Positions 1 to 64,000 of a stretch of 64,000 nt of DNA are shown piece after piece (positions within the stretch are counted from its first letter, which is position 1; each line of letters starts with the position of its first letter). The DNA comes from Zoogloea sp. (lineage in GTDB: Bacteria; Pseudomonadota; Gammaproteobacteria; Burkholderiales; Rhodocyclaceae), in contig JADJBR010000009.1 in NCBI GenBank assembly GCA_016703645.1, positions 1,313,501 to 1,377,500 of the forward strand. The letters are read 5' to 3'. The position numbers were made by a program, and so were the translations under genes. The notes below the pieces were generated by a model, which was not told where the DNA came from, did not search any database, and worked only from the letters and a program-made list of their open reading frames with translations.

Positions 1-684
1 CTTGAGCAGGCTTTCGGTTTTTTGGCCGACCACGAAGCCACCGGCAAGCTGCACATGCTCCCGGGCAAAGGCGTCGCTGATGTCCTGGGCGGTGATGGCA
101 TGGGCGGCCATGCGGTCCGGCCGCAGGTTGACCCGGATGGTGCGGTCACGGCGACCACCGAGGCGTACCTCGCCCACACCGTCGATGGTCTCCAGGCGCT
201 TCTTGAGTACGTTGAGGGCGTACTGGTTGAGTTGCTGCTGGGTGCGGTCGCCCTGCAGGGCCAGCCACATGATGGGTTGGGCGTTGGTCTCGACCTTGGC
301 GATGACCGGCGGGTCCACATCCTTGGGCAGGCGGCGCAGCACCTGATTGACCTTGGACTGGACCTCGTTGAAGGCCACGTCCACCTTCTTTTCAAGGGCG
401 AAGGTGATGTTGACCACCGAGACGCCGGGCGATGAGGTGGACTGCACGTGCTCGATGCCCGGCACACTATTGACCGCAGATTCGATCACGTTGGTGATGC
501 TTGAATCGACGATGTCCGGGTTGGCGCCCTTGAGCGCCGTGGTGATCGAGATGACCGGAAATTCAATGTACGGGAAGCGGTCCATGCCGATCCGCTGGTA
601 GCCGATCACCCCGACCAGCACCAGCACGGCGCTCATCATCCACGCCAGCACGTGGCGCTTGATGGAAAGCTCGGGCAGGGTCAT
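1..684 (-). CDS. RND efflux transporter permease, N-terminal part (cut by window edge)
   Basis: This is the first 228 codons of an inner-membrane RND (AcrB/MexB-type) drug-proton antiporter; the 3' end lies outside the window. The start ATG at 684 overlaps the stop of the adaptor gene (ATGA), so the two are translationally coupled. The translation begins MTLPELSIKRHVLAWMMSAV, giving a first membrane segment, then MDRFPYIEFPVISITT, SPGVSVVNITFALEKKVDVAF, the porter-domain stretch ALNVLKKRLETIDGVGEVRL and a DRTIRVNLRPDRMAA segment, all typical of the RND porter domain. With the adaptor it should form the inner part of a tripartite efflux pump; no outer-membrane factor gene is visible. Substrate cannot be told. 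Confidence 0.93.
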   Translation of the reverse strand, partial: MTLPELSIKRHVLAWMMSAVLVLVGVIGYQRIGMDRFPYIEFPVISITTALKGANPDIVDSSITNVIESAVNSVPGIEHVQSTSSPGVSVVNITFALEKKVDVAFNEVQSKVNQVLRRLPKDVDPPVIAKVETNAQPIMWLALQGDRTQQQLNQYALNVLKKRLETIDGVGEVRLGGRRDRTIRVNLRPDRMAAHAITAQDISDAFAREHVQLAGGFVVGQKTESLLK

Positions 685-1784
685 GGCTTGCGGGCGGGCG
701 CTGCCTTGACGTTGACGGCGGCACCGTCACTCAGGAAGCCTGCGCCGTCTTCGGCGACGGTTTCGCCATCGGTCAGACCCTTGGCAATCTCCACCCGGCC
801 ATCGCGTTTGGCGCCCACTTCAACCACCCGCTGGACGGCCTTGCCGCCGGCGATCACATAAACCACCTTGCCGGCCGGGCGTAGCACCACGCTCTGTTCG
901 GGCACCATCACCGCCGCGCTCTTGTGCCCGGTGACGATGGCGGCATTGACGGTGCCTCCCGACAACAGGCTGCCGTCGTTGCTGACCCGGACGAGGACAT
1001 CCAGGGCCCGGCTGCTGTCGTTGATGGTGGGCTTTACGTCCTCCACCGTGCCCTCGATCACCTTGCCCGGCAGGTGGGGCAGGCTCAGACGTACCGGCTG
1101 ACCAGCGCGGATGCGGCCAGCGGCAGATTCCGGGTAGGGCAGGTGGGCGCGCAGGATGCGGTTGGAGATCAGGCGGAAGAGCGGATCGCCCACTTTCACA
1201 TAGTCGCCGGGGGAGACGATCTGCGTTTCGATGATGCCATCCACCGGCGCCACGACCCGGGTGCGACCGAGATCGTTGTGGGTGGCACTTCCCCGCGCCC
1301 GGGCGGTGGTCAGCTGGGCGCGCAGGGCATCCCGCTGGGCCAGGCTGTCTTCGGCGCCATTGCGCGAGATGAAGCCTTTGGCGACGAGATCCTGCTGACG
1401 TTCGGCGAAGCGCTCGGCCTGGGCCACCAGGGCTTCCAGCCGGGCAATTTCGGCACCATCGACCCGGGTCTGGATGGCGAAGTCGGAGGCGTCCAGCTCC
1501 GCGAGTAGCTGACCGCGCCTGACCTTGTCCCCGCTATGGGCCACGACCCGGGTGACCCGACCTGCCACCTCGGCGCCGATACTGGGGTCGATCAGGGCCT
1601 CCAGCGTCCCCAGGGTGTCCTCGGTGATGTCGAGGGCAGCGCTGCGGGCGACGGTCGCCGTGATGAGGGTGGGCGGCGGGCCGGCGGGTTTGTCGGATGC
1701 CGGCTCGGGTTTGTTGCCGCAGCCGGCAAGCCCGAGGGCAAAGAGCAGGGTGACGCGGGGCGCGAAACGCATGATCGTGGCCAT
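681..1784 (-). CDS. RND efflux periplasmic adaptor (membrane fusion) lipoprotein
   Basis: The 367-residue protein starts with a lipoprotein signal (hydrophobic LLFALGLAGC, lipobox Cys near residue 22). Next come a biotinyl-lipoyl-like half (IGAEVAGRVTRVVAHSGDKVRRGQLLAELD), a helical hairpin around residues 95-150, a second lipoyl half (VVAPVDGIIETQIVSPGDYVKVGDPLFRL) and beta-barrel/membrane-proximal domains. This is the AcrA/MexA adaptor family, bridging the inner-membrane RND pump and an outer-membrane channel. Its stop overlaps the pump start by 4 bases. It begins 19 bases after the lysA stop, so it may be co-transcribed with lptM-lysA. A second in-frame ATG at 1772 is an alternative start that also leaves a good signal peptide. 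Confidence 0.93.
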   Translation of the reverse strand: MATIMRFAPRVTLLFALGLAGCGNKPEPASDKPAGPPPTLITATVARSAALDITEDTLGTLEALIDPSIGAEVAGRVTRVVAHSGDKVRRGQLLAELDASDFAIQTRVDGAEIARLEALVAQAERFAERQQDLVAKGFISRNGAEDSLAQRDALRAQLTTARARGSATHNDLGRTRVVAPVDGIIETQIVSPGDYVKVGDPLFRLISNRILRAHLPYPESAAGRIRAGQPVRLSLPHLPGKVIEGTVEDVKPTINDSSRALDVLVRVSNDGSLLSGGTVNAAIVTGHKSAAVMVPEQSVVLRPAGKVVYVIAGGKAVQRVVEVGAKRDGRVEIAKGLTDGETVAEDGAGFLSDGAAVNVKAAPARKP

Positions 1785-1803
1785 CGGGCGGCAGGAGTGG
1801 GGG

Positions 1804-3066
1804 TCAGGGAAGCGGGCGTTCGCCCCTCAGCAGGTGTTCGAGGGTTTCCCGCTCGCGGATGACATGCACCGTGTCCCCGTCCACCAGCACCTCGGCTGCC
1901 CGCGGGCGGGTGTTGTAGTTGGAGCTCATGGTCATGCCGTAGGCGCCGGCAGAGAGGATGGCCAGCAGGTCACCGGTATCGACGGCGAGATCCCGGTCAT
2001 GGCCGAGGAAGTCACCGCTCTCGCAGATCGGGCCGACCACTTCGTAGCGGGTTGCGGGCAGGCTGCGCGGGGCGACGGCGACGATCTCGTGGTAGGCGTC
2101 GTAGAGGGCCGGGCGGGCCAGATCGTTCATGGCCGCGTCGATGATCGCAAAGTTCTTTTCGACGCCGGGCTTGAGGTATTCGATGCGGGTCAACAGCAGG
2201 CCGGCATTGCCCACCAGGGAGCGACCCGGCTCGAAGCACAGGGCTTCGTCGCGGCCGGCAAAGCGCTCCAGCAGCGGCTTGAGATAGTCGGTGGGGGTGG
2301 GCGGCTCTTCGTCCCGATAGCGGATGCCAAGGCCGCCGCCCAGGTCGATGTGGTCGAGCTTGATGCCTTCGCTGGCGAGCTGGTCCACCAGGCCGAGGAT
2401 CTTGTCGGTGGCCTCGGCCATCGGCGCGGGATCAAGGAGCTGGGAGCCGATGTGGCAGTCGATGCCGCTGATCTCGATGTGGGGCAGCGTGGCGGCCTTG
2501 CGATAGAGGTCCAGGGCTTCCGTGAAGGCAACGCCGAACTTGTTGCTGCGCAGGCCGGTGGAAATGTAGGGGTGGGTGTTGGGGTTGACGTCCGGGTTCA
2601 CCCGGAAGGCAATCGGCGCCCGCTTGCCCATGCTGGCGGCAACCTCGGCGAGGCGGTCGAGTTCGGCGGCGGACTCCACGTTGAAACAGCCGATTCCCGC
2701 TTCGAGGGCATAGCGCATTTCATCGCGGGTCTTGCCGACGCCGGAGAAGATCACCTTGCCGGCGTCGCCACCGGCCGCCAGCACCCGCGCCAGTTCGCCC
2801 CCTGAAACGATGTCGAAGCCGGCGCCAAGCCGGGCAAAGACCGACAGGATGCCGAGGCTCGAATTGGCCTTGACCGCGTAGCACACCAGCGCCTTGCGCT
2901 GGCCGAGAGCCTGTTGATAGGCCTCGTAGGCGGCTGTGAGGGCGGCGCGGGAGTATACGTAAGTGGGCGTGCCGAAACGCTCGGCGATATCGGCGAGGGC
3001 AACCCCTTCAAGGGTCAGGCCGGCGGGGCCGACGTTGAGCGTCGGCACGGGCAGGGCGGTCGTCAT
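1804..3066 (-). CDS. lysA: Diaminopimelate decarboxylase
   Basis: A 420-residue fold-type III PLP enzyme that decarboxylates meso-diaminopimelate to L-lysine, the last step of lysine synthesis, in the cytoplasm. The PLP lysine lies in CYAVKANSS (K66). The glycine-rich phosphate-binding segment HIDLGGGLGIRY, the substrate segment HIGSQL and the CESGDFLG active-site Cys motif are all present. Length is normal for the family. The start ATG at 3066 overlaps the stop of lptM (ATGA). The lptM-lysA pair is common in proteobacteria, where dapF often follows; here an RND efflux pair follows instead. Confidence 0.97.
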   Translation of the reverse strand: MTTALPVPTLNVGPAGLTLEGVALADIAERFGTPTYVYSRAALTAAYEAYQQALGQRKALVCYAVKANSSLGILSVFARLGAGFDIVSGGELARVLAAGGDAGKVIFSGVGKTRDEMRYALEAGIGCFNVESAAELDRLAEVAASMGKRAPIAFRVNPDVNPNTHPYISTGLRSNKFGVAFTEALDLYRKAATLPHIEISGIDCHIGSQLLDPAPMAEATDKILGLVDQLASEGIKLDHIDLGGGLGIRYRDEEPPTPTDYLKPLLERFAGRDEALCFEPGRSLVGNAGLLLTRIEYLKPGVEKNFAIIDAAMNDLARPALYDAYHEIVAVAPRSLPATRYEVVGPICESGDFLGHDRDLAVDTGDLLAILSAGAYGMTMSSNYNTRPRAAEVLVDGDTVHVIRERETLEHLLRGERPLP

Positions 3067-3260
3067 TGGGCGGGGTCCTGGGAGACGGGTTTGTTATGAT
3101 CCACGCCAGGCGCCCGGTTGGGTGTCGGCGTGGTGTCGGCGGGTGTGGCGGCCTTGGCTGCTGGCTTGGGAATCTGCGGATAGTGCAGCGGGCCCTTGAT
3201 GCCACAGGCGGTCAGCAGGAGTGAGCCGCAGGCCGCGGCGGCGATGGCGAAGGTTCGCAT
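3063..3260 (-). CDS. lptM: LptM-type small lipoprotein (YifL family)
   Basis: A 65-residue lipoprotein with an N-terminal signal ending LLLTAC, followed immediately by GIKGPLHYP, the conserved block of the LptM/YifL family. In Escherichia coli this protein helps mature the LptDE lipopolysaccharide translocon (established knowledge). The C-terminal half is Pro/Thr/Ala-rich and low in complexity. It lies directly upstream of lysA with a 4-base overlap, the usual synteny, and diverges from cyaY across 47 bases that must hold both promoters. Confidence 0.88.
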   Translation of the reverse strand: MRTFAIAAAACGSLLLTACGIKGPLHYPQIPKPAAKAATPADTTPTPNRAPGVDHNKPVSQDPAQ

Positions 3261-3307
3261 GGGTTCCGCGCAAAAACGGGAATGTTAACAGAACAAGGGA
3301 TCAGACG

Positions 3308-3628
3308 ATGGATGAAGCAGACTTCAATGCCCTGGCGGAAGCCGAACTGGACCGCCTGGAGCGCCTTCTGGATGCCTGCACGGCGGAGATCGACTATGAG
3401 GTCAAGCCCGGCGGGATCGTCGAGATAGAGTTCGAGAACGGCAGCAAGATCATCGTGAATCGGCACTCGGCCGCCCGGGAGATCTGGCTGGCGGCCAAGT
3501 CGGGTGGGTTCCATTTCCGGCCGGCAGAGGGGCGCTGGGTGGGAACCCGGGACGGCGCCGATTTCTATGCCGTGTTGTCCCGTTGCATGTCCGAGCAGGC
3601 GGGGGAGGCGATCAGTCTGGCGGGCTGA
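3308..3628 (+). CDS. cyaY: Iron donor protein CyaY (bacterial frataxin)
   Basis: A 106-residue acidic protein of the frataxin family, which binds iron and modulates iron-sulfur cluster assembly through IscS. The N-terminal helix is rich in Asp/Glu (MDEADFNALAEAELDRLERL). The beta-sheet core has the family signature (EIEFENGSKIIVNRHSAARE, then IWLAAKSGGFHF and a GADFYAVL end). I chose the ATG at 3308 because family members start with this acidic helix; the upstream extension in the same frame looks non-coding. It diverges from lptM, an arrangement seen in other proteobacteria. Confidence 0.95.
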   Translation: MDEADFNALAEAELDRLERLLDACTAEIDYEVKPGGIVEIEFENGSKIIVNRHSAAREIWLAAKSGGFHFRPAEGRWVGTRDGADFYAVLSRCMSEQAGEAISLAG

Positions 3629-3694
3629 TCAGCCCCCGCGGGATTCCGCGCTTGTGAAGCAATCGGGCAATGCGTCAGATCAATTCACAGGCAC

Positions 3695-5989
3695 TCAGTG
3701 GGCGCTTGCCGCTGGTTGGCTCGGGGCTTCCTCGGTGGGCGTCCCTGCAGGCTCCGGCGGAACTTCGGGCGGCGCCGCGGGGAGGTTCTCCTGGTAGATC
3801 ATTTCCTCGCCGGGGCTGCCTGCAGGCTGAATGCGGATCAGGCCCTTGGGTGCTTGCGGATAGGTTTCCGGGACGCCGTCGAGGGCCTTGCGCATGTAGT
3901 TGATCCACATGGGCAGGGCCGCAGCACCCCCCGTCTCGCCATTGCCGAGCTTGCGCGGCTGGTCGAAGCCGATCCAGGCGACGGCGGCGACGGTGGGTTG
4001 ATAGCCGCAGAACCATGCGTCCACATATTCGTTGGTGGTGCCGGTCTTGCCGGCCAGGTCGCCACGCTTGAGTACCAAGGCTTTCGTTGCCGTGCCCCGG
4101 CGCACGACGTCCTTCATGATCGAATCCATGAGGTAGGCGTTGCGTTCATCGATGACCCGCTCGGCCGTTTCGCCGGCGATCGGCGGATCCACGCGGGCGA
4201 GCACGTTGCCCGCCTCGTCCCGTATCTCCTTGACCAGGAAAGGCTCCACCCGGTAGCCGCCGTTGGCGAAGATGGAATAGCCGCGCAACATCTGCCACGG
4301 AGTCACCGAGCCGGCGCCCAGCGCCATGGTCAGGTAAGGGGGGTGGCGCTCCGCATCAAAGCCGAATTTGGTGATGTAGTCCTGGGCGTAGCGGGGGCCG
4401 ATCGATTTGAGCAGGCGGATCGACACCATGTTCTTGGAGCGGGCCAGGGCCGAGCGGATCGAGATCGGGCCGTCATAGCGTCCGTCGTAGTTCTTGGGCT
4501 CCCAGGATTGACTGCCGGTCTCTCCGGCCGGGAAGGACAGTGGGGAGTCATCCACCACGCTGTTCGGGCCATAGCCCTTCTCGAAGGCTGCCGAGTAGAT
4601 GAAGGGCTTGAAGCTCGAGCCGGGTTGCCGCCATGCCTGGGTGGCATGGTTGAATTTGTTGCGGTTGAAGTCGAAGCCGCCGGCCAGCGCCCGCACGGCG
4701 CCGGTCCGGGGGTCGGCAGCCACGAGCGCGCCCTCCACCTCGGGTAGTTGGGTGATCTCCCAGCGATTCTCACTCCGGGTGATGCGCACGATGGCGCCGG
4801 GGCGGATGCGCTTGTTGGGCGGCGCCTTCTCGCCCAGCATGCTGGACGCAAAGCGCAGGCCATCGCCACTGATCCGGATTGACTCCCCGTAGCGATAGAC
4901 CGTCACCGAACCGCCGCCCGCCTGGGTGACGATAGCGGCCAGCATATCGTCATAGTCGGCGGTCTCTGCCAGGATTTCGTCCATGGATTCCGCGTGCTGG
5001 GTGTTCAGCCGGCTTGGGTCGGCGTAACTCTCGGCACCGCGGTAACCGTGGCGCCGGTCATAGTCGAGGATGCCGCGGCGCAATGCCTTGTAGGCCGCTT
5101 CCTGCTCTGCCCTGACGATGGTGGTGATGACCTTGATGCCCTTGGTGTAGGCTTCATCGCGGTATTGTTCGTAGGCGATCTGTCTCGCCATCTCGGCAAT
5201 GTAGTCGGCACTGCCACCGAGATCCGCCGCGCTGCTGACCACCTTGAGTGGGGTCTCGACGGCCTGGCGGTGCTCCGCCTCGCTGATGAAGCCGAGTTCG
5301 GCCATGCGGCGCAGTACATACTGCTGGCGCTGGGCGGCGCGCTTGGGATTGACCACAGGGTTGTAGGCGGAGGGCGCTTTGGGCAGGCCGGCAAGCATCG
5401 CGGCTTCGGGGACGTTCAGATCCCGGATGGATTTGCCGAAATAGGTATGCGAGGCCACCGCAAAGCCGTAGGCGCGTCTTCCCAGGAAAATCTGGTTGAT
5501 ATAGACCTCAAGGATCTGGTCCTTGGTGAGGTTCTGTTCGATCTTGAAGGCCAGGAGGACTTCGTAAAGTTTGCGGGAATAGGTCTTCTCCCGGGTCAGG
5601 AAGAAGTTGCGTGCCACCTGCATGGTGATCGTCGATGAGCCCTGGCGCTTGCTGCCGGTGGCCAGATTGGCGCCAGCCGCTCTCAGGATGCCTGCAAAGT
5701 CGACGCCGGGATGCTGATAGAAGCGGTCATCCTCGGCCGCCAGGATGGCATGCTTGAGGACCGGGGGGACATCCTGGATGCGGATGAAGGCTCGGCGCTC
5801 CTCGCCGTATTCGCCGATCAGTTCGCCATCCGCGGTATAAACCCTCAGAGGGATCTTCGGGTGGTAGTCGGTGAGGGCTTCCAGCGATGGCAGGGTGGGC
5901 CAGGCGAACGCCACGGCGAGGGCAAGGACCGCAACGCCTATGGCAATCAGGCCGAGGAGGGCAATGAAAGGGTAGAGTACCCAGCGCAT
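3695..5989 (-). CDS. mrcA: Penicillin-binding protein 1A (bifunctional transglycosylase/transpeptidase)
   Basis: A 764-residue class A PBP that polymerises and cross-links peptidoglycan in the periplasm while anchored by one N-terminal membrane helix (residues about 6-30). The glycosyltransferase domain has the catalytic E86 in EDDRFYQHPG and the GSSTITMQ motif near 117-124. The transpeptidase has SxxK at S458-K461, SxN at S518-N520 and KTG at 648-650. An OB-like insertion sits between them. The C-terminal tail is Pro/Ala/Glu-rich. It is divergent from pilM, the usual betaproteobacterial and gammaproteobacterial arrangement, and converges on cyaY. Confidence 0.97.
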   Translation of the reverse strand: MRWVLYPFIALLGLIAIGVAVLALAVAFAWPTLPSLEALTDYHPKIPLRVYTADGELIGEYGEERRAFIRIQDVPPVLKHAILAAEDDRFYQHPGVDFAGILRAAGANLATGSKRQGSSTITMQVARNFFLTREKTYSRKLYEVLLAFKIEQNLTKDQILEVYINQIFLGRRAYGFAVASHTYFGKSIRDLNVPEAAMLAGLPKAPSAYNPVVNPKRAAQRQQYVLRRMAELGFISEAEHRQAVETPLKVVSSAADLGGSADYIAEMARQIAYEQYRDEAYTKGIKVITTIVRAEQEAAYKALRRGILDYDRRHGYRGAESYADPSRLNTQHAESMDEILAETADYDDMLAAIVTQAGGGSVTVYRYGESIRISGDGLRFASSMLGEKAPPNKRIRPGAIVRITRSENRWEITQLPEVEGALVAADPRTGAVRALAGGFDFNRNKFNHATQAWRQPGSSFKPFIYSAAFEKGYGPNSVVDDSPLSFPAGETGSQSWEPKNYDGRYDGPISIRSALARSKNMVSIRLLKSIGPRYAQDYITKFGFDAERHPPYLTMALGAGSVTPWQMLRGYSIFANGGYRVEPFLVKEIRDEAGNVLARVDPPIAGETAERVIDERNAYLMDSIMKDVVRRGTATKALVLKRGDLAGKTGTTNEYVDAWFCGYQPTVAAVAWIGFDQPRKLGNGETGGAAALPMWINYMRKALDGVPETYPQAPKGLIRIQPAGSPGEEMIYQENLPAAPPEVPPEPAGTPTEEAPSQPAASAH

Positions 5990-6081
5990 GTCGGTGGAAG
6001 GAGCGGATAAAAGTTCCGCATTATACGAGCCGAGGGCGTTTTGACGCCCGTTGCATGAATTGGTGTTTTACCGGCACTTGC

Positions 6082-6110
6082 TTTACACCCGTCATGGTTG
6101 TTGTTAGGAT
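6082..6110 (+). promoter_or_regulatory. Predicted sigma-70 promoter of pilMNOPQ
   Basis: A TTTACA hexamer (6082-6087) and TAGGAT (6105-6110) are separated by exactly 17 bases, giving a good sigma-70 type promoter. It is about 54 bases upstream of the pilM start in the 174-base region divergent from mrcA. Prediction from sequence only. Confidence 0.55.
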
Positions 6111-6163
6111 TTGAAGTAGATTGTTGTAATTGCGCCTAACGTAAAGAATTTTCAGGACTTTTT

Positions 6164-7240
6164 GTGATCGACCTATCCTTTCTCAGCCCTGGGGCGCGCC
6201 CCCTGATCGGTGTCGACATATCGTCGTCGTCGGTCAAGATGGTCGAGTTGGCCGCCGTCTCCGGGGGAGGATTCCGGGTCGAGCGCTATGCCATCGAAGC
6301 CCTGCCCAGGGACGCCGTGTCCGACGGTAACATCGCCAACCTGGAGGCGGTTTCCGAGGCGATTCGTCGGGGCTGGCGCAGGCTGGGTACCAACACGAAA
6401 TTCGTTGCCCTGGCATTGCCCGCATCCGCGGTGATCACCAAGAAGATCATCCTGCCTGCGGGCCTGCGCGATCAGGAGCTGGAGGTTCAGGTTGAGTCCG
6501 AGGCCAATCAGTACATTCCCTTTGCCCTTGATGAGGTCAATCTCGACTTCCAGGTGGTGGGGCCCGCCGCATCGGGTGCTGACGAGGACGAGGTACTGAT
6601 TGCGGCTTCGCGCAAGGAAAAAGTCGAAGACAGGGTGGCAGCGGCGGAAGCCGCCGGGCTGAAGGCCCTGGTGATGGACGTGGAGTCCTATGCCGCCCTA
6701 TCCGCGTTTGAGCTGGTCCAGGCAGATCTGCCCGATGCCGGGCAGGACAAGATCATTGCCCTCGTGGATGCGGGGGCCAATGTGATGAACGTATCCGTGC
6801 TTCGTAATGGGGTACAGGTGTATGCCCGGGAGCAGGCCTTCGGTGGTTTCCTCCTGACCCAGGACATCATGCGCCATTTCGGCATGTCCCTTGAGGAGGC
6901 CGAGAGCGGCAAGCGTACCGGTTCGCTCCCCGAGAGCTACGAATCGGACCTGTTGCGGCCCTTCATGGACGCCCTGGCGCTTGAAGTGTCGCGTGCCCTC
7001 CAATTCTTCTTTACCTCGACCCAGTTCAACCAGGTGGACCACATCGTTCTCGCCGGTGGCTGTGCTGTCATCCCGGGGCTTGCTGAAACCGTGTCGGGCC
7101 GTACCCAGGTCGATACCCACATCGCCAATCCGTTTGCCCGAATGAGCCTTGGCACCAAGATCCGTCCCAAGAGCCTGTCGGCAGATGCACCGGCCCTCCT
7201 CGTGGCCTGCGGCCTCGCTCTGCGGAGGTTTGATTCGTGA
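6164..7240 (+). CDS. pilM: Type IV pilus assembly protein PilM
   Basis: A 358-residue actin-like ATPase-fold protein of the cytoplasm. It binds the PilN N-terminus and links the pilus motor to the PilNOP alignment subcomplex. The phosphate-1 type loop is IGVDISSSSVKMVEL near residues 15-29; the later segments ALVDAGANVMNVSVLRNG and IVLAGGCAVIPGLAE are the other nucleotide-fold motifs. Translation starts at GTG 6164 with AGGAC just upstream; no ATG fits the conserved N-terminus. It is the first gene of the pilMNOPQ operon and its stop overlaps the pilN start. Confidence 0.97.
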   Translation: MIDLSFLSPGARPLIGVDISSSSVKMVELAAVSGGGFRVERYAIEALPRDAVSDGNIANLEAVSEAIRRGWRRLGTNTKFVALALPASAVITKKIILPAGLRDQELEVQVESEANQYIPFALDEVNLDFQVVGPAASGADEDEVLIAASRKEKVEDRVAAAEAAGLKALVMDVESYAALSAFELVQADLPDAGQDKIIALVDAGANVMNVSVLRNGVQVYAREQAFGGFLLTQDIMRHFGMSLEEAESGKRTGSLPESYESDLLRPFMDALALEVSRALQFFFTSTQFNQVDHIVLAGGCAVIPGLAETVSGRTQVDTHIANPFARMSLGTKIRPKSLSADAPALLVACGLALRRFDS

Positions 7241-7839
7241 TCCGCATCAACCTGCTCCCCCACCGGGAGGAAAAACGCAAGGCTCGTCGCCAGCAGTTCG
7301 TGCTGCTGGCCGCTGTGTCTGCCCTGGCTGGACTGGTCGTGTGGTTCGTCGGGCACACCATCATCGCCGGCTATGTTGAAGGGCAGGAGGCCAAGAACGC
7401 CTTCCTGAAGAACGAGATCGCTGTTCTCGACAAGGAGATCGTGGAGATCAAGGGGCTGCGCGAACAGGCCGAAGCCCTGCTGTCACGCAAGCAGGTCATC
7501 GAGTCTCTGCAGACCAACCGGACGGAAACCGTGCAGATCTTCAACGAGCTGGCCCGGCAGATGCCCGAAGGCATTTATCTCAAGTCCCTCAAGCAGACGG
7601 GCTCGAAGATCAATCTTGTCGGCTTTGCCCAGTCCAATGCGCGGGTGTCGAATCTGATGCGCAACCTCGACGCGTCTCCCCACTTGGAGCGGGCTGACCT
7701 TGTCGAGGTCAAGGCGGCGGTGCTCAATACCCGCCGGGTCAGTGAGTTCAGCCTCAACGTTAACATCGAGCGCGCCAAGTCTCCGGACGCAGACGTGCTT
7801 GGCAGCAAGAGCGCCCTGGGCTCGAAGGGGAAGCCGTAA
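7237..7839 (+). CDS. pilN: Type IV pilus inner-membrane protein PilN
   Basis: A 200-residue bitopic protein. The cytoplasmic peptide begins MIRINLLPHRE, the conserved PilM-binding motif. One membrane helix follows (about residues 22-44), then a coiled coil (VEGQEAKNAFLKNEIAVLDKEI) and a periplasmic ferredoxin-like domain that pairs with PilO. It starts at GTG 7237, overlapping the pilM stop, and ends in a one-base overlap with the pilO ATG. Confidence 0.96.
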   Translation: MIRINLLPHREEKRKARRQQFVLLAAVSALAGLVVWFVGHTIIAGYVEGQEAKNAFLKNEIAVLDKEIVEIKGLREQAEALLSRKQVIESLQTNRTETVQIFNELARQMPEGIYLKSLKQTGSKINLVGFAQSNARVSNLMRNLDASPHLERADLVEVKAAVLNTRRVSEFSLNVNIERAKSPDADVLGSKSALGSKGKP

Positions 7840-8513
7840 TGGGCCTCAAGGACTCGTTGAACAATCTGCGCACCCTCGATCTGCAGTCTTTGCAGCGGGA
7901 TTTCAGAGGGCTTGATCCCAATGACCCCGGGCAATGGCCTCTGCTGCCGCGGGTGGCGACCCTTTTTGCCCTGTTCTTGGCCATCGTCGTTGGCGGTTGG
8001 TGGTTCGACTGGAGTGACCAGCTAACCATGTTGGAGACGCGGGAGCGGGAGGAGCAGACTCTCAAGGATGACTGGCTGAGCAAAAAACGTCAGGCGGTCA
8101 ACCTGGCTGAGTACCGCCGTCAGCTCAGCGAGATTGACCGACAGTTCGGTGCCCTCCTGAAGCAACTGCCCAATCGCTCCGAGATAGAGTCCCTGCTCGC
8201 CGACATCAACCAGGCAGGCTTGGGGCGGGGGCTCCAGTTCGAGCTGTTCAAACCTGGCGCCGAAGGCTCCAAGGACTTCTATGCCGAGTTGCCGATTGCC
8301 GTGCGTGTGACAGGCAGTTACCACGACCTCGGTGAGTTTGTCAGCGACGTGGCCCAGATGCCCCGCATCGTGACCCTCAACGACATTGCCATTGAGGCTC
8401 AGAAGGAGGGTAATCTGAAATTCGATGCCACAGCCGTGACCTACCGTTATCTGGATGATGAGGAAGTCGCCCGGATCCGGAGGGAGAAAGCGAAGGAAAA
8501 GGCCGCCAAGTGA
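7839..8513 (+). CDS. pilO: Type IV pilus inner-membrane protein PilO
   Basis: A 224-residue bitopic protein with one membrane segment near residues 40-56 (ATLFALFLAIVVGGWWF), a coiled coil and a periplasmic ferredoxin-like domain (FELFKPGAEGSKDFYAELPI). It forms a heterodimer with PilN that aligns the inner-membrane motor with the secretin. The start ATG overlaps the pilN stop by one base and its stop overlaps the pilP start by four, so the operon is tightly coupled. Confidence 0.96.
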   Translation: MGLKDSLNNLRTLDLQSLQRDFRGLDPNDPGQWPLLPRVATLFALFLAIVVGGWWFDWSDQLTMLETREREEQTLKDDWLSKKRQAVNLAEYRRQLSEIDRQFGALLKQLPNRSEIESLLADINQAGLGRGLQFELFKPGAEGSKDFYAELPIAVRVTGSYHDLGEFVSDVAQMPRIVTLNDIAIEAQKEGNLKFDATAVTYRYLDDEEVARIRREKAKEKAAK

Positions 8514-9043
8514 GGATCATGCGACTGACTTTGATGCTTCCGCTGGCCGCCGTCCTGCTTCTTTCCGGATGTTCCGACCAGCAGGACGATCTGCGCCACT
8601 GGATGGCTGAGGCCTCGAAGGATCTCAAGCCCAATCTCAAACCCCTGCCGCCAATCCAGCAGGCCGTGGAAGTGACCTATGAGGGGGCGACCAGGACTGA
8701 TCCCTTCCGGGCCGCCAAGCTTGAGCCTGACAAGAAATCGGGGATGTTCATGCCCGATGCCAACCGCCGCAAGGAGCCTCTGGAGGCTTTTCCGCTGGAG
8801 TCCTTGAAGATGGTGGGTGTCTTGATCAAGCGCGGCCAGTCCCACGCCATTGTCGCGGCTGACAAGACCCTGCATCAGGTCAGGCTGGGCAATTATCTCG
8901 GGCAGAATTATGGGCAGATCACTGCCATATCCGAGTCTGAAATCACTTTGAAAGAGCTCGTTGAGGATGCCGGTGGCGAATGGACCGAACGCATCAGCAC
9001 GCTGCAACTGCAGGAGCAGGCGCCTCAGGAGGCGAAGAAATGA
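8510..9043 (+). CDS. pilP: Type IV pilus lipoprotein PilP
   Basis: A 177-residue inner-membrane lipoprotein with signal sequence LMLPLAAVLLLSGC and a lipidated Cys near residue 21. A disordered linker is followed by the beta-sandwich HR-like domain (LESLKMVGVLIKRGQSHAIVAADKTLHQVRLGNYLG...), which contacts PilQ N domains and PilNO. The start is GTG 8510 (GTGA overlap with pilO) or the ATG at 8519; both leave the signal intact. Its stop overlaps the pilQ ATG. Confidence 0.95.
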   Translation: MRIMRLTLMLPLAAVLLLSGCSDQQDDLRHWMAEASKDLKPNLKPLPPIQQAVEVTYEGATRTDPFRAAKLEPDKKSGMFMPDANRRKEPLEAFPLESLKMVGVLIKRGQSHAIVAADKTLHQVRLGNYLGQNYGQITAISESEITLKELVEDAGGEWTERISTLQLQEQAPQEAKK

Positions 9044-11217
9044 AAATGAGACGTTGTAGCTTCACGTTGGGCGCATTGGCCTTGGTGGCGGTACTGGGAT
9101 GGATGGCCCCGGCTACGTCGGCGCTCGCTCAGCCCGCTCAGCTTGCCGAGCCCGCCGGCAACCGGATCGAAAAAATGGTTGCTGCCGAGCAGGGGGGCAG
9201 TATTGTTCTCAAGCTGACCATGGCACAGCCACTGAGCGCCGCCCCGGGCAGTTTCAGCGTGGCCAATCCGGCGCGGATTGCCTTTGACTTTCCGGATACC
9301 GCAAACGGACTCGGTCGGAATAGCCAGGTTCTCAACACCGGTGACCTGCGTAGCGTGAATATCGTGCAGGTCGGGGATCGAACCCGGCTGGTGTTGAACC
9401 TTTCCCGGGTCTATCCCTATGAGACACGGCTTGAGGATCGCGACGTCTTCATTACGCTGGCATCCGGACCGTTCAAGGAAGCCACCGGGATGGTTCCCCA
9501 ATCAACCCAATTCGCACCGGCGGCTTCCGGCCCGAACGAGAAGCACGCCATCCGTGACGTGAATTTCCGCCGCGGAAAGGATGGCGAGGGGCGTCTGATC
9601 GTCGATCTGTCTGATCCCAATGCCGGCATCGATATTCGTCAGCAAGGTACCAGCCTGATTGTCGACTTCCTCAAGACCGATGTCCCCGAGCAGCTTCGCC
9701 GCAAGCTCGATGTGGTGGATTTCGGTACCCCCGTGTCCTCTGTGGTCACCCAGGCCCAGGGGGGGAACGTGCGCATGACCGTAACGCCCCGTGGTCAGTG
9801 GGAGCACAACGCCTACCAGAGCGACAATCAGTTCGTGCTTGAAGTGAAGCCGGTCAAGGAAGACCCGAACAAGCTGGTGCAGGGGGCAGGCAAGGCACGT
9901 TTTGGTGGAGAGAAGCTGTCTCTCAACTTCCAGAACATTGACGTGCGCTCGGTGCTCCAGGTGATTGCCGATTTCACCAATTTCAACATCATCACCAGCG
10001 ATTCCGTCCAGGGCAACCTGACCCTGCGCTTGAAAGACGTCCCCTGGGATCAGGCTCTGGACATCATCCTGCAGGCCCGCGGGCTCGATCTGCGCAAGAA
10101 CGGCAACGTTATCTGGATCGCTCCCCGCGACGAGCTTGCTGCGCGCGAGAAGCTCGATCTGGAGTCCAAGGCTCAGATCGGCGATCTTGAGCCCCTCCGC
10201 ACGGAGAGTTTCCAGATCAACTACCACAAGGCCAAGAGCGTTGCGGAGTTCCTGAAGAGCAAGGACCAAAGCGTGCTGTCCAAGCGCGGAAGCGTGGTGC
10301 CCGACGAGCGTTCCAACAAGATCTTCGTCAACGATGTCGCCTCGCGCCTGGAAGAGTTGCGCCGGCTCATTGCGGAGATCGACGTGGAGGTTCGGCAGGT
10401 TCTGATCGAAGCGCAAATCGTCGAGGCGACCGATACCTTCACCCGCAACCTCGGGGTGAGGCTCGGCTTCGGCGCCAAGACCGGCGGTTTGCTCGGCAAG
10501 ACCGATGGCGGGGTCTCTGTCTACCGCAACACCTTCGGGTCGGGCGCCCTGACGTCGACGGGTTACCAGGCGGGGCAGATATCCACGGTGCCCAACTTCA
10601 CCGATTCCCTGGCGGTGAACCTGCCTGCTTCGACCATCAACGGCAAACAGGCGGGCGCGTTCTCGCTGGCCCTCTGGAACAGTGCGGCCACCCGCTTCAT
10701 CGACATGGAAGTCTCTGCTCTCGAGGCAGATGGCCGAGGTAAGGTTGTCTCCCGGCCCCGCGTGATGACAGCCGACAAGGTCGAAGCGATCATCGAGCAG
10801 GGTACCGAAGTGCCCTTCCAGACCCAGGGTGGTGGAACAACTGCGCCGACGGTGTCCTTCAAGAAGGCCAACCTGGCGCTCAAGGTCAAGCCGCAGATCA
10901 CTCCTGACGGCAAGGTGATGATGAGCATCGAGGTCAACAAGGACCAGCCACGCTATGATCGTCCGGTGGCGAACGGCAATGTCCCCATCGATACCAAGCA
11001 TGTGAAGACCGAAGTCGTGGTGGAGAATGGTGGAACCATCGTGATTGGCGGGATCTACACGCAGGATGTGTCCAACAATACGGTTAAGATTCCGCTCCTG
11101 GGTGACATCCCCGTGCTCGGTTACCTGTTCCGCAGCAACGAGCGGACCGACAACAAGACCGAACTGCTCATCTTCATTACGCCCCGCATCATCAACGATC
11201 AGCTAGGTTTGCGCTGA
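9040..11217 (+). CDS. pilQ: Type IV pilus secretin PilQ
   Basis: A 725-residue outer-membrane secretin through which the pilus passes. It has an N-terminal signal peptide (ending near SALAQ), AMIN-type beta domains that bind peptidoglycan (around residues 35-270), an STN/N0 domain (LSLNFQNIDVRSVLQVIADF), an N1/KH-like domain and the C-terminal secretin core (VEAIIEQGTEVPFQ, VENGGTIVIGGIY, PLLGDIPVLGYLF). I chose the ATG at 9040 because it overlaps the pilP stop (ATGA) and precedes a proper signal peptide; an in-frame ATG 60 bases upstream lies inside pilP. Confidence 0.97.
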   Translation: MKMRRCSFTLGALALVAVLGWMAPATSALAQPAQLAEPAGNRIEKMVAAEQGGSIVLKLTMAQPLSAAPGSFSVANPARIAFDFPDTANGLGRNSQVLNTGDLRSVNIVQVGDRTRLVLNLSRVYPYETRLEDRDVFITLASGPFKEATGMVPQSTQFAPAASGPNEKHAIRDVNFRRGKDGEGRLIVDLSDPNAGIDIRQQGTSLIVDFLKTDVPEQLRRKLDVVDFGTPVSSVVTQAQGGNVRMTVTPRGQWEHNAYQSDNQFVLEVKPVKEDPNKLVQGAGKARFGGEKLSLNFQNIDVRSVLQVIADFTNFNIITSDSVQGNLTLRLKDVPWDQALDIILQARGLDLRKNGNVIWIAPRDELAAREKLDLESKAQIGDLEPLRTESFQINYHKAKSVAEFLKSKDQSVLSKRGSVVPDERSNKIFVNDVASRLEELRRLIAEIDVEVRQVLIEAQIVEATDTFTRNLGVRLGFGAKTGGLLGKTDGGVSVYRNTFGSGALTSTGYQAGQISTVPNFTDSLAVNLPASTINGKQAGAFSLALWNSAATRFIDMEVSALEADGRGKVVSRPRVMTADKVEAIIEQGTEVPFQTQGGGTTAPTVSFKKANLALKVKPQITPDGKVMMSIEVNKDQPRYDRPVANGNVPIDTKHVKTEVVVENGGTIVIGGIYTQDVSNNTVKIPLLGDIPVLGYLFRSNERTDNKTELLIFITPRIINDQLGLR

Positions 11218-11229
11218 CCACTGGCCTGA

Positions 11230-13320
11230 ATGGATTTTTCAATGCGTGATTTTTTCTCAGCGGCCGTCCGCTCCCGTGCCCGGCTCCTTGGCTCCACCCT
11301 GATTGCGTTTGCACTCGTTAGCTGCGGAGGCGGCGGCGGTGGCGGTAGTGATTCAACCAGCTGTCCCGGTGGTTTCCTGACCTGTACGGGAACGGACACC
11401 GATAGTGGCACCACGCAGACGCCGAAGATCACCATGACGTTGGTGGATGCCGGAACGGGCGTGGCCACCAACAATCTGACTTCGGGCAAGCCGCTGACGG
11501 TTCGCGCCTTGCTGGTCTCGGCCAAAGGGGTGCCGTTGGCCAACCGGGTGGTCACTTTCACCACCAATTCGTCTCTTGCCGTCTTTGAACCGACTTCCGG
11601 CACGCGCCTCACCGACGCCAATGGCCTGACCTCCATCACCCTGCTGGCGGCAGATCTGGCCTCCAGTGGCGCAGCGGAAGTCACCGCCACCGTGGACGTG
11701 GACGGCACCTCGGTAACCCAGAAGATCGCATACAGTGTTAGCCCCGGCTCTGTGACCCTGTCCAATCTCAGCGCGAATGCCAGTGCATTGAGTGCTTACG
11801 GCAGCACCTCTGTTTCGGTCCAGGTGTTCTTCAATGGCGCCTTGACGATGACACCGCTCACCGTGAGTTTCTCCTCGGGTTGCGACAATAGCGGCAAGGC
11901 CAGTATCACCAAGAGTGTTGCTACCGTGAATGGCGTCGCCACGGCCACCTATACCGACAAGGGCTGTGCCGGGTCCGACATCATCACCGCATCGGTTCAG
12001 GGTACCTCCGCCCAGACCACCATCAACGTGGCTGCGCCCAAGGCATCCAACATCGGCTATGTGTCGGCCAACCCCTCCACGATGGCCCTTTCCGGCACGG
12101 GGGGCGCCGGGCTCTCTTCCAGCTCGGTCGTCACCTTCAAGGTGGTGGACAGCACCAACAATCCGGTGGCCTCGAAGGCCGTCAGTTTCGATCTTTCCAC
12201 CCGCGTGGGCGGCATCAAGCTCAACAATCAGGCTTCCGGCACCGTGCAAGCCACCTCCGACGCCGCGGGTCTGGTCAGTGTGACGGTATCTGCCGGGTCG
12301 GTGCCCACCCCCGTGTGGGTGATCGCCACCCTGGTGGATGATCCGACGATTGTCACCCAGTCCACCAACCTCACCATCTCCACGGGCCGGCCGACCCAGG
12401 ATCGTTTCTCCCTGTCCCTCGGCACCTTCAATATCGAGGGCTGGAATCGGGACGGCACGACTACGAACGCCACCGTGCATGCGTTTGATCGACTGGGCAA
12501 CCCGGTTGCCGATGGCACGGTCATCAACTTCATCAGTGAAGGGGCAGGCATCCAGCCGTCCTGCGTCACGGCCTCCGGCGCTTGCAGCGTAACCATCACC
12601 AGTGGCGAGTTCCGTCCGCGCGTTGATAGTGAGCCATCCACCTTTGCCGTTACCGCCGGTCGGGTCACCGTGCTGGCCTACGCCCAGGGCGAAGAGAGCT
12701 TCGATGATCTGAACCAGAACAACCTCTACGACTCGGGTGAAGTCTTCCGTGATCTGGGTGATGCCTTTGTGGATAACACCGAAAACCAGACGTGGGGCTC
12801 GGGTGAGCGGGAGATCCAGTTCAGCGCATCCAACACCACGGCCTGCCCGGCTTATCCTTCCGATGGTCGTTACGCCAACGCCCCGTACAAAGCCGGAACC
12901 TGTAATGGGGTCTGGGGGGCTGCCCATGTCCGCCGCACCCAGGTGGTGGTGTTGTCGAGCCATGTTGTCGGCACGGTCACGCCGTCGTCATTCACCTTCC
13001 CCACTTCGGTGCCCCAGGTCTGTACGGCTTCCTTCACATTCCGTATGCCCGACGCCAACAACAACCCGATGCCTGCAGGTGCAGCGCTCACCGCAACGTC
13101 CAACGTGACCTACACCAACGATACGGGTGAGACGGTCAAGGCGACGGTGTCCTTCCCGCCCGGGTCCAACACGGTGTCGAACACCAATGCGCCGGGTGGC
13201 ACCTTCCATACCGTGGTCGTCGAAGGTTCCAAGTGCACGTCGCGTTTGACGGGTAGCATTGGCGTCACCGTGACCTCTCCCAGCGGGAGCGTGAGCGGCT
13301 TCAATCTTTCGATCAATTGA
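11230..13320 (+). CDS. Large lipoprotein with bacterial Ig-like (Big_1) repeats
   Basis: A 696-residue secreted protein with a signal ending ALVSC and then a run of seven glycines, typical of surface lipoproteins with a flexible tether. Several Ig-like modules of the invasin/intimin Big_1 type follow; for example KPLTVRALLVSAKGVPLANR and DRLGNPVADGTVINFIS, with conserved strands near residues 70-170, 175-260, 270-380 and 390-500. The last 190 residues contain several Cys. It sits 13 bases after pilQ and before aroK, interrupting the usual pilQ-aroK junction. It may be co-transcribed with the pilus genes and could act in adhesion or with pili (inference). An alternative start is ATG 11242. Confidence 0.85.
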   Translation: MDFSMRDFFSAAVRSRARLLGSTLIAFALVSCGGGGGGGSDSTSCPGGFLTCTGTDTDSGTTQTPKITMTLVDAGTGVATNNLTSGKPLTVRALLVSAKGVPLANRVVTFTTNSSLAVFEPTSGTRLTDANGLTSITLLAADLASSGAAEVTATVDVDGTSVTQKIAYSVSPGSVTLSNLSANASALSAYGSTSVSVQVFFNGALTMTPLTVSFSSGCDNSGKASITKSVATVNGVATATYTDKGCAGSDIITASVQGTSAQTTINVAAPKASNIGYVSANPSTMALSGTGGAGLSSSSVVTFKVVDSTNNPVASKAVSFDLSTRVGGIKLNNQASGTVQATSDAAGLVSVTVSAGSVPTPVWVIATLVDDPTIVTQSTNLTISTGRPTQDRFSLSLGTFNIEGWNRDGTTTNATVHAFDRLGNPVADGTVINFISEGAGIQPSCVTASGACSVTITSGEFRPRVDSEPSTFAVTAGRVTVLAYAQGEESFDDLNQNNLYDSGEVFRDLGDAFVDNTENQTWGSGEREIQFSASNTTACPAYPSDGRYANAPYKAGTCNGVWGAAHVRRTQVVVLSSHVVGTVTPSSFTFPTSVPQVCTASFTFRMPDANNNPMPAGAALTATSNVTYTNDTGETVKATVSFPPGSNTVSNTNAPGGTFHTVVVEGSKCTSRLTGSIGVTVTSPSGSVSGFNLSIN

Positions 13321-13368
13321 TGGTTGTTCCGGGGTTTCTCGTCGAGCCCCGGTCCATTGGGGCGGGGC

Positions 13369-13896
13369 ATGAATCAGCCGAAATGTATCGTTCTCGTCGG
13401 TATGCCCGGCTCTGGCAAGACGACCGTGGGGCGCGAGCTTGCCAAGCGCCTCGGCCTGCGCTTCGTTGACAGCGATCACGAGATTGAACTGCGCACAGGC
13501 GTCAAGATCCCGACGATCTTCGAGATCGAAGGGGAAGACGGTTTCCGGAAAAGGGAAACCTGCACCCTCGATGTACTGACCCAGGAGTCCGGGTTGGTGC
13601 TCGCCACGGGCGGAGGCGCAGTGATCAGCCCTGTCAACAGGCAGCTGATGTCCGGGCGGGGTGTCGTGATTTACCTCAACGTGCCTCCCCACATCCTTTG
13701 GGAGCGTACCCGTCACGACCGCAGCCGCCCCCTGTTGCAGGTTCCGGACCCACGGGGCCGGCTGCAGCAGCTTCATGCCGCTCGCGACCCCCTCTACCGG
13801 GAAGTGGCCCACATCATCGTCGAGGGAGGGCGGGGAACACCCCATGCCATGGTCCGGATGATCGAGAAAGAACTGCAGACCCTATGCGAACACTGA
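13369..13896 (+). CDS. aroK: Shikimate kinase
   Basis: A 175-residue cytoplasmic NMP-kinase-fold enzyme that phosphorylates shikimate at the 3-hydroxyl in chorismate synthesis. The Walker A motif [11 protein letters not shown], the shikimate-binding SDHEIE and TGGGAV segments, and the lid arginines in [12 protein letters not shown] are present. I chose ATG 13369; upstream in-frame codons (TTG 13324) do not match the family. It overlaps aroB by 13 bases, the usual aroKB pair. Confidence 0.96.
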
Positions 13897-14966
13897 ATGT
13901 CGAGTTGGCGGAGCGCACCTATCCGATCCGGATCGGTGCCGGGCTTGTTTCCGATCCCGCCCTCATCCTGCCCTACCTGAAGGCCCGGCGGGTGGCCGTT
14001 GTCACCAATGACGTGGTCGGACCGCTCTATCTGGATCCCTTTGTCGCCGGCCTGCGCGCCCAGGGTCTTCAGGTGACCGAAATCGTGCTGCCGGACGGCG
14101 AAGCGCACAAGGCCTGGCCAACCCTCAACCTCATCTTCGATGCACTCCTGGCCGCGCGTTGCGACCGGAGCACCACCCTGATCGCCCTGGGTGGCGGCGT
14201 GGTGGGAGACATGGTGGGGTTTGCCGCGGCGACCTATCAGCGGGGCGTGCCCTTCATCCAGGTTCCCACCACACTGTTGTCCCAGGTGGATTCCTCGGTC
14301 GGAGGCAAGACCGCCATTAATCACCCCCTAGGGAAGAACATGATCGGCGCCTTCTACCAGCCAAAGCTGGTCCTGGCCGACACGACGGTTCTCGATACCC
14401 TGCCGGATCGCGAGCTCAAGGCAGGGCTTGCCGAGGTCATCAAGTATGGCCTGATCCGGGATCTGCCCTTTCTCGAATGGATCGAAGCCCATCTTGACCG
14501 CCTGCTGGCGCGGGATCCGGAGGCGCTCGCAGAGGCCGTCGAACGCTCCTGCCGCAACAAGGCCGAGGTCGTCGCCGCCGACGAAACCGAGCAGGGCGAG
14601 CGTGCAACGCTCAACCTGGGCCACACCTTCGGTCATGCCATCGAAACCGGTCTTGGTTACGGTCAGTGGCTGCATGGCGAGGCCGTCGCCGCGGGCACCA
14701 TCATGGCCGCCGATCTCTCCCGGAGACTCGGCTGGCTCACCGACGATGAAGTGGCGCGGGTCAAGCTCATCCACGAGAGGGCAGGGCTACCCGTGATCGG
14801 CCCGGCGCTTGGCGCTGATCGCTACCTGGAACTCATGGCCCATGACAAAAAGGTGTCGGACGGCACCCTCCGGCTCGTGCTCCTGAAGGGGCTTGGTCGT
14901 GCGGTGATCAGTGCCGAAGCGACTTCGGCCCAGATCCGCGCCAGCATCGAAGCATGCTGCGCTTAG
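13884..14966 (+). CDS. aroB: 3-dehydroquinate synthase
   Basis: A 360-residue NAD- and zinc-dependent enzyme that converts DAHP to 3-dehydroquinate, step two of the shikimate pathway. Visible motifs are [13 protein letters not shown], the glycine-rich [20 protein letters not shown], the [19 protein letters not shown] signature, and metal ligands in AEVIKYG (Glu), [10 protein letters not shown] (His) and LHGEAVAAG (His). The start ATG 13884 lies inside the end of aroK. A dGTPase-like gene begins 13 bases after the stop. Confidence 0.97.
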
Positions 14967-14979
14967 CCCGGGCGGCCCC

Positions 14980-16104
14980 ATGACTCAGCTGGCGCCCTAC
15001 GCAGTAACCGAGGCCAACAGCCGGGGCCGCCAGCTTGCAGAGCCTCCGCCGACCGCCCGCGGTGAGTTTCAGCGCGACCGGGACAGGATCGTCCATTGCA
15101 CCGCGTTTCGGCGGCTCGAGTACAAGACCCAGGTCTTCGTGAACCATGAGGGCGATCTGTTCCGCACCCGCCTGACCCACAGCATCGAAGTCGCCCAGAT
15201 CACCCGTTCCATTGCCCGCGCCCTGCACCTCAACGAGGATCTGGCAGAGGCCGTGGCCCTTTCCCATGACCTCGGGCATACCCCTTTCGGCCACGCCGGC
15301 CAGGAAGCACTCAACGCCTGCATGAAGGATTTCGGGGGCTTCGAGCACAATCTCCAGTCCCTCCGGACCGTAGACCTCCTCGAGGAAAGCTATGCCGAGT
15401 TCAACGGTCTCAACCTCATGCACGAAACCCGGGAAGGGATTCTGAAGCACTGCTCGCCGAAGAACGCCGAATTGCTCGGTGACGTCGGGCGGCGCTTCCT
15501 CGAAGGCCGCCAGCCCTCCCTCGAAGCCCAGCTGGCCAATCTGGCCGACGAGATCGCCTACAACAACCACGATGTGGACGATGGCCTGCGCTCCGGCCTG
15601 ATCTCCCTTGAACAACTCGAGGCGGTCCCGATCTTCGCCCACAAGCGCCAGCTCGTAGAGGCCACTTATCCGGGCATCGGAGGTCGGCGCTTGATCCATG
15701 AGACCATCCGGCGGATGGTGAACATGATGGCGGTCGACCTGATCGAGCAGACCTGCCGCAATATCGCAGCCGCCGGGGTTGTCTCCCTTGATGACGTGCG
15801 GGCGGCGCCCCGGCTCGTTTCCTACAGCGCAGAGCTCCTGCCCGATTTGCGTGTCCTGAAGACTTTCCTGCGGGAAAACCTCTATCACCACTATCAGGTC
15901 CTGCGCATGACCGACAAGGCCCGGCGCATCATCCAGGACCTCTTCGGGGCGTTCATGAACGACCCCCGACTGCTGCCGCCCCAATACCAGTTGATGGCCC
16001 GGGTCGACCAGCCGCGTGCCATTGCCGACTACATTGCCGGAATGACTGATCGCTACGCGATGCGCGAGCACCGACGCCTGTTTGCCGTCGGCGAGATCCA
16101 TTGA
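14980..16104 (+). CDS. dgt: Deoxyguanosinetriphosphate triphosphohydrolase-like protein
   Basis: A 374-residue HD-domain phosphohydrolase of the dGTPase family, expected to cleave dNTP to deoxynucleoside and triphosphate. Metal ligands appear in the order HS ([10 protein letters not shown]), HD ([15 protein letters not shown]) and a distal D ([16 protein letters not shown]). The N-terminus has the family signature [25 protein letters not shown] 14980 is chosen because the family begins close to this point and the earlier in-frame codons lie inside aroB. This aroB-dgt-gltB order is common in betaproteobacteria. The 'like' group is shorter than the E. coli Dgt, and substrate range is uncertain. 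Confidence 0.92.
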
Positions 16105-16137
16105 GCCGGTGCCGCCATGCGGCGGCGCAAAAATTCC

Positions 16138-16167
16138 TTGAAGAACGGGCACCTGCGGCGGTATATT
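16138..16167 (+). promoter_or_regulatory. Predicted promoter of gltBD
   Basis: TTGAAG (16138-16143) and TATATT (16162-16167) are spaced by 18 bases in the 233-base gap between dgt and gltB. A start near 16174 would leave a leader of about 164 nucleotides. Prediction only. Confidence 0.5.
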
Positions 16168-16216
16168 CGACCCTCGCCCAATGTGTTTGAACGGTCTCCT
16201 CGTCGGGATCGAGCGT

Positions 16217-16246
16217 AGCCGGCCGGCCAGCATCCGCCGGCTTTTT
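16217..16246 (+). terminator. Terminator-like hairpin in the gltB leader (possible attenuator)
   Basis: Seven-base arms AGCCGGC (16217-16223) and GCCGGCT (16236-16242) are followed directly by a short T run, which is the form of an intrinsic terminator. It lies downstream of the predicted promoter and 92 bases before gltB. A second hairpin (CCGGTGCC / GGCACCGG, 16285-16311) follows. Together they suggest a regulated leader. Confidence 0.4.
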
Positions 16247-16337
16247 CACGGTTCGGACGGGGCGACTTTCCGCAGTTTGAATGTCCGGTGCCGCAGGAAT
16301 GCAGGCACCGGTGTGTGTTGTGTCGAGGAAAAACAAG

Positions 16338-21014
<4,677 letters not shown>

Positions 21015-21015
21015 C

Positions 21016-22479
<1,464 letters not shown>

Positions 22480-22497
22480 GGCAAGCACCGCTCCACT

Positions 22498-22523
22498 AAA
22501 AAGCCCGCAATTGCGGGCTTTTT
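22498..22523. terminator. Bidirectional intrinsic terminator between gltD and ackA
   Basis: A perfect 13-base inverted repeat, arms AAAAAGCCCGCAA and TTGCGGGCTTTTT with no unpaired loop bases, lies 19 bases after gltD. It has T-runs on both strands, so it can end gltBD transcription and, read from the other side, the ackA operon, which converges here. Confidence 0.85.
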
Positions 22524-22593
22524 CGTTTTACAGGTACTGCCATCCGGGAAGGGCTGCAGGGGCGGCTTCGGCCACCCCTCCACCGGCACGCCC

Positions 22594-23790
22594 TTACAGG
22601 CCGAGCAGATTCACCGCGTGGTGGCCGATCATCCATTCCTCGTTGGTGGGCACCACCAGGACTTCGATCTTGCTGTCCCTGGCGTGGATACGGGTGGCGT
22701 GGCGCTCGTTGGCGGCAGGGTAGAGAGACAGCCCCGTCCATGCCAGCCACTCGGCGATGCGGGCGCGTACCGGCGCCGCGTGCTCACCGATGCCACCGGT
22801 GAATACCAGCGCGTCGAGACCGCCGGCTGCCATGGTGAGCTGGCCGATCATGCAGGCCGCACGGTAGCAGAACAGTTCGATGGCTTCCTTGGCCGATTCC
22901 TCATCCGATTCCAGCAGCGCCCGCATGTCCTGGCTGATGCCGGATACGCCAAGCAGGCCTGACTGTTTGTAGAGCAGATTGCTCAGGGACTTGGCATCCA
23001 TTCCCTTTTGCTCCACCAGGTGCAGGATCACGCCGGGGTCCAGGCTGCCCGTGCGAGTGCCCATCATCAGGCCGTCCACCGCGGTGAAGCCCATGCTGGT
23101 GTCGCGGGAGAGGCCGTCGCGCAGCGCGCACATGCTGGCGCCGTTGCCCAGGTGGGCCACCACGATGCCGCCGCGGGCCTTTTCCTCGCCCAGCAGGTCG
23201 GGCAGCTGGCGCGCCACGAATTCGTAGGACAGGCCGTGAAAGCCGTAGCGCTTGATGCCCTCGTTGGTCAGCGCGCGGGGGAGGGGGAAGCGGCTTGCCA
23301 CCGGCAGGCGGGTGCGGTGGAAGGCAGTATCGAAGCAGCCCACCTGGCGCACGTTGGGCATCAACCCGAAGAGCAGCTTGATGGCGCGCAGATTGTGGGG
23401 CTGGTGCAGGGGCGCCAGCGGGATCAGGGTTTCAAGCTCGGTGACCACTTCGGGCGTCAGGATCACCGGCGCGCCATAGTGATCGCCCCCATGCACGATG
23501 CGATGGCCGGCGGCGACGATGTCCACCCCCGGGCTGTGGCGGTTGATCCAGCCGAAGATGAACTCCAGGGCCAGACGGTGCTGGCCATTCTGGTCGGTGC
23601 CCTCGGGCACGCTGAGCGCCTCGGTAAAGCGCTCGCCGGTGAGGGTGTCCTTGGCGTGCATCAGCGGCTCGGCGCCGATGCCCTCCACCTGGCCCGACAG
23701 GCGCGGCGTGTCGGCCAGACGCGGTGTCATGGGAAAAAGGGCAAACTTCAGGCTCGAAGACCCTGCGTTGAGGATCAGGACTGCTTTCAT
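22594..23790 (-). CDS. ackA: Acetate kinase
   Basis: A 398-residue ASKHA-fold kinase interconverting acetate plus ATP and acetyl phosphate plus ADP. Motifs: LILNAGSSSLKFAL at the N-terminus, AAGHRIVHGGDHY, VGCFDTAFHRTRL, VVAHLGNGASMCAL, MMGTRTGSLDPGV and FTGGIGEHAAPVRA. I chose ATG 23790, where the family N-terminus begins and which overlaps the stop of the upstream MaoC-Pta gene (ATGA). A longer frame extending to 24123 lies inside that gene and is not coding. The two enzymes together link acyl-CoA and acyl phosphate to ATP. Confidence 0.97.
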   Translation of the reverse strand: MKAVLILNAGSSSLKFALFPMTPRLADTPRLSGQVEGIGAEPLMHAKDTLTGERFTEALSVPEGTDQNGQHRLALEFIFGWINRHSPGVDIVAAGHRIVHGGDHYGAPVILTPEVVTELETLIPLAPLHQPHNLRAIKLLFGLMPNVRQVGCFDTAFHRTRLPVASRFPLPRALTNEGIKRYGFHGLSYEFVARQLPDLLGEEKARGGIVVAHLGNGASMCALRDGLSRDTSMGFTAVDGLMMGTRTGSLDPGVILHLVEQKGMDAKSLSNLLYKQSGLLGVSGISQDMRALLESDEESAKEAIELFCYRAACMIGQLTMAAGGLDALVFTGGIGEHAAPVRARIAEWLAWTGLSLYPAANERHATRIHARDSKIEVLVVPTNEEWMIGHHAVNLLGL

Positions 23791-25199
23791 AGACGGACTC
23801 CCTGGCGACGCTTGTGGGCCATCAACTGTGCAATGGCACAGGAGGCGGTTCTTGTTTCGGCGGTATCGGCACGGCTGGTGAGCACGATGGGGACACGGGC
23901 GCCCAGCACCACGCCGGCCATCAGGGCGTCGGCGAGGTATTCGAGCTGTTTGGCCACCATGTTGCCCGACTCGAGATCGGGCACCACCAGGATGTCGGCC
24001 TGACCGGCCACGGCCGAGCGGATGCCCTTGGTCTTGGCAGCCACCAGGGACACGGCATTGTCGAAGGCCAGCGGGCCATCCAGCAGGCCCCCCTTGATCT
24101 GGCCCCGGTCGGCCATCTTGCACAGGGCGGCGGCATCGAGGGTCGAGCGGATCTTCTCGTTGACCGTTTCCACCGCCGACAGGATGGCCACCTTGGGTTC
24201 GGGCACGCCCATCATGATCGCCAGTTCGATGGCGTTCTGGATGATATGCACCTTGTCGGCCAGGGTCGGTTCGATGTTGATGGCGGCGTCGGTGATTAGC
24301 AGCGGATGGGGGTAGGTGGGCACGTCAGCCATGAACACATGGGACAGGCGCCGCGCCGTGCGCAGCCCGGTTTCCTTGGAAACCACCTCGCTCATCAGCT
24401 CGTCGGTATGCAGCGAGCCCTTCATCAGGGCTTCCACCTCGCCGTTGCGGGCAAGGCGCACTGCGGTTTCGGCGGAGGCGTGGCTGTGGGGTACGTCAAT
24501 GATGCGCACGCCGCGCAGATCGATGCCATTCTGGGCCGCCACCTCGCGTATCTTGCTTTCGGGGCCGACCAGCACCGGAATCACCAGCCCCGCATCGCGC
24601 GCCTGGATGGGGCCGCGCAGGGATTCGGTATCGCAGGGGTGGGCCACCGCAATGGGAATGGGCTCCATGCCCTTGGTCATCTCGAGCACATGGAGGTAGC
24701 GCTGCTGGCGGTCGGAGATGGTGACCTCCGGCAGGGCCATGCGCGGGCGCTTGATCTTCTGGGTGGGCGCCATCACCTCCGCCGTGCCGTCGATGACCTT
24801 CAGCCCGTCCTGGTTGACGCACTGGCAATCGAGCAGCAGATGGTGGTTGTGCTCGAAGCGCTGGGTACAGGTGATGGTGACGGTGAGGGTGTCGCCAATG
24901 GTGATGGGCCGCCAGAACTTGAGGGTCTGGCCCACATAGACGGTGCCCGGCCCCGGAAACTCCGTGCCGAGAATGGAGGAAATCAGCACGCTGCCCCACA
25001 TGGAGTGCCCCACCACCTCGCGGAACTGGCTGGAGCGGGCAAACTCCGGGTCTACATGGGTGGGGTTGACGTCGCCCGACATCACCGCAAAAAGGTGGAT
25101 GTCTTCGGGGCGCAGGGTGCGGACCAGGAGCGCGGAATCGCCCACGGCGATTTCGTCAAAGGTCCGGTTCTGGATGAAATCGTGGGCTTGGCTTGTCAT
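23787..25199 (-). CDS. MaoC-phosphate acetyltransferase fusion protein
   Basis: A 470-residue protein of two parts. Residues about 10-145 form a MaoC-like hot-dog domain (DIHLFAVMSGDVNPTHVDPEFAR, VVGHSMWGSVLISSILGTEFPGPG), related to (R)-specific enoyl-CoA hydratases. Residues about 160-465 form a phosphate acetyl/butyryltransferase domain (GLVIPVLVGPESKIREVA, ALMKGSLHTDELM, TDAAINIEPTLADKVHIIQNAIELA). Databases usually name this fusion bifunctional enoyl-CoA hydratase/phosphate acetyltransferase. It is coupled to ackA by a 4-base overlap, so its acyl phosphate product likely feeds the kinase. The acyl chain used is unknown. Confidence 0.93.
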   Translation of the reverse strand: MTSQAHDFIQNRTFDEIAVGDSALLVRTLRPEDIHLFAVMSGDVNPTHVDPEFARSSQFREVVGHSMWGSVLISSILGTEFPGPGTVYVGQTLKFWRPITIGDTLTVTITCTQRFEHNHHLLLDCQCVNQDGLKVIDGTAEVMAPTQKIKRPRMALPEVTISDRQQRYLHVLEMTKGMEPIPIAVAHPCDTESLRGPIQARDAGLVIPVLVGPESKIREVAAQNGIDLRGVRIIDVPHSHASAETAVRLARNGEVEALMKGSLHTDELMSEVVSKETGLRTARRLSHVFMADVPTYPHPLLITDAAINIEPTLADKVHIIQNAIELAIMMGVPEPKVAILSAVETVNEKIRSTLDAAALCKMADRGQIKGGLLDGPLAFDNAVSLVAAKTKGIRSAVAGQADILVVPDLESGNMVAKQLEYLADALMAGVVLGARVPIVLTSRADTAETRTASCAIAQLMAHKRRQGVRL

Positions 25200-25400
25200 G
25201 GTGTGTCCTGAGGTTGCACTGCAGCATCGGCCATTCTACGGAAATGCCTCGCGGGAACTTTAGCATTAGATCAAAGGAATGTTGCAATGCATCACCCGCA
25301 GGGGTTTTGTGGCGGTATGTAATTCGAGAACTGCTCCGCGAAGGCGCCAAAATCCACCATGCTAGAATTTGTGGCATCGTCATCCCGCCCTAGAGCATCC

Positions 25401-26762
25401 ATGGAAGTAATCGTACTGGCCGCTGGCCAAGGCAAGCGCATGCGTTCGGTGCTGCCCAAAGTTTTGCAGCCCCTTGCTGCCAAGCCCATGCTGGCCCACG
25501 TGCTGGATACCGCCCGCACCCTTGAAGCGCGGCGCATCGTGGTGGTGTATGGCCACGGTGGCGAAGTGGTGCGCGAAGCCCTTGATGCCCCCGACCTGGC
25601 CTGGGCCCGCCAGGACCCGCCCCAGGGCACCGGCCACGCAGTGCAGCAGGCCATGCCCTTGGTGGAAGACGGCGACACCGCCCTGATCCTCTACGGCGAC
25701 GTGCCCCTGATCGGCGTGCCCACCCTGCAGCGCCTGATGGCCGCCGCCAGCGACACCGCCCTGGCCCTCCTCACCGTGTCCATGGACAACCCCACCGGCT
25801 ATGGCCGCATCCTGCGCGATGGCGCCGGCAAGGTCACCCGCATCGTCGAAGAGAAGGACGCCACCGCCGACGAGCGCCAGGTGCAGGAAGTGAACACCGG
25901 CATCCTCGCCGCCCCGGTCACCCGCCTGCGTCAGTGGCTCGGCAACCTCAAGAACGACAACGCCCAGGGCGAGTACTACCTCACCGACATCATCGCCATG
26001 GCCGTAGCCGACGGCCTGGAAGTCGTTACCACCCAGCCCGACGCCTTCGAGGAAACCCTCGGCGTCAATAACAAGACCCAGCTCGCCGAACTCGAACGCA
26101 TCTACCAGCGCAACATCGCCCGCAGCCTCACCGACGCCGGCGTCACCGTCATCGACCCGGCCCGCCTCGACGTGCGCGGCAGCCTCGAATGCGGCCGCGA
26201 TGTGGAGATCGACATCAACTGCGTCTTCGAAGGCACCGTGGTGCTGGGCGACGGTGTGCGCATCGGCGCCAACTGCATCGTGCGCGACGCCACCCTTGGG
26301 GCCGGCACCCGTGTCGCCCCCTTCTCCCAGATCGAAGACACCATCACGGGCGAGGCCTGCATCATCGGCCCCTACGCCCGCACCCGCCCCGGCACCGTGC
26401 TCGGCAACGACGTGCACCTGGGCAACTTCGTCGAAGTCAAAAACAGCACCATCGCCGACCACTCCAAAGCCAACCACCTGGCCTACGTGGGCGACGCCGA
26501 CATCGGCCAGCGGGTCAATGTGGGCGCTGGCACCATCACCTGCAACTACGACGGCGCCAACAAGTTCCGCACCGTCATCGAAGACGACGTCTTCATCGGC
26601 TCCGACACCCAGCTCGTTGCCCCCGTGCGTGTGGGCAAGGGCGCCACCCTGGGCGCGGGCACCACCCTCACCAAGGACGCCCCCGCCGAACAACTCACCG
26701 TCTCCCGCGCCAAGCAGATCTCCCTGGCCGGCTGGCAGCGCCCGGTGAAGGTCAAGAAGTGA
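25401..26762 (+). CDS. glmU: Bifunctional UDP-GlcNAc pyrophosphorylase / GlcN-1-P acetyltransferase
   Basis: A 453-residue cytoplasmic enzyme for the last two steps to UDP-N-acetylglucosamine. The uridyltransferase half has [35 protein letters not shown] and YGDVPLIG. The acetyltransferase half is a left-handed beta-helix with hexapeptide repeats (residues about 250-440) and contains the [12 protein letters not shown] and [14 protein letters not shown] segments. ATG 25401 matches the family N-terminus. A TAGAAT hexamer at 25363-25368 could be the -10 of its promoter. glmS follows 67 bases later. Confidence 0.98.
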
Positions 26763-26829
26763 TGATTTCCGTTGGGGGCGCCCCCCGCGCTGCCCTGACA
26801 ACACCCAACATCTGAAAGGCCCCCCCACC

Positions 26830-28660
26830 ATGTGTGGCATCGTTACCGCCATTGCCCGTCGCAACATCGTTCCCGTGCTGCTCGAGGGCCTGCGCAAGCT
26901 CGAATACCGGGGCTATGACTCCGCCGGCCTCGCCGTGCTCAAGGACGGCAAGTTGCAGCGCCTGCGCGCCGTCGGCCGCGTCGCCGAGCTCGCCGCCCAG
27001 GCCGATGCCACTCACCTGAGCGCCGAGATCGGCATCGCCCACACCCGCTGGGCCACCCACGGTGTGCCCTCCGAGCGCAATGCCCACCCCCACATCTCCG
27101 CCGGCCTCGCCGTGGTGCATAACGGCATCATCGAAAACTTCGAAGAGCTGCGCACCCAACTGCGCGCCAAGGGCTACGAATTCACCTCCGAGACCGACAC
27201 CGAGGCCATCGCCCACCTGCTCCACGACACCCTCAAGACCACCCCCGATCTCTTCGAGGCCGTGCGCATCACCCTTGGGCAACTCATCGGCGCCTACGCC
27301 ATCGGCGTGGTGAGCGAAGCCGAACCCAACCGCACCATCGTCGCCCGCAAGGGCTCGCCCCCTGCTGCTGGGCATTGGCGAAGACGGCCACTACGCCGCC
27401 TCCGACACCGCCGCCCTGCTGCAGGTCACCCGCAAGGTGGTGTACCTGGAAGACGGCGACGTGGCCGAGCTCACCCTCGACGGCTACCGCATCACCCTTG
27501 CCGACGGCACCCCCGTCGAGCGCCCGGTGAACATCTCCAGCCTGTCGGCCGACGCTGTCGAACTGGGCAAATACCGCCACTACATGCAAAAGGAGATCTT
27601 CGAGCAGCCCCAGGCCCTGGGCAACACCCTCGAAATCATCGCCGGTGGCGGCGGCATCTCCCCCCAGCTCTTCGGTGCAGACGCCGTCGGCCTCTTCGGC
27701 GCCACCCGCCGCGTCCTCATCCTCGCCTGCGGCACCAGCTACCACGCCGGCCTCGTCGCCCGCTACTGGATCGAAGCCGTCGCCAAGCTCCAGTGCACCG
27801 TCGAGATCGCCAGCGAATACCGCTACCGCGAATCCGTGCCCGACCCCGACACCCTGGTCGTCGTCATCTCCCAATCGGGCGAAACCGCCGACACCCTGGC
27901 CGCCCTCAAGTTTGCCAAGGGCCTGGGCATGACCAAGACCCTGGCCATCTGCAACGTGCCCGAGTCCGCCATCGTCCGCGAAACCGCCCTGCGCTTCGTC
28001 ACCCGCGCCGGCCCCGAGATCGGCGTCGCCTCCACCAAGGCCTTCACCACCCAGCTTGCCGCCCTGGCGCTCCTCACCCTGGCCCTCGCCAAGGTCAATG
28101 GCCGCCTCAGCGAACAGGCCGAAGCCGAACACCTCACCCAGCTCCGCCACCTCCCCGTGGCCGTCGCCAAGGTCGTCGAGCTCGAACCCGAGATCGAACG
28201 CTGGGCCCAGCGCTTCGCCAACAAGCAGCACGCCCTCTTCCTGGGCCGGGGCATGCACTACCCCATCGCCCTCGAAGGCGCCCTCAAGCTCAAGGAAATC
28301 TCCTACATCCACGCCGAAGCCTACCCCGCCGGCGAGCTCAAGCACGGCCCCCTGGCCCTGGTGGACAAGGACATGCCCGTCATCTCCGTGGCCCCCAACG
28401 ACAGCCTGCTCGAAAAGCTCAAGAGCAACCTGCAGGAAGTGAAGGCCCGCGGCGGCGAACTCTACGTATTCGCCGACGCCGGCAGCGAGATCCCCGAATC
28501 CGAAGGCGTGCACATCCTGCACCTGCCCGAACACTACGGCATGCTCTCCCCCATCCTCCACGTCATCCCCCTGCAACTGCTCAGCTACCACGCTGCGCTG
28601 GTGAAGGGTACGGATGTGGACAAGCCGCGGAATCTGGCGAAGAGTGTGACGGTGGAGTGA
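26830..28660 (+). CDS. glmS: Glutamine-fructose-6-phosphate aminotransferase, interrupted by a +1 frameshift
   Basis: GlmS makes glucosamine-6-phosphate from fructose-6-phosphate and glutamine. The amidotransferase half ([12 protein letters not shown] with catalytic Cys after Met; [18 protein letters not shown]) reads in one frame to about 27357, where the frame breaks. The rest ([22 protein letters not shown], then two SIS domains with [28 protein letters not shown] and [17 protein letters not shown], ending [11 protein letters not shown]) continues in the next frame to 28660. Removing one C from the run of five at 27358-27362 restores a 609-residue protein, the normal family length. Since glmS is normally essential, a sequencing or assembly error is the likeliest cause. 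The undisturbed frames alone would be annotated as 26830-28710 and 27437-28660. Confidence 0.93.
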
Positions 28661-28690
28661 TCGGGCGGCGGCTGCAGGCCATGTCTGCTT
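28628..28690 (+). other. Predicted attTn7 neighbourhood at the glmS 3' end
   Basis: Tn7-type elements recognise the conserved codons at the end of glmS (here encoding LAKSVTVE) and insert about 25 bases past the stop (established knowledge). The accessory region follows directly. I see no TGTGGG Tn7 terminal sequence and no tns genes, so this marks a site, not an element. Confidence 0.45.
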
Positions 28691-28748
28691 GTCGTCTTCG
28701 CCTTGCCTGATGCGCTGAGCGGGTCAGGCTGGAATCAAGGTTTAGTTT

Positions 28749-28780
28749 GTCAAAACGTCCGGTGAGCCGGGCGTTTTGAC
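28749..28780 (+). terminator. Intrinsic terminator-like hairpin downstream of glmS
   Basis: GTCAAAACGTCCGG pairs with CCGGGCGTTTTGAC around a TGAG loop, with one wobble pair. It lies 88 bases past glmS; the short T stretch lies in the right arm, as in many bidirectional terminators. The remainder of the 28661-29023 gap holds the palindromes listed next and no gene I can support. Confidence 0.65.
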
Positions 28781-28849
28781 GTTCTTGGGGGCGGTAGGTT
28801 GGTGTCTGCTGCTCGGCCAAAGCTGACGGTGAATCTGAGCCTTGACCGT

Positions 28850-28972
28850 CTGCTAAGCAGTGGTTGCGGACTCTCTGTGAGGGTCTCAAACGCCAGCGTG
28901 TGTACAAAATGGGACTATTTCTAAGCTGCCTGAGCCCGGTGCGACATCCGTCTTCAACGCGCTGCTTAGCAG
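28850..28972. promoter_or_regulatory. Two CTGCT-N-AGCAG palindromes upstream of the island operon
   Basis: CTGCTAAGCAG at 28850-28860 and CTGCTTAGCAG at 28962-28972 are 11-base odd palindromes 112 bases apart. They lie in the non-coding stretch before the first island gene. A one-mismatch copy, CTGCTTAGCTG, is at 32214-32224, just after the last gene. A further hairpin, GGAGCA-GGG-TGCTCC (29005-29019), sits directly before the first start codon. They look like dimer binding sites; the ribbon-helix-helix-like protein encoded next is a natural candidate binder (inference). Confidence 0.4.
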
Positions 28973-29023
28973 CTACTGGCTAACTTTAAGCAACGAGCGT
29001 CCACGGAGCAGGGTGCTCCTCTC

Positions 29024-29281
29024 ATGTGGTATCATGTTAACGTGAATACATCAAAGCCGCCTGAACGTAAGCCGCGCGCCACAACCACTGGCACGCTTGT
29101 TGGCACGCGCTTTCAACCTGACCTGCTAGAGGCGGTCGACCTCTGGAGAAAGGCGCAGCCCGATCTTCCCACGCGGCCAGAAGCCGTTCGGCGACTTGTT
29201 GAACTTGGCATGCGAGACGCAGATAGCACGCTTGGTCACTCGGTGCCGTCTGCCTTCAAATCGGGTGGGACAGGTTTATGA
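29024..29281 (+). CDS. Small ribbon-helix-helix-like protein, first gene of island operon
   Basis: An 85-residue basic protein with an N-terminal tail rich in Lys/Arg/Pro/Thr. The strand-helix-helix pattern TGTLVGTRFQPDLLEAVDLWRK then RPEAVRRLVELGM resembles CopG/Arc-type DNA-binding proteins. Its stop overlaps the start of the methyltransferase gene (ATGA), so it belongs to the same operon and may autoregulate it. Start choice is open: ATG 29024 has a weak ribosome site within a hairpin. GTG 29042 would give 79 residues and lies 7 bases after a TATCAT hexamer (29030-29035), which would make a leaderless message. Base composition is lower in GC than in glmS. Confidence 0.65.
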   Translation: MWYHVNVNTSKPPERKPRATTTGTLVGTRFQPDLLEAVDLWRKAQPDLPTRPEAVRRLVELGMRDADSTLGHSVPSAFKSGGTGL

Positions 29282-30177
29282 AGCTGCTCAGCCCACTCAG
29301 GTATCCCGGCGGCAAGGCCGGGCTTGCCCCGTTCCTCACCGATGTTCTGGACCTCAACGGCATCCGAGGAGTTGATTACTTCGAGCCATATGCAGGCGGG
29401 GCAGGCGCTGCCCTGGCGCTGCTTGCCGATGGGGTTGTGCGACGCATCTCCATCAACGACGCTGACTTCCGAATCTATTCGTTCTGGCGAACAGTCCTCA
29501 ATGAGCCTGAGTGGTTCGTTGACAGGATCATGACTGCGAAGCTTGACTTGCGGGAGTGGAAGGAACTGCGTGAGACATGCCTCTCTCCGGATGGCAAGGA
29601 GATGAGGGACGTTGGCTTCGCGGCCTTCTACATGAACCGCTGCAACCGATCTGGCGTTCTCAGCAGCGGCCCGATTGGCGGATACGAGCAAGCCGGTGAA
29701 TGGCGGTTGGACGTTCGCTTCACCAAGCCTGCTCTTGCTGAACGCGTACTCGAGATCGCCAAACTGCGCGAGCAGATCGACGTTAGCAACTTGGATGCAG
29801 TCGTGTTCTTGAAGGAGAGGCTACCGAGTGGCAATGGTCGCAAGAACGCATTCGTGTATTTGGATCCCCCCTATGTCGAGAAGGGCCAGCGTCTATATCT
29901 CAACGCCTACGAGCCCGATGATCATGGGGAAATCTCGAGGTACATGGCTCAGCAGAAGATTCTGCCTTGGGTGATGTCCTATGACGACGCAGAGCTCGTG
30001 AGGCGTCTGTACAAGAATCAGCGGATTGCGCTGTTGCCAATTAACTACTCGCTTCAGGAGAAGCGTGCGACCAATGAATTGGTCATTGCGCCGCATCGAA
30101 TGCGTCTGCCTCGAACGATGAGAATCGGCGCCAGAAAATTCGAGTTCAAAGAGATCACCCCAAGGAACATAGCGTGA
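29278..30177 (+). CDS. D12-class (Dam-like) DNA adenine N6-methyltransferase
   Basis: A 299-residue protein with the alpha-class adenine methyltransferase layout: RYPGGK (residues 8-13, motif X), FEPYAGGAG (35-43, S-adenosylmethionine motif I), the conserved AFYMNRCNRSGVL block (116-128) and the catalytic DPPY (196-199, motif IV). These enzymes methylate adenine in short sequence motifs, either as orphan methylases or as the protective half of restriction systems. The gene overlaps its upstream neighbour by 4 bases and overlaps the next gene by 4. It differs from E. coli Dam in sequence, so GATC specificity should not be assumed. Confidence 0.88.
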   Translation: MKLLSPLRYPGGKAGLAPFLTDVLDLNGIRGVDYFEPYAGGAGAALALLADGVVRRISINDADFRIYSFWRTVLNEPEWFVDRIMTAKLDLREWKELRETCLSPDGKEMRDVGFAAFYMNRCNRSGVLSSGPIGGYEQAGEWRLDVRFTKPALAERVLEIAKLREQIDVSNLDAVVFLKERLPSGNGRKNAFVYLDPPYVEKGQRLYLNAYEPDDHGEISRYMAQQKILPWVMSYDDAELVRRLYKNQRIALLPINYSLQEKRATNELVIAPHRMRLPRTMRIGARKFEFKEITPRNIA

Positions 30178-31277
30178 ACAAAGCTCTCAACGTAGTTCCG
30201 ACCAAAGTCTCGGATTTGCACTTTGATTATGAGAATCCACGCTTAGCGGAGTACGGGATTACCAAAGCCACCCCTGAGGAAGAGATTCTCATGATTCTTT
30301 GGGAGGCGATGGATGTTCGAGAGTTGGTTCAGTCCATTTCTGCCAGCGGATTCTTCCCTCATGAGGCTTTGATCGTCGCCAAAGAAGATGGTAGGGACGT
30401 CGTCATAGAGGGGAACCGGCGTCTGGCAGCCGTGAAGGTGCTGCTGCGGGGTGACAAAAATAAGAATTTCGGCTGGCCCGTCCCCGCGCTGTCCAACGAT
30501 GCGCGTGCGAACCTTGAAACCGTTCCAACGATCTTCTTGACACGGGAAGAGGCTTGGCGTTTCCTTGGGTTCAAGCACGTCAATGGGCCAGCGAAATGGA
30601 GTAGCTATGCTAAGGCCTCTTACATCGCAACCGTTCATAAGACGTTTGGCATTCCCTTGGCTGATATCGCCAACCAGATCGGCGACCGACACAATACAGT
30701 TCAACGTCTGTATCGTGGTTTGATGGTTCTCGAGCAGGCGGAGCGCGAGGGCGTGTACAACCGAGAGAACGTTTTCAGGACTCGACTGGCGTTTTCGCAC
30801 CTTTACACCGGCCTGGACTACGAAGGCATCAGCAATTTCGTGAGCGTCGCGCCAAAGGAGAAGGAGACCGAGTCTCCCGTGCCGAAGGAGAAGCTCAAGG
30901 AGCTCGGAGAACTCTGCGTTTGGCTTTATGGCGATCGCTCGCAGAATCGCCCGCCCGTAGTTGAGACGCAGAACCCGCACCTGCGGATGCTAAATGCGGT
31001 AGTGGCGAATCGGGAAGCTGTTGCGGCCTTGCGAGCTGGTGAGGATCTGAATAAGTCTTACGAGATTTCTCGCCCTGCGGCGTCGGTCTTCGAGGAGGCG
31101 TTGTTGTCGGCAAAGCGTGAGTTGACTACCGCTCGGGCTGCGCTCTCTTCCGGGTACGACAACTCTCACGAGCTGCTGAAGATTGCAGGGTCTATCGCAA
31201 ACATGGCTGATGATCTCTACACCGAGATGGAACGAAAGGCGAACCCCAACCAGAAGAAGACCCGTATCGCCGAGTAG
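30174..31277 (+). CDS. ParB-like protein with N-terminal ParB/Srx-fold domain and HTH
   Basis: A 367-residue protein starting at GTG 30174 inside the stop of the methyltransferase gene. Residues about 10-95 match the ParB N-terminal domain (VSDLHFDYENPRLAEYG, then VVIEGNRRLAAVKVL, where E79-x-x-R82-R83 corresponds to the ParB nucleotide-binding GERR box). Residues about 159-182 (GIPLADIANQIGDRHNTVQR) look like a helix-turn-helix. The C-terminal third is helical and charged. ParB folds act as CTPase switches in partition and occur in nucleases and defence proteins such as DndB, SspE and the DUF262 family (established knowledge). No parA is present, so a partition role is unlikely; a role with the methylase and nuclease is inferred. 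Confidence 0.75.
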   Translation: MNKALNVVPTKVSDLHFDYENPRLAEYGITKATPEEEILMILWEAMDVRELVQSISASGFFPHEALIVAKEDGRDVVIEGNRRLAAVKVLLRGDKNKNFGWPVPALSNDARANLETVPTIFLTREEAWRFLGFKHVNGPAKWSSYAKASYIATVHKTFGIPLADIANQIGDRHNTVQRLYRGLMVLEQAEREGVYNRENVFRTRLAFSHLYTGLDYEGISNFVSVAPKEKETESPVPKEKLKELGELCVWLYGDRSQNRPPVVETQNPHLRMLNAVVANREAVAALRAGEDLNKSYEISRPAASVFEEALLSAKRELTTARAALSSGYDNSHELLKIAGSIANMADDLYTEMERKANPNQKKTRIAE

Positions 31278-31279
31278 GT

Positions 31280-32212
31280 ATGTTTAAGCTTCCTGCACCC
31301 CCGTCTCCTCGGGCGGACATACATGAACTAGCGGACTTCGCCGAACTCTTGGCGTTGCAGAACGATTCAGTATCGGCACGCGAGATCCTTGCCTATCTGG
31401 GTCGTGCTGGCGACAACGAGTACAACGAGGGCGTGGACGACGAGGACGACGTCAACGCAAATGCAATGGACGATGTGATGATCGAGATTGATCGTCGCAG
31501 TAGGTCATGCGTCGGCGGTTACCCATTCGAGCTGGACCTGAAGGGAACGGTTCTGCGGCACGATCGCGGGGATGCTTCTGAACGCGCTGTCGTCTACCGA
31601 TATCTGCTACTCAGCACGCGACTCAACATGACGACGGACAAGGTGCAGGCGAACATCGATGGCACCGCTCTTCTGGAGGAGATCTCGGCCGCAGTACTGC
31701 GCTGCTATCTCGGCTACGACCGCGCCCGATCCGTGGTCTTTGGCACAGCAACCGGAGGTACGTTCCGCGAAAAGGTCAATGCGCTCTGTGAAGCACTCGG
31801 GGAAGGAGGCTGCTTTGAAGCCTTGGACCCTGGTCCCGTCAATGCCAACGACGACCGACTGGACGCTGCGGCTTGGATCCCGTTCTCAGACATGCGCCGT
31901 GGAAAACTGATCATCTTCTGCCAATGCAAGACCGGCTCTAGCTGGAAAGAGCACACGACACAGCTTCAGCCCGATGCCTTCATCAAACGGTGGATGAAGC
32001 ATCGCACCTTCCTCGTGCTACCTGTTCGCGCCTTCTGCGTGTCCGAATCGACTTGTCCTAACCATTGGGGTGGTCTCGTCAGCTATGCAGGTCTTTTGTT
32101 TGATCGGTTGAGGCTCGTGGACTTTCTCGACCGTATCGAACCCGATCTGCTCGAGCGCATTCGGACCTGGAACGCGGCAGCAGCTACGGTCGCTGCCAAG
32201 GCCATTAACTGA
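31280..32212 (+). CDS. Unknown protein with probable PD-(D/E)XK nuclease core
   Basis: A 310-residue protein beginning two bases after the ParB-like gene. The N-terminal part is helical with an acidic stretch (about residues 44-66). In the middle, DDRLDAAAW (D195) is followed by a strand KLIIFCQCKTG (Q215-x-K217). The D-(about 20)-Q-x-K spacing after a helix containing LLEEISAAVL fits the PD-(D/E)XK restriction-nuclease fold, in which Gln can replace the acidic residue. I recognise no named family. As the last gene of the operon with an adenine methyltransferase it is the natural candidate for the restricting enzyme. Function is inference. Confidence 0.6.
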   Translation: MFKLPAPPSPRADIHELADFAELLALQNDSVSAREILAYLGRAGDNEYNEGVDDEDDVNANAMDDVMIEIDRRSRSCVGGYPFELDLKGTVLRHDRGDASERAVVYRYLLLSTRLNMTTDKVQANIDGTALLEEISAAVLRCYLGYDRARSVVFGTATGGTFREKVNALCEALGEGGCFEALDPGPVNANDDRLDAAAWIPFSDMRRGKLIIFCQCKTGSSWKEHTTQLQPDAFIKRWMKHRTFLVLPVRAFCVSESTCPNHWGGLVSYAGLLFDRLRLVDFLDRIEPDLLERIRTWNAAAATVAAKAIN

Positions 32213-32817
32213 TCTGCTTAGCTGATCACAACTCGGAACGCCGGTGCAGCTCAACTGGGCGAGCATCTCCTCTAAAGTCCTGGGTGATCTGTCACTTCAT
32301 TGCTAGTCATCGAATTGTGAGCGCGAAGTTGAATGCGCCGGTATGCAGAATCCCAACGGGTCAATTGTCCGGGCACACTATCGGCAGACCCACACCGATT
32401 AACATTCCTCGGAGATTTCAACTGCGAGGCCTGCTTGCTGCTCGCGATTTGAGCGGACCGAAAGTGTGACTAGAGTCGGCTCAGCCTGGGTGCCCCGCGC
32501 TGGCGAAGTCAGTGAGGATTGGATGGCAGCTACAAACAATCTAGTCTAAGCTGATAAGCGGCGGCTTTGGTCGATCACCCGCTGACTCAACACCAGAGGC
32601 AGAGCGCTAAGTCGCTGCCACATCGCGACAAGCGGGCATCCATCTCGCAGCACTCCATCCCCTCATCAGGTGGCATGAGCTACGCCCCCACCGCGAGGCA
32701 TACCCGATCTGCCCTTCCCCGACCCCGTTTCCACACACCGGGATCGAGCAGCAGTATCAGAAATGAATAGCGGCGCGAAGACCTCCTCCGCCTGAAAGCC
32801 GGAAGACGTAGGTCCGC
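32213..32817. other. 605-base stretch with no supportable gene
   Basis: This gap between the nuclease-like gene and the XRE gene contains only short open frames of 61-67 codons (32284-32469 and 32567-32770). These have no ribosome site I trust, no hydrophobic segment and no recognisable motif. A partial palindrome CTGCTTAGCTG sits at its left end. It may be decayed sequence within the accessory region. Confidence 0.5.
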
Positions 32818-33123
32818 TCAGCTATCCCCATCCAGAGGCGGGGCAATGATCCGGCAAACACCGAGCCTCAGCCCCAACACGCCAAGAATCCGGTTCATGG
32901 TCTGCACACTCCCTTCGCTGCGTTCCTGCTCGATGTCTTGAAGGGTTCGGTGTGAGACACCGGAGAGCTTGGCCATCTCCGCTGTCGTCAGTCGGATTGT
33001 TCTCCTCATATGGCGGATGGCTTGGGGGAGCGACCATTCCGGGTGGGCGAGGACGGATTCGATGGCCTCCCGACGCAGATCCAGCTGCTCGGAGGCGGAG
33101 ATGTTCTTGTAGCGCTTGTCCAT
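32818..33123 (-). CDS. XRE-family HTH regulator (antitoxin-like)
   Basis: A 101-residue protein with a lambda-repressor-type helix-turn-helix at residues about 45-67 (LTTAEMAKLSGVSHRTLQDIEQ), followed by a short C-terminal helix and tail. The N-terminal 40 residues are helical and charged (SASEQLDLRREAIESVLAHPEW). It starts three bases after the stop of the 73-codon gene upstream, so the two are one unit. Single-domain XRE proteins of this kind are often antitoxins or autorepressors. The TGTGCAA repeats upstream of the pair are probable binding sites. Confidence 0.82.
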   Translation of the reverse strand: MDKRYKNISASEQLDLRREAIESVLAHPEWSLPQAIRHMRRTIRLTTAEMAKLSGVSHRTLQDIEQERSEGSVQTMNRILGVLGLRLGVCRIIAPPLDGDS

Positions 33124-33126
33124 GGG

Positions 33127-33348
33127 TCAAGCCAGGTCGGCAAGTTCCTGGGCGCGGGCGAGAATCCCGGGCCGCAGGTGACGGAGCGTCTCGGTATCCA
33201 GGCCAAAGCGCTCCCCGTGGTTCGCCACGTCCTCAAGGGCTGGCGCCATCGCCTTGAGTCCTGCGACCAGGGATTCGCGTTGGATGAGGGGCCTGCCTTT
33301 GGTGCGTCCGCGCCCTTCTTTATGCGTCACGCAACCCACCGTCGACAT
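33127..33348 (-). CDS. Small protein of unknown function paired with XRE regulator
   Basis: A 73-residue protein that I do not recognise. The first 20 residues are basic (KEGRGRTKGRPLIQ); the rest is predicted helical (LVAGLKAMAPALEDVANHGERFG, LRHLRPGILARAQELADLA). It is encoded immediately upstream of the XRE gene and ends three bases before its start. A toxin or a partner subunit is possible on position alone, but nothing in the sequence shows toxicity. The ATG at 33348 follows an operator-like inverted repeat by 10 bases. Confidence 0.6.
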   Translation of the reverse strand: MSTVGCVTHKEGRGRTKGRPLIQRESLVAGLKAMAPALEDVANHGERFGLDTETLRHLRPGILARAQELADLA

Positions 33349-33358
33349 GGATCTGCAG

Positions 33359-33440
33359 TGTGCAATCGGCTGTCATTTGCACAGAATTCTAGTAAGAAAG
33401 ATCCACCAGGAAGGGTTTATAAGCCTATTTTTCTGTGCAA
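33359..33440. promoter_or_regulatory. TGTGCAA repeats upstream of the XRE pair (probable operators)
   Basis: TGTGCAA (33359-33365) and TTGCACA (33377-33383) form a perfect 7-base inverted repeat with an 11-base spacer, ending 11 bases before the start of the 73-codon gene. A third copy, TGTGCAA in the same extended context (TCTGTGCAAAT), is at 33434-33440. The copies bracket an AT-rich promoter-like stretch (TATAAA on the minus strand at 33416-33421), as expected for autorepression. Confidence 0.5.
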
Positions 33441-33477
33441 ATACTTGGTTTGCTTGCGCCCGATCCCAGCCCCACCC

Positions 33478-35682
33478 CTAACCCGCCAAAGCCACCCCCT
33501 TACCCCGTGCCCCATGCAGCTTCCTGTAGCTGTCAATCAGCCGCTGATGCCTGTCCAGCCCTTCCAGTTTCATGCTCGTCGGAGTCAGGCCGTGGAAGCG
33601 TACGCTGCCGTCCACTGAGCCCAGCACCGCGTCCATCCGCGGGTTGCCAAACATGCGGCGGAAGTTGGTTTCGTAGTCGTCCATTTCCAGCTCATCGTCC
33701 AGCAGCACTTCCAGCACCACGTTCAGGGCTTGGTAGAAGAGCCCGCGCTCGACGGTGTTTTCGTTGTATTGCAGGAAGGCTTCCACCTGTTCCTTCGCGG
33801 CTTCAAATTGCTGCAAGGCCAGATTGATCAGCAGTTTCAATTCCAGGATGGTCAGCTGGCCCCAGGCGGTGTTTTCGTCAAACTCGATGCCGATCAGGGT
33901 GATGATGTCGGTGTAATCGTCCAGTTCGCTGTCTTCCAGGCGTTCCAGCAGGGCTTCCAGGCGGGCGTCGTCGAGGCGGTGCAGGTTGAGGATGTCCTTG
34001 CGGAACAGCAGGGCCTTGTTGGTGTTGTCCCAGATCAGGTCTTCCACCGGGTAGACCTCGGAATAGCCCGGCACCAGGATGCGGCAGGCGGTGGCGCCGA
34101 GCTGGTCATAGACCGCCACGTACACTTCCTTGCCCATGTCTTCGAGAATGCCGAACAGGGTGGCGGCCTCCATGGCATTGGAGTTTTCTCCGTGGCCGGA
34201 AAAGTCCCATTCAACAAATTCATGATCGGCCCTGGCGCTGAAGAAGCGCCACGACACCACGCCGCTGGAGTCGATGAAGTGCTCCACAAAGTTGTTCGGC
34301 TCGGTAACGGCGTTGCTTTCAAAGGTGGGGCGGGGCAGGTCGTTGAGGCCTTCAAAGCTGCGCCCCTGCAGCAGTTCGGTCAGGCTGCGCTCCAGCGCCA
34401 CTTCCAGGCTGGGGTGCGCGCCAAAGGACGCAAACACGCCGCCGGTGCGCGGGTTCATCAGGGTGACGCACATCACCGGATACTGCCCGCCCAGCGATGC
34501 ATCCTTCACCAGCACCGGAAAGCCCTGCTTTTCCAGCGCGTCGATGCCGGCCAGGATGCCGGGGTATTTGGCCAGCACGTCCGGCGGCACGTCGGGCAGG
34601 GCGATTTCGCCTTCGAGGATTTCGCGCTTCACCGCCCGCTCGAAGATCTCCGACAGGCATTGCACCTGGGCTTCGACCAGGGTGTTGCCGGCGCTCATGC
34701 CATTGCTGAGGAAGAGGTTGTCGATCAGGTTGGACGGGAAATACACCACCTCACCGTCCGACTGGCGCACATAGGGCAGCGAGCAGATGCCGCGCTTTAC
34801 GTTGCCGGAGTTGGTGTCGTACAGGTGCGAGCCACGCAATTCGCCATCGGGGTTGTAGATTGCCAGGCAGTGGGCGTCGAGAATGCCCGCCGGCAGCGCA
34901 TCCCTGGCGCCGGGCTTGAACCAGCGTTCGTCCGGGTAATGCACGAACGGCGCGTTGGCAATATCTTCACCCCAATACTGGTCGTTGTAGAAGTGATTGC
35001 AATTGAGCCGCTCGATATATTCGCCCAGGGCCGAGGCCAATGCGCTTTCCTTGGTGGAGCCCTTGCCATTGGTAAAGCACATGGGCGAATGGGCATCGCG
35101 GATATGCAATGACCACACATTGGGCACCAGATTGCGCCAGGAGGCGATTTCAATCTTGATGCCCAGGCCCGCCAGCACGCCCGACATATTGGCGATGGTC
35201 TGCTCCAGGGGCAGATCCTTGCCCGCAATATAGGTGCTCGCTGCTGAGTCCGGATTGAGGGTCAGCAGGGCCTGGGCGTCAGCATCGAGGTTGTCCACCT
35301 CTTCGATCACGAATTCGGGCCCGGTCTGCACCACCTTCTTTACCGTGCAGCGCTCGATGGAACGCAGAATGCCCTGCCGGTCTGCGGCGGAGATGTCCGC
35401 GGGCAATTCCACCTGGATCTTGAAGATCTGCTGGTAGCGGTTTTCCGGGTCGACGATATTGTTCTGCGACAGGCGGATGTTGTCGGTGGGGATATTGCGG
35501 GTTTCGCAGTACAGCTTCACAAAATAAGCCGCACACAAGGCCGATGAAGCCAGAAAGTAATCGAACGGCCCCGGTGCCGAGCCATCGCCCTTATAGCGGA
35601 TGGGCTGATCGGCCACCACCGTGAAGTCGTCGAACTTGGCTTCGAGGCGAAGCTTGTCCAGAAAATTGACCTTGATTTCCAT
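33478..35682 (-). CDS. ycaO: OsmC-domain/YcaO-domain fusion protein
   Basis: A 734-residue protein. Residues about 1-125 are OsmC-like, with the peroxidatic-type Cys50 in FLASSALCAAYF. Residues about 140-560 are a YcaO domain with the ATP-binding pattern STKESALASALGEYIERL and EAQVQCLSEIFERAVKREI. The remainder is helical. YcaO proteins use ATP to activate backbone amides; in E. coli the non-cyclodehydratase YcaO is linked to RimO-dependent methylthiolation of ribosomal protein S12. There is no precursor peptide or dehydrogenase gene next door, so this is probably not an azole biosynthesis gene. I chose ATG 35682 because AGGA lies at proper distance upstream; an in-frame ATG at 35724 is possible. 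Confidence 0.9.
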   Translation of the reverse strand: MEIKVNFLDKLRLEAKFDDFTVVADQPIRYKGDGSAPGPFDYFLASSALCAAYFVKLYCETRNIPTDNIRLSQNNIVDPENRYQQIFKIQVELPADISAADRQGILRSIERCTVKKVVQTGPEFVIEEVDNLDADAQALLTLNPDSAASTYIAGKDLPLEQTIANMSGVLAGLGIKIEIASWRNLVPNVWSLHIRDAHSPMCFTNGKGSTKESALASALGEYIERLNCNHFYNDQYWGEDIANAPFVHYPDERWFKPGARDALPAGILDAHCLAIYNPDGELRGSHLYDTNSGNVKRGICSLPYVRQSDGEVVYFPSNLIDNLFLSNGMSAGNTLVEAQVQCLSEIFERAVKREILEGEIALPDVPPDVLAKYPGILAGIDALEKQGFPVLVKDASLGGQYPVMCVTLMNPRTGGVFASFGAHPSLEVALERSLTELLQGRSFEGLNDLPRPTFESNAVTEPNNFVEHFIDSSGVVSWRFFSARADHEFVEWDFSGHGENSNAMEAATLFGILEDMGKEVYVAVYDQLGATACRILVPGYSEVYPVEDLIWDNTNKALLFRKDILNLHRLDDARLEALLERLEDSELDDYTDIITLIGIEFDENTAWGQLTILELKLLINLALQQFEAAKEQVEAFLQYNENTVERGLFYQALNVVLEVLLDDELEMDDYETNFRRMFGNPRMDAVLGSVDGSVRFHGLTPTSMKLEGLDRHQRLIDSYRKLHGARGKGVALAG

Positions 35683-35796
35683 GGGGGAATCCTGAAATGG
35701 CGTCGAATGCGCGGTGGCCGCCATTATCGCCGTTTCCCGGCGAAACGCCCGGCCGGGTCAGCGCATCGCATCCTGTGAGCGTCGACGCGACTGGCG

Positions 35797-35826
35797 TTTC
35801 AAATGGTACGATGGATAATCTACAAT
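35797..35826 (+). promoter_or_regulatory. Predicted promoter of the Xre/RES module
   Basis: TTTCAA (35797-35802) and TACAAT (35821-35826) with an 18-base spacer precede the antitoxin start at 35854. GATAATC, an odd palindrome (35814-35820), lies between them and could be part of an autoregulatory operator. Prediction only. Confidence 0.35.
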
Positions 35827-35853
35827 GAGACTTTCGGAAGGCGGAGCACGAGC

Positions 35854-36363
35854 ATGACCACGACCACATCCCCGTTGGTGTCCAAGCCTGGAAGCCCGCG
35901 CGCAGCGCGAGCGAAGGCCGGCACGGCGTGTTTCATGATCGACAGCGTTCCGATCTCCCGTGCCGATCCCGAGCAGCGGATCGAGATATTGCGTTCGGGC
36001 TTCCCGGCCGACATCGTGACCGAGCTGGCCAGCAGCATGCGGTGGTCGCGCGATCACGCGTTGGCGGTCTTTCGTGTCAAACGGTCCACCGCAATGCGCA
36101 AGATCAAGACCAAGGCCCGCCTGGCGACGGATGAGTCCGAACGCATTCTGTCGGTCATCGACCTCATCGAGCAGGTGCAGTGCATGGTCGAGCGGTCGGG
36201 TGATCCGAGCGGGTTCGACGCAGCGGCGTGGCTTGCCCAATGGCTTGAACGCGCGAATCCGGCGCTGGCGGGAAAGTGCCCCGCAGACTATCTCGACACC
36301 AACGAGGGCATCGGGATCGTGCGTCGCTTGCTCGCCCAGATGGAGAGTGGAGCCTACGCGTGA
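35854..36363 (+). CDS. Xre/MbcA/ParS-type antitoxin
   Basis: A 169-residue antitoxin of the family that neutralises RES toxins. The middle has an Xre-like HTH (WSRDHALAVFRVKRSTAMRKIKTKARLATDESERIL). The C-terminus has the MbcA/ParS toxin-binding domain (FDAAAWLAQWLERANPALAGKCPADYLDTNEGIGIVRRLLAQMESGAYA in outline). I chose ATG 35854, with GCGGAG eight bases upstream; an in-frame start at 35803 would lie upstream of the predicted promoter. The toxin gene overlaps its stop (GTGA), the normal layout. Confidence 0.88.
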   Translation: MTTTTSPLVSKPGSPRAARAKAGTACFMIDSVPISRADPEQRIEILRSGFPADIVTELASSMRWSRDHALAVFRVKRSTAMRKIKTKARLATDESERILSVIDLIEQVQCMVERSGDPSGFDAAAWLAQWLERANPALAGKCPADYLDTNEGIGIVRRLLAQMESGAYA

Positions 36364-36845
36364 CTGTCCTGGCGTGGCGGATTGGAACGGACACACCAGC
36401 CTACACGGCAGACGATCTGAGCGGAGCGGGCGCGAAGATCACCGGCGGACGCTGGAATCGCGACGGCGTGCCCGTCATCTACACGGCATCGTCGCCGGCT
36501 TTGGCCTGCCTGGAAACCGTCGTGCATCTGGTGGCTGGCGCCTTGCCCTTGAACCGTTACCTGGTGCGCATCGATATTCCTGACGAGCTGTTTGCCAGAC
36601 GTTTGCAGTTTGAGGACATCGCACCGGGGGCGGCGCGCGTGGGCTGGGACGCCGAGCCCCCCGGGCAGGTGAGTCTGGAACTTGGCGGCGCCTGGCTGGC
36701 CGCGTGCCGTTCTGCCATCCTGGAGGTGCCTTCGGTGATTGTGCCGGAAGATCGCAATTTTCTGATCAATCCGGCCCATCCCGATGCGGCGGCACTGATG
36801 GCCACGAAGTTGCGGCGCTTTGAGTACGACCGCCGCTTGAAATAG
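36360..36845 (+). CDS. RES-domain toxin
   Basis: A 161-residue toxin of the RES family, members of which degrade or transfer ADP-ribose from NAD+ (for example MbcT, ParT). The conserved Arg is R31 in GGRWNRDG, the conserved Glu is E52 in ALACLETVVH, and the C-terminal VPEDRNFLINPAHP block is typical. It starts with GTG 36360 overlapping the antitoxin stop. With the antitoxin it forms a complete, apparently intact type II module next to an SGNH/metacaspase gene. Confidence 0.9.
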   Translation: MTVLAWRIGTDTPAYTADDLSGAGAKITGGRWNRDGVPVIYTASSPALACLETVVHLVAGALPLNRYLVRIDIPDELFARRLQFEDIAPGAARVGWDAEPPGQVSLELGGAWLAACRSAILEVPSVIVPEDRNFLINPAHPDAAALMATKLRRFEYDRRLK

Positions 36846-36947
36846 CCCGCCAGTGCGATCACCCGATGTGGGGCTGGGGCCTGACAGCCGCCCCGGCCCG
36901 CCCGTCGGAGGGTGTGAATAAATCTGCTGCGCGGCCCGATTTCACCC

Positions 36948-37010
36948 CTGCGACGCTCACCGTACCCTTGTACGGCTGCGCTTCTCGGGGCGACCTCGAA
37001 CCGCTCGCTA
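36948..37010 (+). repeat. Dispersed repeat, copy A
   Basis: About 60 bases that recur at 48239-48300 with the same core: CTGCGACGC, then a perfect hairpin CCGTAC-CCTT-GTACGG (36960-36975), then GGCTGCG and CGAAC/CGCTCGC further on. Both copies lie just past the 3' end of a minus-strand gene and both are preceded by GTGTGAAT. The layout resembles a REP-type intergenic element. This lies in the 184-base gap between the RES toxin and the metacaspase gene. Confidence 0.6.
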
Positions 37011-37029
37011 CGATTTCTTCACACCCATC

Positions 37030-38874
37030 TCAGATGGTGAACGGCCCCTGCGCTGCCAGCATTTCCGGTTCCCGCCCGATCAGGGTGAGGCGCGGGGTCT
37101 GCTCGGGGGGCATGTTGCTGACGATGCGTTCGGCAAGGGTCTTCCAGTCGCCCTGGAAGCGTCCTTCGTCCCACACCCGTAGCAGCTCCTGGGTGAAGCG
37201 GCCATTGCCGATGCCGTCCCCGGATTCCTGGTTGTCCTGGCAGCCCGCCACCAGGAGCACCGGGCCCTTGAGGGGCATGTTCAGCTCGCGGGTCAGCAGG
37301 CGTTCGTCGGGGCCGCGGCTCTGGCGGCCGAGGCGGGCGTACAACTCGCGATTCATGCGGAAGGCCTTGCCGGCAATGTCGAGGGGCAGCAGGCGGGTGC
37401 GGGGGGCGGCCGGGTTGGCCTGATCGGCGGCCGAGAGAGTGCGGCGGGCGGCGCGCGACACGGTGCCGCTGTGGCAGCAGTCGGAGATCATCACGATGCG
37501 CACGTCGTCGGCAAAGTGCGACCACAGCTCGTAAAGCTCGTCGTCGATCAGCATGCCGTCGAAGAGGCACAGGGTTTCGTCGGCGCCGTCGTCCTCGTCG
37601 GAATTGAAGTCGGGCACCTGGCTGCCGTGGCCTGCGTAGGTGAACATGAACACATCGCCGGCCTTGAGTTCGGCGGCGGCTGCGGCGATGGTGTTGCGCA
37701 CCTCGTCGCGCGTGGCCTGCTCGTCGAGCAGCACGGTGCGCTTTTCAAAGCCGCGTTCGGCGGCGATGCGCTCCATGTCTTCGGCGTCGAAGTGGCAGCC
37801 GTACAGGGGGGCGTCAGAGCCATAGTGGGCCGGGTCGATATGGTTGACGCCCACATGCAGGGACCAGCCGCGGCGGGTGGGGGCCGCTGCCGCGCCGAGC
37901 CCGCGGGAGCGGGGGGCGCGGGCGGTGGCATGGGCTTTCCGGATGGCCTCCTCGAAGCGGTCGGCGACCCGGCCGTAACCCGGGTTCTTGGGGTGCAGCT
38001 CGTCATGCCAGGAGCCGAGGGTGTTGCCCACGGCGCCCCGGGCATCCACGTGGATGACGCGGTCGCCAAAGAGCGCCGTGAGCTGGCGCAGGCGCTCATT
38101 GAAGCGGTCGATCATGTGGGCGGCGATGGCGCGCTGCACGCTGCCGTCGGTGATGCCGCGCGATTCCATGGGCTTGCCCAGCCATTTGCCGGCATTGGGG
38201 ATCACGTAATCGTAGCCGTGGCAGATGGTCACCACGCCGGGCTCGGCCTCCACCTCGCGCAGCACGCGCTCGTACATGGCCAGCGCATGGTCGAGCAGCT
38301 TCTCGAAGCTGGGCAGCACGTGCGCGGCGGGGGACAGGGCGGGGTCGAAGTCGCGCAGGTGGGCGCGCAGGTTGCCACCGCCCAGGGCGTCATTGCCGCC
38401 AGCCGAGAGCAGGAAGATCGAGGCACCGGCCTCGCGGATGGCCTCGATGTACTCGTGCTCCTTGAGCATGTTCTCGAGGGTGTCGCCAGCGGCATCCAGG
38501 CTGCGCACGGCGAAGCCCTTTTCATAGAGCTGGTCGATGGTGTCGTCGAGGACGATGGGGTACTGGAACCAGGAGTCGCCCTCGGACACCAGGATGGGTC
38601 CGTCATAGCCGTCTGCCACCATGCCGTCGAAGCGGGCCCGGCGGCGCAGGCGGGCGATGCCGTTGGCAAAGTTGAGGGCCGCATCGCTGCGTGCCCGGGC
38701 TGCGGCGGGGTCGGCCGGCAGCACGATGGTTTCCGGGTTGAGCTGCAGGCGGGGGTTGAACAGGCCGGAGCCTTCCTCGTCGATCAGAAAGTAGCGCGCA
38801 AGATCCTTTTCCGGGATCGACAGATCGGACAGTTTCTTATTGAGTTCGGCGGGGGTGATGCGGGTGTCGGTCAT
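37030..38874 (-). CDS. SGNH-hydrolase / metacaspase fusion protein
   Basis: A 614-residue protein with two catalytic domains. Residues about 90-312 are SGNH/GDSL hydrolase-like: SEGDSW with nucleophile S101, GGND (159-162), and D291-x-x-H294 in WHDELHPKN. Residues about 337-612 are a caspase-fold peptidase of the metacaspase type: catalytic H416 in YAGHGSQ and C467 in DCCHSG, plus acidic DETLCLFDG. The linker (about 319-336) is Arg-rich (RAPRSRG, PTRRG), and metacaspases cleave after Arg or Lys, so the protein may process itself. No signal peptide is seen. ATG 38874 follows GGAGG at correct spacing; an in-frame start at 38958 is unlikely. Role is unknown; defence or regulated death is one possibility. 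Confidence 0.85.
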   Translation of the reverse strand: MTDTRITPAELNKKLSDLSIPEKDLARYFLIDEEGSGLFNPRLQLNPETIVLPADPAAARARSDAALNFANGIARLRRRARFDGMVADGYDGPILVSEGDSWFQYPIVLDDTIDQLYEKGFAVRSLDAAGDTLENMLKEHEYIEAIREAGASIFLLSAGGNDALGGGNLRAHLRDFDPALSPAAHVLPSFEKLLDHALAMYERVLREVEAEPGVVTICHGYDYVIPNAGKWLGKPMESRGITDGSVQRAIAAHMIDRFNERLRQLTALFGDRVIHVDARGAVGNTLGSWHDELHPKNPGYGRVADRFEEAIRKAHATARAPRSRGLGAAAAPTRRGWSLHVGVNHIDPAHYGSDAPLYGCHFDAEDMERIAAERGFEKRTVLLDEQATRDEVRNTIAAAAAELKAGDVFMFTYAGHGSQVPDFNSDEDDGADETLCLFDGMLIDDELYELWSHFADDVRIVMISDCCHSGTVSRAARRTLSAADQANPAAPRTRLLPLDIAGKAFRMNRELYARLGRQSRGPDERLLTRELNMPLKGPVLLVAGCQDNQESGDGIGNGRFTQELLRVWDEGRFQGDWKTLAERIVSNMPPEQTPRLTLIGREPEMLAAQGPFTI

Positions 38875-39046
38875 GATCAGGCCTCCAGCAGGGGTGTTGT
38901 CTCGATGGGAAACGAAGCCCGTGCGAACCGGGCAGATGAAAGGCCGTCGCAGGGGCACACGGAACGATCCAGCATAGACATGACATTACGCTACGTCCAC
39001 GCAGCTCTGTGTGCCCCTGGCCCCTGTCGACCAGATCCTCACCCGC

Positions 39047-41122
39047 TTACCAGATCCTCACCCGTTGGGCCGGCGGCAGGTAGAGGGCGTTGGCGGGGGT
39101 GACGCCAAAGGTCTCGTACCAGGGGTCGAAATTGCGCAGGATGCCATTGACGCGGAATTCACCGGGGCTGTGGGCGTCGGTCAGGGTGATGCGGCGCAGG
39201 AAGCCATCGGTGAACAGGCTGCGCCACAGTTGGGCGTAGCCGAGGAAGTAGCGCTGGTTGCCGGTGTAACCGTCGATGACGGGTGCCTTGCCGCCGTACT
39301 CGCTGGCGATCAGCTTCTGATAGGCGGTCCAGGCGATGGCCATGCCGCCCAGGTCGCCGATGTTCTCGCCGAGGGTCAGTTGCCCGCTGACATTCAGGCC
39401 CGGCAGCGGCGAGAAGCGGTCGTACTGGGCCACCAGCTGCTTGGCGCGACGTTCGAAGTCGCGGCGGGATTTCTCGGTCCACCAATTGCGCAGGGCGCCT
39501 CTGCCGTCGTAGCGATTGCCCTGGTCGTCAAAGCCATGGCTGATCTCGTGGCCGATCACCATGCCGATGGATCCAAAGTTGACGGCCGGGTCGGCCTTGG
39601 GGTCGAAGAAGGGGGGTTGCAGGATGGCTGCGGGAAACACGATCTCGTTGGCGGCGGGCGTGTAATAGGCATTGATCACGTGCGGCATGGTCTCCGGCGT
39701 CCAGGCCCATTTGCGCACCGGGCCTTTCAGCATGGCCTGGCTGTCGGCCAGGCGCCATTCCTCGTAGCGGATCATGTTGCCCAGCAGGTCGTCCTTGCTG
39801 ACGCGGACCGAGCTGAAGTCATCCCATTGGTCTGGGTAGCCGATCTTGACGGTGATGGCATCGAGCTTGGCAATCGCCGCCTTGCGCGTGGGTGCATCCA
39901 TCCATTCCGACTGGGCCAGGCGCTCGCGGAAGGCGGCGCGGAGGAAGGCCACCAGCTTCTGCATGGCCACCTTGGATTCCGCCGGGAAATAGCGGGCCGC
40001 ATACAGCTTGCCGACCTGCTCGGCAATCGGCGGCGTGCTGAGAAAGTCGAGGGCCTGCTTGTCGAGGGGGCGCTGCTGCTCGATGCCGCCGAGCTTGCGC
40101 TGGAAGAAGTCGAAGTGGGCATCGACCCACTCGGCCGACAGCAGCGGTGCCCGGTTGTTCAGGTAATGGAAGGCCGAATAGGCCTGCAAGGTTTCCAGCG
40201 GCGTCTTGGCGTACACGGCGGCGATGTTGCGCAGGGCCGTGTCGCTGGTCAGATTGACGCGCTGCGCATCGCCGAAGCCCGCGCCGCTCAGGAAGGCCTG
40301 CCAGTCGAAGCCGGGCGCATAGCGGCCGAGCTCGCGGGTGGACATGAGGTGATTGGTCTTGAGCGGGTCGCGGGACTGTTCCGGTGTCCAGTGCACTTTG
40401 GCCAGGCGGGTCTCGAAGGCCAGGATGGCCTTGGCCCTGGACTCGCCGTCGGCGATGCCGGCGCGGCGGAATACCCCGGCGATGTAGTCCAGGTAGGCGC
40501 TGCGGAAGCCGTCGTAGGGGGCCTCGGTCTTCAGGTAATAGTCACGCCCGGGCAGGCCCAGCCCGCCCTGTTCGACAAACAGCACGTAGCGATCGGGGTT
40601 GCTCGGGTCCTGCTGGATGGAGAGGTCGGCGACGGACGTGTAGCCGATGCCGCCCATGCGGCGGGCAAACTCGCGCTTGTCGCTCACCTTCAGGATCTCC
40701 GCCACGGTGGCCTGGAGCGGGCTCGCGCCGAGGGCGTTACGCCGCTCCACGTCCATGTAGCTCGCGTAGAGGTCGGCGATCTGCTGTTCGGTGGTGGCGG
40801 CGGCGGGCGGGTTGGCGCGCAGCTCGTCGATGAGGGTCTGGATCTGTTGCTCGGTGCGCAGGGTGAGATCGACGAAGGCGCCGTTCATCGGGATGCCGGC
40901 GGGGATCTTGGCAGACGCCAGCCAGCCCTTATTGACGTGGCGGTAGAAGTCGTCCCCGGCCTTGATCTCGGGGGCGAAATACTGGGTCTCGACACCCCAT
41001 TGGCCGAACATGGGCTTGCCATTTGTGGTGTCGGCGTGGGCGGGTGCGCTGCACAGCAGAATTGCAGCGATGGACAGCAGGGAAGTGCGCAGGGCGCTCA
41101 GGGGGGCAGGATCGAAAGTCAT
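39047..41122 (-). CDS. M13-family zinc metallopeptidase (neprilysin/PepO-like)
   Basis: A 691-residue exported peptidase. A signal peptide (SLLSIAAILLCSAPAHA) precedes the M13 N-terminal helical domain (KAGDDFYRHVNKGWL). The catalytic domain has VIGHEISHGFDDQG (HExxH zinc motif), ENIGDLGG (ExxxD third zinc ligand), NAYYTPAANEIVFPAAILQ and the C-terminal WRSLFTDGF..HSPGEFRVNG region. It should act on small peptides in the periplasm. ATG 41122 is chosen because it precedes the signal peptide directly and GAAAGG is upstream. The gene stands alone; the 293 bases on its upstream side hold nothing I recognise. Confidence 0.95.
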   Translation of the reverse strand: MTFDPAPLSALRTSLLSIAAILLCSAPAHADTTNGKPMFGQWGVETQYFAPEIKAGDDFYRHVNKGWLASAKIPAGIPMNGAFVDLTLRTEQQIQTLIDELRANPPAAATTEQQIADLYASYMDVERRNALGASPLQATVAEILKVSDKREFARRMGGIGYTSVADLSIQQDPSNPDRYVLFVEQGGLGLPGRDYYLKTEAPYDGFRSAYLDYIAGVFRRAGIADGESRAKAILAFETRLAKVHWTPEQSRDPLKTNHLMSTRELGRYAPGFDWQAFLSGAGFGDAQRVNLTSDTALRNIAAVYAKTPLETLQAYSAFHYLNNRAPLLSAEWVDAHFDFFQRKLGGIEQQRPLDKQALDFLSTPPIAEQVGKLYAARYFPAESKVAMQKLVAFLRAAFRERLAQSEWMDAPTRKAAIAKLDAITVKIGYPDQWDDFSSVRVSKDDLLGNMIRYEEWRLADSQAMLKGPVRKWAWTPETMPHVINAYYTPAANEIVFPAAILQPPFFDPKADPAVNFGSIGMVIGHEISHGFDDQGNRYDGRGALRNWWTEKSRRDFERRAKQLVAQYDRFSPLPGLNVSGQLTLGENIGDLGGMAIAWTAYQKLIASEYGGKAPVIDGYTGNQRYFLGYAQLWRSLFTDGFLRRITLTDAHSPGEFRVNGILRNFDPWYETFGVTPANALYLPPAQRVRIW

Positions 41123-41415
41123 GGTGCTGGGCCTTTCAGGATGTGGCTTCGGAATACTACAGGCATGTCTGTTTCCCCAATCGCCTGGCATTGACTTTAT
41201 CCTGTGCGACGCCTTGCCCGCAGGGCGAAGGCGGCCGGGGGAGGCGATGTGGCGGCCCGTCGGCTGGCGGACGTGACGCTTCGGGGTGCTCAAAGGCAGC
41301 CCCGGTGCGGTTTTCGCATCGAAAGTCTTTCCGCAGGCACGGATCCGTACCCTCGAGTGTCATGCGCTTGTCCTGCCGGCCGCCATCATGTCGCCGGGCA
41401 TCGCGGCGATGGGCT

Positions 41416-42420
41416 TCAGCCTTGTTTCAGGCGGTATGCCCTGGGCGCCAGCCCGGTCCAGCGCCTGAAGGCCCTGGAGAAGGCGCTCTGCTCGGAGAAG
41501 CCGAGCAGGAAGGCGATCTCGGTGAGGCTCTTGCTGGGGTCGCCCATGTAGCGCCGGGCCAGTTCGGCCCGCGTGTCATCCACCACCCGCTTGTAGGACC
41601 AGCCATGCTCGCTCAGGCGCCGCTGCATGCTGCGACGGCTCAGCCCCATGGCGCTGGCCAGTTCGGCCTCCGAGGGTTCGCCGGAGGTCAGGTGGCGCAA
41701 TAGCCAGGCACGGCAGCGGGTCACCAGATCGTCGGCCACCAATTCGTTCAGCTGCCCGGCGAGGATCCCGTCGAAGGTGATCGCGAGGGCCGTGTTGGCG
41801 GTGGGTAGCGGCGTGTCCACCGTGGCCAGGTCGATCAGGAAGCTGTCTTCTTCCTGCCCGAAGCACACCTCTCCACCAAAAAAGGCGTCGTAGGGGCGTG
41901 TGTCAGCCGGCGTGGGGCGGCGCAGGCGCACCCGCAGGGGGGCCAGACGCGCCCCGAAGTTGGTGCGACACATGTCCACCAGGATCGACAGGGCAAAGTC
42001 GGCGATGGGCCAGCCGACCGGATCCTTGCCACGCCCATGGTCGTAGACGAAGCGCAGGCCTTCGGGCTGGTCTACGCAGGTGTAGCTGAAGCGATTGCCG
42101 AGTATCCGCGCATAGCGCTCCATGCGCAGAAGCCCCTTGCGCAGGGTGGCGCTCGACAGCCAGGCGTAGCCGAGGGTGCCCAGGTTGGAGGGGTGCCAGT
42201 ATTCGGCGGAGCGCAGGCCGAAGGCCGGATTGGGGATGGCCTCCATGGCCCGCCGGAAGAAGACATCGGACAGCCGGCTCGGCAGGCGGGCGTTGGGTTG
42301 GCGCAGCACGCTCTCCCCAATGCCCACCTCGTCCATCACCCGGGCCACGTCCAGGCCCTGGGCTTCCATCATTCGCAACATCATCAGCCAGACGGTTGCC
42401 AGGGAGGTCTCCCGCACCAT
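41416..42420 (-). CDS. AraC-family transcriptional regulator (arabinose-binding-like N-domain)
   Basis: A 334-residue regulator with the AraC_N/'Arabinose_bd' type ligand domain (about residues 20-200: LGTLGYAWLSSATLRKGL, FVYDHGRG, RVRLRRPTPADTRPYDAFFGG) and a C-terminal double HTH (SEAELASAMGLSRRSMQRRLSEHG; SLTEIAFLLGFSEQSAFSRAFRRWTGLAPRAYR). AAGGA precedes ATG 42420. It is divergent from the GGDEF-EAL gene and is clearly paralogous to the regulator at 62609-63616. The ligand is unknown; family members often control fatty-acid or aromatic metabolism. Confidence 0.93.
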   Translation of the reverse strand: MVRETSLATVWLMMLRMMEAQGLDVARVMDEVGIGESVLRQPNARLPSRLSDVFFRRAMEAIPNPAFGLRSAEYWHPSNLGTLGYAWLSSATLRKGLLRMERYARILGNRFSYTCVDQPEGLRFVYDHGRGKDPVGWPIADFALSILVDMCRTNFGARLAPLRVRLRRPTPADTRPYDAFFGGEVCFGQEEDSFLIDLATVDTPLPTANTALAITFDGILAGQLNELVADDLVTRCRAWLLRHLTSGEPSEAELASAMGLSRRSMQRRLSEHGWSYKRVVDDTRAELARRYMGDPSKSLTEIAFLLGFSEQSAFSRAFRRWTGLAPRAYRLKQG

Positions 42421-42582
42421 GCTATGTCCTTGAATTTAATCCTTTGGCGGAGATGGTCATGCGAATGGCGGGGGGCGTCAAGCTCTGCGGGACGAGGATT
42501 TCTATCCTGATGCCTGTCTGCTCTGCACGACCCTGCCAGGGTGAGGGAGCAGGCTTGCTATTCATTCCGGGATACCCAGATC

Positions 42583-43893
42583 ATGCCCGACAAGCACGCC
42601 GTCATCGACCCCATCACCGGCTTCCTCGACCGCCGTAGCTGCCTGCATGCCGCCCATCGCATGCTGGCTGCGGCGGAGAGCACGAGGCAGCCCCTTGCCG
42701 CCCTGTGGATCGATCTTGATCGATTCCGCCAGATCAATGCGTCCTTCGGCCACGCGGCCGGGGATGAGGTGATTGCCCGGGTGGCCGGACGCATTCGCAT
42801 GGTGCTGCCTTCCGGCGGCCATCTGCTGGCGCGCATGGGCAGCGACGAATTCGTGGTCATGCTGCGTGGGGAAGACCGGCCCGTGGCCGAAGCCTTTGGC
42901 CGTCTGCTGCTGGTCACCATCGAGCAGTCCCTGTGCATCGACGAAATCCTGATCCACCCGTCCGCCAGCATCGGGGTTGCCCTGCTGCAGGCCGGAGATG
43001 ACGCCCTGTCCCTGCTTGAGCGTGCCGATCGGGCCATGGGGGAAGCCAAGCGTCAGGGGGGCGGCCGGCTGGAGATGGCGGCCGGCGAGGTGCTGCCGGG
43101 CTATCACGGCGTCTCCCTCGCCCGCGAGGAGCTGGCCATCGAGGCGGACCTTCATGCCGCCCTCGACAGCGGGGGGCTGTCCCTCGAATACCAGCCCATC
43201 GTGTCGCGCGATGGCCGCGTCGAGGCCGTGGAGGCCCTGATGCGCTGCAAGGTGTTCGGGCGCAACCTCACGCCGGACCGTTTCATCCCGGTGGCCGAGA
43301 AGTCCGGCTTGATCATCCGTCTGGGGGAGTGGAGCCTGCTGCAGGGCGCGCGCTTTGCCGCCCGCCTGCGCGACGAGGGCCGGCCCACCAAGGTGGCCAT
43401 CAATGTGTCGCGGGCCCAGCTCACCTCGCCGGAGTTTCTGCCGGCCCTGCATGGGGCGCTGCTGTGTGCCGACATCAGCCCGGAGCTGCTTGAACTGGAG
43501 CTGACCGAGTCACTGGCGATGGAACTGGCCGACGTGGTCCAGGACAACCTGCGGCGCGTCCGGGAAGCCGGCGTGGGGCTGGCCATCGATGACTTCGGCA
43601 CGGGCTTTTCCAGCCTGTCCAGCCTGAAGGATCTGCCCGCGACCAAGCTCAAGCTCGACAAGTCCTTCATCCAGGTGTTGCCCGAAGACCGGCGCGCCCT
43701 GGCAGTGGTCAAGGCCGCCACCCGGATGGGGCGCGAACTGGGCATGGTGGTGGTGGCCGAGGGGGTCGAGACCGACGCCCAGCGGCAATGCCTGGAGGAG
43801 GCTGGAGTTGACGCCCTGCAGGGCTTCGCGCTGGCCCGGCCGATGCCCGAAGACCTATTGCTCAACTGGCTCAAACAGAGGAACAGCCCATGA
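42583..43893 (+). CDS. GGDEF-EAL protein, probable cyclic-di-GMP phosphodiesterase
   Basis: A 436-residue cytoplasmic protein without membrane helices. The GGDEF domain (about 8-165) has a degenerate signature, GSDEF at 86-90, and no clear inhibitory RxxD site. The EAL domain (about 178-430) keeps its catalytic set: E217 in EALMR, INVSRAQL, ELELTES, DDFGTGFSS, KLKLDKSF and VAEGVET. I infer that it hydrolyses cyclic-di-GMP and that the GGDEF half may only sense GTP. Start choice is ATG 42583; GTG 42541 would add 14 residues. It overlaps the HDOD gene by 4 bases. Confidence 0.92.
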   Translation: MPDKHAVIDPITGFLDRRSCLHAAHRMLAAAESTRQPLAALWIDLDRFRQINASFGHAAGDEVIARVAGRIRMVLPSGGHLLARMGSDEFVVMLRGEDRPVAEAFGRLLLVTIEQSLCIDEILIHPSASIGVALLQAGDDALSLLERADRAMGEAKRQGGGRLEMAAGEVLPGYHGVSLAREELAIEADLHAALDSGGLSLEYQPIVSRDGRVEAVEALMRCKVFGRNLTPDRFIPVAEKSGLIIRLGEWSLLQGARFAARLRDEGRPTKVAINVSRAQLTSPEFLPALHGALLCADISPELLELELTESLAMELADVVQDNLRRVREAGVGLAIDDFGTGFSSLSSLKDLPATKLKLDKSFIQVLPEDRRALAVVKAATRMGRELGMVVVAEGVETDAQRQCLEEAGVDALQGFALARPMPEDLLLNWLKQRNSP

Positions 43894-44765
43894 CCCGCCT
43901 GGACACCCCATCGATGCCGTCTGTGGACGGCGTGCTGCAGCAGAGCATTCACGACATCGACATTCCCCCGCGGCCCAAGATCATCGACCAGATCCGCGCC
44001 GAGATGAACAGCGATGCACCCAATCTCCGGGGCATCGCCGGGCTCATCAACCTCGATGTGAGCCTTGCTGCGGGTCTCATCAAGACGGCCAACTCGCCCT
44101 ACTTCGGCTTCGGCCGGCGGGCGCGGTCGGCCCACGAGGCCTTGACCATGTTGGGCCTTGACGTGACCTGCCGCGCCATCGCCGCCATCAGCCTGCGTCG
44201 TGCCTTTCCCAATAGCGCCCACTATGAGCGCTTCTGGCATGCCTCGGCGAGCGTGGCCACCCTTTCCGGCTGGCTCGCCCAGCAGCGCCGCGTGCCGGGC
44301 GTGCGCGCCGACGACGCCTACACCTATGGGCTGTTCAGGGACTGCGGCATCGTCATCCTGCTGCGCCGATATCCCGCCTATCAGGGCATCCTGGCCGGCG
44401 CCAACCTGGACCGGGACATGCCCTTCACGGCGGTGGAGCAGGCCGCCCTGCCCACCGACCATACCGTTGTCGGCTGCCTGCTCGCCCAGAACTGGTGGCT
44501 GCCGGGCGAGATCTGCGCCGCCATCCGCCACCACCATAGCCTGCTGGCGCTGGTGGAGCCGGTGTCGCCCCTGAAGATGCCGGGCCGGTATCTGGTGGCC
44601 ATCGCCCAGACCGCCGAATACCTCCTCCAGCAGCTCACGGGGGGCAGCCGCACGGAAGAGTGGGCCAAGCTCGGCCCCGCCTGCTGTGATCTCCTCGGGC
44701 TCGACGACGCGGGTTTGGCAGAGATTTGCCGCGAGGCAGAACCACTCCTTCACTTGGTGGAGTGA
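43890..44765 (+). CDS. HDOD-domain signalling protein
   Basis: A 291-residue protein with an HDOD domain (residues about 20-215: IPPRPKIIDQIRAEMNS, LAAGLIKTANSPYFGFGRR, ALTMLGLDVTCRAIAAISLR). These domains adopt the HD fold without the usual metal ligands and act as scaffolds in signalling. Its start overlaps the stop of the GGDEF-EAL gene (ATGA), so the two should be made together and may act in one cyclic-di-GMP pathway. Confidence 0.9.
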   Translation: MTRLDTPSMPSVDGVLQQSIHDIDIPPRPKIIDQIRAEMNSDAPNLRGIAGLINLDVSLAAGLIKTANSPYFGFGRRARSAHEALTMLGLDVTCRAIAAISLRRAFPNSAHYERFWHASASVATLSGWLAQQRRVPGVRADDAYTYGLFRDCGIVILLRRYPAYQGILAGANLDRDMPFTAVEQAALPTDHTVVGCLLAQNWWLPGEICAAIRHHHSLLALVEPVSPLKMPGRYLVAIAQTAEYLLQQLTGGSRTEEWAKLGPACCDLLGLDDAGLAEICREAEPLLHLVE

Positions 44766-44915
44766 ACACCCGGTCGGCCTGCGCTGACCGGCTGAGGGCT
44801 GCCCGAGCTCAGCGTTCGGGATAGCTGACATGGTTGTTGGTGGATATGTCATATAAATAATCTGTGGTAACTTTCGGTACTTTCCCGATTCAACGTGCTC
44901 ACGAAGGAGTTCGCC

Positions 44916-45350
44916 ATGAGAAAGCTGGTCGCCCTGTGCATGATCTCTGCAAGCCTTGTGGGCTGCGCATCCGTTCCCATGGGGGATCCCGCCAGGGATC
45001 TCACACTGAAGCAGTTCGATGTGGCGCCGGACAAGGCCGGGGTGTACATCTACCGGAACGAATTGATCGGACGTGCAGTGAAGATGGACGTGGAGGTGGA
45101 TGGAAAACCCATCGGGCAGACCGCTGCCCAGTCCTACCTGTACCGCGAACTCACTCCGGGAAAGCACACCGTGACCGCCAAGGCGGAGAACATGGACTCC
45201 CTGGAGATTGATGCACAGCCTGGAAAACTGAGCTTCATCTGGCAGGAGGTGAAGATGGGCGTCGTGTTTGCCCGGACGAAGCTCCACCTTGTTGATGAGA
45301 AGACAGGGCGCAGCGGCGTGATGGGAACCCGTCTGGCCGAGGGGCTGTAA
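44916..45350 (+). CDS. DUF2846-type lipoprotein
   Basis: A 144-residue lipoprotein with signal LCMISASLVGC and a beta-rich domain containing VYIYRNELIGRAVKMDVEVDG, KPIGQTAAQSYLYREL and PGKHTVTAKAEN, the pattern of the DUF2846 family (related to PEGA). AAGGAG lies seven bases before ATG 44916. It is preceded by an AT-rich promoter-like region and converges on the DUF4105 gene. Function unknown; the family occurs in envelope lipoproteins. Confidence 0.85.
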   Translation: MRKLVALCMISASLVGCASVPMGDPARDLTLKQFDVAPDKAGVYIYRNELIGRAVKMDVEVDGKPIGQTAAQSYLYRELTPGKHTVTAKAENMDSLEIDAQPGKLSFIWQEVKMGVVFARTKLHLVDEKTGRSGVMGTRLAEGL

Positions 45351-45391
45351 GTGTCCCGCCCGGTGTGTCACGGCCGCTCGGCAGGCGGGCG

Positions 45392-47029
45392 CTAGAAGTA
45401 GCGTCGGAGCCCGAGCATCAGGCTCCGGACTGCCGGAAAGCCGTCTCCCCGGGTCTGCAGAAGCTGCCCGACAAGGGTGTGATCCCGGTCCAGTGGCAGT
45501 CCTGTGGCGATCTCCATGGAATCGACGGTGCGCCCACCGTCGACAAAAGTCTGCCGGCTGGCTGCGCCCGTGAGTGCGATCCCCGAGCGGCCCTGGTAGG
45601 CAAAGCCCAGGCGAGGCCCAAGGCCCAGAGTCGCGGAGTGGGGCGTGCCCGCCAGGCGAAGCTCCAGCAGCCCATGAATCATCACTGGGCCGACCTGCCT
45701 GCCGAAGCCTGCGCCAAAGTGGCTCTGCAGGCTGAGGGCATCATGCACCAGCGAGTGCGGAACATGCCGGCGGGACAGGCCCAGTCCGGCGCGCCAGACG
45801 GGCGACCATCCGTCACCGGCGGGGGTCTGCAGCGACTGGATGTCCACCAGATCGGCAGACTCGACGCGCAGGGATCCCCTGGCTCCGCGCAAGCCCAGTC
45901 TGAAGAAATCGATGCCCGCGCCGGGCGGATAGCCGTCGGCCGGATCCAGCAGATTGTGATAGCCCCCGGCAAGGGTGAAGGAGACCGCGTCTGCGTGATC
46001 TCTGCCCCGGGTGGCCCGGCCTGCTCCGATCTCGATCTGGCGGGAAGCGTGGCCTGCGTATGGTGCAGCGATGCCGGCGTCGGCGGCTGCGATCAGTTCG
46101 GCGCGGGGCGAGACCAGATGCACCGTGCCCCGTTCCGCCCCCTCGGCCACGATGGCCTTGAAGACGTCCTGGGGTACCACGATGGGGCCCGGGGCGTGGG
46201 CAAGCCGCGCGTATGGCTCGATCACCCCCAGGACGTCCAGCATGCGGCTCCCGCAGTTTTCGTCCAGGAAGTAGTACGGAAAGCTGACGTTCTTCAGTTC
46301 CCAGATGTGATCGACCAGGGTTTCGGTCTGGGCTGCGGTGAGGGGCAGCCGGTATTCCCACATGGCGCGCTGTTCCAGGTGCTGGTACTCGCGCAGCTTC
46401 TGGTAGTAGGGCAGCACCGAGAATTGGCCTGTATAGCGGCCGGTGAGGCCCTTGAAGGGATAGCTCAGGCTGTCCTCGGCGGGCACCCTTGCGGCGAAGT
46501 TGACCGCGTAGGAGAGCAGGGCGGGGCGGTCGCTGTCGAAACGCAGCAGGGTGTGGCCGAACATGGACGAGGGGCTGCCCATGTAGGCCGAGGCAAAAAG
46601 CAGGGTGACGCCCCGGGCGCCGATCTCGGCTTTCCAGCGGGCAAGCTCGGGGCAGTCCCGCGATCCGGGGGTCGCCGTGAGACCGGACTGGGCCTCCAGC
46701 CAGCGGGTGCGCGCGGGAAAGGCGCAGGCAAACCTTCGGGCATCCGCCGGGGGGCCATGCAAGCGATCCAGGCTTGCCTGGAGTTCGGCCTGGGGGTCGT
46801 CACGACCGGTGGCGGAGACGAAGAAATGCGCATCGGGGACGTCGCTGCGGTGGTGGACGTTGCCGTTGGGTCGGTAATGGAGCAGGTTCAGCCAGGCCGC
46901 GGCGGGGACGGCAGCGGATGTGGCTGCTGGCGGCGCGGGCAGGCAGGCGGGGGAGAACAAGCTCCCGGCGAGGAGTGCAGTCAGGGTTCTCCTGCGCAGA
47001 ACGGGACAGGTGCCTGATCCATATGGCAT
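45392..47029 (-). CDS. DUF4105 (Lnb N-terminal-like) envelope protein
   Basis: A 545-residue exported protein. The N-terminal signal includes LTALLAGSLFSPACL (possibly lipidated). The DUF4105 domain lies at about residues 120-290 with the family hallmark ASAYMGSPSSMFGHTLLRF (His and surrounding Ser), SYAVNFAA, GRYTGQFSVLPYY and LDENCGSRML. The C-terminal 250 residues are beta-rich and may form an outer-membrane-type barrel, ending LMLGLRRYF with a terminal Phe as in many outer-membrane proteins. Related to the N-domain of lacto-N-biosidase and to papain-like peptidase folds; catalytic role is not proven. Confidence 0.88.
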   Translation of the reverse strand: MPYGSGTCPVLRRRTLTALLAGSLFSPACLPAPPAATSAAVPAAAWLNLLHYRPNGNVHHRSDVPDAHFFVSATGRDDPQAELQASLDRLHGPPADARRFACAFPARTRWLEAQSGLTATPGSRDCPELARWKAEIGARGVTLLFASAYMGSPSSMFGHTLLRFDSDRPALLSYAVNFAARVPAEDSLSYPFKGLTGRYTGQFSVLPYYQKLREYQHLEQRAMWEYRLPLTAAQTETLVDHIWELKNVSFPYYFLDENCGSRMLDVLGVIEPYARLAHAPGPIVVPQDVFKAIVAEGAERGTVHLVSPRAELIAAADAGIAAPYAGHASRQIEIGAGRATRGRDHADAVSFTLAGGYHNLLDPADGYPPGAGIDFFRLGLRGARGSLRVESADLVDIQSLQTPAGDGWSPVWRAGLGLSRRHVPHSLVHDALSLQSHFGAGFGRQVGPVMIHGLLELRLAGTPHSATLGLGPRLGFAYQGRSGIALTGAASRQTFVDGGRTVDSMEIATGLPLDRDHTLVGQLLQTRGDGFPAVRSLMLGLRRYF

Positions 47030-47098
47030 GATAATTAATCTATATTGAATCTCGGTTCCTGATAATATATTTATTTATCATAAAAAGAGGGAATCGTG

Positions 47099-47725
47099 AT
47101 GTTCAGAAAGTTGTTTTGGGCACTGCTGGCTGTTTCCGTCCTGGTGGCGACGGGCTGTGCCACCATCGTCAGCACCAAGACCCAACTCGTGTCCTTCCAG
47201 TCTTCTCCGGCAGGCGCCACGGTGCTCATTGATGGCCGTCCCATTGGCCAGACGCCCTTGAGCCTCCAGCTCGAAAGAAAGAACAATCAGGCACTGGTGA
47301 TCCGCAAGGAGGGTTACAAGGAGTTCTCCACCACCATGAGCACCACCCTGAATGGCTGGTTCTTCGGCAACATTGTCCTTGGCGGGCTGCCTGGCTCGAC
47401 CACCGATGCCGCCACGGGCGCGATGCACGAGTACGCCCCCAATCAGTTCCTGGTCGCCCTGGAGCCCGAAGGCAGCAACGCCGCGACCAGCAAGACCGAG
47501 AAATCGAAGGCCGACAAGATCCGCGAGTTCGTGCTGCTGAGCTACAACCCGCTTTCCGCCGACATCAAGGCCGGGTCGGGCAACTACCTCAACAGCCTGT
47601 TGAACCAGCTGGAAGTTGGCACCGAAAATCGCGAGCAGGCCATCACCCGTATCAAGGGCTTGCACCAGGCCTACCCGGACATGCAGCAATTTGCCGATCA
47701 ATTGATCGCAAGCTTCCAGAAGTAA
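47099..47725 (+). CDS. PEGA-domain lipoprotein
   Basis: A 208-residue lipoprotein with signal FWALLAVSVLVATGC and one PEGA repeat (FQSSPAGATVLIDGRPIGQTPLSLQL...NQALVIRKEGYKEF). A hydrophobic glycine-rich segment (NGWFFGNIVLGGLPGST) and a charged helical C-terminus follow. AAGAGGG lies upstream of ATG 47099; GTG 47096 is directly in front and could also serve. The upstream 60 bases are AT-rich. It ends at a hairpin terminator. Its role is unknown; it shares the 'DG(K/R)PIGQT' motif with the DUF2846 lipoprotein on the other side of the DUF4105 gene. Confidence 0.87.
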   Translation: MFRKLFWALLAVSVLVATGCATIVSTKTQLVSFQSSPAGATVLIDGRPIGQTPLSLQLERKNNQALVIRKEGYKEFSTTMSTTLNGWFFGNIVLGGLPGSTTDAATGAMHEYAPNQFLVALEPEGSNAATSKTEKSKADKIREFVLLSYNPLSADIKAGSGNYLNSLLNQLEVGTENREQAITRIKGLHQAYPDMQQFADQLIASFQK

Positions 47726-47750
47726 ACCCGGCCTGCCGGTGCCCCAAAAA

Positions 47751-47774
47751 GGAAGCCACCCGAGGGTGGCTTCC
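47751..47774 (+). terminator. Intrinsic terminator after the PEGA lipoprotein gene
   Basis: GGAAGCCACCC and GGGTGGCTTCC pair perfectly around a two-base loop region, with A-rich sequence before and T/C-rich after. It sits 25 bases past the stop, between convergent genes. Confidence 0.7.
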
Positions 47775-47797
47775 TTGCCTTCGTGCGGGGGCCGATG

Positions 47798-48205
47798 TCA
47801 GCCCGTGCGCCGTGCCAGATCTTCTTCGAAGGCGGCGATCACGGCGGCATCCCGGCTCGGGTAGCGCTCGCCGGGAAGGTCCGCGACGTTCTGATCGGTG
47901 GGGACGTCTTCGGATTCTTCGTCGCAGAAGCGGTACAGGAAGGTGCCCGTCGGGGTGCTGAACACCTTGAACAGGGCATTGGAATAGACCACCGGCAGGG
48001 GCTGGCTGAGGCTGCCCACCTCCACATCGTAGAGTTCGCAGGCGGCGTTGAGTGCGTCGTCGTAGGTGGCTTCAAAGGGGCAGTCTTCGTAGCTGTGCTC
48101 ATCCACCGCGACACCGGCGGCTTCATAGACATAGCCATTGGCCTGGGGCACATGCCAGATGGCAAAGTCCTGGTGCTCGAAAACCTTGGTGATCTGCTCG
48201 GTCAA
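47798..48205 (-). CDS. Conserved-looking protein of unknown function
   Basis: A soluble acidic protein of about 135 residues without signal or membrane helix (EHQDFAIWHVPQANGYVYEAAGV, YSNALFKVFSTPTGTFLYRFCDEESEDV). I do not recognise a family. The start is most likely TTG at 48205, because GAGGAG lies at ideal spacing upstream; an in-frame TTG at 48220 would overlap that ribosome site, and no ATG is near. Codon use looks like that of neighbouring genes. Confidence 0.7.
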   Translation of the reverse strand: MTEQITKVFEHQDFAIWHVPQANGYVYEAAGVAVDEHSYEDCPFEATYDDALNAACELYDVEVGSLSQPLPVVYSNALFKVFSTPTGTFLYRFCDEESEDVPTDQNVADLPGERYPSRDAAVIAAFEEDLARRTG

Positions 48206-48238
48206 ATCCGTTCTCCTCAACGCGTGTGAATGAACCCT

Positions 48239-48300
48239 CTGCGACGCCCACCGTACCCTTGTACGGCTGCGTCTTTCCGGCGCGAACCCGAACGCTCGCC
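48239..48300 (+). repeat. Dispersed repeat, copy B
   Basis: Second copy of the element at 36948-37010, with the same perfect hairpin CCGTAC-CCTT-GTACGG at 48251-48266 and the flanking CTGCGACGC and CGCTCGC. As in copy A, it lies about 25 bases past the stop of a minus-strand gene and is preceded by GTGTGAAT. Confidence 0.6.
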
Positions 48301-48326
48301 AGGATTCCCTCTCAAGCTTTCAATGC

Positions 48327-48674
48327 TCACGACACGGTGAAGTGCAGGGTGCTGCCTTCAAGCTGCATGCTTCTTACCTTGATCAGTTTGCCGGGCTGCT
48401 TCTGCCGGATCACCGCCAGGCTTTCGCTGACGCCGCACCACAGGTCGGAGATCACTGATTGCTCGGTGACCTCGACGCCGCGCTGGCTGTCGCCCGTGGC
48501 GGGCAGGCGAAAGCACATGCGGGCTTCCGCGCCATGCACGACGAACCAGCCCTTGATGTCTTCCGTCCGGGCGATCTGCCAGTCGAAGCCCAGGGTGTGC
48601 AAGGCCTCGGCGAAGGGCGCGTAACCCTTTTCCATGTCCTTGAAGTTGATGGTGTCGGTGGGGAGGGTTTGCAT
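48327..48674 (-). CDS. Small protein of unknown function
   Basis: A 115-residue soluble protein (INFKDMEKGYAPFAEALHTLGFDWQIARTEDIKGWFVVHG at the front; VRSMQLEGSTLHFTVS at the end). No family is recognised and no motif suggests catalysis. It lies 39 bases after rlmA on the same strand and may share its transcript. The frame has the high third-position GC of neighbouring genes, so I take it as real. Confidence 0.7.
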   Translation of the reverse strand: MQTLPTDTINFKDMEKGYAPFAEALHTLGFDWQIARTEDIKGWFVVHGAEARMCFRLPATGDSQRGVEVTEQSVISDLWCGVSESLAVIRQKQPGKLIKVRSMQLEGSTLHFTVS

Positions 48675-48713
48675 GGGCGTGGCTCAGGTTGGGTTCCAGC
48701 AGGGGTGCAACGG

Positions 48714-49598
48714 TCAGGCCTCGACTTTAGCGGCTTCCGCGCAGTTTCGCTCGAAGCGCGTCAGGCGCACGTCCACGGTCAGGCTCAGGTGCGTGAGGGT
48801 GGTGGCGCGGGCACGCCCTTCGGCGCTGGCGCGATAGAGGTGGGGCGTCATGACCAACAGGTCGGCAATCTGCTCCGGGCTGGACAGTGCGAGCGTGTAG
48901 CGGACGGGCTCCGCCGCCGGCAGGGCGCGGAAGCCGGCCGGGGCGGCCGGGCTGGCGGGCCGCTCAGGTTTGAGGCTGGGGTAGATGATCTCGCGCAACT
49001 CACGCAGGTGGTCGGGTCCGGCATCCACCTGGACCAGCAGGCCGCCGGGCCGAAGCACCCGGGCGAACTCCGGGTACACCGGAAAGCCGAACATGCACAG
49101 CACGCGGTCCAGGGTGCCCGGCAGTACCGGCAGGTTGGCATTGCTGCCGACAACCCATCGGGTATGGCTGTCCTGCTTCGCCGCAGCAAGCACGGCCCAT
49201 TTCGAAATGTCGAGGCCCAGCAGGGCCAGGGCCTGGCCGCGCCCTTTGGCGGCGGTGGCGAGCTGGCGCAGGTAATAACCTTCGCCGCAGCCTGCGTCGA
49301 GGCAGCCGGCGGTGCTTTCGGGCGACAGGCCCGCCAGGGCGGCCTCGGTCACCGCCTGTGCGATGGGCTGGTAGACACCGGCTTCCAGGAAACGTCGACG
49401 TGCGGCGATCATCTCCTTGCTGTCACCCGGGTCGCGGGAGCGCTTGTTCTGCACCGGCAGCAGATTCACGTAGCCCTGGCTGGCGACGTCGAAGCTGTGG
49501 CCGGCGGCGCAGCGCCAGCTGGCGCCATGGGGTTCCAGGGCATTCCCATCCAGGGGGCAGGCAAGGGCCGGGAATGGAATGATCGGGGCGGAGGGCAT
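48714..49598 (-). CDS. rlmA: 23S rRNA (guanine-N1)-methyltransferase RlmA-type
   Basis: A 294-residue class I methyltransferase matching RlmA (m1G745 in E. coli 23S rRNA). The C-terminal domain has the S-adenosylmethionine motif CLDAGCGEGYYLRQL and the later FGFPVYPEFARVLRPGGLLVQV. The N-terminus has the family block GHSFDVASQGYVNLLPVQNKRSRDPGDSKEMI. The zinc site normally reads C-x2-C-x(n)-C-x3-H; here it is C14-P-L-D17 with C30 and H34, so one Cys ligand is replaced by Asp. Length is typical. Confidence 0.9.
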   Translation of the reverse strand: MPSAPIIPFPALACPLDGNALEPHGASWRCAAGHSFDVASQGYVNLLPVQNKRSRDPGDSKEMIAARRRFLEAGVYQPIAQAVTEAALAGLSPESTAGCLDAGCGEGYYLRQLATAAKGRGQALALLGLDISKWAVLAAAKQDSHTRWVVGSNANLPVLPGTLDRVLCMFGFPVYPEFARVLRPGGLLVQVDAGPDHLRELREIIYPSLKPERPASPAAPAGFRALPAAEPVRYTLALSSPEQIADLLVMTPHLYRASAEGRARATTLTHLSLTVDVRLTRFERNCAEAAKVEA

Positions 49599-49848
49599 GT
49601 CGGGGCTGCGGGAAGAGTGCCCTGGGGCACGGCGGCCCCGATGTTAGCGCGAAAGCGCGGCACCGTACCTGCGGGGTGGCAGGCCGGGCCTGGCTTGACG
49701 GGAGCAGGGCGGATCGCGCAAAGGTGAAGGGCAGGGCCGCGCGAGTCGTTTGCAGGCCTCCGCCAATGGCGGGTCCCTGACCCGCACGGAGGGCGGTGAA
49801 GGGCGACCTCCGCCGCCCCCGGAGGCCCCGTGAGGAAGGATCTTCCCC

Positions 49849-50682
49849 TCAGCCAGGCGGCTTGCGCAGCAGGCGGGTGATGTCCCGGCCACTGATCGCT
49901 TCATCGGCGTAGCCGAAGCTGCCCTTTTCCTGAACCTCCTTCGCGGCGCGCAGAAAGGCCCCGTAGGCAGCCCGGGCAAAGGAGCCGCCGACGCTGATCC
50001 GCTTGACGCCCAGTGCTTCCAGATCGGCCACCGTGAGTGTCACGCCCTCCATGCCCATCAGCACGTTCACGGGCCGGTCCACCGAGCTCACCACCGCGGC
50101 GATGTCTTCGCGGGTGCGCAGGCCGGGGGCGAAGAGCACGTCGGCGCCGGCTTCCTGGTAGGCCTGCAGGCGCCGGATGGTGTCGGCCAGGTCGGGCTGG
50201 CCGATGAAGTAGTTCTCGGCCCGGGCCGTCAGCGTGAAGGGAAAGGGCAGGTCGCGGGCTGCTTCGACGGCGGCGCGGATGCGCTCGGTGGCGAGGGCCA
50301 GCGGGTAGAGGGGCTCCGCGCGGTCGCCGCTGCTGTCCTCGATCGATCCCCCGACAATGCCCGTTGTGGCTGCCAGCCGGAGGGTGTTGGCCACCGTCTC
50401 GGGGGCGGCGCCGAAGCCGTTCTCCAGATCTGCACTGAGGGGCAGGTAGGTGGCCGCCGGCATCTCGCCCAGGTGGGCCATCATCCCTTCGCGGCCGACG
50501 GCGCCATCCGTCAGTCCGCAGGAGAACGCGTGGCCTGCGCCCGTGGACGCCAGGGCCTTGAAGCCCATCCGGGCCAGCAGCCGTGCCGAGCCTGCGTCCC
50601 AGGGGTTGGGGATGACGAAGCAGCCGGGGTCGGCATGGAGTTGCCGGAAGGCGAGCGCCCGGGCGGTGAGAGTGTCGGTCAT
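49849..50682 (-). CDS. Isocitrate lyase/phosphoenolpyruvate mutase family protein
   Basis: A 277-residue TIM-barrel enzyme of the ICL/PEPM superfamily (FVIPNPWDAGSARLLARMGFKALASTGAGHA; LPLSADLENGFG with the metal-binding Asp/Glu; ADVLFAPGLRTREDI; RISVGGSFARAAYGAFL). It lacks the KKCGH loop of true isocitrate lyase, and belongs to the group often annotated as carboxyvinyl-carboxyphosphonate phosphorylmutase or oxaloacetate decarboxylase. The exact substrate cannot be told. It is divergent from a LysR regulator that may control it. Confidence 0.88.
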   Translation of the reverse strand: MTDTLTARALAFRQLHADPGCFVIPNPWDAGSARLLARMGFKALASTGAGHAFSCGLTDGAVGREGMMAHLGEMPAATYLPLSADLENGFGAAPETVANTLRLAATTGIVGGSIEDSSGDRAEPLYPLALATERIRAAVEAARDLPFPFTLTARAENYFIGQPDLADTIRRLQAYQEAGADVLFAPGLRTREDIAAVVSSVDRPVNVLMGMEGVTLTVADLEALGVKRISVGGSFARAAYGAFLRAAKEVQEKGSFGYADEAISGRDITRLLRKPPG

Positions 50683-50883
50683 GGTCGGTGTGCTCCTGTG
50701 GGGGGAAGGACGTGGGGGCTCGGGCGGTGGCCGGGGCTGCGACCCCTTCCGTGTTCGTCGCGCCTCGCATTCCTGATCTTCAGATCAGGGGCATGGCTTG
50801 CGTGATCGTTCATGGGCTGATTAGACTGGCTTGGGCGCAGGCCTTCAAACCACTTTTTCGATCTATTTGCATGAGGTGATGGA

Positions 50884-51792
50884 ATGTCAATTGCGCTTGT
50901 TCGGCTTCCGTCCCTGGATCTGATCCGCGGCTTTGTTGCGGTCGGGCGGCGCATGAGCATCACCCTGGCGGCCCACGACCTCTGCCTGACCCAGTCAGCG
51001 GTGAGCCGCCAGGTGCTGGCCCTGGAGGACATGCTCGGTGTGCGCCTGCTGGTGCGGGGGCATCGCGCCATCGCCTTCACGCCGGAGGGCGAACGTCTGT
51101 TTCGCAGTGCTGACGGGGCCATCCAGCAGTTGCAGGATGTGATCGGCGCGATCCGGGTCACGGCGGCGTCCCGGCCCGTGACCGTGACCACCAGCATCGG
51201 CGTGGCGGGCCTGTGGCTGCTCCCCCGGCTGGGGGATTTTCTGCGCCGCCACCCGGGCATCGACGTGCGCCTGTCCGCCACCAATACCCTCGCCGATCTG
51301 CGTTTCGACGGGCTGGATCTGGCCATCCGCTACTGTGCGCCGGAGGCGGCCCCGGAGGGGGCGATCCGTCTTTTCGGCGAGACCGTGGCACCGGTGGCTC
51401 ATCCTTCCCTGGGCCTGACGGAACTGAAGACGCCCGAGGGGCTGGAAGGCCAGGTGCTGCTCGAATTCGACGGGGAGTATCGCCCCTGGCTGCAGTGGAG
51501 CGAGTGGCTGGCCAGCCAGGGGTGGGGGGCGCTCAAGCCCCGGGGCGTGCTGCGCTTCAATCAGTACGATCAGATGATCCAGGCGGCGATTGCCGGTCAG
51601 GGCGTGGCCCTCGGGCGTCTCGAGCTGATCGGGCTGGCCCTGGCCGACGGACGGCTGGCGCGCTGCGACCTGCCCCGCCCGGGGCCGGTGTCGGCCAATG
51701 CCTACTGGTTGCTGCGGGGCGAGGCCGCGCCCCGCGCCGAGGTGGAAGAGGTGGTGCGCTGGATTCTTGCCGAGGCGGGGGCCGAGGGCTAG
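50884..51792 (+). CDS. LysR-family transcriptional regulator
   Basis: A 302-residue regulator with an N-terminal winged HTH (LDLIRGFVAVGRRMSITLAAHDLCLTQSAVSRQVLALEDMLGVRLLVR in outline) and a C-terminal periplasmic-binding-like sensor domain (VTVTTSIGVAGLWLLPRLGDFLRRHPGIDVRL; LDLAIRYC; GQGVALGRLELIG). It resembles the GcvA subgroup. It diverges from the ICL/PEPM gene across 201 bases, the common LysR arrangement, so that gene is the likeliest target. Confidence 0.92.
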   Translation: MSIALVRLPSLDLIRGFVAVGRRMSITLAAHDLCLTQSAVSRQVLALEDMLGVRLLVRGHRAIAFTPEGERLFRSADGAIQQLQDVIGAIRVTAASRPVTVTTSIGVAGLWLLPRLGDFLRRHPGIDVRLSATNTLADLRFDGLDLAIRYCAPEAAPEGAIRLFGETVAPVAHPSLGLTELKTPEGLEGQVLLEFDGEYRPWLQWSEWLASQGWGALKPRGVLRFNQYDQMIQAAIAGQGVALGRLELIGLALADGRLARCDLPRPGPVSANAYWLLRGEAAPRAEVEEVVRWILAEAGAEG

Positions 51793-51867
51793 CCGGTGCT
51801 GTCGTGCTCCCCGTTGTCGGCGGTGTGCCGCGTAGGGCCGGCATGGCCTTGATAAATCATGCCTGAA

Positions 51868-51910
51868 TGGGCACCTTTGACATTCGTATTAAGAATGTCA
51901 AAGGTGCCCA
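51868..51910. repeat. Perfect 18-base inverted repeat (long hairpin)
   Basis: Arms of 18 identical complementary bases, TGGGCACCTTTGACATTC (51868-51885) and its exact complement (51893-51910), flank a 7-base loop GTATTAA. It lies in the 254-base gap after the LysR gene. There is no T-run, so it is not a simple terminator; the following bases up to 52046 hold only an AT-rich leader and the ribosome site of the next gene. Confidence 0.75.
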
Positions 51911-52046
51911 ATCGTCGTTTGAGAGTCCTGCGTGGATGGCTTTAAATGGGGGTGTTCCGGCGGTATTTAGGTGACGGCCGGTTACTTTTACCTATTCTTG
52001 GAGCGAATTCATCGTGTTTTCGCCCCAGCCTTGTCAAGGAGCTCCC

Positions 52047-52955
52047 ATGCGAATCCAGGCATCCCGATATCCGGCATCCCGCGTCCCGGTCCCCCAGCCC
52101 GCCCCGTTTGCACCGGCCCTGCCGAGGCTGCCGGGGGTGGCGGCCAGCCTTGGCTATCTGGGGGCTACGCCCGAGCGGCCCTTCAACTACATGTATCAGC
52201 CGCCAGTGGGCACCCCTTGGCAGAACTGCGAATACACCCTGCAGCGCATGCACGTGGCGGATGCCCGTGCCATCGCCGCCCGTCCCTCCATTGACCGGGA
52301 GGGCTATGAGCTGTGGGACGCGCCGACCGGCGTGGCCGACTTTGCCGACGAAGCGGCAATCCGGCGTTATTACTACGCAGAAGCCGCCGAGCTGGCGCGA
52401 TGGGTCACCGGGGCCCGGCAGGCCTGGGTGTTCGATCACCTGGTGCGCCGTCGTGAGGCCGGGCGCCCGGCCCTCGGGTTCGGCCGCCAGGGTGACGGCA
52501 GCAACCCGGCGGCGGTGGGCCGCGTGCATAACGACTACAGCGAGGCCTCCGGACGGCGCCGGCTGGAGCTGGTGCTCACCGACCCTGCTGAACTGGCCCG
52601 GGTGGAGCGCTTTGCCATCGTCAACATCTGGCGCTCGATCCGCGGCCCGGTGCTGGACACGCCCCTGGCCGTCTGCGACGCCCGTTCGGTGTCGTCCCGG
52701 GATCTGGTGGCGGCCGAGATCCGCTACCCGGAGCGCACAGGCGAGATCTACCTGGTCCGCCATGCCGCCCGGCATCAATGGGCCTACTTTCCCGGCATGG
52801 ACCGTCACGAGGCCCTGATCTTCAAGCAGTACGACTCCCAGATCAACGGCACGGCCCGCTTCACGCCCCATTCGGCCTTCGACCTCCCTGATGTTCCGCC
52901 CGACACCCCGCTCCGGGAGAGCATCGAAGTGCGTTGTCTGGTTGTTTTCGAGTGA
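52047..52955 (+). CDS. CmcJ/NvfI-family oxidoreductase
   Basis: A 302-residue protein matching the CmcJ/NvfI (GA4-desaturase-like) family, which includes iron/2-oxoglutarate-type oxygenases of secondary metabolism. Hallmarks: FNYMYQPPVGTPWQNCEY near the N-terminus, RVHNDYS with H161 and D163 as likely metal ligands, IVNIWRSIRGPVLDTPLAVCD, and RHQWAYFPGMDRHEALIFKQYDS near the C-terminus. AAGGA precedes ATG 52047. It is the first gene of a three-gene operon (11 bases to the next). Substrate is unknown. Confidence 0.85.
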   Translation: MRIQASRYPASRVPVPQPAPFAPALPRLPGVAASLGYLGATPERPFNYMYQPPVGTPWQNCEYTLQRMHVADARAIAARPSIDREGYELWDAPTGVADFADEAAIRRYYYAEAAELARWVTGARQAWVFDHLVRRREAGRPALGFGRQGDGSNPAAVGRVHNDYSEASGRRRLELVLTDPAELARVERFAIVNIWRSIRGPVLDTPLAVCDARSVSSRDLVAAEIRYPERTGEIYLVRHAARHQWAYFPGMDRHEALIFKQYDSQINGTARFTPHSAFDLPDVPPDTPLRESIEVRCLVVFE

Positions 52956-52966
52956 AGGAGCCCGCC

Positions 52967-53596
52967 ATGAGCCCATCCCCCTGCGCCCCCGCGCCCCTCA
53001 TCGAGTTCTGGTTCGAGTTCGGCAGCAACTACAGCTACCCCAGCGTGATGCGCATTGAAGCGGCTGCGGCCCGGCTTGGTGTCCGGGTTGCCTGGAAGCC
53101 CTTCATGCTCGGCCCGATCTTCCGTGAGCTGGGCATGGACAACTCCCCCTTCGTGCTGCAGAAGGAGAAGGGTGCCTACATGTGGCACGACATCGCCCGG
53201 GAATGCCGCAAGTACGGCCTGCCCTGGACACGCCCGAGCACCTTTCCGCGCCTCGGCGTGCTGCCCTTGCGGGTGGCCATCCAGGGTGCGGACGCCCCGT
53301 GGATGGAGGCCTTCTGTCAGCGGGTGATGCAGCTCAACTTCGTGCACGACCAGGACATCAACCACCCCGAACCCCTCGCCGCCATCCTTACCGAGCTGGG
53401 CCTGCCGGCGGCCGAACTCCTCGCCCGCGCCGGTTCGGAGGAGATCAAGGCCCGTCTGCGGGAGCAGACTGCCGAAGCCCGTGCCCGGGGCATCTTCGGG
53501 GCACCCACCTTTTTTGTCGGCGAAGAGATGTTCTGGGGCAACGACCGTCTTGATGACGCCCTCGCCCTGGCCGCATCGCAAGGGGCGCAGCCATGA
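52967..53596 (+). CDS. 2-hydroxychromene-2-carboxylate isomerase / DsbA-family (kappa GST-like) protein
   Basis: A 209-residue thioredoxin-fold protein (FWFEFGSNYSYPSVMRIE with Ser in place of the CxxC; VAWKPFMLGPIFRELG; GIFGAPTFFVGEEMFWGNDRL at the end). This is the glutathione-dependent HCCA isomerase/kappa-GST family, first known from naphthalene breakdown. AAGGAG precedes ATG 52967. It follows the CmcJ-like gene and overlaps the thioesterase start by 4 bases. No naphthalene genes are present, so the natural substrate is open. Confidence 0.9.
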   Translation: MSPSPCAPAPLIEFWFEFGSNYSYPSVMRIEAAAARLGVRVAWKPFMLGPIFRELGMDNSPFVLQKEKGAYMWHDIARECRKYGLPWTRPSTFPRLGVLPLRVAIQGADAPWMEAFCQRVMQLNFVHDQDINHPEPLAAILTELGLPAAELLARAGSEEIKARLREQTAEARARGIFGAPTFFVGEEMFWGNDRLDDALALAASQGAQP

Positions 53597-54027
53597 ACGC
53601 CTCCAGCCCGCGGGAGGCGATCTGGCTGGAACAGGGCTATCGCCCGTGGCCCGCCAAGGGCGGCTTTCTGCCCGCCAACGCCCGGCTCTTCCACCGGGAG
53701 GATGGTGCCCACCTGCGTTTCCGCGTGGAGCTGGGCCCCGCCCACTGCAACGGCAGCGGGCGGGTGCATGGTGGTTTCATCGCCACCCTGGCGGATGTGT
53801 GGCTGGGCTACAACCTGGCCCGACGCCTGGCGCCCGAGGTGCGCTTCGTCACCGCCAGCCTGCAGGTGGACTATCTGGGCGCAGTGGCCGCCGGAGACTG
53901 GCTGGAGAGTGAGATCGACTGGGTTCGCACCGGTGGGAAGCTGAACCACGCCGCCGGCCGGATCCGGTCCGGCGACGGACGCCTGGTCACGGCCATGCGG
54001 GCGAGCTTTGTCAGCCTGGGCGCCTAG
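53593..54027 (+). CDS. PaaI-type hot-dog thioesterase
   Basis: A 144-residue acyl-CoA thioesterase-like protein with the hot-dog signature HCNGSGRVHGGFIATLADVWLGYN and ASLQVDYLGAVAAGDWLESE. These enzymes hydrolyse aromatic or small acyl-CoA esters. Third gene of the oxidoreductase-isomerase-thioesterase operon, coupled by an ATGA overlap. Its stop overlaps the stop of the convergent FMN reductase gene (CTAG at 54024-54027). Confidence 0.9.
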   Translation: MNASSPREAIWLEQGYRPWPAKGGFLPANARLFHREDGAHLRFRVELGPAHCNGSGRVHGGFIATLADVWLGYNLARRLAPEVRFVTASLQVDYLGAVAAGDWLESEIDWVRTGGKLNHAAGRIRSGDGRLVTAMRASFVSLGA

Positions 54028-54569
54028 CCGCGCAGGCGCGCCACCTTGCCGGCAAGGGCCTGCATCTGCTCCTTGACCAGTTTGCCCAGGCGTTCGTCGG
54101 TCAGATTGCCGTCGGCATCGAAGGCGCCGGCGAAGGCGTTGGCGAAAACCTCCGGCTTGTTGAGGGGTTGCAGGTCGAGGAACACGCAGACCTGACGCAG
54201 GTGATACTGGGCGCGGGACGTTCCCATGCCGCCGCCAGCGCCCATGATGGCCACGGCCTTGCCGGCGAGGAGGGCGTTGTCGGGTTCCCGGGAGGCCCAG
54301 TCCAGGATGTTCTTGAGGGCAGGCGCCATGGAGTAGTTGTACTCGGTGCACGCCAGTACCAGGGCGTCCGCGGCGGCCAGTTGGGTCAGCACGCGGCGGA
54401 CCGCCGCGGGTTTTTCGGTGATGTCGGCGTTATAGAAGGGGATGTCGCGAAGCTCGGCGATTTCCATGCTGACGCCTTCCGGCAGACTGGCCTGCGCTGC
54501 TCGCAGCAGACCCCTGTTGGTGGATTTTTCGCGCAGGCTGCCGGCGATGCCGAGGAGCTTGATGGACAT
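54024..54569 (-). CDS. NADPH-dependent FMN reductase (ChrR/YieF-like)
   Basis: A 181-residue flavodoxin-fold flavoprotein: GIAGSLREKSTNRGLLRAA (FMN phosphate loop), ACTEYNYSMAPALKNILDWAS and the glycine-rich AIMGAGGGMGTSRAQYHLR. The family reduces quinones, chromate and azo compounds with NAD(P)H. ATG 54569 is chosen at the family start. It converges on the thioesterase gene with shared stop bases and lies upstream of the allantoin genes, divergently. Confidence 0.9.
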   Translation of the reverse strand: MSIKLLGIAGSLREKSTNRGLLRAAQASLPEGVSMEIAELRDIPFYNADITEKPAAVRRVLTQLAAADALVLACTEYNYSMAPALKNILDWASREPDNALLAGKAVAIMGAGGGMGTSRAQYHLRQVCVFLDLQPLNKPEVFANAFAGAFDADGNLTDERLGKLVKEQMQALAGKVARLRG

Positions 54570-54804
54570 GGTGTCTTCCTTCTCTGTGGTGTGGGTAAGG
54601 TGAGGGCCGGGCACAATATCGAAACCCGGATATCGCTTATAGGCCGCCATGGGTGCCGTTTGGCGCCGGGCGCTCTAAACTCGCCCCATCGTCGTCAGTG
54701 ACGATCCAGCACACCCGACGCGGGCCGCGCCTTCGCCTTCACCTGTGACAGCGCCCGCCGCCCGTGCGTTCGGCGTGCCGGATACATCAAGGAGCCGCAT
54801 CGTC

Positions 54805-55740
54805 ATGTCAGTACCACCCGCCTATCCCCGCGACCTCGTCGGCTACGGCCGCAATCCGCCTTTCGCCGACTGGCCGGGGCGGGCGCGGGTGGCGGTGCAG
54901 TTCGTCCTCAACTACGAAGAGGGGGCCGAGAACTGCGTGCTCCACGGTGACGCCGGGAGCGAGCAGTTCCTCTCCGAACTCTTCAACCCGGCCAGCTTCC
55001 CCGAGCGCCATCTCTCCATGGAGGGCGTCTACGAGTATGGCTCCCGGGTCGGTGTGTGGCGCATCCTGCGGGAGTTCGAGCGGCGTGGTCTGCCCCTGAC
55101 CGTCTTCGGTGTGTCCATGGCCCTGCAACGTCACCCCGAAGTCACCGCGGCCTTCCGCGAGCTTGGCCACGAGATCGCCTGCCATGGCTGGCGCTGGATC
55201 CACTACCAGAACGTGGACGAAGCCACCGAGCGCGAGCACATGCGTATCGGCATGGCCATCATCGAGCAGCTCACCGGGGAGCGTGCCCTGGGCTGGTACA
55301 CGGGGCGAAACTCCCCCAATACCCGGCGTCTGGTGGCCGACCATGGGGGCTTTCTGTATGACTCGGATTACTACGGTGACGACCTGCCCTTCTGGACCGA
55401 GGTGCAGAAGACCGACGGCAGCCGTGTGCCCCATCTGGTGGTGCCCTACACCCTCGACACCAACGACATGCGCTTTGCCCTGCCCCAGGGCTTTTCCCAT
55501 GGCGACGAGTTCTTTGAATACCTGCGCGACGCCTTTGACGTGATGTACGCCGAGGGTGACGATCGCCCGGCCATGCTCAGCGTGGGCATGCACTGCCGCC
55601 TGCTCGGCCGACCCGGCCGTTTCAGGGCCCTGCAGCGCTTCCTTGACCACATCGAAAGGCACGACCGTGTATGGGTGTGCCGTCGGGTGGACATTGCCCG
55701 TCACTGGATCGCCAGACACCCCGGCCCTACCGCGGCCTGA
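54805..55740 (+). CDS. puuE: Allantoinase PuuE (polysaccharide deacetylase-like)
   Basis: A 311-residue metal-independent allantoinase of the carbohydrate esterase 4 fold: YPRDLVGYGRNPPFADWPGRARVAVQFVLNYEEGAE is the family N-terminus, followed by EYGSRVGVWRILREFERRGLPLTVFGVSMAL, GHEIACHGWRWI and GWYTGRNSPNTRRLV. It opens allantoin to allantoate. AAGGAG lies before ATG 54805. It is the first gene of puuE-alc-allA, a complete branch from allantoin to glyoxylate and urea. Confidence 0.95.
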   Translation: MSVPPAYPRDLVGYGRNPPFADWPGRARVAVQFVLNYEEGAENCVLHGDAGSEQFLSELFNPASFPERHLSMEGVYEYGSRVGVWRILREFERRGLPLTVFGVSMALQRHPEVTAAFRELGHEIACHGWRWIHYQNVDEATEREHMRIGMAIIEQLTGERALGWYTGRNSPNTRRLVADHGGFLYDSDYYGDDLPFWTEVQKTDGSRVPHLVVPYTLDTNDMRFALPQGFSHGDEFFEYLRDAFDVMYAEGDDRPAMLSVGMHCRLLGRPGRFRALQRFLDHIERHDRVWVCRRVDIARHWIARHPGPTAA

Positions 55741-55764
55741 CCGAGAACCCAAGGAGATTTCCCC

Positions 55765-56817
55765 ATGGCCAGCCATACCCCCGGCGCCCCCGTTTTTGCG
55801 CCCCCCGCCGACCTGCCCGAATGGGCCCTGCGTTCGGTGGACCTCGCCAGTCCGCGCCTTGGCGCCACGGCCCTGTTTGCCTCCGACGATTTCTTTGCCG
55901 AGGTCGCGCGCATGCTCAACCCCGAGCCGGCCCAGTTCGTGCCCGGGAAGTTCGACACCAACGGCAAGTGGATGGATGGCTGGGAATCGCGCCGCAAGCG
56001 GGTCGCCGGCCACGATTGGGCGCTGGTGAAGTTGGGCGTTAAGGGTGTGATCCGCGGTTTCGACGTGGACACCAGCCACTTCACCGGCAACTACCCGCCG
56101 GCCGTGTCCATCGAGGCCACCGTATCGGCCAGCGACGACGTGGAGGCGCTCAAGGGCGCGGGCTGGACCGAGATCCTGCCCGCCACCGCCCTCGGCCCCA
56201 GCAGCCACCACCTCATCGAGTGCGCCAGCACCCAGGCCTGGACCCACCTGCGGGTGAACATCTTCCCCGATGGCGGTATCGCCCGACTGCGCGTCTATGG
56301 CCGCCCGGTGGGCTCCCTGGAAGCCCTCGGCCCCGACGCGGTGATCGATCTGGTGGCCATGGAGAACGGCGGCCGTGCCGTGTCGTGGAACGACGCCAGC
56401 TTCGGCTCCAGCGTGGCGGCGCTGATGCTCCCCGGCCGTGGCCAGAACATGGGTGACGGCTGGGAGACCCGCCGCCGCCGCGAACCCGGCAACGACTGGT
56501 GCGTGCTCGAACTGGGCGCCCCCGGCACGGTGGAAAGGATCGAGGTGGACACCGCCTTCTTCAAGGGAAACTACCCCGACCGCTGCTCCATCCAGGCCGC
56601 GTATGTGACCGGCGGCACCGACCGTTCCATCACCACCCAGTCCATGTTCTGGCAGACCCTGCTGCCCGAACAGAAACTGCAGATGGATGCGGTGCACAGC
56701 TTCAGCGACGAGATTGCCCGGCTCGGCCCCATCACCCACGTGCGCTTCAACATCTTTCCCGACGGCGGCGTGTCGCGCCTGCGCCTGTGGGGCAAGGTGA
56801 ACAAGAAGGGCGCCTGA
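55765..56817 (+). CDS. alc: Allantoicase
   Basis: A 350-residue protein made of two homologous beta-sandwich repeats, each with the signature [13 protein letters not shown] / [12 protein letters not shown] and '[18 protein letters not shown] / [18 protein letters not shown]', which is the allantoicase duplication. It converts allantoate to ureidoglycolate and urea. AAGGAG precedes ATG 55765, 24 bases after puuE. The stop shares a base with the allA start (TGATG). Confidence 0.96.
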
Positions 56818-57314
56818 TGGGCTCCGTCATGCTCACTCCCGAGGCGCTCAGCGCCGAGGCCTTCGCGCCCTTCGGGCAAGTCATCGAGGCCAGCGATGCG
56901 GTGCGCCACTTCACCATCAACGGCGGCAACACCGAGCGTTACCACGACCTGGCCGAGATCGAACCCGGCCCCGATGGCAAGGTCATCCTGTCCATTTTCC
57001 GCGGCCAGCCGCGCACGCTTCCCTTTGTCGTGGAGATGATGGAGCGCCACCCCCTGGGCAGTCAGGCCTTCGTGCCCCTGTCCGGCAAGCCCTACCTGGT
57101 GGTGGTTGCCCCTGCCGGCGACCCGCCGGACGTGGATGCACTGCGGGTCTTCCTGGCCCGGGGTGACCAGGGCGTCAACTACGCCCCGGGCGTGTGGCAT
57201 CACCCCTTGTTGGCGCTGGATGCAGTGTGCGACTTCCTGGTGGTGGATCGCAGCGGCACCACGCCCAACTGCGACGAGGTGCGCGTCGACCCGCCGGGGT
57301 GCATCGGGTTCTGA
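56817..57314 (+). CDS. allA: Ureidoglycolate lyase
   Basis: A 165-residue cupin-like lyase that splits ureidoglycolate to glyoxylate and urea. Motifs: [15 protein letters not shown]-type start ([14 protein letters not shown]), [28 protein letters not shown] and [16 protein letters not shown] with likely metal ligands His/Glu. ATG 56817 overlaps the alc stop by one base. It completes the allantoin branch; the glyoxylate and urea users are not in the window. Confidence 0.95.
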
Positions 57315-57404
57315 GGGCGGGAAGTCCTTCGACCGGGACGCGCAGAATTCCGCCCGCGTCGAGGTCCGCCGCCCGGTGCTGCGGGCGGCGGCCGTGCGCC
57401 GGTT

Positions 57405-58034
57405 TCAGCCCGGTTTGCGTGCCACCAGGCCGATCAGGGCCGAGCGGCCCCGGTGGCCGCTGCCTTCGGCAATGTCCTCTTCGTATTCGACCAGCTCCTC
57501 GATCACCCAGTCAGCGAAGGCTTCCTGCAGGGTCTCCGGGGTGTACAGGTTTTCGATGGCAGAGGGGCCGCCGGTACGGTATTCGTGCTGTTTCGGGGTG
57601 TAGCCCTGCAGCAGGATGCGGCCGCCCGGCCGGGTGAGCTGCTTCATTACCTCGAACTGGCGCTCCCGCCACTCGGGCCCGACAAACTGGATGAAGATGC
57701 CCACCACCCAGTCGAAGGCATCGTGCAATTCGGCCGGCGGCCAACCCGGGGCGAGCATGTCGGCCTGCACGAAGCGCACATCCATCTTGCGCCCCGCGGC
57801 CAGACGCCGGGCTTTCTCGACCGCAACGGCGGAGATCTCGATGGCGGTCACGTCCAGCCCCTGTTCCGCCAGCCAAACCGAATTACGGCCCTCCCCATCG
57901 GCCACCGACAGGGCCGTGCGGCCTTCCTGCAGCAACCCGGCCCGGTGGGCGAGAAAGCGGTTTGGTTCGGTACCGAACAGATAGTCGTCGCCGGCATCCC
58001 GGTAACGGGTGCTCCACAGGGTCTCCTGATTCAT
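57405..58034 (-). CDS. Class I SAM-dependent methyltransferase
   Basis: A 209-residue methyltransferase of the TehB/thiopurine-like small type: MNQETLWSTRYRDAGDDYLFGTEPNRFL, the SAM motif ALSVADGEGRNSVWLAEQGLDVTAIEIS and DAFDWVVGIFIQF. It begins at ATG 58034, 10 bases after the hydrolase gene on the same strand, so the two are likely an operon. Substrate unknown; similar proteins are annotated as tellurite or small-molecule methylases. Confidence 0.87.
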   Translation of the reverse strand: MNQETLWSTRYRDAGDDYLFGTEPNRFLAHRAGLLQEGRTALSVADGEGRNSVWLAEQGLDVTAIEISAVAVEKARRLAAGRKMDVRFVQADMLAPGWPPAELHDAFDWVVGIFIQFVGPEWRERQFEVMKQLTRPGGRILLQGYTPKQHEYRTGGPSAIENLYTPETLQEAFADWVIEELVEYEEDIAEGSGHRGRSALIGLVARKPG

Positions 58035-58044
58035 GGGTTGATCC

Positions 58045-58989
58045 TTATTTTTCGTTGGGCGTGAGCTCCCTCTCCGGGAGCGCGGGGACGTCCGGATGCC
58101 CGGTAGCGGGCACGACATCCGGATATAGGGACACGGGCGCCAGCGCCTGGTTCAGAAAATCGACGATTTCGCCCATGGCGCCGTCGAGTTCGCCGCTGTC
58201 GTCGTGCCCGCCGGGCAGGAGCAGCAGGCGCGTCCGATCGTCACGCCGGTGGGCATGGATGGCCCGGGCGTCGTCGGCCGGCACCACCTGATCATCGGTG
58301 CCGTGGACCAGCAGCACCGGGCAATGGATCAGGCCGATGGTGTGGCCGGGGGCAATGTCGTCGAAGCGTCGGCCGATGGTGCGCTGCACATACCACAGGA
58401 TGTACGCGCCCAGGGGAAAGCGGGGAATGTGCATGGATCGCAGCCAGCGCCGCATCATGGTGGCGGGATGGGCAAACGCGGCCAGGCTCACCACGCCCGC
58501 CACGGACGGGTTTAGGGATGCCATCAACAGCGCTGCACCGGCACCGACCGAATGGCCGATGACCCCAATACGGTGGGCATCCACCTCCGGGCGGCCCTGC
58601 AGCCAGCCCACTGCGCTCGCCAGATCTTCGGCAAAACGCGGCAGGGAGGCGAAGCTGTCGCCGTCACTGCGCCCGTGGCAGCGTGCATCGAAAAGCAGCA
58701 GCGCGAAGCCTGCCTCGTGCAGCGGGCGGGCCAGGGGCAGCATCATCTGGGCATTGCCGCCCCAGCCGTGGAGCACCGCCACGGCCGGGGCCCGGGGGCC
58801 TGCGGGGATGAACCAGCCGAAGAGGGACTTGCCCCCCGTGCCCGGAATGGCCACGGCTTCCCAGGGCAGGCGGTCGGGCTCCACCGTCTCCATCACCCGT
58901 GGTGCAGCCAGACCCTTGCGAATCAGCAAATTGAGCCCGAGCAGTGCGAGTACCGCAAGGGCTGGCAGCAGGATGAGGGGCAGGGGCAT
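58045..58989 (-). CDS. Alpha/beta-hydrolase with N-terminal membrane anchor
   Basis: A 314-residue hydrolase. An N-terminal hydrophobic helix (PLILLPALAVLALLGLNLL) may be an uncleaved anchor. The catalytic set is visible: nucleophile elbow GHSVG, acid in LLVHGTDDQVVP and His in LPGGHDDSGE; the oxyanion region is AVLHGWGGNAQMMLPLA. It resembles the serine aminopeptidase/BAAT-like group. It is upstream of the methyltransferase gene and divergent from the MarR gene. Confidence 0.88.
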   Translation of the reverse strand: MPLPLILLPALAVLALLGLNLLIRKGLAAPRVMETVEPDRLPWEAVAIPGTGGKSLFGWFIPAGPRAPAVAVLHGWGGNAQMMLPLARPLHEAGFALLLFDARCHGRSDGDSFASLPRFAEDLASAVGWLQGRPEVDAHRIGVIGHSVGAGAALLMASLNPSVAGVVSLAAFAHPATMMRRWLRSMHIPRFPLGAYILWYVQRTIGRRFDDIAPGHTIGLIHCPVLLVHGTDDQVVPADDARAIHAHRRDDRTRLLLLPGGHDDSGELDGAMGEIVDFLNQALAPVSLYPDVVPATGHPDVPALPERELTPNEK

Positions 58990-59072
58990 TGGGGTGAGGG
59001 CGTCTCCGTGGTGCGGGGAGGTGGGTGCAACTTGACGGGGTAGGTGCGACCGGCTTTCGGGAATAGATGGAT

Positions 59073-59088
59073 GCCAATATAATTTGGC
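59073..59088. promoter_or_regulatory. Palindromic operator over a -10 box of the MarR gene
   Basis: GCCAA-TATAAT-TTGGC: half-sites (59073-59077 and 59084-59088) frame a perfect TATAAT hexamer (59078-59083). It ends three bases before ATG 59091. Such a site would allow autorepression by the MarR protein, and transcription from it would be nearly leaderless. Prediction only. Confidence 0.4.
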
Positions 59089-59090
59089 CC

Positions 59091-59597
59091 ATGAACGCTA
59101 CTTCTCTCGCCACCGGTACAGACGGCCCGCCCAGCGATACGCTCGCCTTTGCCGTCCTCAAGCAGTTTCGCCTGATCTACGGTTCGGTCAAGCAGCATTT
59201 TCGTGAAGTCGAGAGTAGCTGCGGTGTGTCGGGGTCGCAATTGTGGCTGCTCCACGAGATCGCCCACCTGCCCGGCGTGGGGGTGTCGGCCCTGGCCGAG
59301 CGTCTGTCCATCCACCAGTCTACCTGCAGTCAGCTGGTGGACAAGCTCGAAACCCGTGGCCTGGTGAGCAAGCAGCGGCGCCAGGATGACCAGCGCCGGG
59401 TGGGCCTGCTACTCACCGACAAGGCCGCGGCCGTGCTTGCCGCTGCCCCCGGGCCGGTGGAGGGCGTGCTGCCCCAGGCCCTGCAGGGCCTGCCCGATGA
59501 CACCCTGCAGCAGCTCCACGCCAGCCTGGCCGATGTCATTGCCCAACTGCTCGTCCGCGACGAACGCAGCGCCGACAAGCCCCTCGCCGACCTCTAG
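59091..59597 (+). CDS. MarR-family transcriptional regulator
   Basis: A 168-residue winged-helix regulator (FRLIYGSVKQHFREVESSCGVSGSQLWLLHEIAHLPGVGVSALAERLSIHQSTCSQLVDKLETRGLV in outline, then RRQDDQRRVGLLLTDKA, the wing). An ATG at 59067 would add eight residues but lies in front of the predicted -10 box, so I prefer 59091. It diverges from the alpha/beta-hydrolase gene and precedes an AhpD-like gene that it may control. Confidence 0.88.
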   Translation: MNATSLATGTDGPPSDTLAFAVLKQFRLIYGSVKQHFREVESSCGVSGSQLWLLHEIAHLPGVGVSALAERLSIHQSTCSQLVDKLETRGLVSKQRRQDDQRRVGLLLTDKAAAVLAAAPGPVEGVLPQALQGLPDDTLQQLHASLADVIAQLLVRDERSADKPLADL

Positions 59598-59731
59598 CCG
59601 CTTGCCGTGGCACCCCGCCGGAGTGCGCTTTCGGCCAACCCGGTTGCACATCCTGCCGATCTGCAGCGGGAGCCTCCGGGGCGCCGGGTTGCGCCGCTAC
59701 ACTGGCCGCACAACAACACCTGGAGACAGCC

Positions 59732-60313
59732 GTGAGCGCCCTTCCCGTCAGCCGTTACCCCGTTCCCGAACTCGCCGACCTGCCCGCCGACATTCGCGAC
59801 AAGATCCTCGCCGTGCAGGAAAAGGCCGGCTTCGTGCCCAACGTCTTCCTCACCCTGGCCCATCGGCCCGCCGAGTTCCGCGCCTTCTTCGCCTACCACG
59901 ATGCCCTCATGGAGAAGGACGAAGGCCTCACCAAGGCCGAGCGCGAGATGATCGTGGTGGCCACCTCCGGTGCCAACAACTGCCTGTATTGCGTGGTCGC
60001 CCACGGCGCCATCCTGCGCATCCGCGCCAAAAACCCCCGCGTCGCCGACCAGCTCGCCACCAACTACCGCAAGGCCGAGATCACCCCGCGCCAGCGCGCC
60101 ATGCTCGACTTTGCCATGAAGCTCGCCCTGGATTCGGGCGCTGTCGGTGACGAAGACATCGCCGCCGTGAAGGCCCACGGCTTCGACGACGAGGCGGTGT
60201 GGGACATCGGCGCCATCACCGCCTTCTTCGCCATGAGCAACCGCCTGGCCAACCTCACCGGCATGCGGCCGAACGACGAGTTCTTCCTGATGGGGCGGCT
60301 GCCCAAGGGGTGA
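59732..60313 (+). CDS. Peroxidase-related (AhpD/carboxymuconolactone decarboxylase-like) protein
   Basis: A 193-residue all-helical protein of the AhpD/CMD fold with the redox pair in NNCLYCVVAHG (CxxC then His), typical of peroxidase-related enzymes. ITPRQRAMLDFAMKLA and FDDEAVWDIGAITAFFAMSNRLAN are also characteristic. It starts with GTG 59732 behind GGAG. It may serve as an alkylhydroperoxidase or thiol oxidoreductase under the control of the MarR-type gene just upstream. Confidence 0.9.
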   Translation: MSALPVSRYPVPELADLPADIRDKILAVQEKAGFVPNVFLTLAHRPAEFRAFFAYHDALMEKDEGLTKAEREMIVVATSGANNCLYCVVAHGAILRIRAKNPRVADQLATNYRKAEITPRQRAMLDFAMKLALDSGAVGDEDIAAVKAHGFDDEAVWDIGAITAFFAMSNRLANLTGMRPNDEFFLMGRLPKG

Positions 60314-60327
60314 GGGTGCGTTGTTCG

Positions 60328-60354
60328 GGGGGCAAGGCCGTTGCCGTTGCCCCC
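60328..60354. terminator. Hairpin after the AhpD-like gene
   Basis: GGGGGCAA (60328-60335) and TTGCCCCC (60347-60354) form an 8-base stem with an 11-base loop, 15 bases past the stop. There is no T-run, so termination is only a suggestion. Confidence 0.3.
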
Positions 60355-60475
60355 GCTTGGTCGTCGCGGGCAACGCGCCGCTCAGCAAGGGTCAGGACGA
60401 TCACCCCGTGCCGGCAGCGTGTCGCGGATTTCGCTCTGCCCTTCTGATGTTTCAAGCGCTGACCCGCTCTGCCGG

Positions 60476-60712
60476 CTAGACTGCCAGAAAAGAAGAGCCG
60501 CTCTCCTTCTTGACCCATTCTTCATCGCTCTTTATGAGTTTTTCGGCCCTTTGGACGAGCTTGATGGCAATGGCGATGGATCGGTCCACGAGGGCGTCTT
60601 CATTGGCCGTGCTCAGTTCAACCTTCTGGATCAAGCCGGCGAAGATGGTGGCGGACATGCTCGCCACGACCGACTCGCTATGCTGCAGATGCAGGAATTC
60701 TTCATTGGCCAT
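60476..60712 (-). CDS. Small protein of unknown function
   Basis: A 78-residue helical protein (MANEEFLHLQHSESVVASMS, IFAGLIQKVELSTANEDALVDRSIAIAIKLVQRAEKLIKSDEEWVKKE). No family is recognised. AAGGGA lies nine bases before ATG 60712; an upstream in-frame start at 60781 would add an Arg/Pro-rich tail with no support. Less GC-rich codons than the neighbours suggest possible acquisition. Confidence 0.65.
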   Translation of the reverse strand: MANEEFLHLQHSESVVASMSATIFAGLIQKVELSTANEDALVDRSIAIAIKLVQRAEKLIKSDEEWVKKESGSSFLAV

Positions 60713-61114
60713 GGGTGTTTCCCTTGTTTGAGGTGGAGATGGTCGAGGCCGCGGACGGATGTGCCTTGATCGCGAGCTCACCCGGCGTGGCGTGGCTGTT
60801 GAAACATCCGACAGCCTCCGGAGCCGTCGGCCTGCTTGCCGCCCTTGGTTCCAGACGCCTGCGTACGTGTTCCGCAGGTCATCGTGTCGCCGGCCCTCAT
60901 GTATCCGTCCCGTATCCGCGGGTCATGGCAATGCTCGCACCGCCGTTCCCGCCTTCCTATGAACTGCTTCACTCGGGCTGCGGCCCGTGGTGGCGCCATG
61001 CCCCCGTGCCGTGCTTTTCAAGCGTGCGCGCCATCCGTGGGCACGTGCGCCGGTGCCGTCGAAGTCCCGTATCATTTTCGGATGCACTCCGCGATACCGA
61101 ACTCCGCATACGCC
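60713..61114. other. 402-base intergenic region without a supportable gene
   Basis: Divergent space between the 78-codon gene and the lipoprotein gene. Open frames cross it on both strands, but none has a ribosome site, a recognised motif or neighbour-like codon use that I can defend. Promoters for both flanking genes should lie here. Confidence 0.5.
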
Positions 61115-62206
61115 ATGATGCAGCGTTACGTCATTTTTGGCACGCTCGTCGCCGTGCTGCTGGCCGGTTGTGCCTCGGCGCCGCCCTTGCCGCACACCCT
61201 CAATGTGGATCCGCAGATACGGCTGCCCGCTGCGCACGGGGCGGGGCAGGATCGGCGCGGACGTTTCCGGGAGGTTTTCTGTGCCGTGCTCGACGCTCGC
61301 AAGGATGTGCTGCCGGACCATCGGGCCTGCGATCTGGCCTTGACCCGGCTTGCGCCGGAGCCCCCGGGCACGGGCGCGGGGGTCGAGCTGGGGACGGTGC
61401 AGCGCAAGCTCACGCTGCTTTTCGTGCCCGGTGTCGGCTGGGACTGCTTTGCGGACTGGCTGGCCATGGAAGACACGATTCCCCGGCATCTGGGGCAATT
61501 CGGGTTCGACATGCGTACCGTGCCCATCGACGGTCTTGGCAGCAGCGCATCCAATGCCACGCGGATCCGGGATTCCGTCCTCGGGATGCCCCGGGATGAC
61601 CCGGGGCCCGACCTGGTGTTGATGGGCTACTCCAAAGGGGCTGTCGATATACAAGTGGCCCTTGAGCGCCACCCGGAGATCCACCACCGGGTGGCGGCGG
61701 TGGTCAGTCTGGCGGGTGTCATCGGCGGTTCGCCCCTGGCGGAAGAGATGGGTGAAGACGAACTCGACATGCTGCAGCATTTTCCCGGCGCCCGTTGCGC
61801 CCCGGTGGATGGCGGCGTGATCAACGATATCCGGCCGGCGACGCGCCGGGCCTGGCTGGACAGTCATCCCCTGCCGCCGGGCATTGCCTACTATTCCTTG
61901 ATCACCGTCCCGGCACCCGGGCAGGTTTCGCGCTTGCTGCGCAGCAGCTACAGGACGCTGGCGCTGACCGATGCCAACAACGACAGCCAGGTGATTCTCG
62001 TCGATCAATATCTGCCCGGCAGTGCCCTGCTCGGCTTCCTCAATGCAGATCACTGGGCTGTCGCGGTGCCGATCGCCCGCACCCACGGCATGGTCGGCAC
62101 GCTTCTGGTCAATCGCAACGCCTATCCCCGCGAGGCCTTGTACGAGGCCCTCATGCGCCTGATTGCCGAAGACGTGCGCCAGGCCGACACGCGCCTGGCG
62201 CGTTGA
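61115..62206 (+). CDS. Serine-hydrolase-like lipoprotein
   Basis: A 363-residue lipoprotein with signal FGTLVAVLLAGC (lipidated C19). The body has alpha/beta-hydrolase features: LLFVPGVGWDCFADWLA after a first strand, then VLMGYSKGAVD, which fits GxSxG with Ser as nucleophile, and a late NADHWAVAVP that may supply the His. Distal parts (HHRVAAVVSLAGVIGGSPLAEEM) are typical lipase-like. No specific family is recognised. Start ATG 61115 (or 61118) gives the clean signal peptide; a longer in-frame start at 61082 is possible. Confidence 0.8.
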   Translation: MMQRYVIFGTLVAVLLAGCASAPPLPHTLNVDPQIRLPAAHGAGQDRRGRFREVFCAVLDARKDVLPDHRACDLALTRLAPEPPGTGAGVELGTVQRKLTLLFVPGVGWDCFADWLAMEDTIPRHLGQFGFDMRTVPIDGLGSSASNATRIRDSVLGMPRDDPGPDLVLMGYSKGAVDIQVALERHPEIHHRVAAVVSLAGVIGGSPLAEEMGEDELDMLQHFPGARCAPVDGGVINDIRPATRRAWLDSHPLPPGIAYYSLITVPAPGQVSRLLRSSYRTLALTDANNDSQVILVDQYLPGSALLGFLNADHWAVAVPIARTHGMVGTLLVNRNAYPREALYEALMRLIAEDVRQADTRLAR

Positions 62207-62255
62207 ACCTTGAAACGGGCCTGAAGCCTTGCGGGCGGGCGATGGCGATGTTGCC

Positions 62256-62495
62256 CTAGTGCATGCCCCCACTGGCGCCCGCTTCGCCCATGGCAATCAG
62301 CTTCCCGATGGCCACCAGGCGCGCCGGATCGGTGCCGGCCAGGTCGATGCTGAGCGTGAGCACCCCCACACCGGCGTGGGCTTCCCGTGCCAGGGTGAGG
62401 ATCAGGGACTTGATCAGCATGGCTTCGTCGTGGATGCCTTCGGGGGGGGCGACGGCCTCGCGGGGGCCGCGGGGTTGGTGGAGGGTGATGCGCAT
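62256..62495 (-). CDS. Small protein of unknown function
   Basis: A 79-residue protein (MRITLHQPRGPREAVAPPEGIHDEAMLIKSLILTLAREAHAGVGVLTLSIDLAGTDPA in outline). Third codon positions are strongly G or C as in neighbouring genes, which supports coding, but I recognise no family. It lies between convergent and parallel genes without an evident operon partner. Confidence 0.5.
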   Translation of the reverse strand: MRITLHQPRGPREAVAPPEGIHDEAMLIKSLILTLAREAHAGVGVLTLSIDLAGTDPARLVAIGKLIAMGEAGASGGMH

Positions 62496-62608
62496 GGCGG
62501 ATCCCGCGGGGGCGATGAAGACGGGCCCAGCCTAGCGGACGGCCCGTGACCGTGCTTGACCCGGGCCGCCACGGAGCATGACATTTTGCGCCAGGGCCGG
62601 CAGGCCGT

Positions 62609-63616
62609 TTAGCTGCCGGGGGACTGACGGTAGTCGGAGGGCGCCTTGCCGTTCCAGCGCTTGAAGGCGCGGGTGAAGGCACTCTGTTCGGAAAAACCGA
62701 GAAGGAAGGTGATTTCGGTGACGCTTTTTTTCGGGTCGTCCAGATAGCGCAGGGCGAGCTCATAGCGGGTCTTCTCGAGGAGTCCGCGGTAGCTGAGCCC
62801 CAGGGCGGCCAGTTTGCGTTGCAGGGTCCGGGTGCTGAGGCCGAGGGATTCGGCCAGCCTGGTGTCGCTGGGTTCGCCCGAGGTCAGTTCGTGCAGCAGG
62901 TGTGCCCGGCAGCGGCTTTCCAGGTCGTCGTTCTGCAGCGTTGCCAGCTCCGAGGCCAGGATGGCGTCACAGGTGGTGGCGAGCTCCCGGTTCGAGGTGG
63001 GGAGGGGGCGGTCGGCGACCTGCCAGGAGAGCAGGAGGCCGTCGTGGGTTTCGCCAAACCGGACCGGGCCACCAAAGAAGTCTTCGTAGGGCCGGATGGT
63101 GGCCGGCGTCGGCCGGCGCAGGGTGACCAGGGCCGGCGCCAGATCGGTGCCGTCGTTGGTCCGGCACAGGGAAACGATCAGTGACAGTCCGAAGTCCGCC
63201 ATGACCCATCCGGTCAGGGTGTCGCCGCGCCCGTGGTCATAGATGAACTGCAGGCCCTCGGGTGTTTCAACGCAACGGCTCGACATGCGCTGCCCCAGGG
63301 TCTTGGTGTAGCGGGCCATGCGCTTCAGGGCCGTGCGCAGGGAGCCGCTGGACAGCCAGGCATAGCCCAATGTACCGAGATGGGAGGGGTGCCAGCACTC
63401 GGCGGCCCCCAGTGCAAAGGCGGGGTCGGGTATGCACCGGGCCGCTTTCTCGAATGCCGAGTCCAGCAGCGCGCTGGGCAGCCGCGTCCGTGCGTCGGGG
63501 AGTGCCGTCGAGGGGATGCCGAGTTCCCGGGCAAAGTGTGCCGGATCGATGCCGTGGCGTTCGATCAGGCGCAAACCGACCAGACCGAAGGATGCGAGGA
63601 AGGTCTCTGTCGCCAT
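62609..63616 (-). CDS. AraC-family transcriptional regulator, paralogue of the one at 41416
   Basis: A 335-residue regulator with the same architecture as the gene at 41416-42420: ligand domain (WHPSHLGTLGYAWLSSGSLRTALKRM, FIYDHGRGDTLTGW, LRRPTPATIRPYEDFFGG) and AraC-type double HTH (SDTRLAESLGLSTRTLQRKLAALG; SVTEITFLLGFSEQSAFTRAFKRWNGKAPSDYR). I chose ATG 63616 because MATETFLASFGL aligns with the paralogue's MVRETSLATVWL; earlier in-frame starts (63652, 63676) are less supported. It is divergent from napF; the ligand is unknown. Confidence 0.92.
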   Translation of the reverse strand: MATETFLASFGLVGLRLIERHGIDPAHFARELGIPSTALPDARTRLPSALLDSAFEKAARCIPDPAFALGAAECWHPSHLGTLGYAWLSSGSLRTALKRMARYTKTLGQRMSSRCVETPEGLQFIYDHGRGDTLTGWVMADFGLSLIVSLCRTNDGTDLAPALVTLRRPTPATIRPYEDFFGGPVRFGETHDGLLLSWQVADRPLPTSNRELATTCDAILASELATLQNDDLESRCRAHLLHELTSGEPSDTRLAESLGLSTRTLQRKLAALGLSYRGLLEKTRYELALRYLDDPKKSVTEITFLLGFSEQSAFTRAFKRWNGKAPSDYRQSPGS

Positions 63617-63714
63617 GCGCGCTCGGGATGAAAGGGGGTTGGCACGCATCATCGGGCTAGCGCCGGGTTTATTCAAGCACCCCCGGGCCGGCGGGCGACG
63701 ACCAGGGGCATTTC

Positions 63715-63756
63715 TTCACACGGATCAAGGTTTTTCGTTTTGGCCGGCACTAGCAT
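63715..63756 (+). promoter_or_regulatory. Predicted FNR-type promoter of napF
   Basis: TTCAC-ACGG-ATCAA (63715-63728) resembles the FNR box TTGAT-N4-ATCAA, with the right half perfect. TAGCAT (63751-63756) is a good -10. With a start at about 63763 the box centre lies at -41.5, the class II position, which is what anaerobic nap control would need. Prediction only. Confidence 0.45.
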
Positions 63757-63785
63757 CGGCCCACAACTAAAACCCCGAGCCGATC

Positions 63786-64000
63786 ATGGATGTTTCCCGC
63801 CGACGCTTTCTGGGTGGTCGCACGCCCGGGCCGGCGCCTTTCCGTCCGCCCTGGAGTGTTTCCGAGGCCCTCTTTCTCGATCGCTGCACTCGCTGCGACG
63901 ACTGCCTGAAGGTGTGTCCCACCGGCCTCCTGCAGCGGGGTCCGGCGGGCTTTCCCCTTGCCGATTTCAGCGAGGCCGCGTGCACGCTGTGCGGTGACTG
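63786..64000 (+). CDS. napF: Ferredoxin-type protein NapF, N-terminal part (cut by window edge)
   Basis: The first 71 codons are visible. MDVSRRRFLGGR resembles a twin-arginine-like N-terminus as in NapF. The first 4Fe-4S motif is C34-x2-C37-x2-C40-x3-C44-P (RCTRCDDCLKVCPTG); the second begins C66-x2-C69. NapF helps mature the periplasmic nitrate reductase NapA, so a nap operon probably continues to the right. Start ATG 63786 is the only one that fits. Confidence 0.88.
   Translation, partial: MDVSRRRFLGGRTPGPAPFRPPWSVSEALFLDRCTRCDDCLKVCPTGLLQRGPAGFPLADFSEAACTLCGD

Follow-up and report, generated by a model that had tools for sequence, protein, structure and literature searches.

The 64,000-nucleotide stretch of Zoogloea DNA analysed here (the window) carries a compact operon that is probably a horizontally acquired, restriction-modification-like defence cassette, in which a ParB-type switch would license a predicted nuclease, NUC, on DNA without the cognate mark; this reading is built on sequence comparisons and structural models. 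The cassette is best read as a sister to the PD-λ-5 system. The four genes and the palindromes around them are listed in Table 1. The RHH-like gene overlaps the D12 methyltransferase gene by 4 nt, the latter overlaps the ParB-like gene by 4 nt, and 2 nt lie between the ParB-like gene and NUC; these open reading frame coordinates bear out the positions and the tight coupling described in an earlier note on this DNA. The motifs named there, RYPGGK, FEPYAGGAG and DPPY in the methyltransferase and EGNRR (residues 79-83) in the ParB-like protein, are present, and the D12 adenine methyltransferase assignment agrees with the Pfam match of the D12 domain (PF02086, 2.8e-16). GC content is 0.54-0.58 in the operon versus 0.67-0.68 in glmU/glmS, and the junction directly downstream of glmS is variable, both of which are consistent with acquisition. 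Past the operon, GC content remains on the low side (0.58-0.62) over roughly another 3-4 kb and so does not set the bounds of the insert.

Table 1. Genes and palindromic elements of the cassette (window coordinates)
Feature	Position	Strand	Remarks
Palindrome CTGCTAAGCAG	28850..28860	.	exact CTGCTWAGCAG site
Palindrome CTGCTTAGCAG	28962..28972	.	second copy 5' of the operon; exact CTGCTWAGCAG site
RHH-like regulator	29024..29281	+	accessory; 85 aa; probable GTG start at 29042
Near-palindrome TCATGTTAACGTGA	29032..29045	.	over the RHH start; candidate operator
D12-class N6-adenine DNA methyltransferase	29278..30177	+	299 aa; modification subunit; Pfam PF02086, PADLOC PD-Lambda-5_B
ParB-like protein	30174..31277	+	367 aa, GTG start; ParB/Srx NTP-binding fold (model), HTH, helical C-terminal part
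NUC, predicted PD-(D/E)XK nuclease	31280..32212	+	310 aa; D191, D195, Q215, K217; AlphaFold2 model, conserved residues
CTGCTTAGCTG	32214..32224	.	one mismatch to the upstream palindromes; directly past the NUC stop codon

A survey run from the ParB-like protein yielded 149 non-redundant homologues. NUC directly follows the ParB-like gene in 140 of them, and six of the nine exceptions are of the long PD-λ-5_A type. A methylase gene lies within 2.5 kb of 131 of the 140 ParB-NUC pairs and within 300 bp of 125. Among the nine pairs without one, four (L036, L063, L117, L126) are located no more than 120 bp from a contig end, and one, the second pair of L027, is no more than 370 bp from where the retrieved sequence stops, while in L025, L026, L124 and L137 no methylase was detected although at least 2.5 kb was covered on both sides. 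The median ParB-NUC gap is -1 nt in 172 loci and the pairs are found in 18 bacterial phyla, which argues that the association is not due to chance. The homologue check proposed in the note thus showed a methylase gene and the ParB-like and NUC genes travelling together, but not the RHH gene: among 98 small upstream ORFs a clear homologue was seen only in locus L109, besides the window's own. The four-gene unit of the note therefore stands as a conserved three-gene module, the RHH gene being, by this comparison, a local addition to it.

In 123 non-redundant sets the methylase was of the D12 kind in 70, C5 in 32 and SPPY-type N4/N6 in 21, and examples of the three kinds were confirmed with Pfam. 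The mark made by D12 enzymes is m6A, that of the HaeIII-like C5 enzymes m5C, and that of the SPPY type probably m4C. Methylase kind groups by ParB clade, with a minimum of eight changes on the ParB tree by parsimony versus 44-48 in the three shuffles listed, and nine changes on the NUC tree; these counts are approximate because the trees were built by a quick method (LG+G4, SH-aLRT) and contain long branches (L062, L094), with a meeting of long branches also flagged at L012. The clustering indicates that methylase pairing is long-lived yet replaceable. An SPPY locus (L170) and a D12 locus (L175) share 67% identity in ParB and 57% in NUC. Four layouts were compared for the distances of ParB and NUC, which correlate with r 0.84-0.96. 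Within the C5 group (30 sets) the correlation between methylase and ParB distances is weak (r 0.26), so that tight specificity matching is unsupported by distances; median identities in this group are 67% for the methylase, 33% for ParB and 25% for NUC. With three kinds of methylase, and with copies across phyla and in phages, the ParB-NUC pair seems to be a widespread kind of system, related to restriction systems, and we found no name for it.

None of the Pfam, NCBIfam and PADLOC models matches NUC, and when PDB sequences were searched with a NUC profile, only two chance antibody matches came back. In tblastn the window NUC had no match in annotated phages and one weak match among plasmids, and peptide-pattern scans of viral and genome contigs gave no match. 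NUC diverges too fast for such searches, a problem solved by searching with ParB. In the AlphaFold2 model of NUC (pLDDT 94.9) the order of elements, judged by eye, is PD-(D/E)XK-like. The top Foldseek match in the PDB is MspJI (E 0.012, prob 0.97), a weak one, with no match at 0.001 or better; lower down the list more PD-(D/E)XK enzymes appear, mixed with unrelated chains. On the strength of the model NUC is predicted to be a PD-(D/E)XK nuclease, in line with the suspicion voiced in the note. D191 and D195 are conserved in 123/123 copies, E22 in 122/123 and Q215 in 118/123, and exactly one of K217 and K225 is present in 121/123 (K217 in 51/123, lysine at alignment position 225 in 72/123). The residues singled out in the note, D195 and Q215-x-K217, all occur in the window NUC, but K217 is the lysine of only part of the family. 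On the ParB tree the alternation takes two changes, on the NUC tree a single one; with so few changes the lysine appears conserved and not repeatedly swapped.

The AlphaFold2 model of the ParB-like protein (pLDDT 93.8) gave 27 matches in the PDB at E <= 0.001, all of them ParB, Noc, KorB or Spo0J chains (best E 3.2e-6); judging from this model, the protein has the ParB/Srx NTP-binding fold of the ParB/Noc/KorB CTPases. A passage in Kaljevic 2025 states that the nucleotide of ParB-type proteins is not reliably predictable from sequence. The protein also matches PHROG 3694 (5.2e-70) and, in its N-terminal part only, PADLOC PD-Lambda-5_A (best 1e-17, where residues 11-169 align with model positions 15-175 of 473).

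In the mechanism that we propose the methyltransferase would mark the host's own target sites, and the ParB-like protein and NUC would jointly form the restriction part. The ParB-like protein would bind target sites without the mark and, through its nucleotide state, recruit or license NUC, by which that DNA would be cut and the cell presumably protected from phages. As the methylases that accompany the ParB-NUC pair make m6A, m5C or probably m4C, the most likely role of the mark is to block recognition, and not to be read as a signal. HaeIII- and Dam-like methylases typically have 4-bp sites, shorter than those normally recognised by the HTH of ParB proteins, which is a difficulty for the ParB-like protein and the methylase recognising one site and has to be counted against this explanation. 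Tentatively, and as something possible rather than probable, the mechanism could be extended to a nucleotide-gated sliding clamp: the ParB-like protein would load at unmethylated sites, spread like chromosomal ParB and license distant cutting by NUC, while the methylase would block loading. The ParB part would then be a general sensor with a swappable effector (here the separate PD-(D/E)XK protein, in PD-λ-5 a C-terminal part fused to it, in PDC-M38A some other domain) and a mark that may be m6A, m5C or m4C.

The earlier note knew of no named system with this gene set. Among the matches listed in the open PMC literature, too, the ParB / PD-(D/E)XK / methylase combination was nowhere named and no functional work on it was found. 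PADLOC, however, flags the methylase as PD-λ-5_B (PDLC04018, 6.6e-99, residues 3-282) and the N-terminal half of the ParB-like protein as PD-λ-5_A, so a named cousin exists. PD-λ-5 is described in the text of PMC9519451 as protecting E. coli from phages; its methylase is related to the one here, and its ParB-like protein is longer. It shares with the window cassette the D12 methylase family, a ParB-like partner with a homologous N-terminal part and the association with prophages. It differs in that six aligned PD-λ-5_A-like homologues are 446-520 aa long, with a C-terminal part of their own (without a convincing match to a known Pfam domain) and no adjoining NUC, whereas the window protein is shorter, falls short of a full-length match to the PD-Lambda-5_A models (428-592 positions) and is followed by a separate nuclease gene in place of the two-gene composition; moreover, the methylase of the present module can also be of the C5 or SPPY kind. 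Type II restriction-modification resembles the cassette in that a methylase (MTase_II, 1.8e-74 for the window protein), of one kind or another present at 131 of the 140 pairs, adjoins a protein with a predicted restriction-endonuclease fold, but the restriction part here would consist of two proteins, one of them with a ParB/Srx NTP-binding fold. The PADLOC candidate PDC-M38A matches the N-terminal half of the ParB-like protein (3.1e-17); in many genomes there are other proteins that match its second half, several of them about 2.7 kb from a chromosome start, and our guess is a RecF/ABC-type ATPase. The idea that PDC-M38A is a ParB-NUC fusion was dropped, as its second half was NUC-like in no search made.

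Copies of the module are found in phage records, plasmid records and viral contigs. The P2-phage version is present in 139 of 5,426 complete E. coli genomes, where it sits between the portal and replication endonuclease genes, an interval of P2 phages described in the text of Vassallo 2022 (PMC9519451) as a validated defence hotspot; the question raised in the note, whether homologues sit in defence islands, is thus answered positively for these copies. The methylase of the P2 type is a full-length HaeIII-like C5 enzyme, for which m5C in GGCC is the expected mark. E. coli W carries the Wphi copy. Among the matches listed, the E. coli annotations read 'ParB N-terminal domain-containing protein', 'hypothetical protein' and 'DNA cytosine methyltransferase'. 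In L165 and L176 a PD-λ-5-like pair lies beside the ParB-NUC pair, and in L152 and L153 one D12 gene lies between a PD-λ-5_A-type ParB gene and a ParB-NUC pair. The last arrangement would suit an abortive-infection or toxin-antitoxin-like role, in which the methylase is the antidote and ParB-NUC cuts host DNA and kills the cell once phage takeover or dilution leaves sites unmethylated. Two E. coli records with an IS within NUC and a whole methylase point in the same direction; in a third an extra hypothetical protein is listed under the match. So small a number of damaged copies (two or three) does not demonstrate addiction to the methylase, and they were kept as a hint. NUC is a predicted restriction-type DNase and, although sequence does not separate direct immunity from abortive infection, we regard the abortive role as rather unlikely.

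MspJI is an enzyme that depends on modification and has a recognition domain of its own and a D...Q-x-K motif, and SspE carries a ParB-type NTP-binding fold in DNA-modification defence. NUC shares the D...Q-x-K arrangement with such MspJI/Mrr-like enzymes, and published descriptions of GmrSD, DndB and DpdB likewise place a ParB-type NTP-binding fold in DNA-modification defence. One could therefore imagine that ParB-NUC acts in a type IV-like manner on DNA with a foreign mark, the methylase only regulating or competing; besides the MspJI match, the DUF262/ParB_N folds described in GmrSD type IV enzymes and a weak GmrSD_N match (E 0.16) speak for this. Type IV systems need no methylase, whereas a cis-encoded methylase of one of three kinds accompanies nearly all ParB-NUC pairs, and lysine 225 in the majority of NUC copies is a further difference from MspJI. 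The partners of the fold also differ from those in GmrSD, DndB, DpdB and SspE, being a stand-alone predicted PD-(D/E)XK protein and a methylase; PF03235 (DUF262) scored 12.5 bits against a cut-off of 33.2, no HNH was seen in the four operon proteins, and Dnd, Ssp and Dpd gave no match among the seven window proteins scanned. A type IV-like activity is thus quite improbable. That the genes serve the partition or maintenance of mobile DNA, with the nuclease as an accessory, as the ParB fold and the copies on phages, plasmids and viral contigs might suggest, is hardly credible in view of the close pairing with nuclease and methylase and the defence-hotspot location; no known phage or partition module matched. 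As for the ParA partner that the note described as lacking, none was noticed in ORF lists showing first residues only.

If the restriction-like reading is true, a three-gene defence family spanning 18 bacterial phyla and the P2 prophages of the E. coli genomes counted above has, among the E. coli matches listed, gone under the annotations quoted above, and many orphan ParB-like proteins and orphan-looking methylases would acquire a role. PD-λ-5 would gain a mechanistic frame, that of a ParB sensor with an exchangeable effector, and ParB-type switches in immunity would become directly testable in E. coli W.

The RHH-like protein is without a Pfam family match, but resembles the PHROG 4738 transcriptional repressor (1.8e-5) and probably is an autorepressor of the operon. 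Alignment with L109 suggests that the GTG at 29042 is its true start. The L109 counterpart of the near-palindrome TCATGTTAACGTGA is a perfect palindrome, TCATGTTAACATGA. A sigma-70 scan found no promoter, and a terminator scan gave a count no higher than in shuffles. The exact pattern CTGCTWAGCAG has two sites in the whole 4.99-Mb genome, both of them upstream of the operon (28850-28860 and 28962-28972), and a reversed control pattern likewise has two. Repeated palindromes were found near the operon in four loci including the window versus a mean of 0.75 in single-base shuffles, and were rejected as a general parS-like feature. The outer bounds given to the operon in the note, 28850 and 32224, coincide with palindrome ends, though the palindrome itself is not mentioned there.

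The four genes of the cassette lie downstream of glmS in a 4.99-Mb genome, and the window ORFs bear out the coupled operon described in the earlier note, with a 4-nt overlap, a second 4-nt overlap and then a spacing of 2 nt (table). The Pfam scan of the ParB-like protein returned no family above threshold, and the predicted nuclease (NUC) had no match in Pfam, NCBIfam or PADLOC. The TCATGTTAACRTGA palindrome at the RHH start, common to the window and to the homologous locus L109, is a candidate operator, and it suggests a GTG as the true start of the RHH gene. Three palindromes of the CTGCTWAGCAG type flank the operon at the outer coordinates drawn in the earlier note; exact copies occur at two sites genome-wide, both upstream of the operon, and the reversed control pattern also occurs twice. 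The palindromes may be binding sites or may mark the edges of the cassette.

Features of the window and of comparison loci, with family matches
Feature	Location	Matches and remarks
glmS, broken across two frames	26830-28710, 27437-28660	
CTGCTWAGCAG palindromes, upstream	28850-28860, 28962-28972	
RHH-like gene	29024-29281	PHROG 4738 repressor 1.8e-5
TCATGTTAACRTGA palindrome	29032-29045; L109 about 6826-6839	putative operator
Suggested RHH start (GTG)	29042	
D12 methylase gene	29278-30177	PF02086 2.8e-16; PADLOC PD-Lambda-5_B 6.6e-99; MTase_II 1.8e-74
ParB-like gene	30174-31277	PHROG 3694 (unknown function) 5.2e-70; PADLOC PD-Lambda-5_A, N-terminal part only, 1e-17
NUC gene	31280-32212	PHROG 14650 6.6e-13 and 3984 1.5e-6, both unknown function
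CTGCTWAGCAG-type palindrome	32214-32224	one mismatch; right after operon
748-aa ORF	33478-35724	OsmC-YcaO fusion-like, by eye alone
Xre antitoxin and RES toxin pair	35803-36845	NCBIfam NF049845 5.5e-25 (slightly below cut-off); NF049844 8.2e-45
642-aa ORF	37030-38958	SGNH-like and caspase-like parts, by eye alone
NotI-family restriction enzyme	L144 9346-10227	PF12183 3.5e-42
NotI-family restriction enzyme	L145 about 9347-10198	assigned by likeness to L144

Homologues were collected with 15 aligned ParB proteins as query, the best 80 of 144 confirmed ParB matches being taken from viral contigs and the best 80 of 423 from bacterial and archaeal genome contigs; with the window and loci added by other searches, 178 stretches were annotated with profiles built in this analysis. 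In this set, biased towards the window's relatives because the matches taken were those nearest to it, NUC adjoined ParB on the same strand in 172 of 186 ParB ORFs, with a median gap of -1 nt. When near-copies were removed at 85% ParB identity and only ORFs of at least 250 aa were kept, NUC stood beside 140 of 149 ParB in what remains a set drawn from the best-scoring matches; a methylase gene lay within 2.5 kb of 131 of these pairs and within 300 bp of 125. Six of the nine ParB without NUC were long (446-520 aa) with a D12 gene within 2.5 kb, the layout of the defence system PD-λ-5, and the other three were in L154, L177 and L181. ParB-NUC pairs occurred in 18 bacterial phyla (70 loci on contigs with a usable organism name). 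Of the four genes, methylase, ParB and NUC travel together, and the RHH gene is no regular member: of the 98 small ORFs that immediately precede the operons, the one in L109 alone clearly matched that of the window. L015 has a different small ORF there, with a sub-threshold RHH match (0.0015). In L144 and L145 a NotI-family gene is flanked by a ParB with short or missing NUC and by a D12 methylase.

Methylase kinds were assigned with profiles seeded from these same loci, Pfam confirming examples of all three kinds. Of the 125 sets, 47 have a D12 gene upstream in the same direction, as in the window; in 15 a D12 gene is downstream and convergent and in 10 downstream and co-directional. A C5 gene is downstream in the other two C5 layouts, convergent in 31 sets and co-directional in 1, and 21 sets have a co-directional N4/N6 gene downstream. 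The catalytic motif was DPPY in 68 of 70 D12 proteins and SPPY in 20 of 21 N4/N6 proteins; SPPY, which we take as a marker of m4C in N4/N6 proteins, points to m4C as the product of the N4/N6 methylases of these sets. Because the C5 enzyme of Wphi, a P2-like phage carrying a version of the cassette, aligned nearly full length with M.HaeIII (1.6e-48), the site it recognises is probably GGCC.

On quick trees with long branches, methylase kind changed at least eight times for ParB (123 sets) and nine times for NUC, three shuffled controls giving 44-48 changes. The closest pair of unlike kinds, L170 (SPPY) and L175 (D12), had 67% identity in ParB and 57% in NUC. ParB and NUC distances were correlated in four layouts (44, 30, 20 and 15 sets; r 0.84-0.96), and we read ParB-NUC as a stable unit with a replaceable methylase. 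Methylase and ParB distances gave r 0.84 (D12 upstream), 0.73 (N4/N6) and 0.92 (D12 convergent). In the C5 group r was 0.26 and median identity was 67% for the methylase, 33% for ParB and 25% for NUC; the distances there therefore give no support for tight one-to-one methylase matching.

The structure of NUC, predicted from 86 sequences (mean pLDDT 94.9), has helix 128-144, strand 150-153, helix 162-173, strands 196-200 and 210-217, helix 231-238 and strand 249-254, a PD-(D/E)XK-like layout, judged by eye on the model, that agrees with the nuclease fold proposed earlier. The top Foldseek match in the PDB was MspJI (E 0.012, probability 0.97), none reaching 0.001; further down, amid many unrelated chains, were MspI, Bse634I, VC1899, Can2 and Card1, which we take to be PD-(D/E)XK nucleases. 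Among 123 sequences D191 and D195 were invariant, E22 was kept in 122 and Q215 in 118. The lysine was at alignment position K217 in 51 and K225 in 72, exactly one of the two being present in 121, and this alternation amounts to two changes when placed on the quick ParB tree and to a single change on that of NUC.

The predicted ParB-like structure (pLDDT 93.8) matched ParB, Noc and KorB in the PDB (best 3.2e-6, 27 matches at E <= 0.001), and every residue of the EGNRR signature was kept in 121 or 122 of 123 proteins. The canonical second motif of ParB is ENxQR; at its place this family has H135-x-N/T-G138...W142...K147. According to Kaljevic 2025, ParB-type folds can bind CTP, ATP or GTP.

The best-supported reading of the cassette is a restriction-modification-like defence system with a two-protein restriction part, proposed to work in the manner of type II restriction-modification: the ParB-like protein would serve as a DNA-binding nucleotide switch and NUC would be the cutter. 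That the ParB-like protein loads as a clamp at unmethylated sites, slides and licenses NUC at a distance is an idea drawn from the fold only, and is less likely than not. PD-λ-5 comes closest among named systems, as a sister; the A protein was matched in its N-terminal part only and the two-gene composition was absent, NUC being extra, and the cassette is therefore not PD-λ-5. The two systems are adjacent in L165 and L176, and in L152 and L153 a single D12 gene is flanked by a PD-λ-5_A-type ParB and a ParB-NUC pair. GmrSD is excluded, DUF262 being sub-threshold and HNH absent from the cassette.

The cassette of P2-like phages (12474III; E. coli 98206) is flanked by the portal gene on one side and the replication endonuclease gene on the other, a location where Vassallo 2022 (PMC9519451) places tin, old and four of the systems validated in that study. 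Among 5,426 complete E. coli genomes, most of the Wphi query was covered in 103 and most of the 12474III query in 36, one or the other being matched in 139; annotations in the rows seen were ParB N-terminal protein, hypothetical protein and cytosine methyltransferase. Two E. coli records have an IS inside NUC with the methylase intact, and a third has an extra hypothetical protein in its row.

The GC content of the operon is 0.54-0.58 against 0.67-0.68 for glmU/glmS, and is still 0.58-0.62 for some 3-4 kb past the operon. In the relatives search NUC was present in 3 of 148 other genomes, which belong to the same family but to other genera. The window was compared with 17 glmS loci (L199-L215) in 16 genomes of its genus. 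In 16 of these loci the DNA match breaks off somewhere from 34 bases ahead of the glmS end to 8 bases past it, with L200 and L205 uninformative on the junction as their contigs end at that point; in L199 it breaks off 136 bases past the glmS end. In L203, similarity restarts at 33489 after about 270 bases, which looks like an empty site. The glmS 3' end (around 28660) is a variable junction within the genus; attTn7-type sites have a variable junction at this place. The same-genus glmS matches are single open frames of 611-792 aa, and contig C5 carries a second copy of glmS that is fragmented like that of the window; both fragmented copies are possibly assembly errors.
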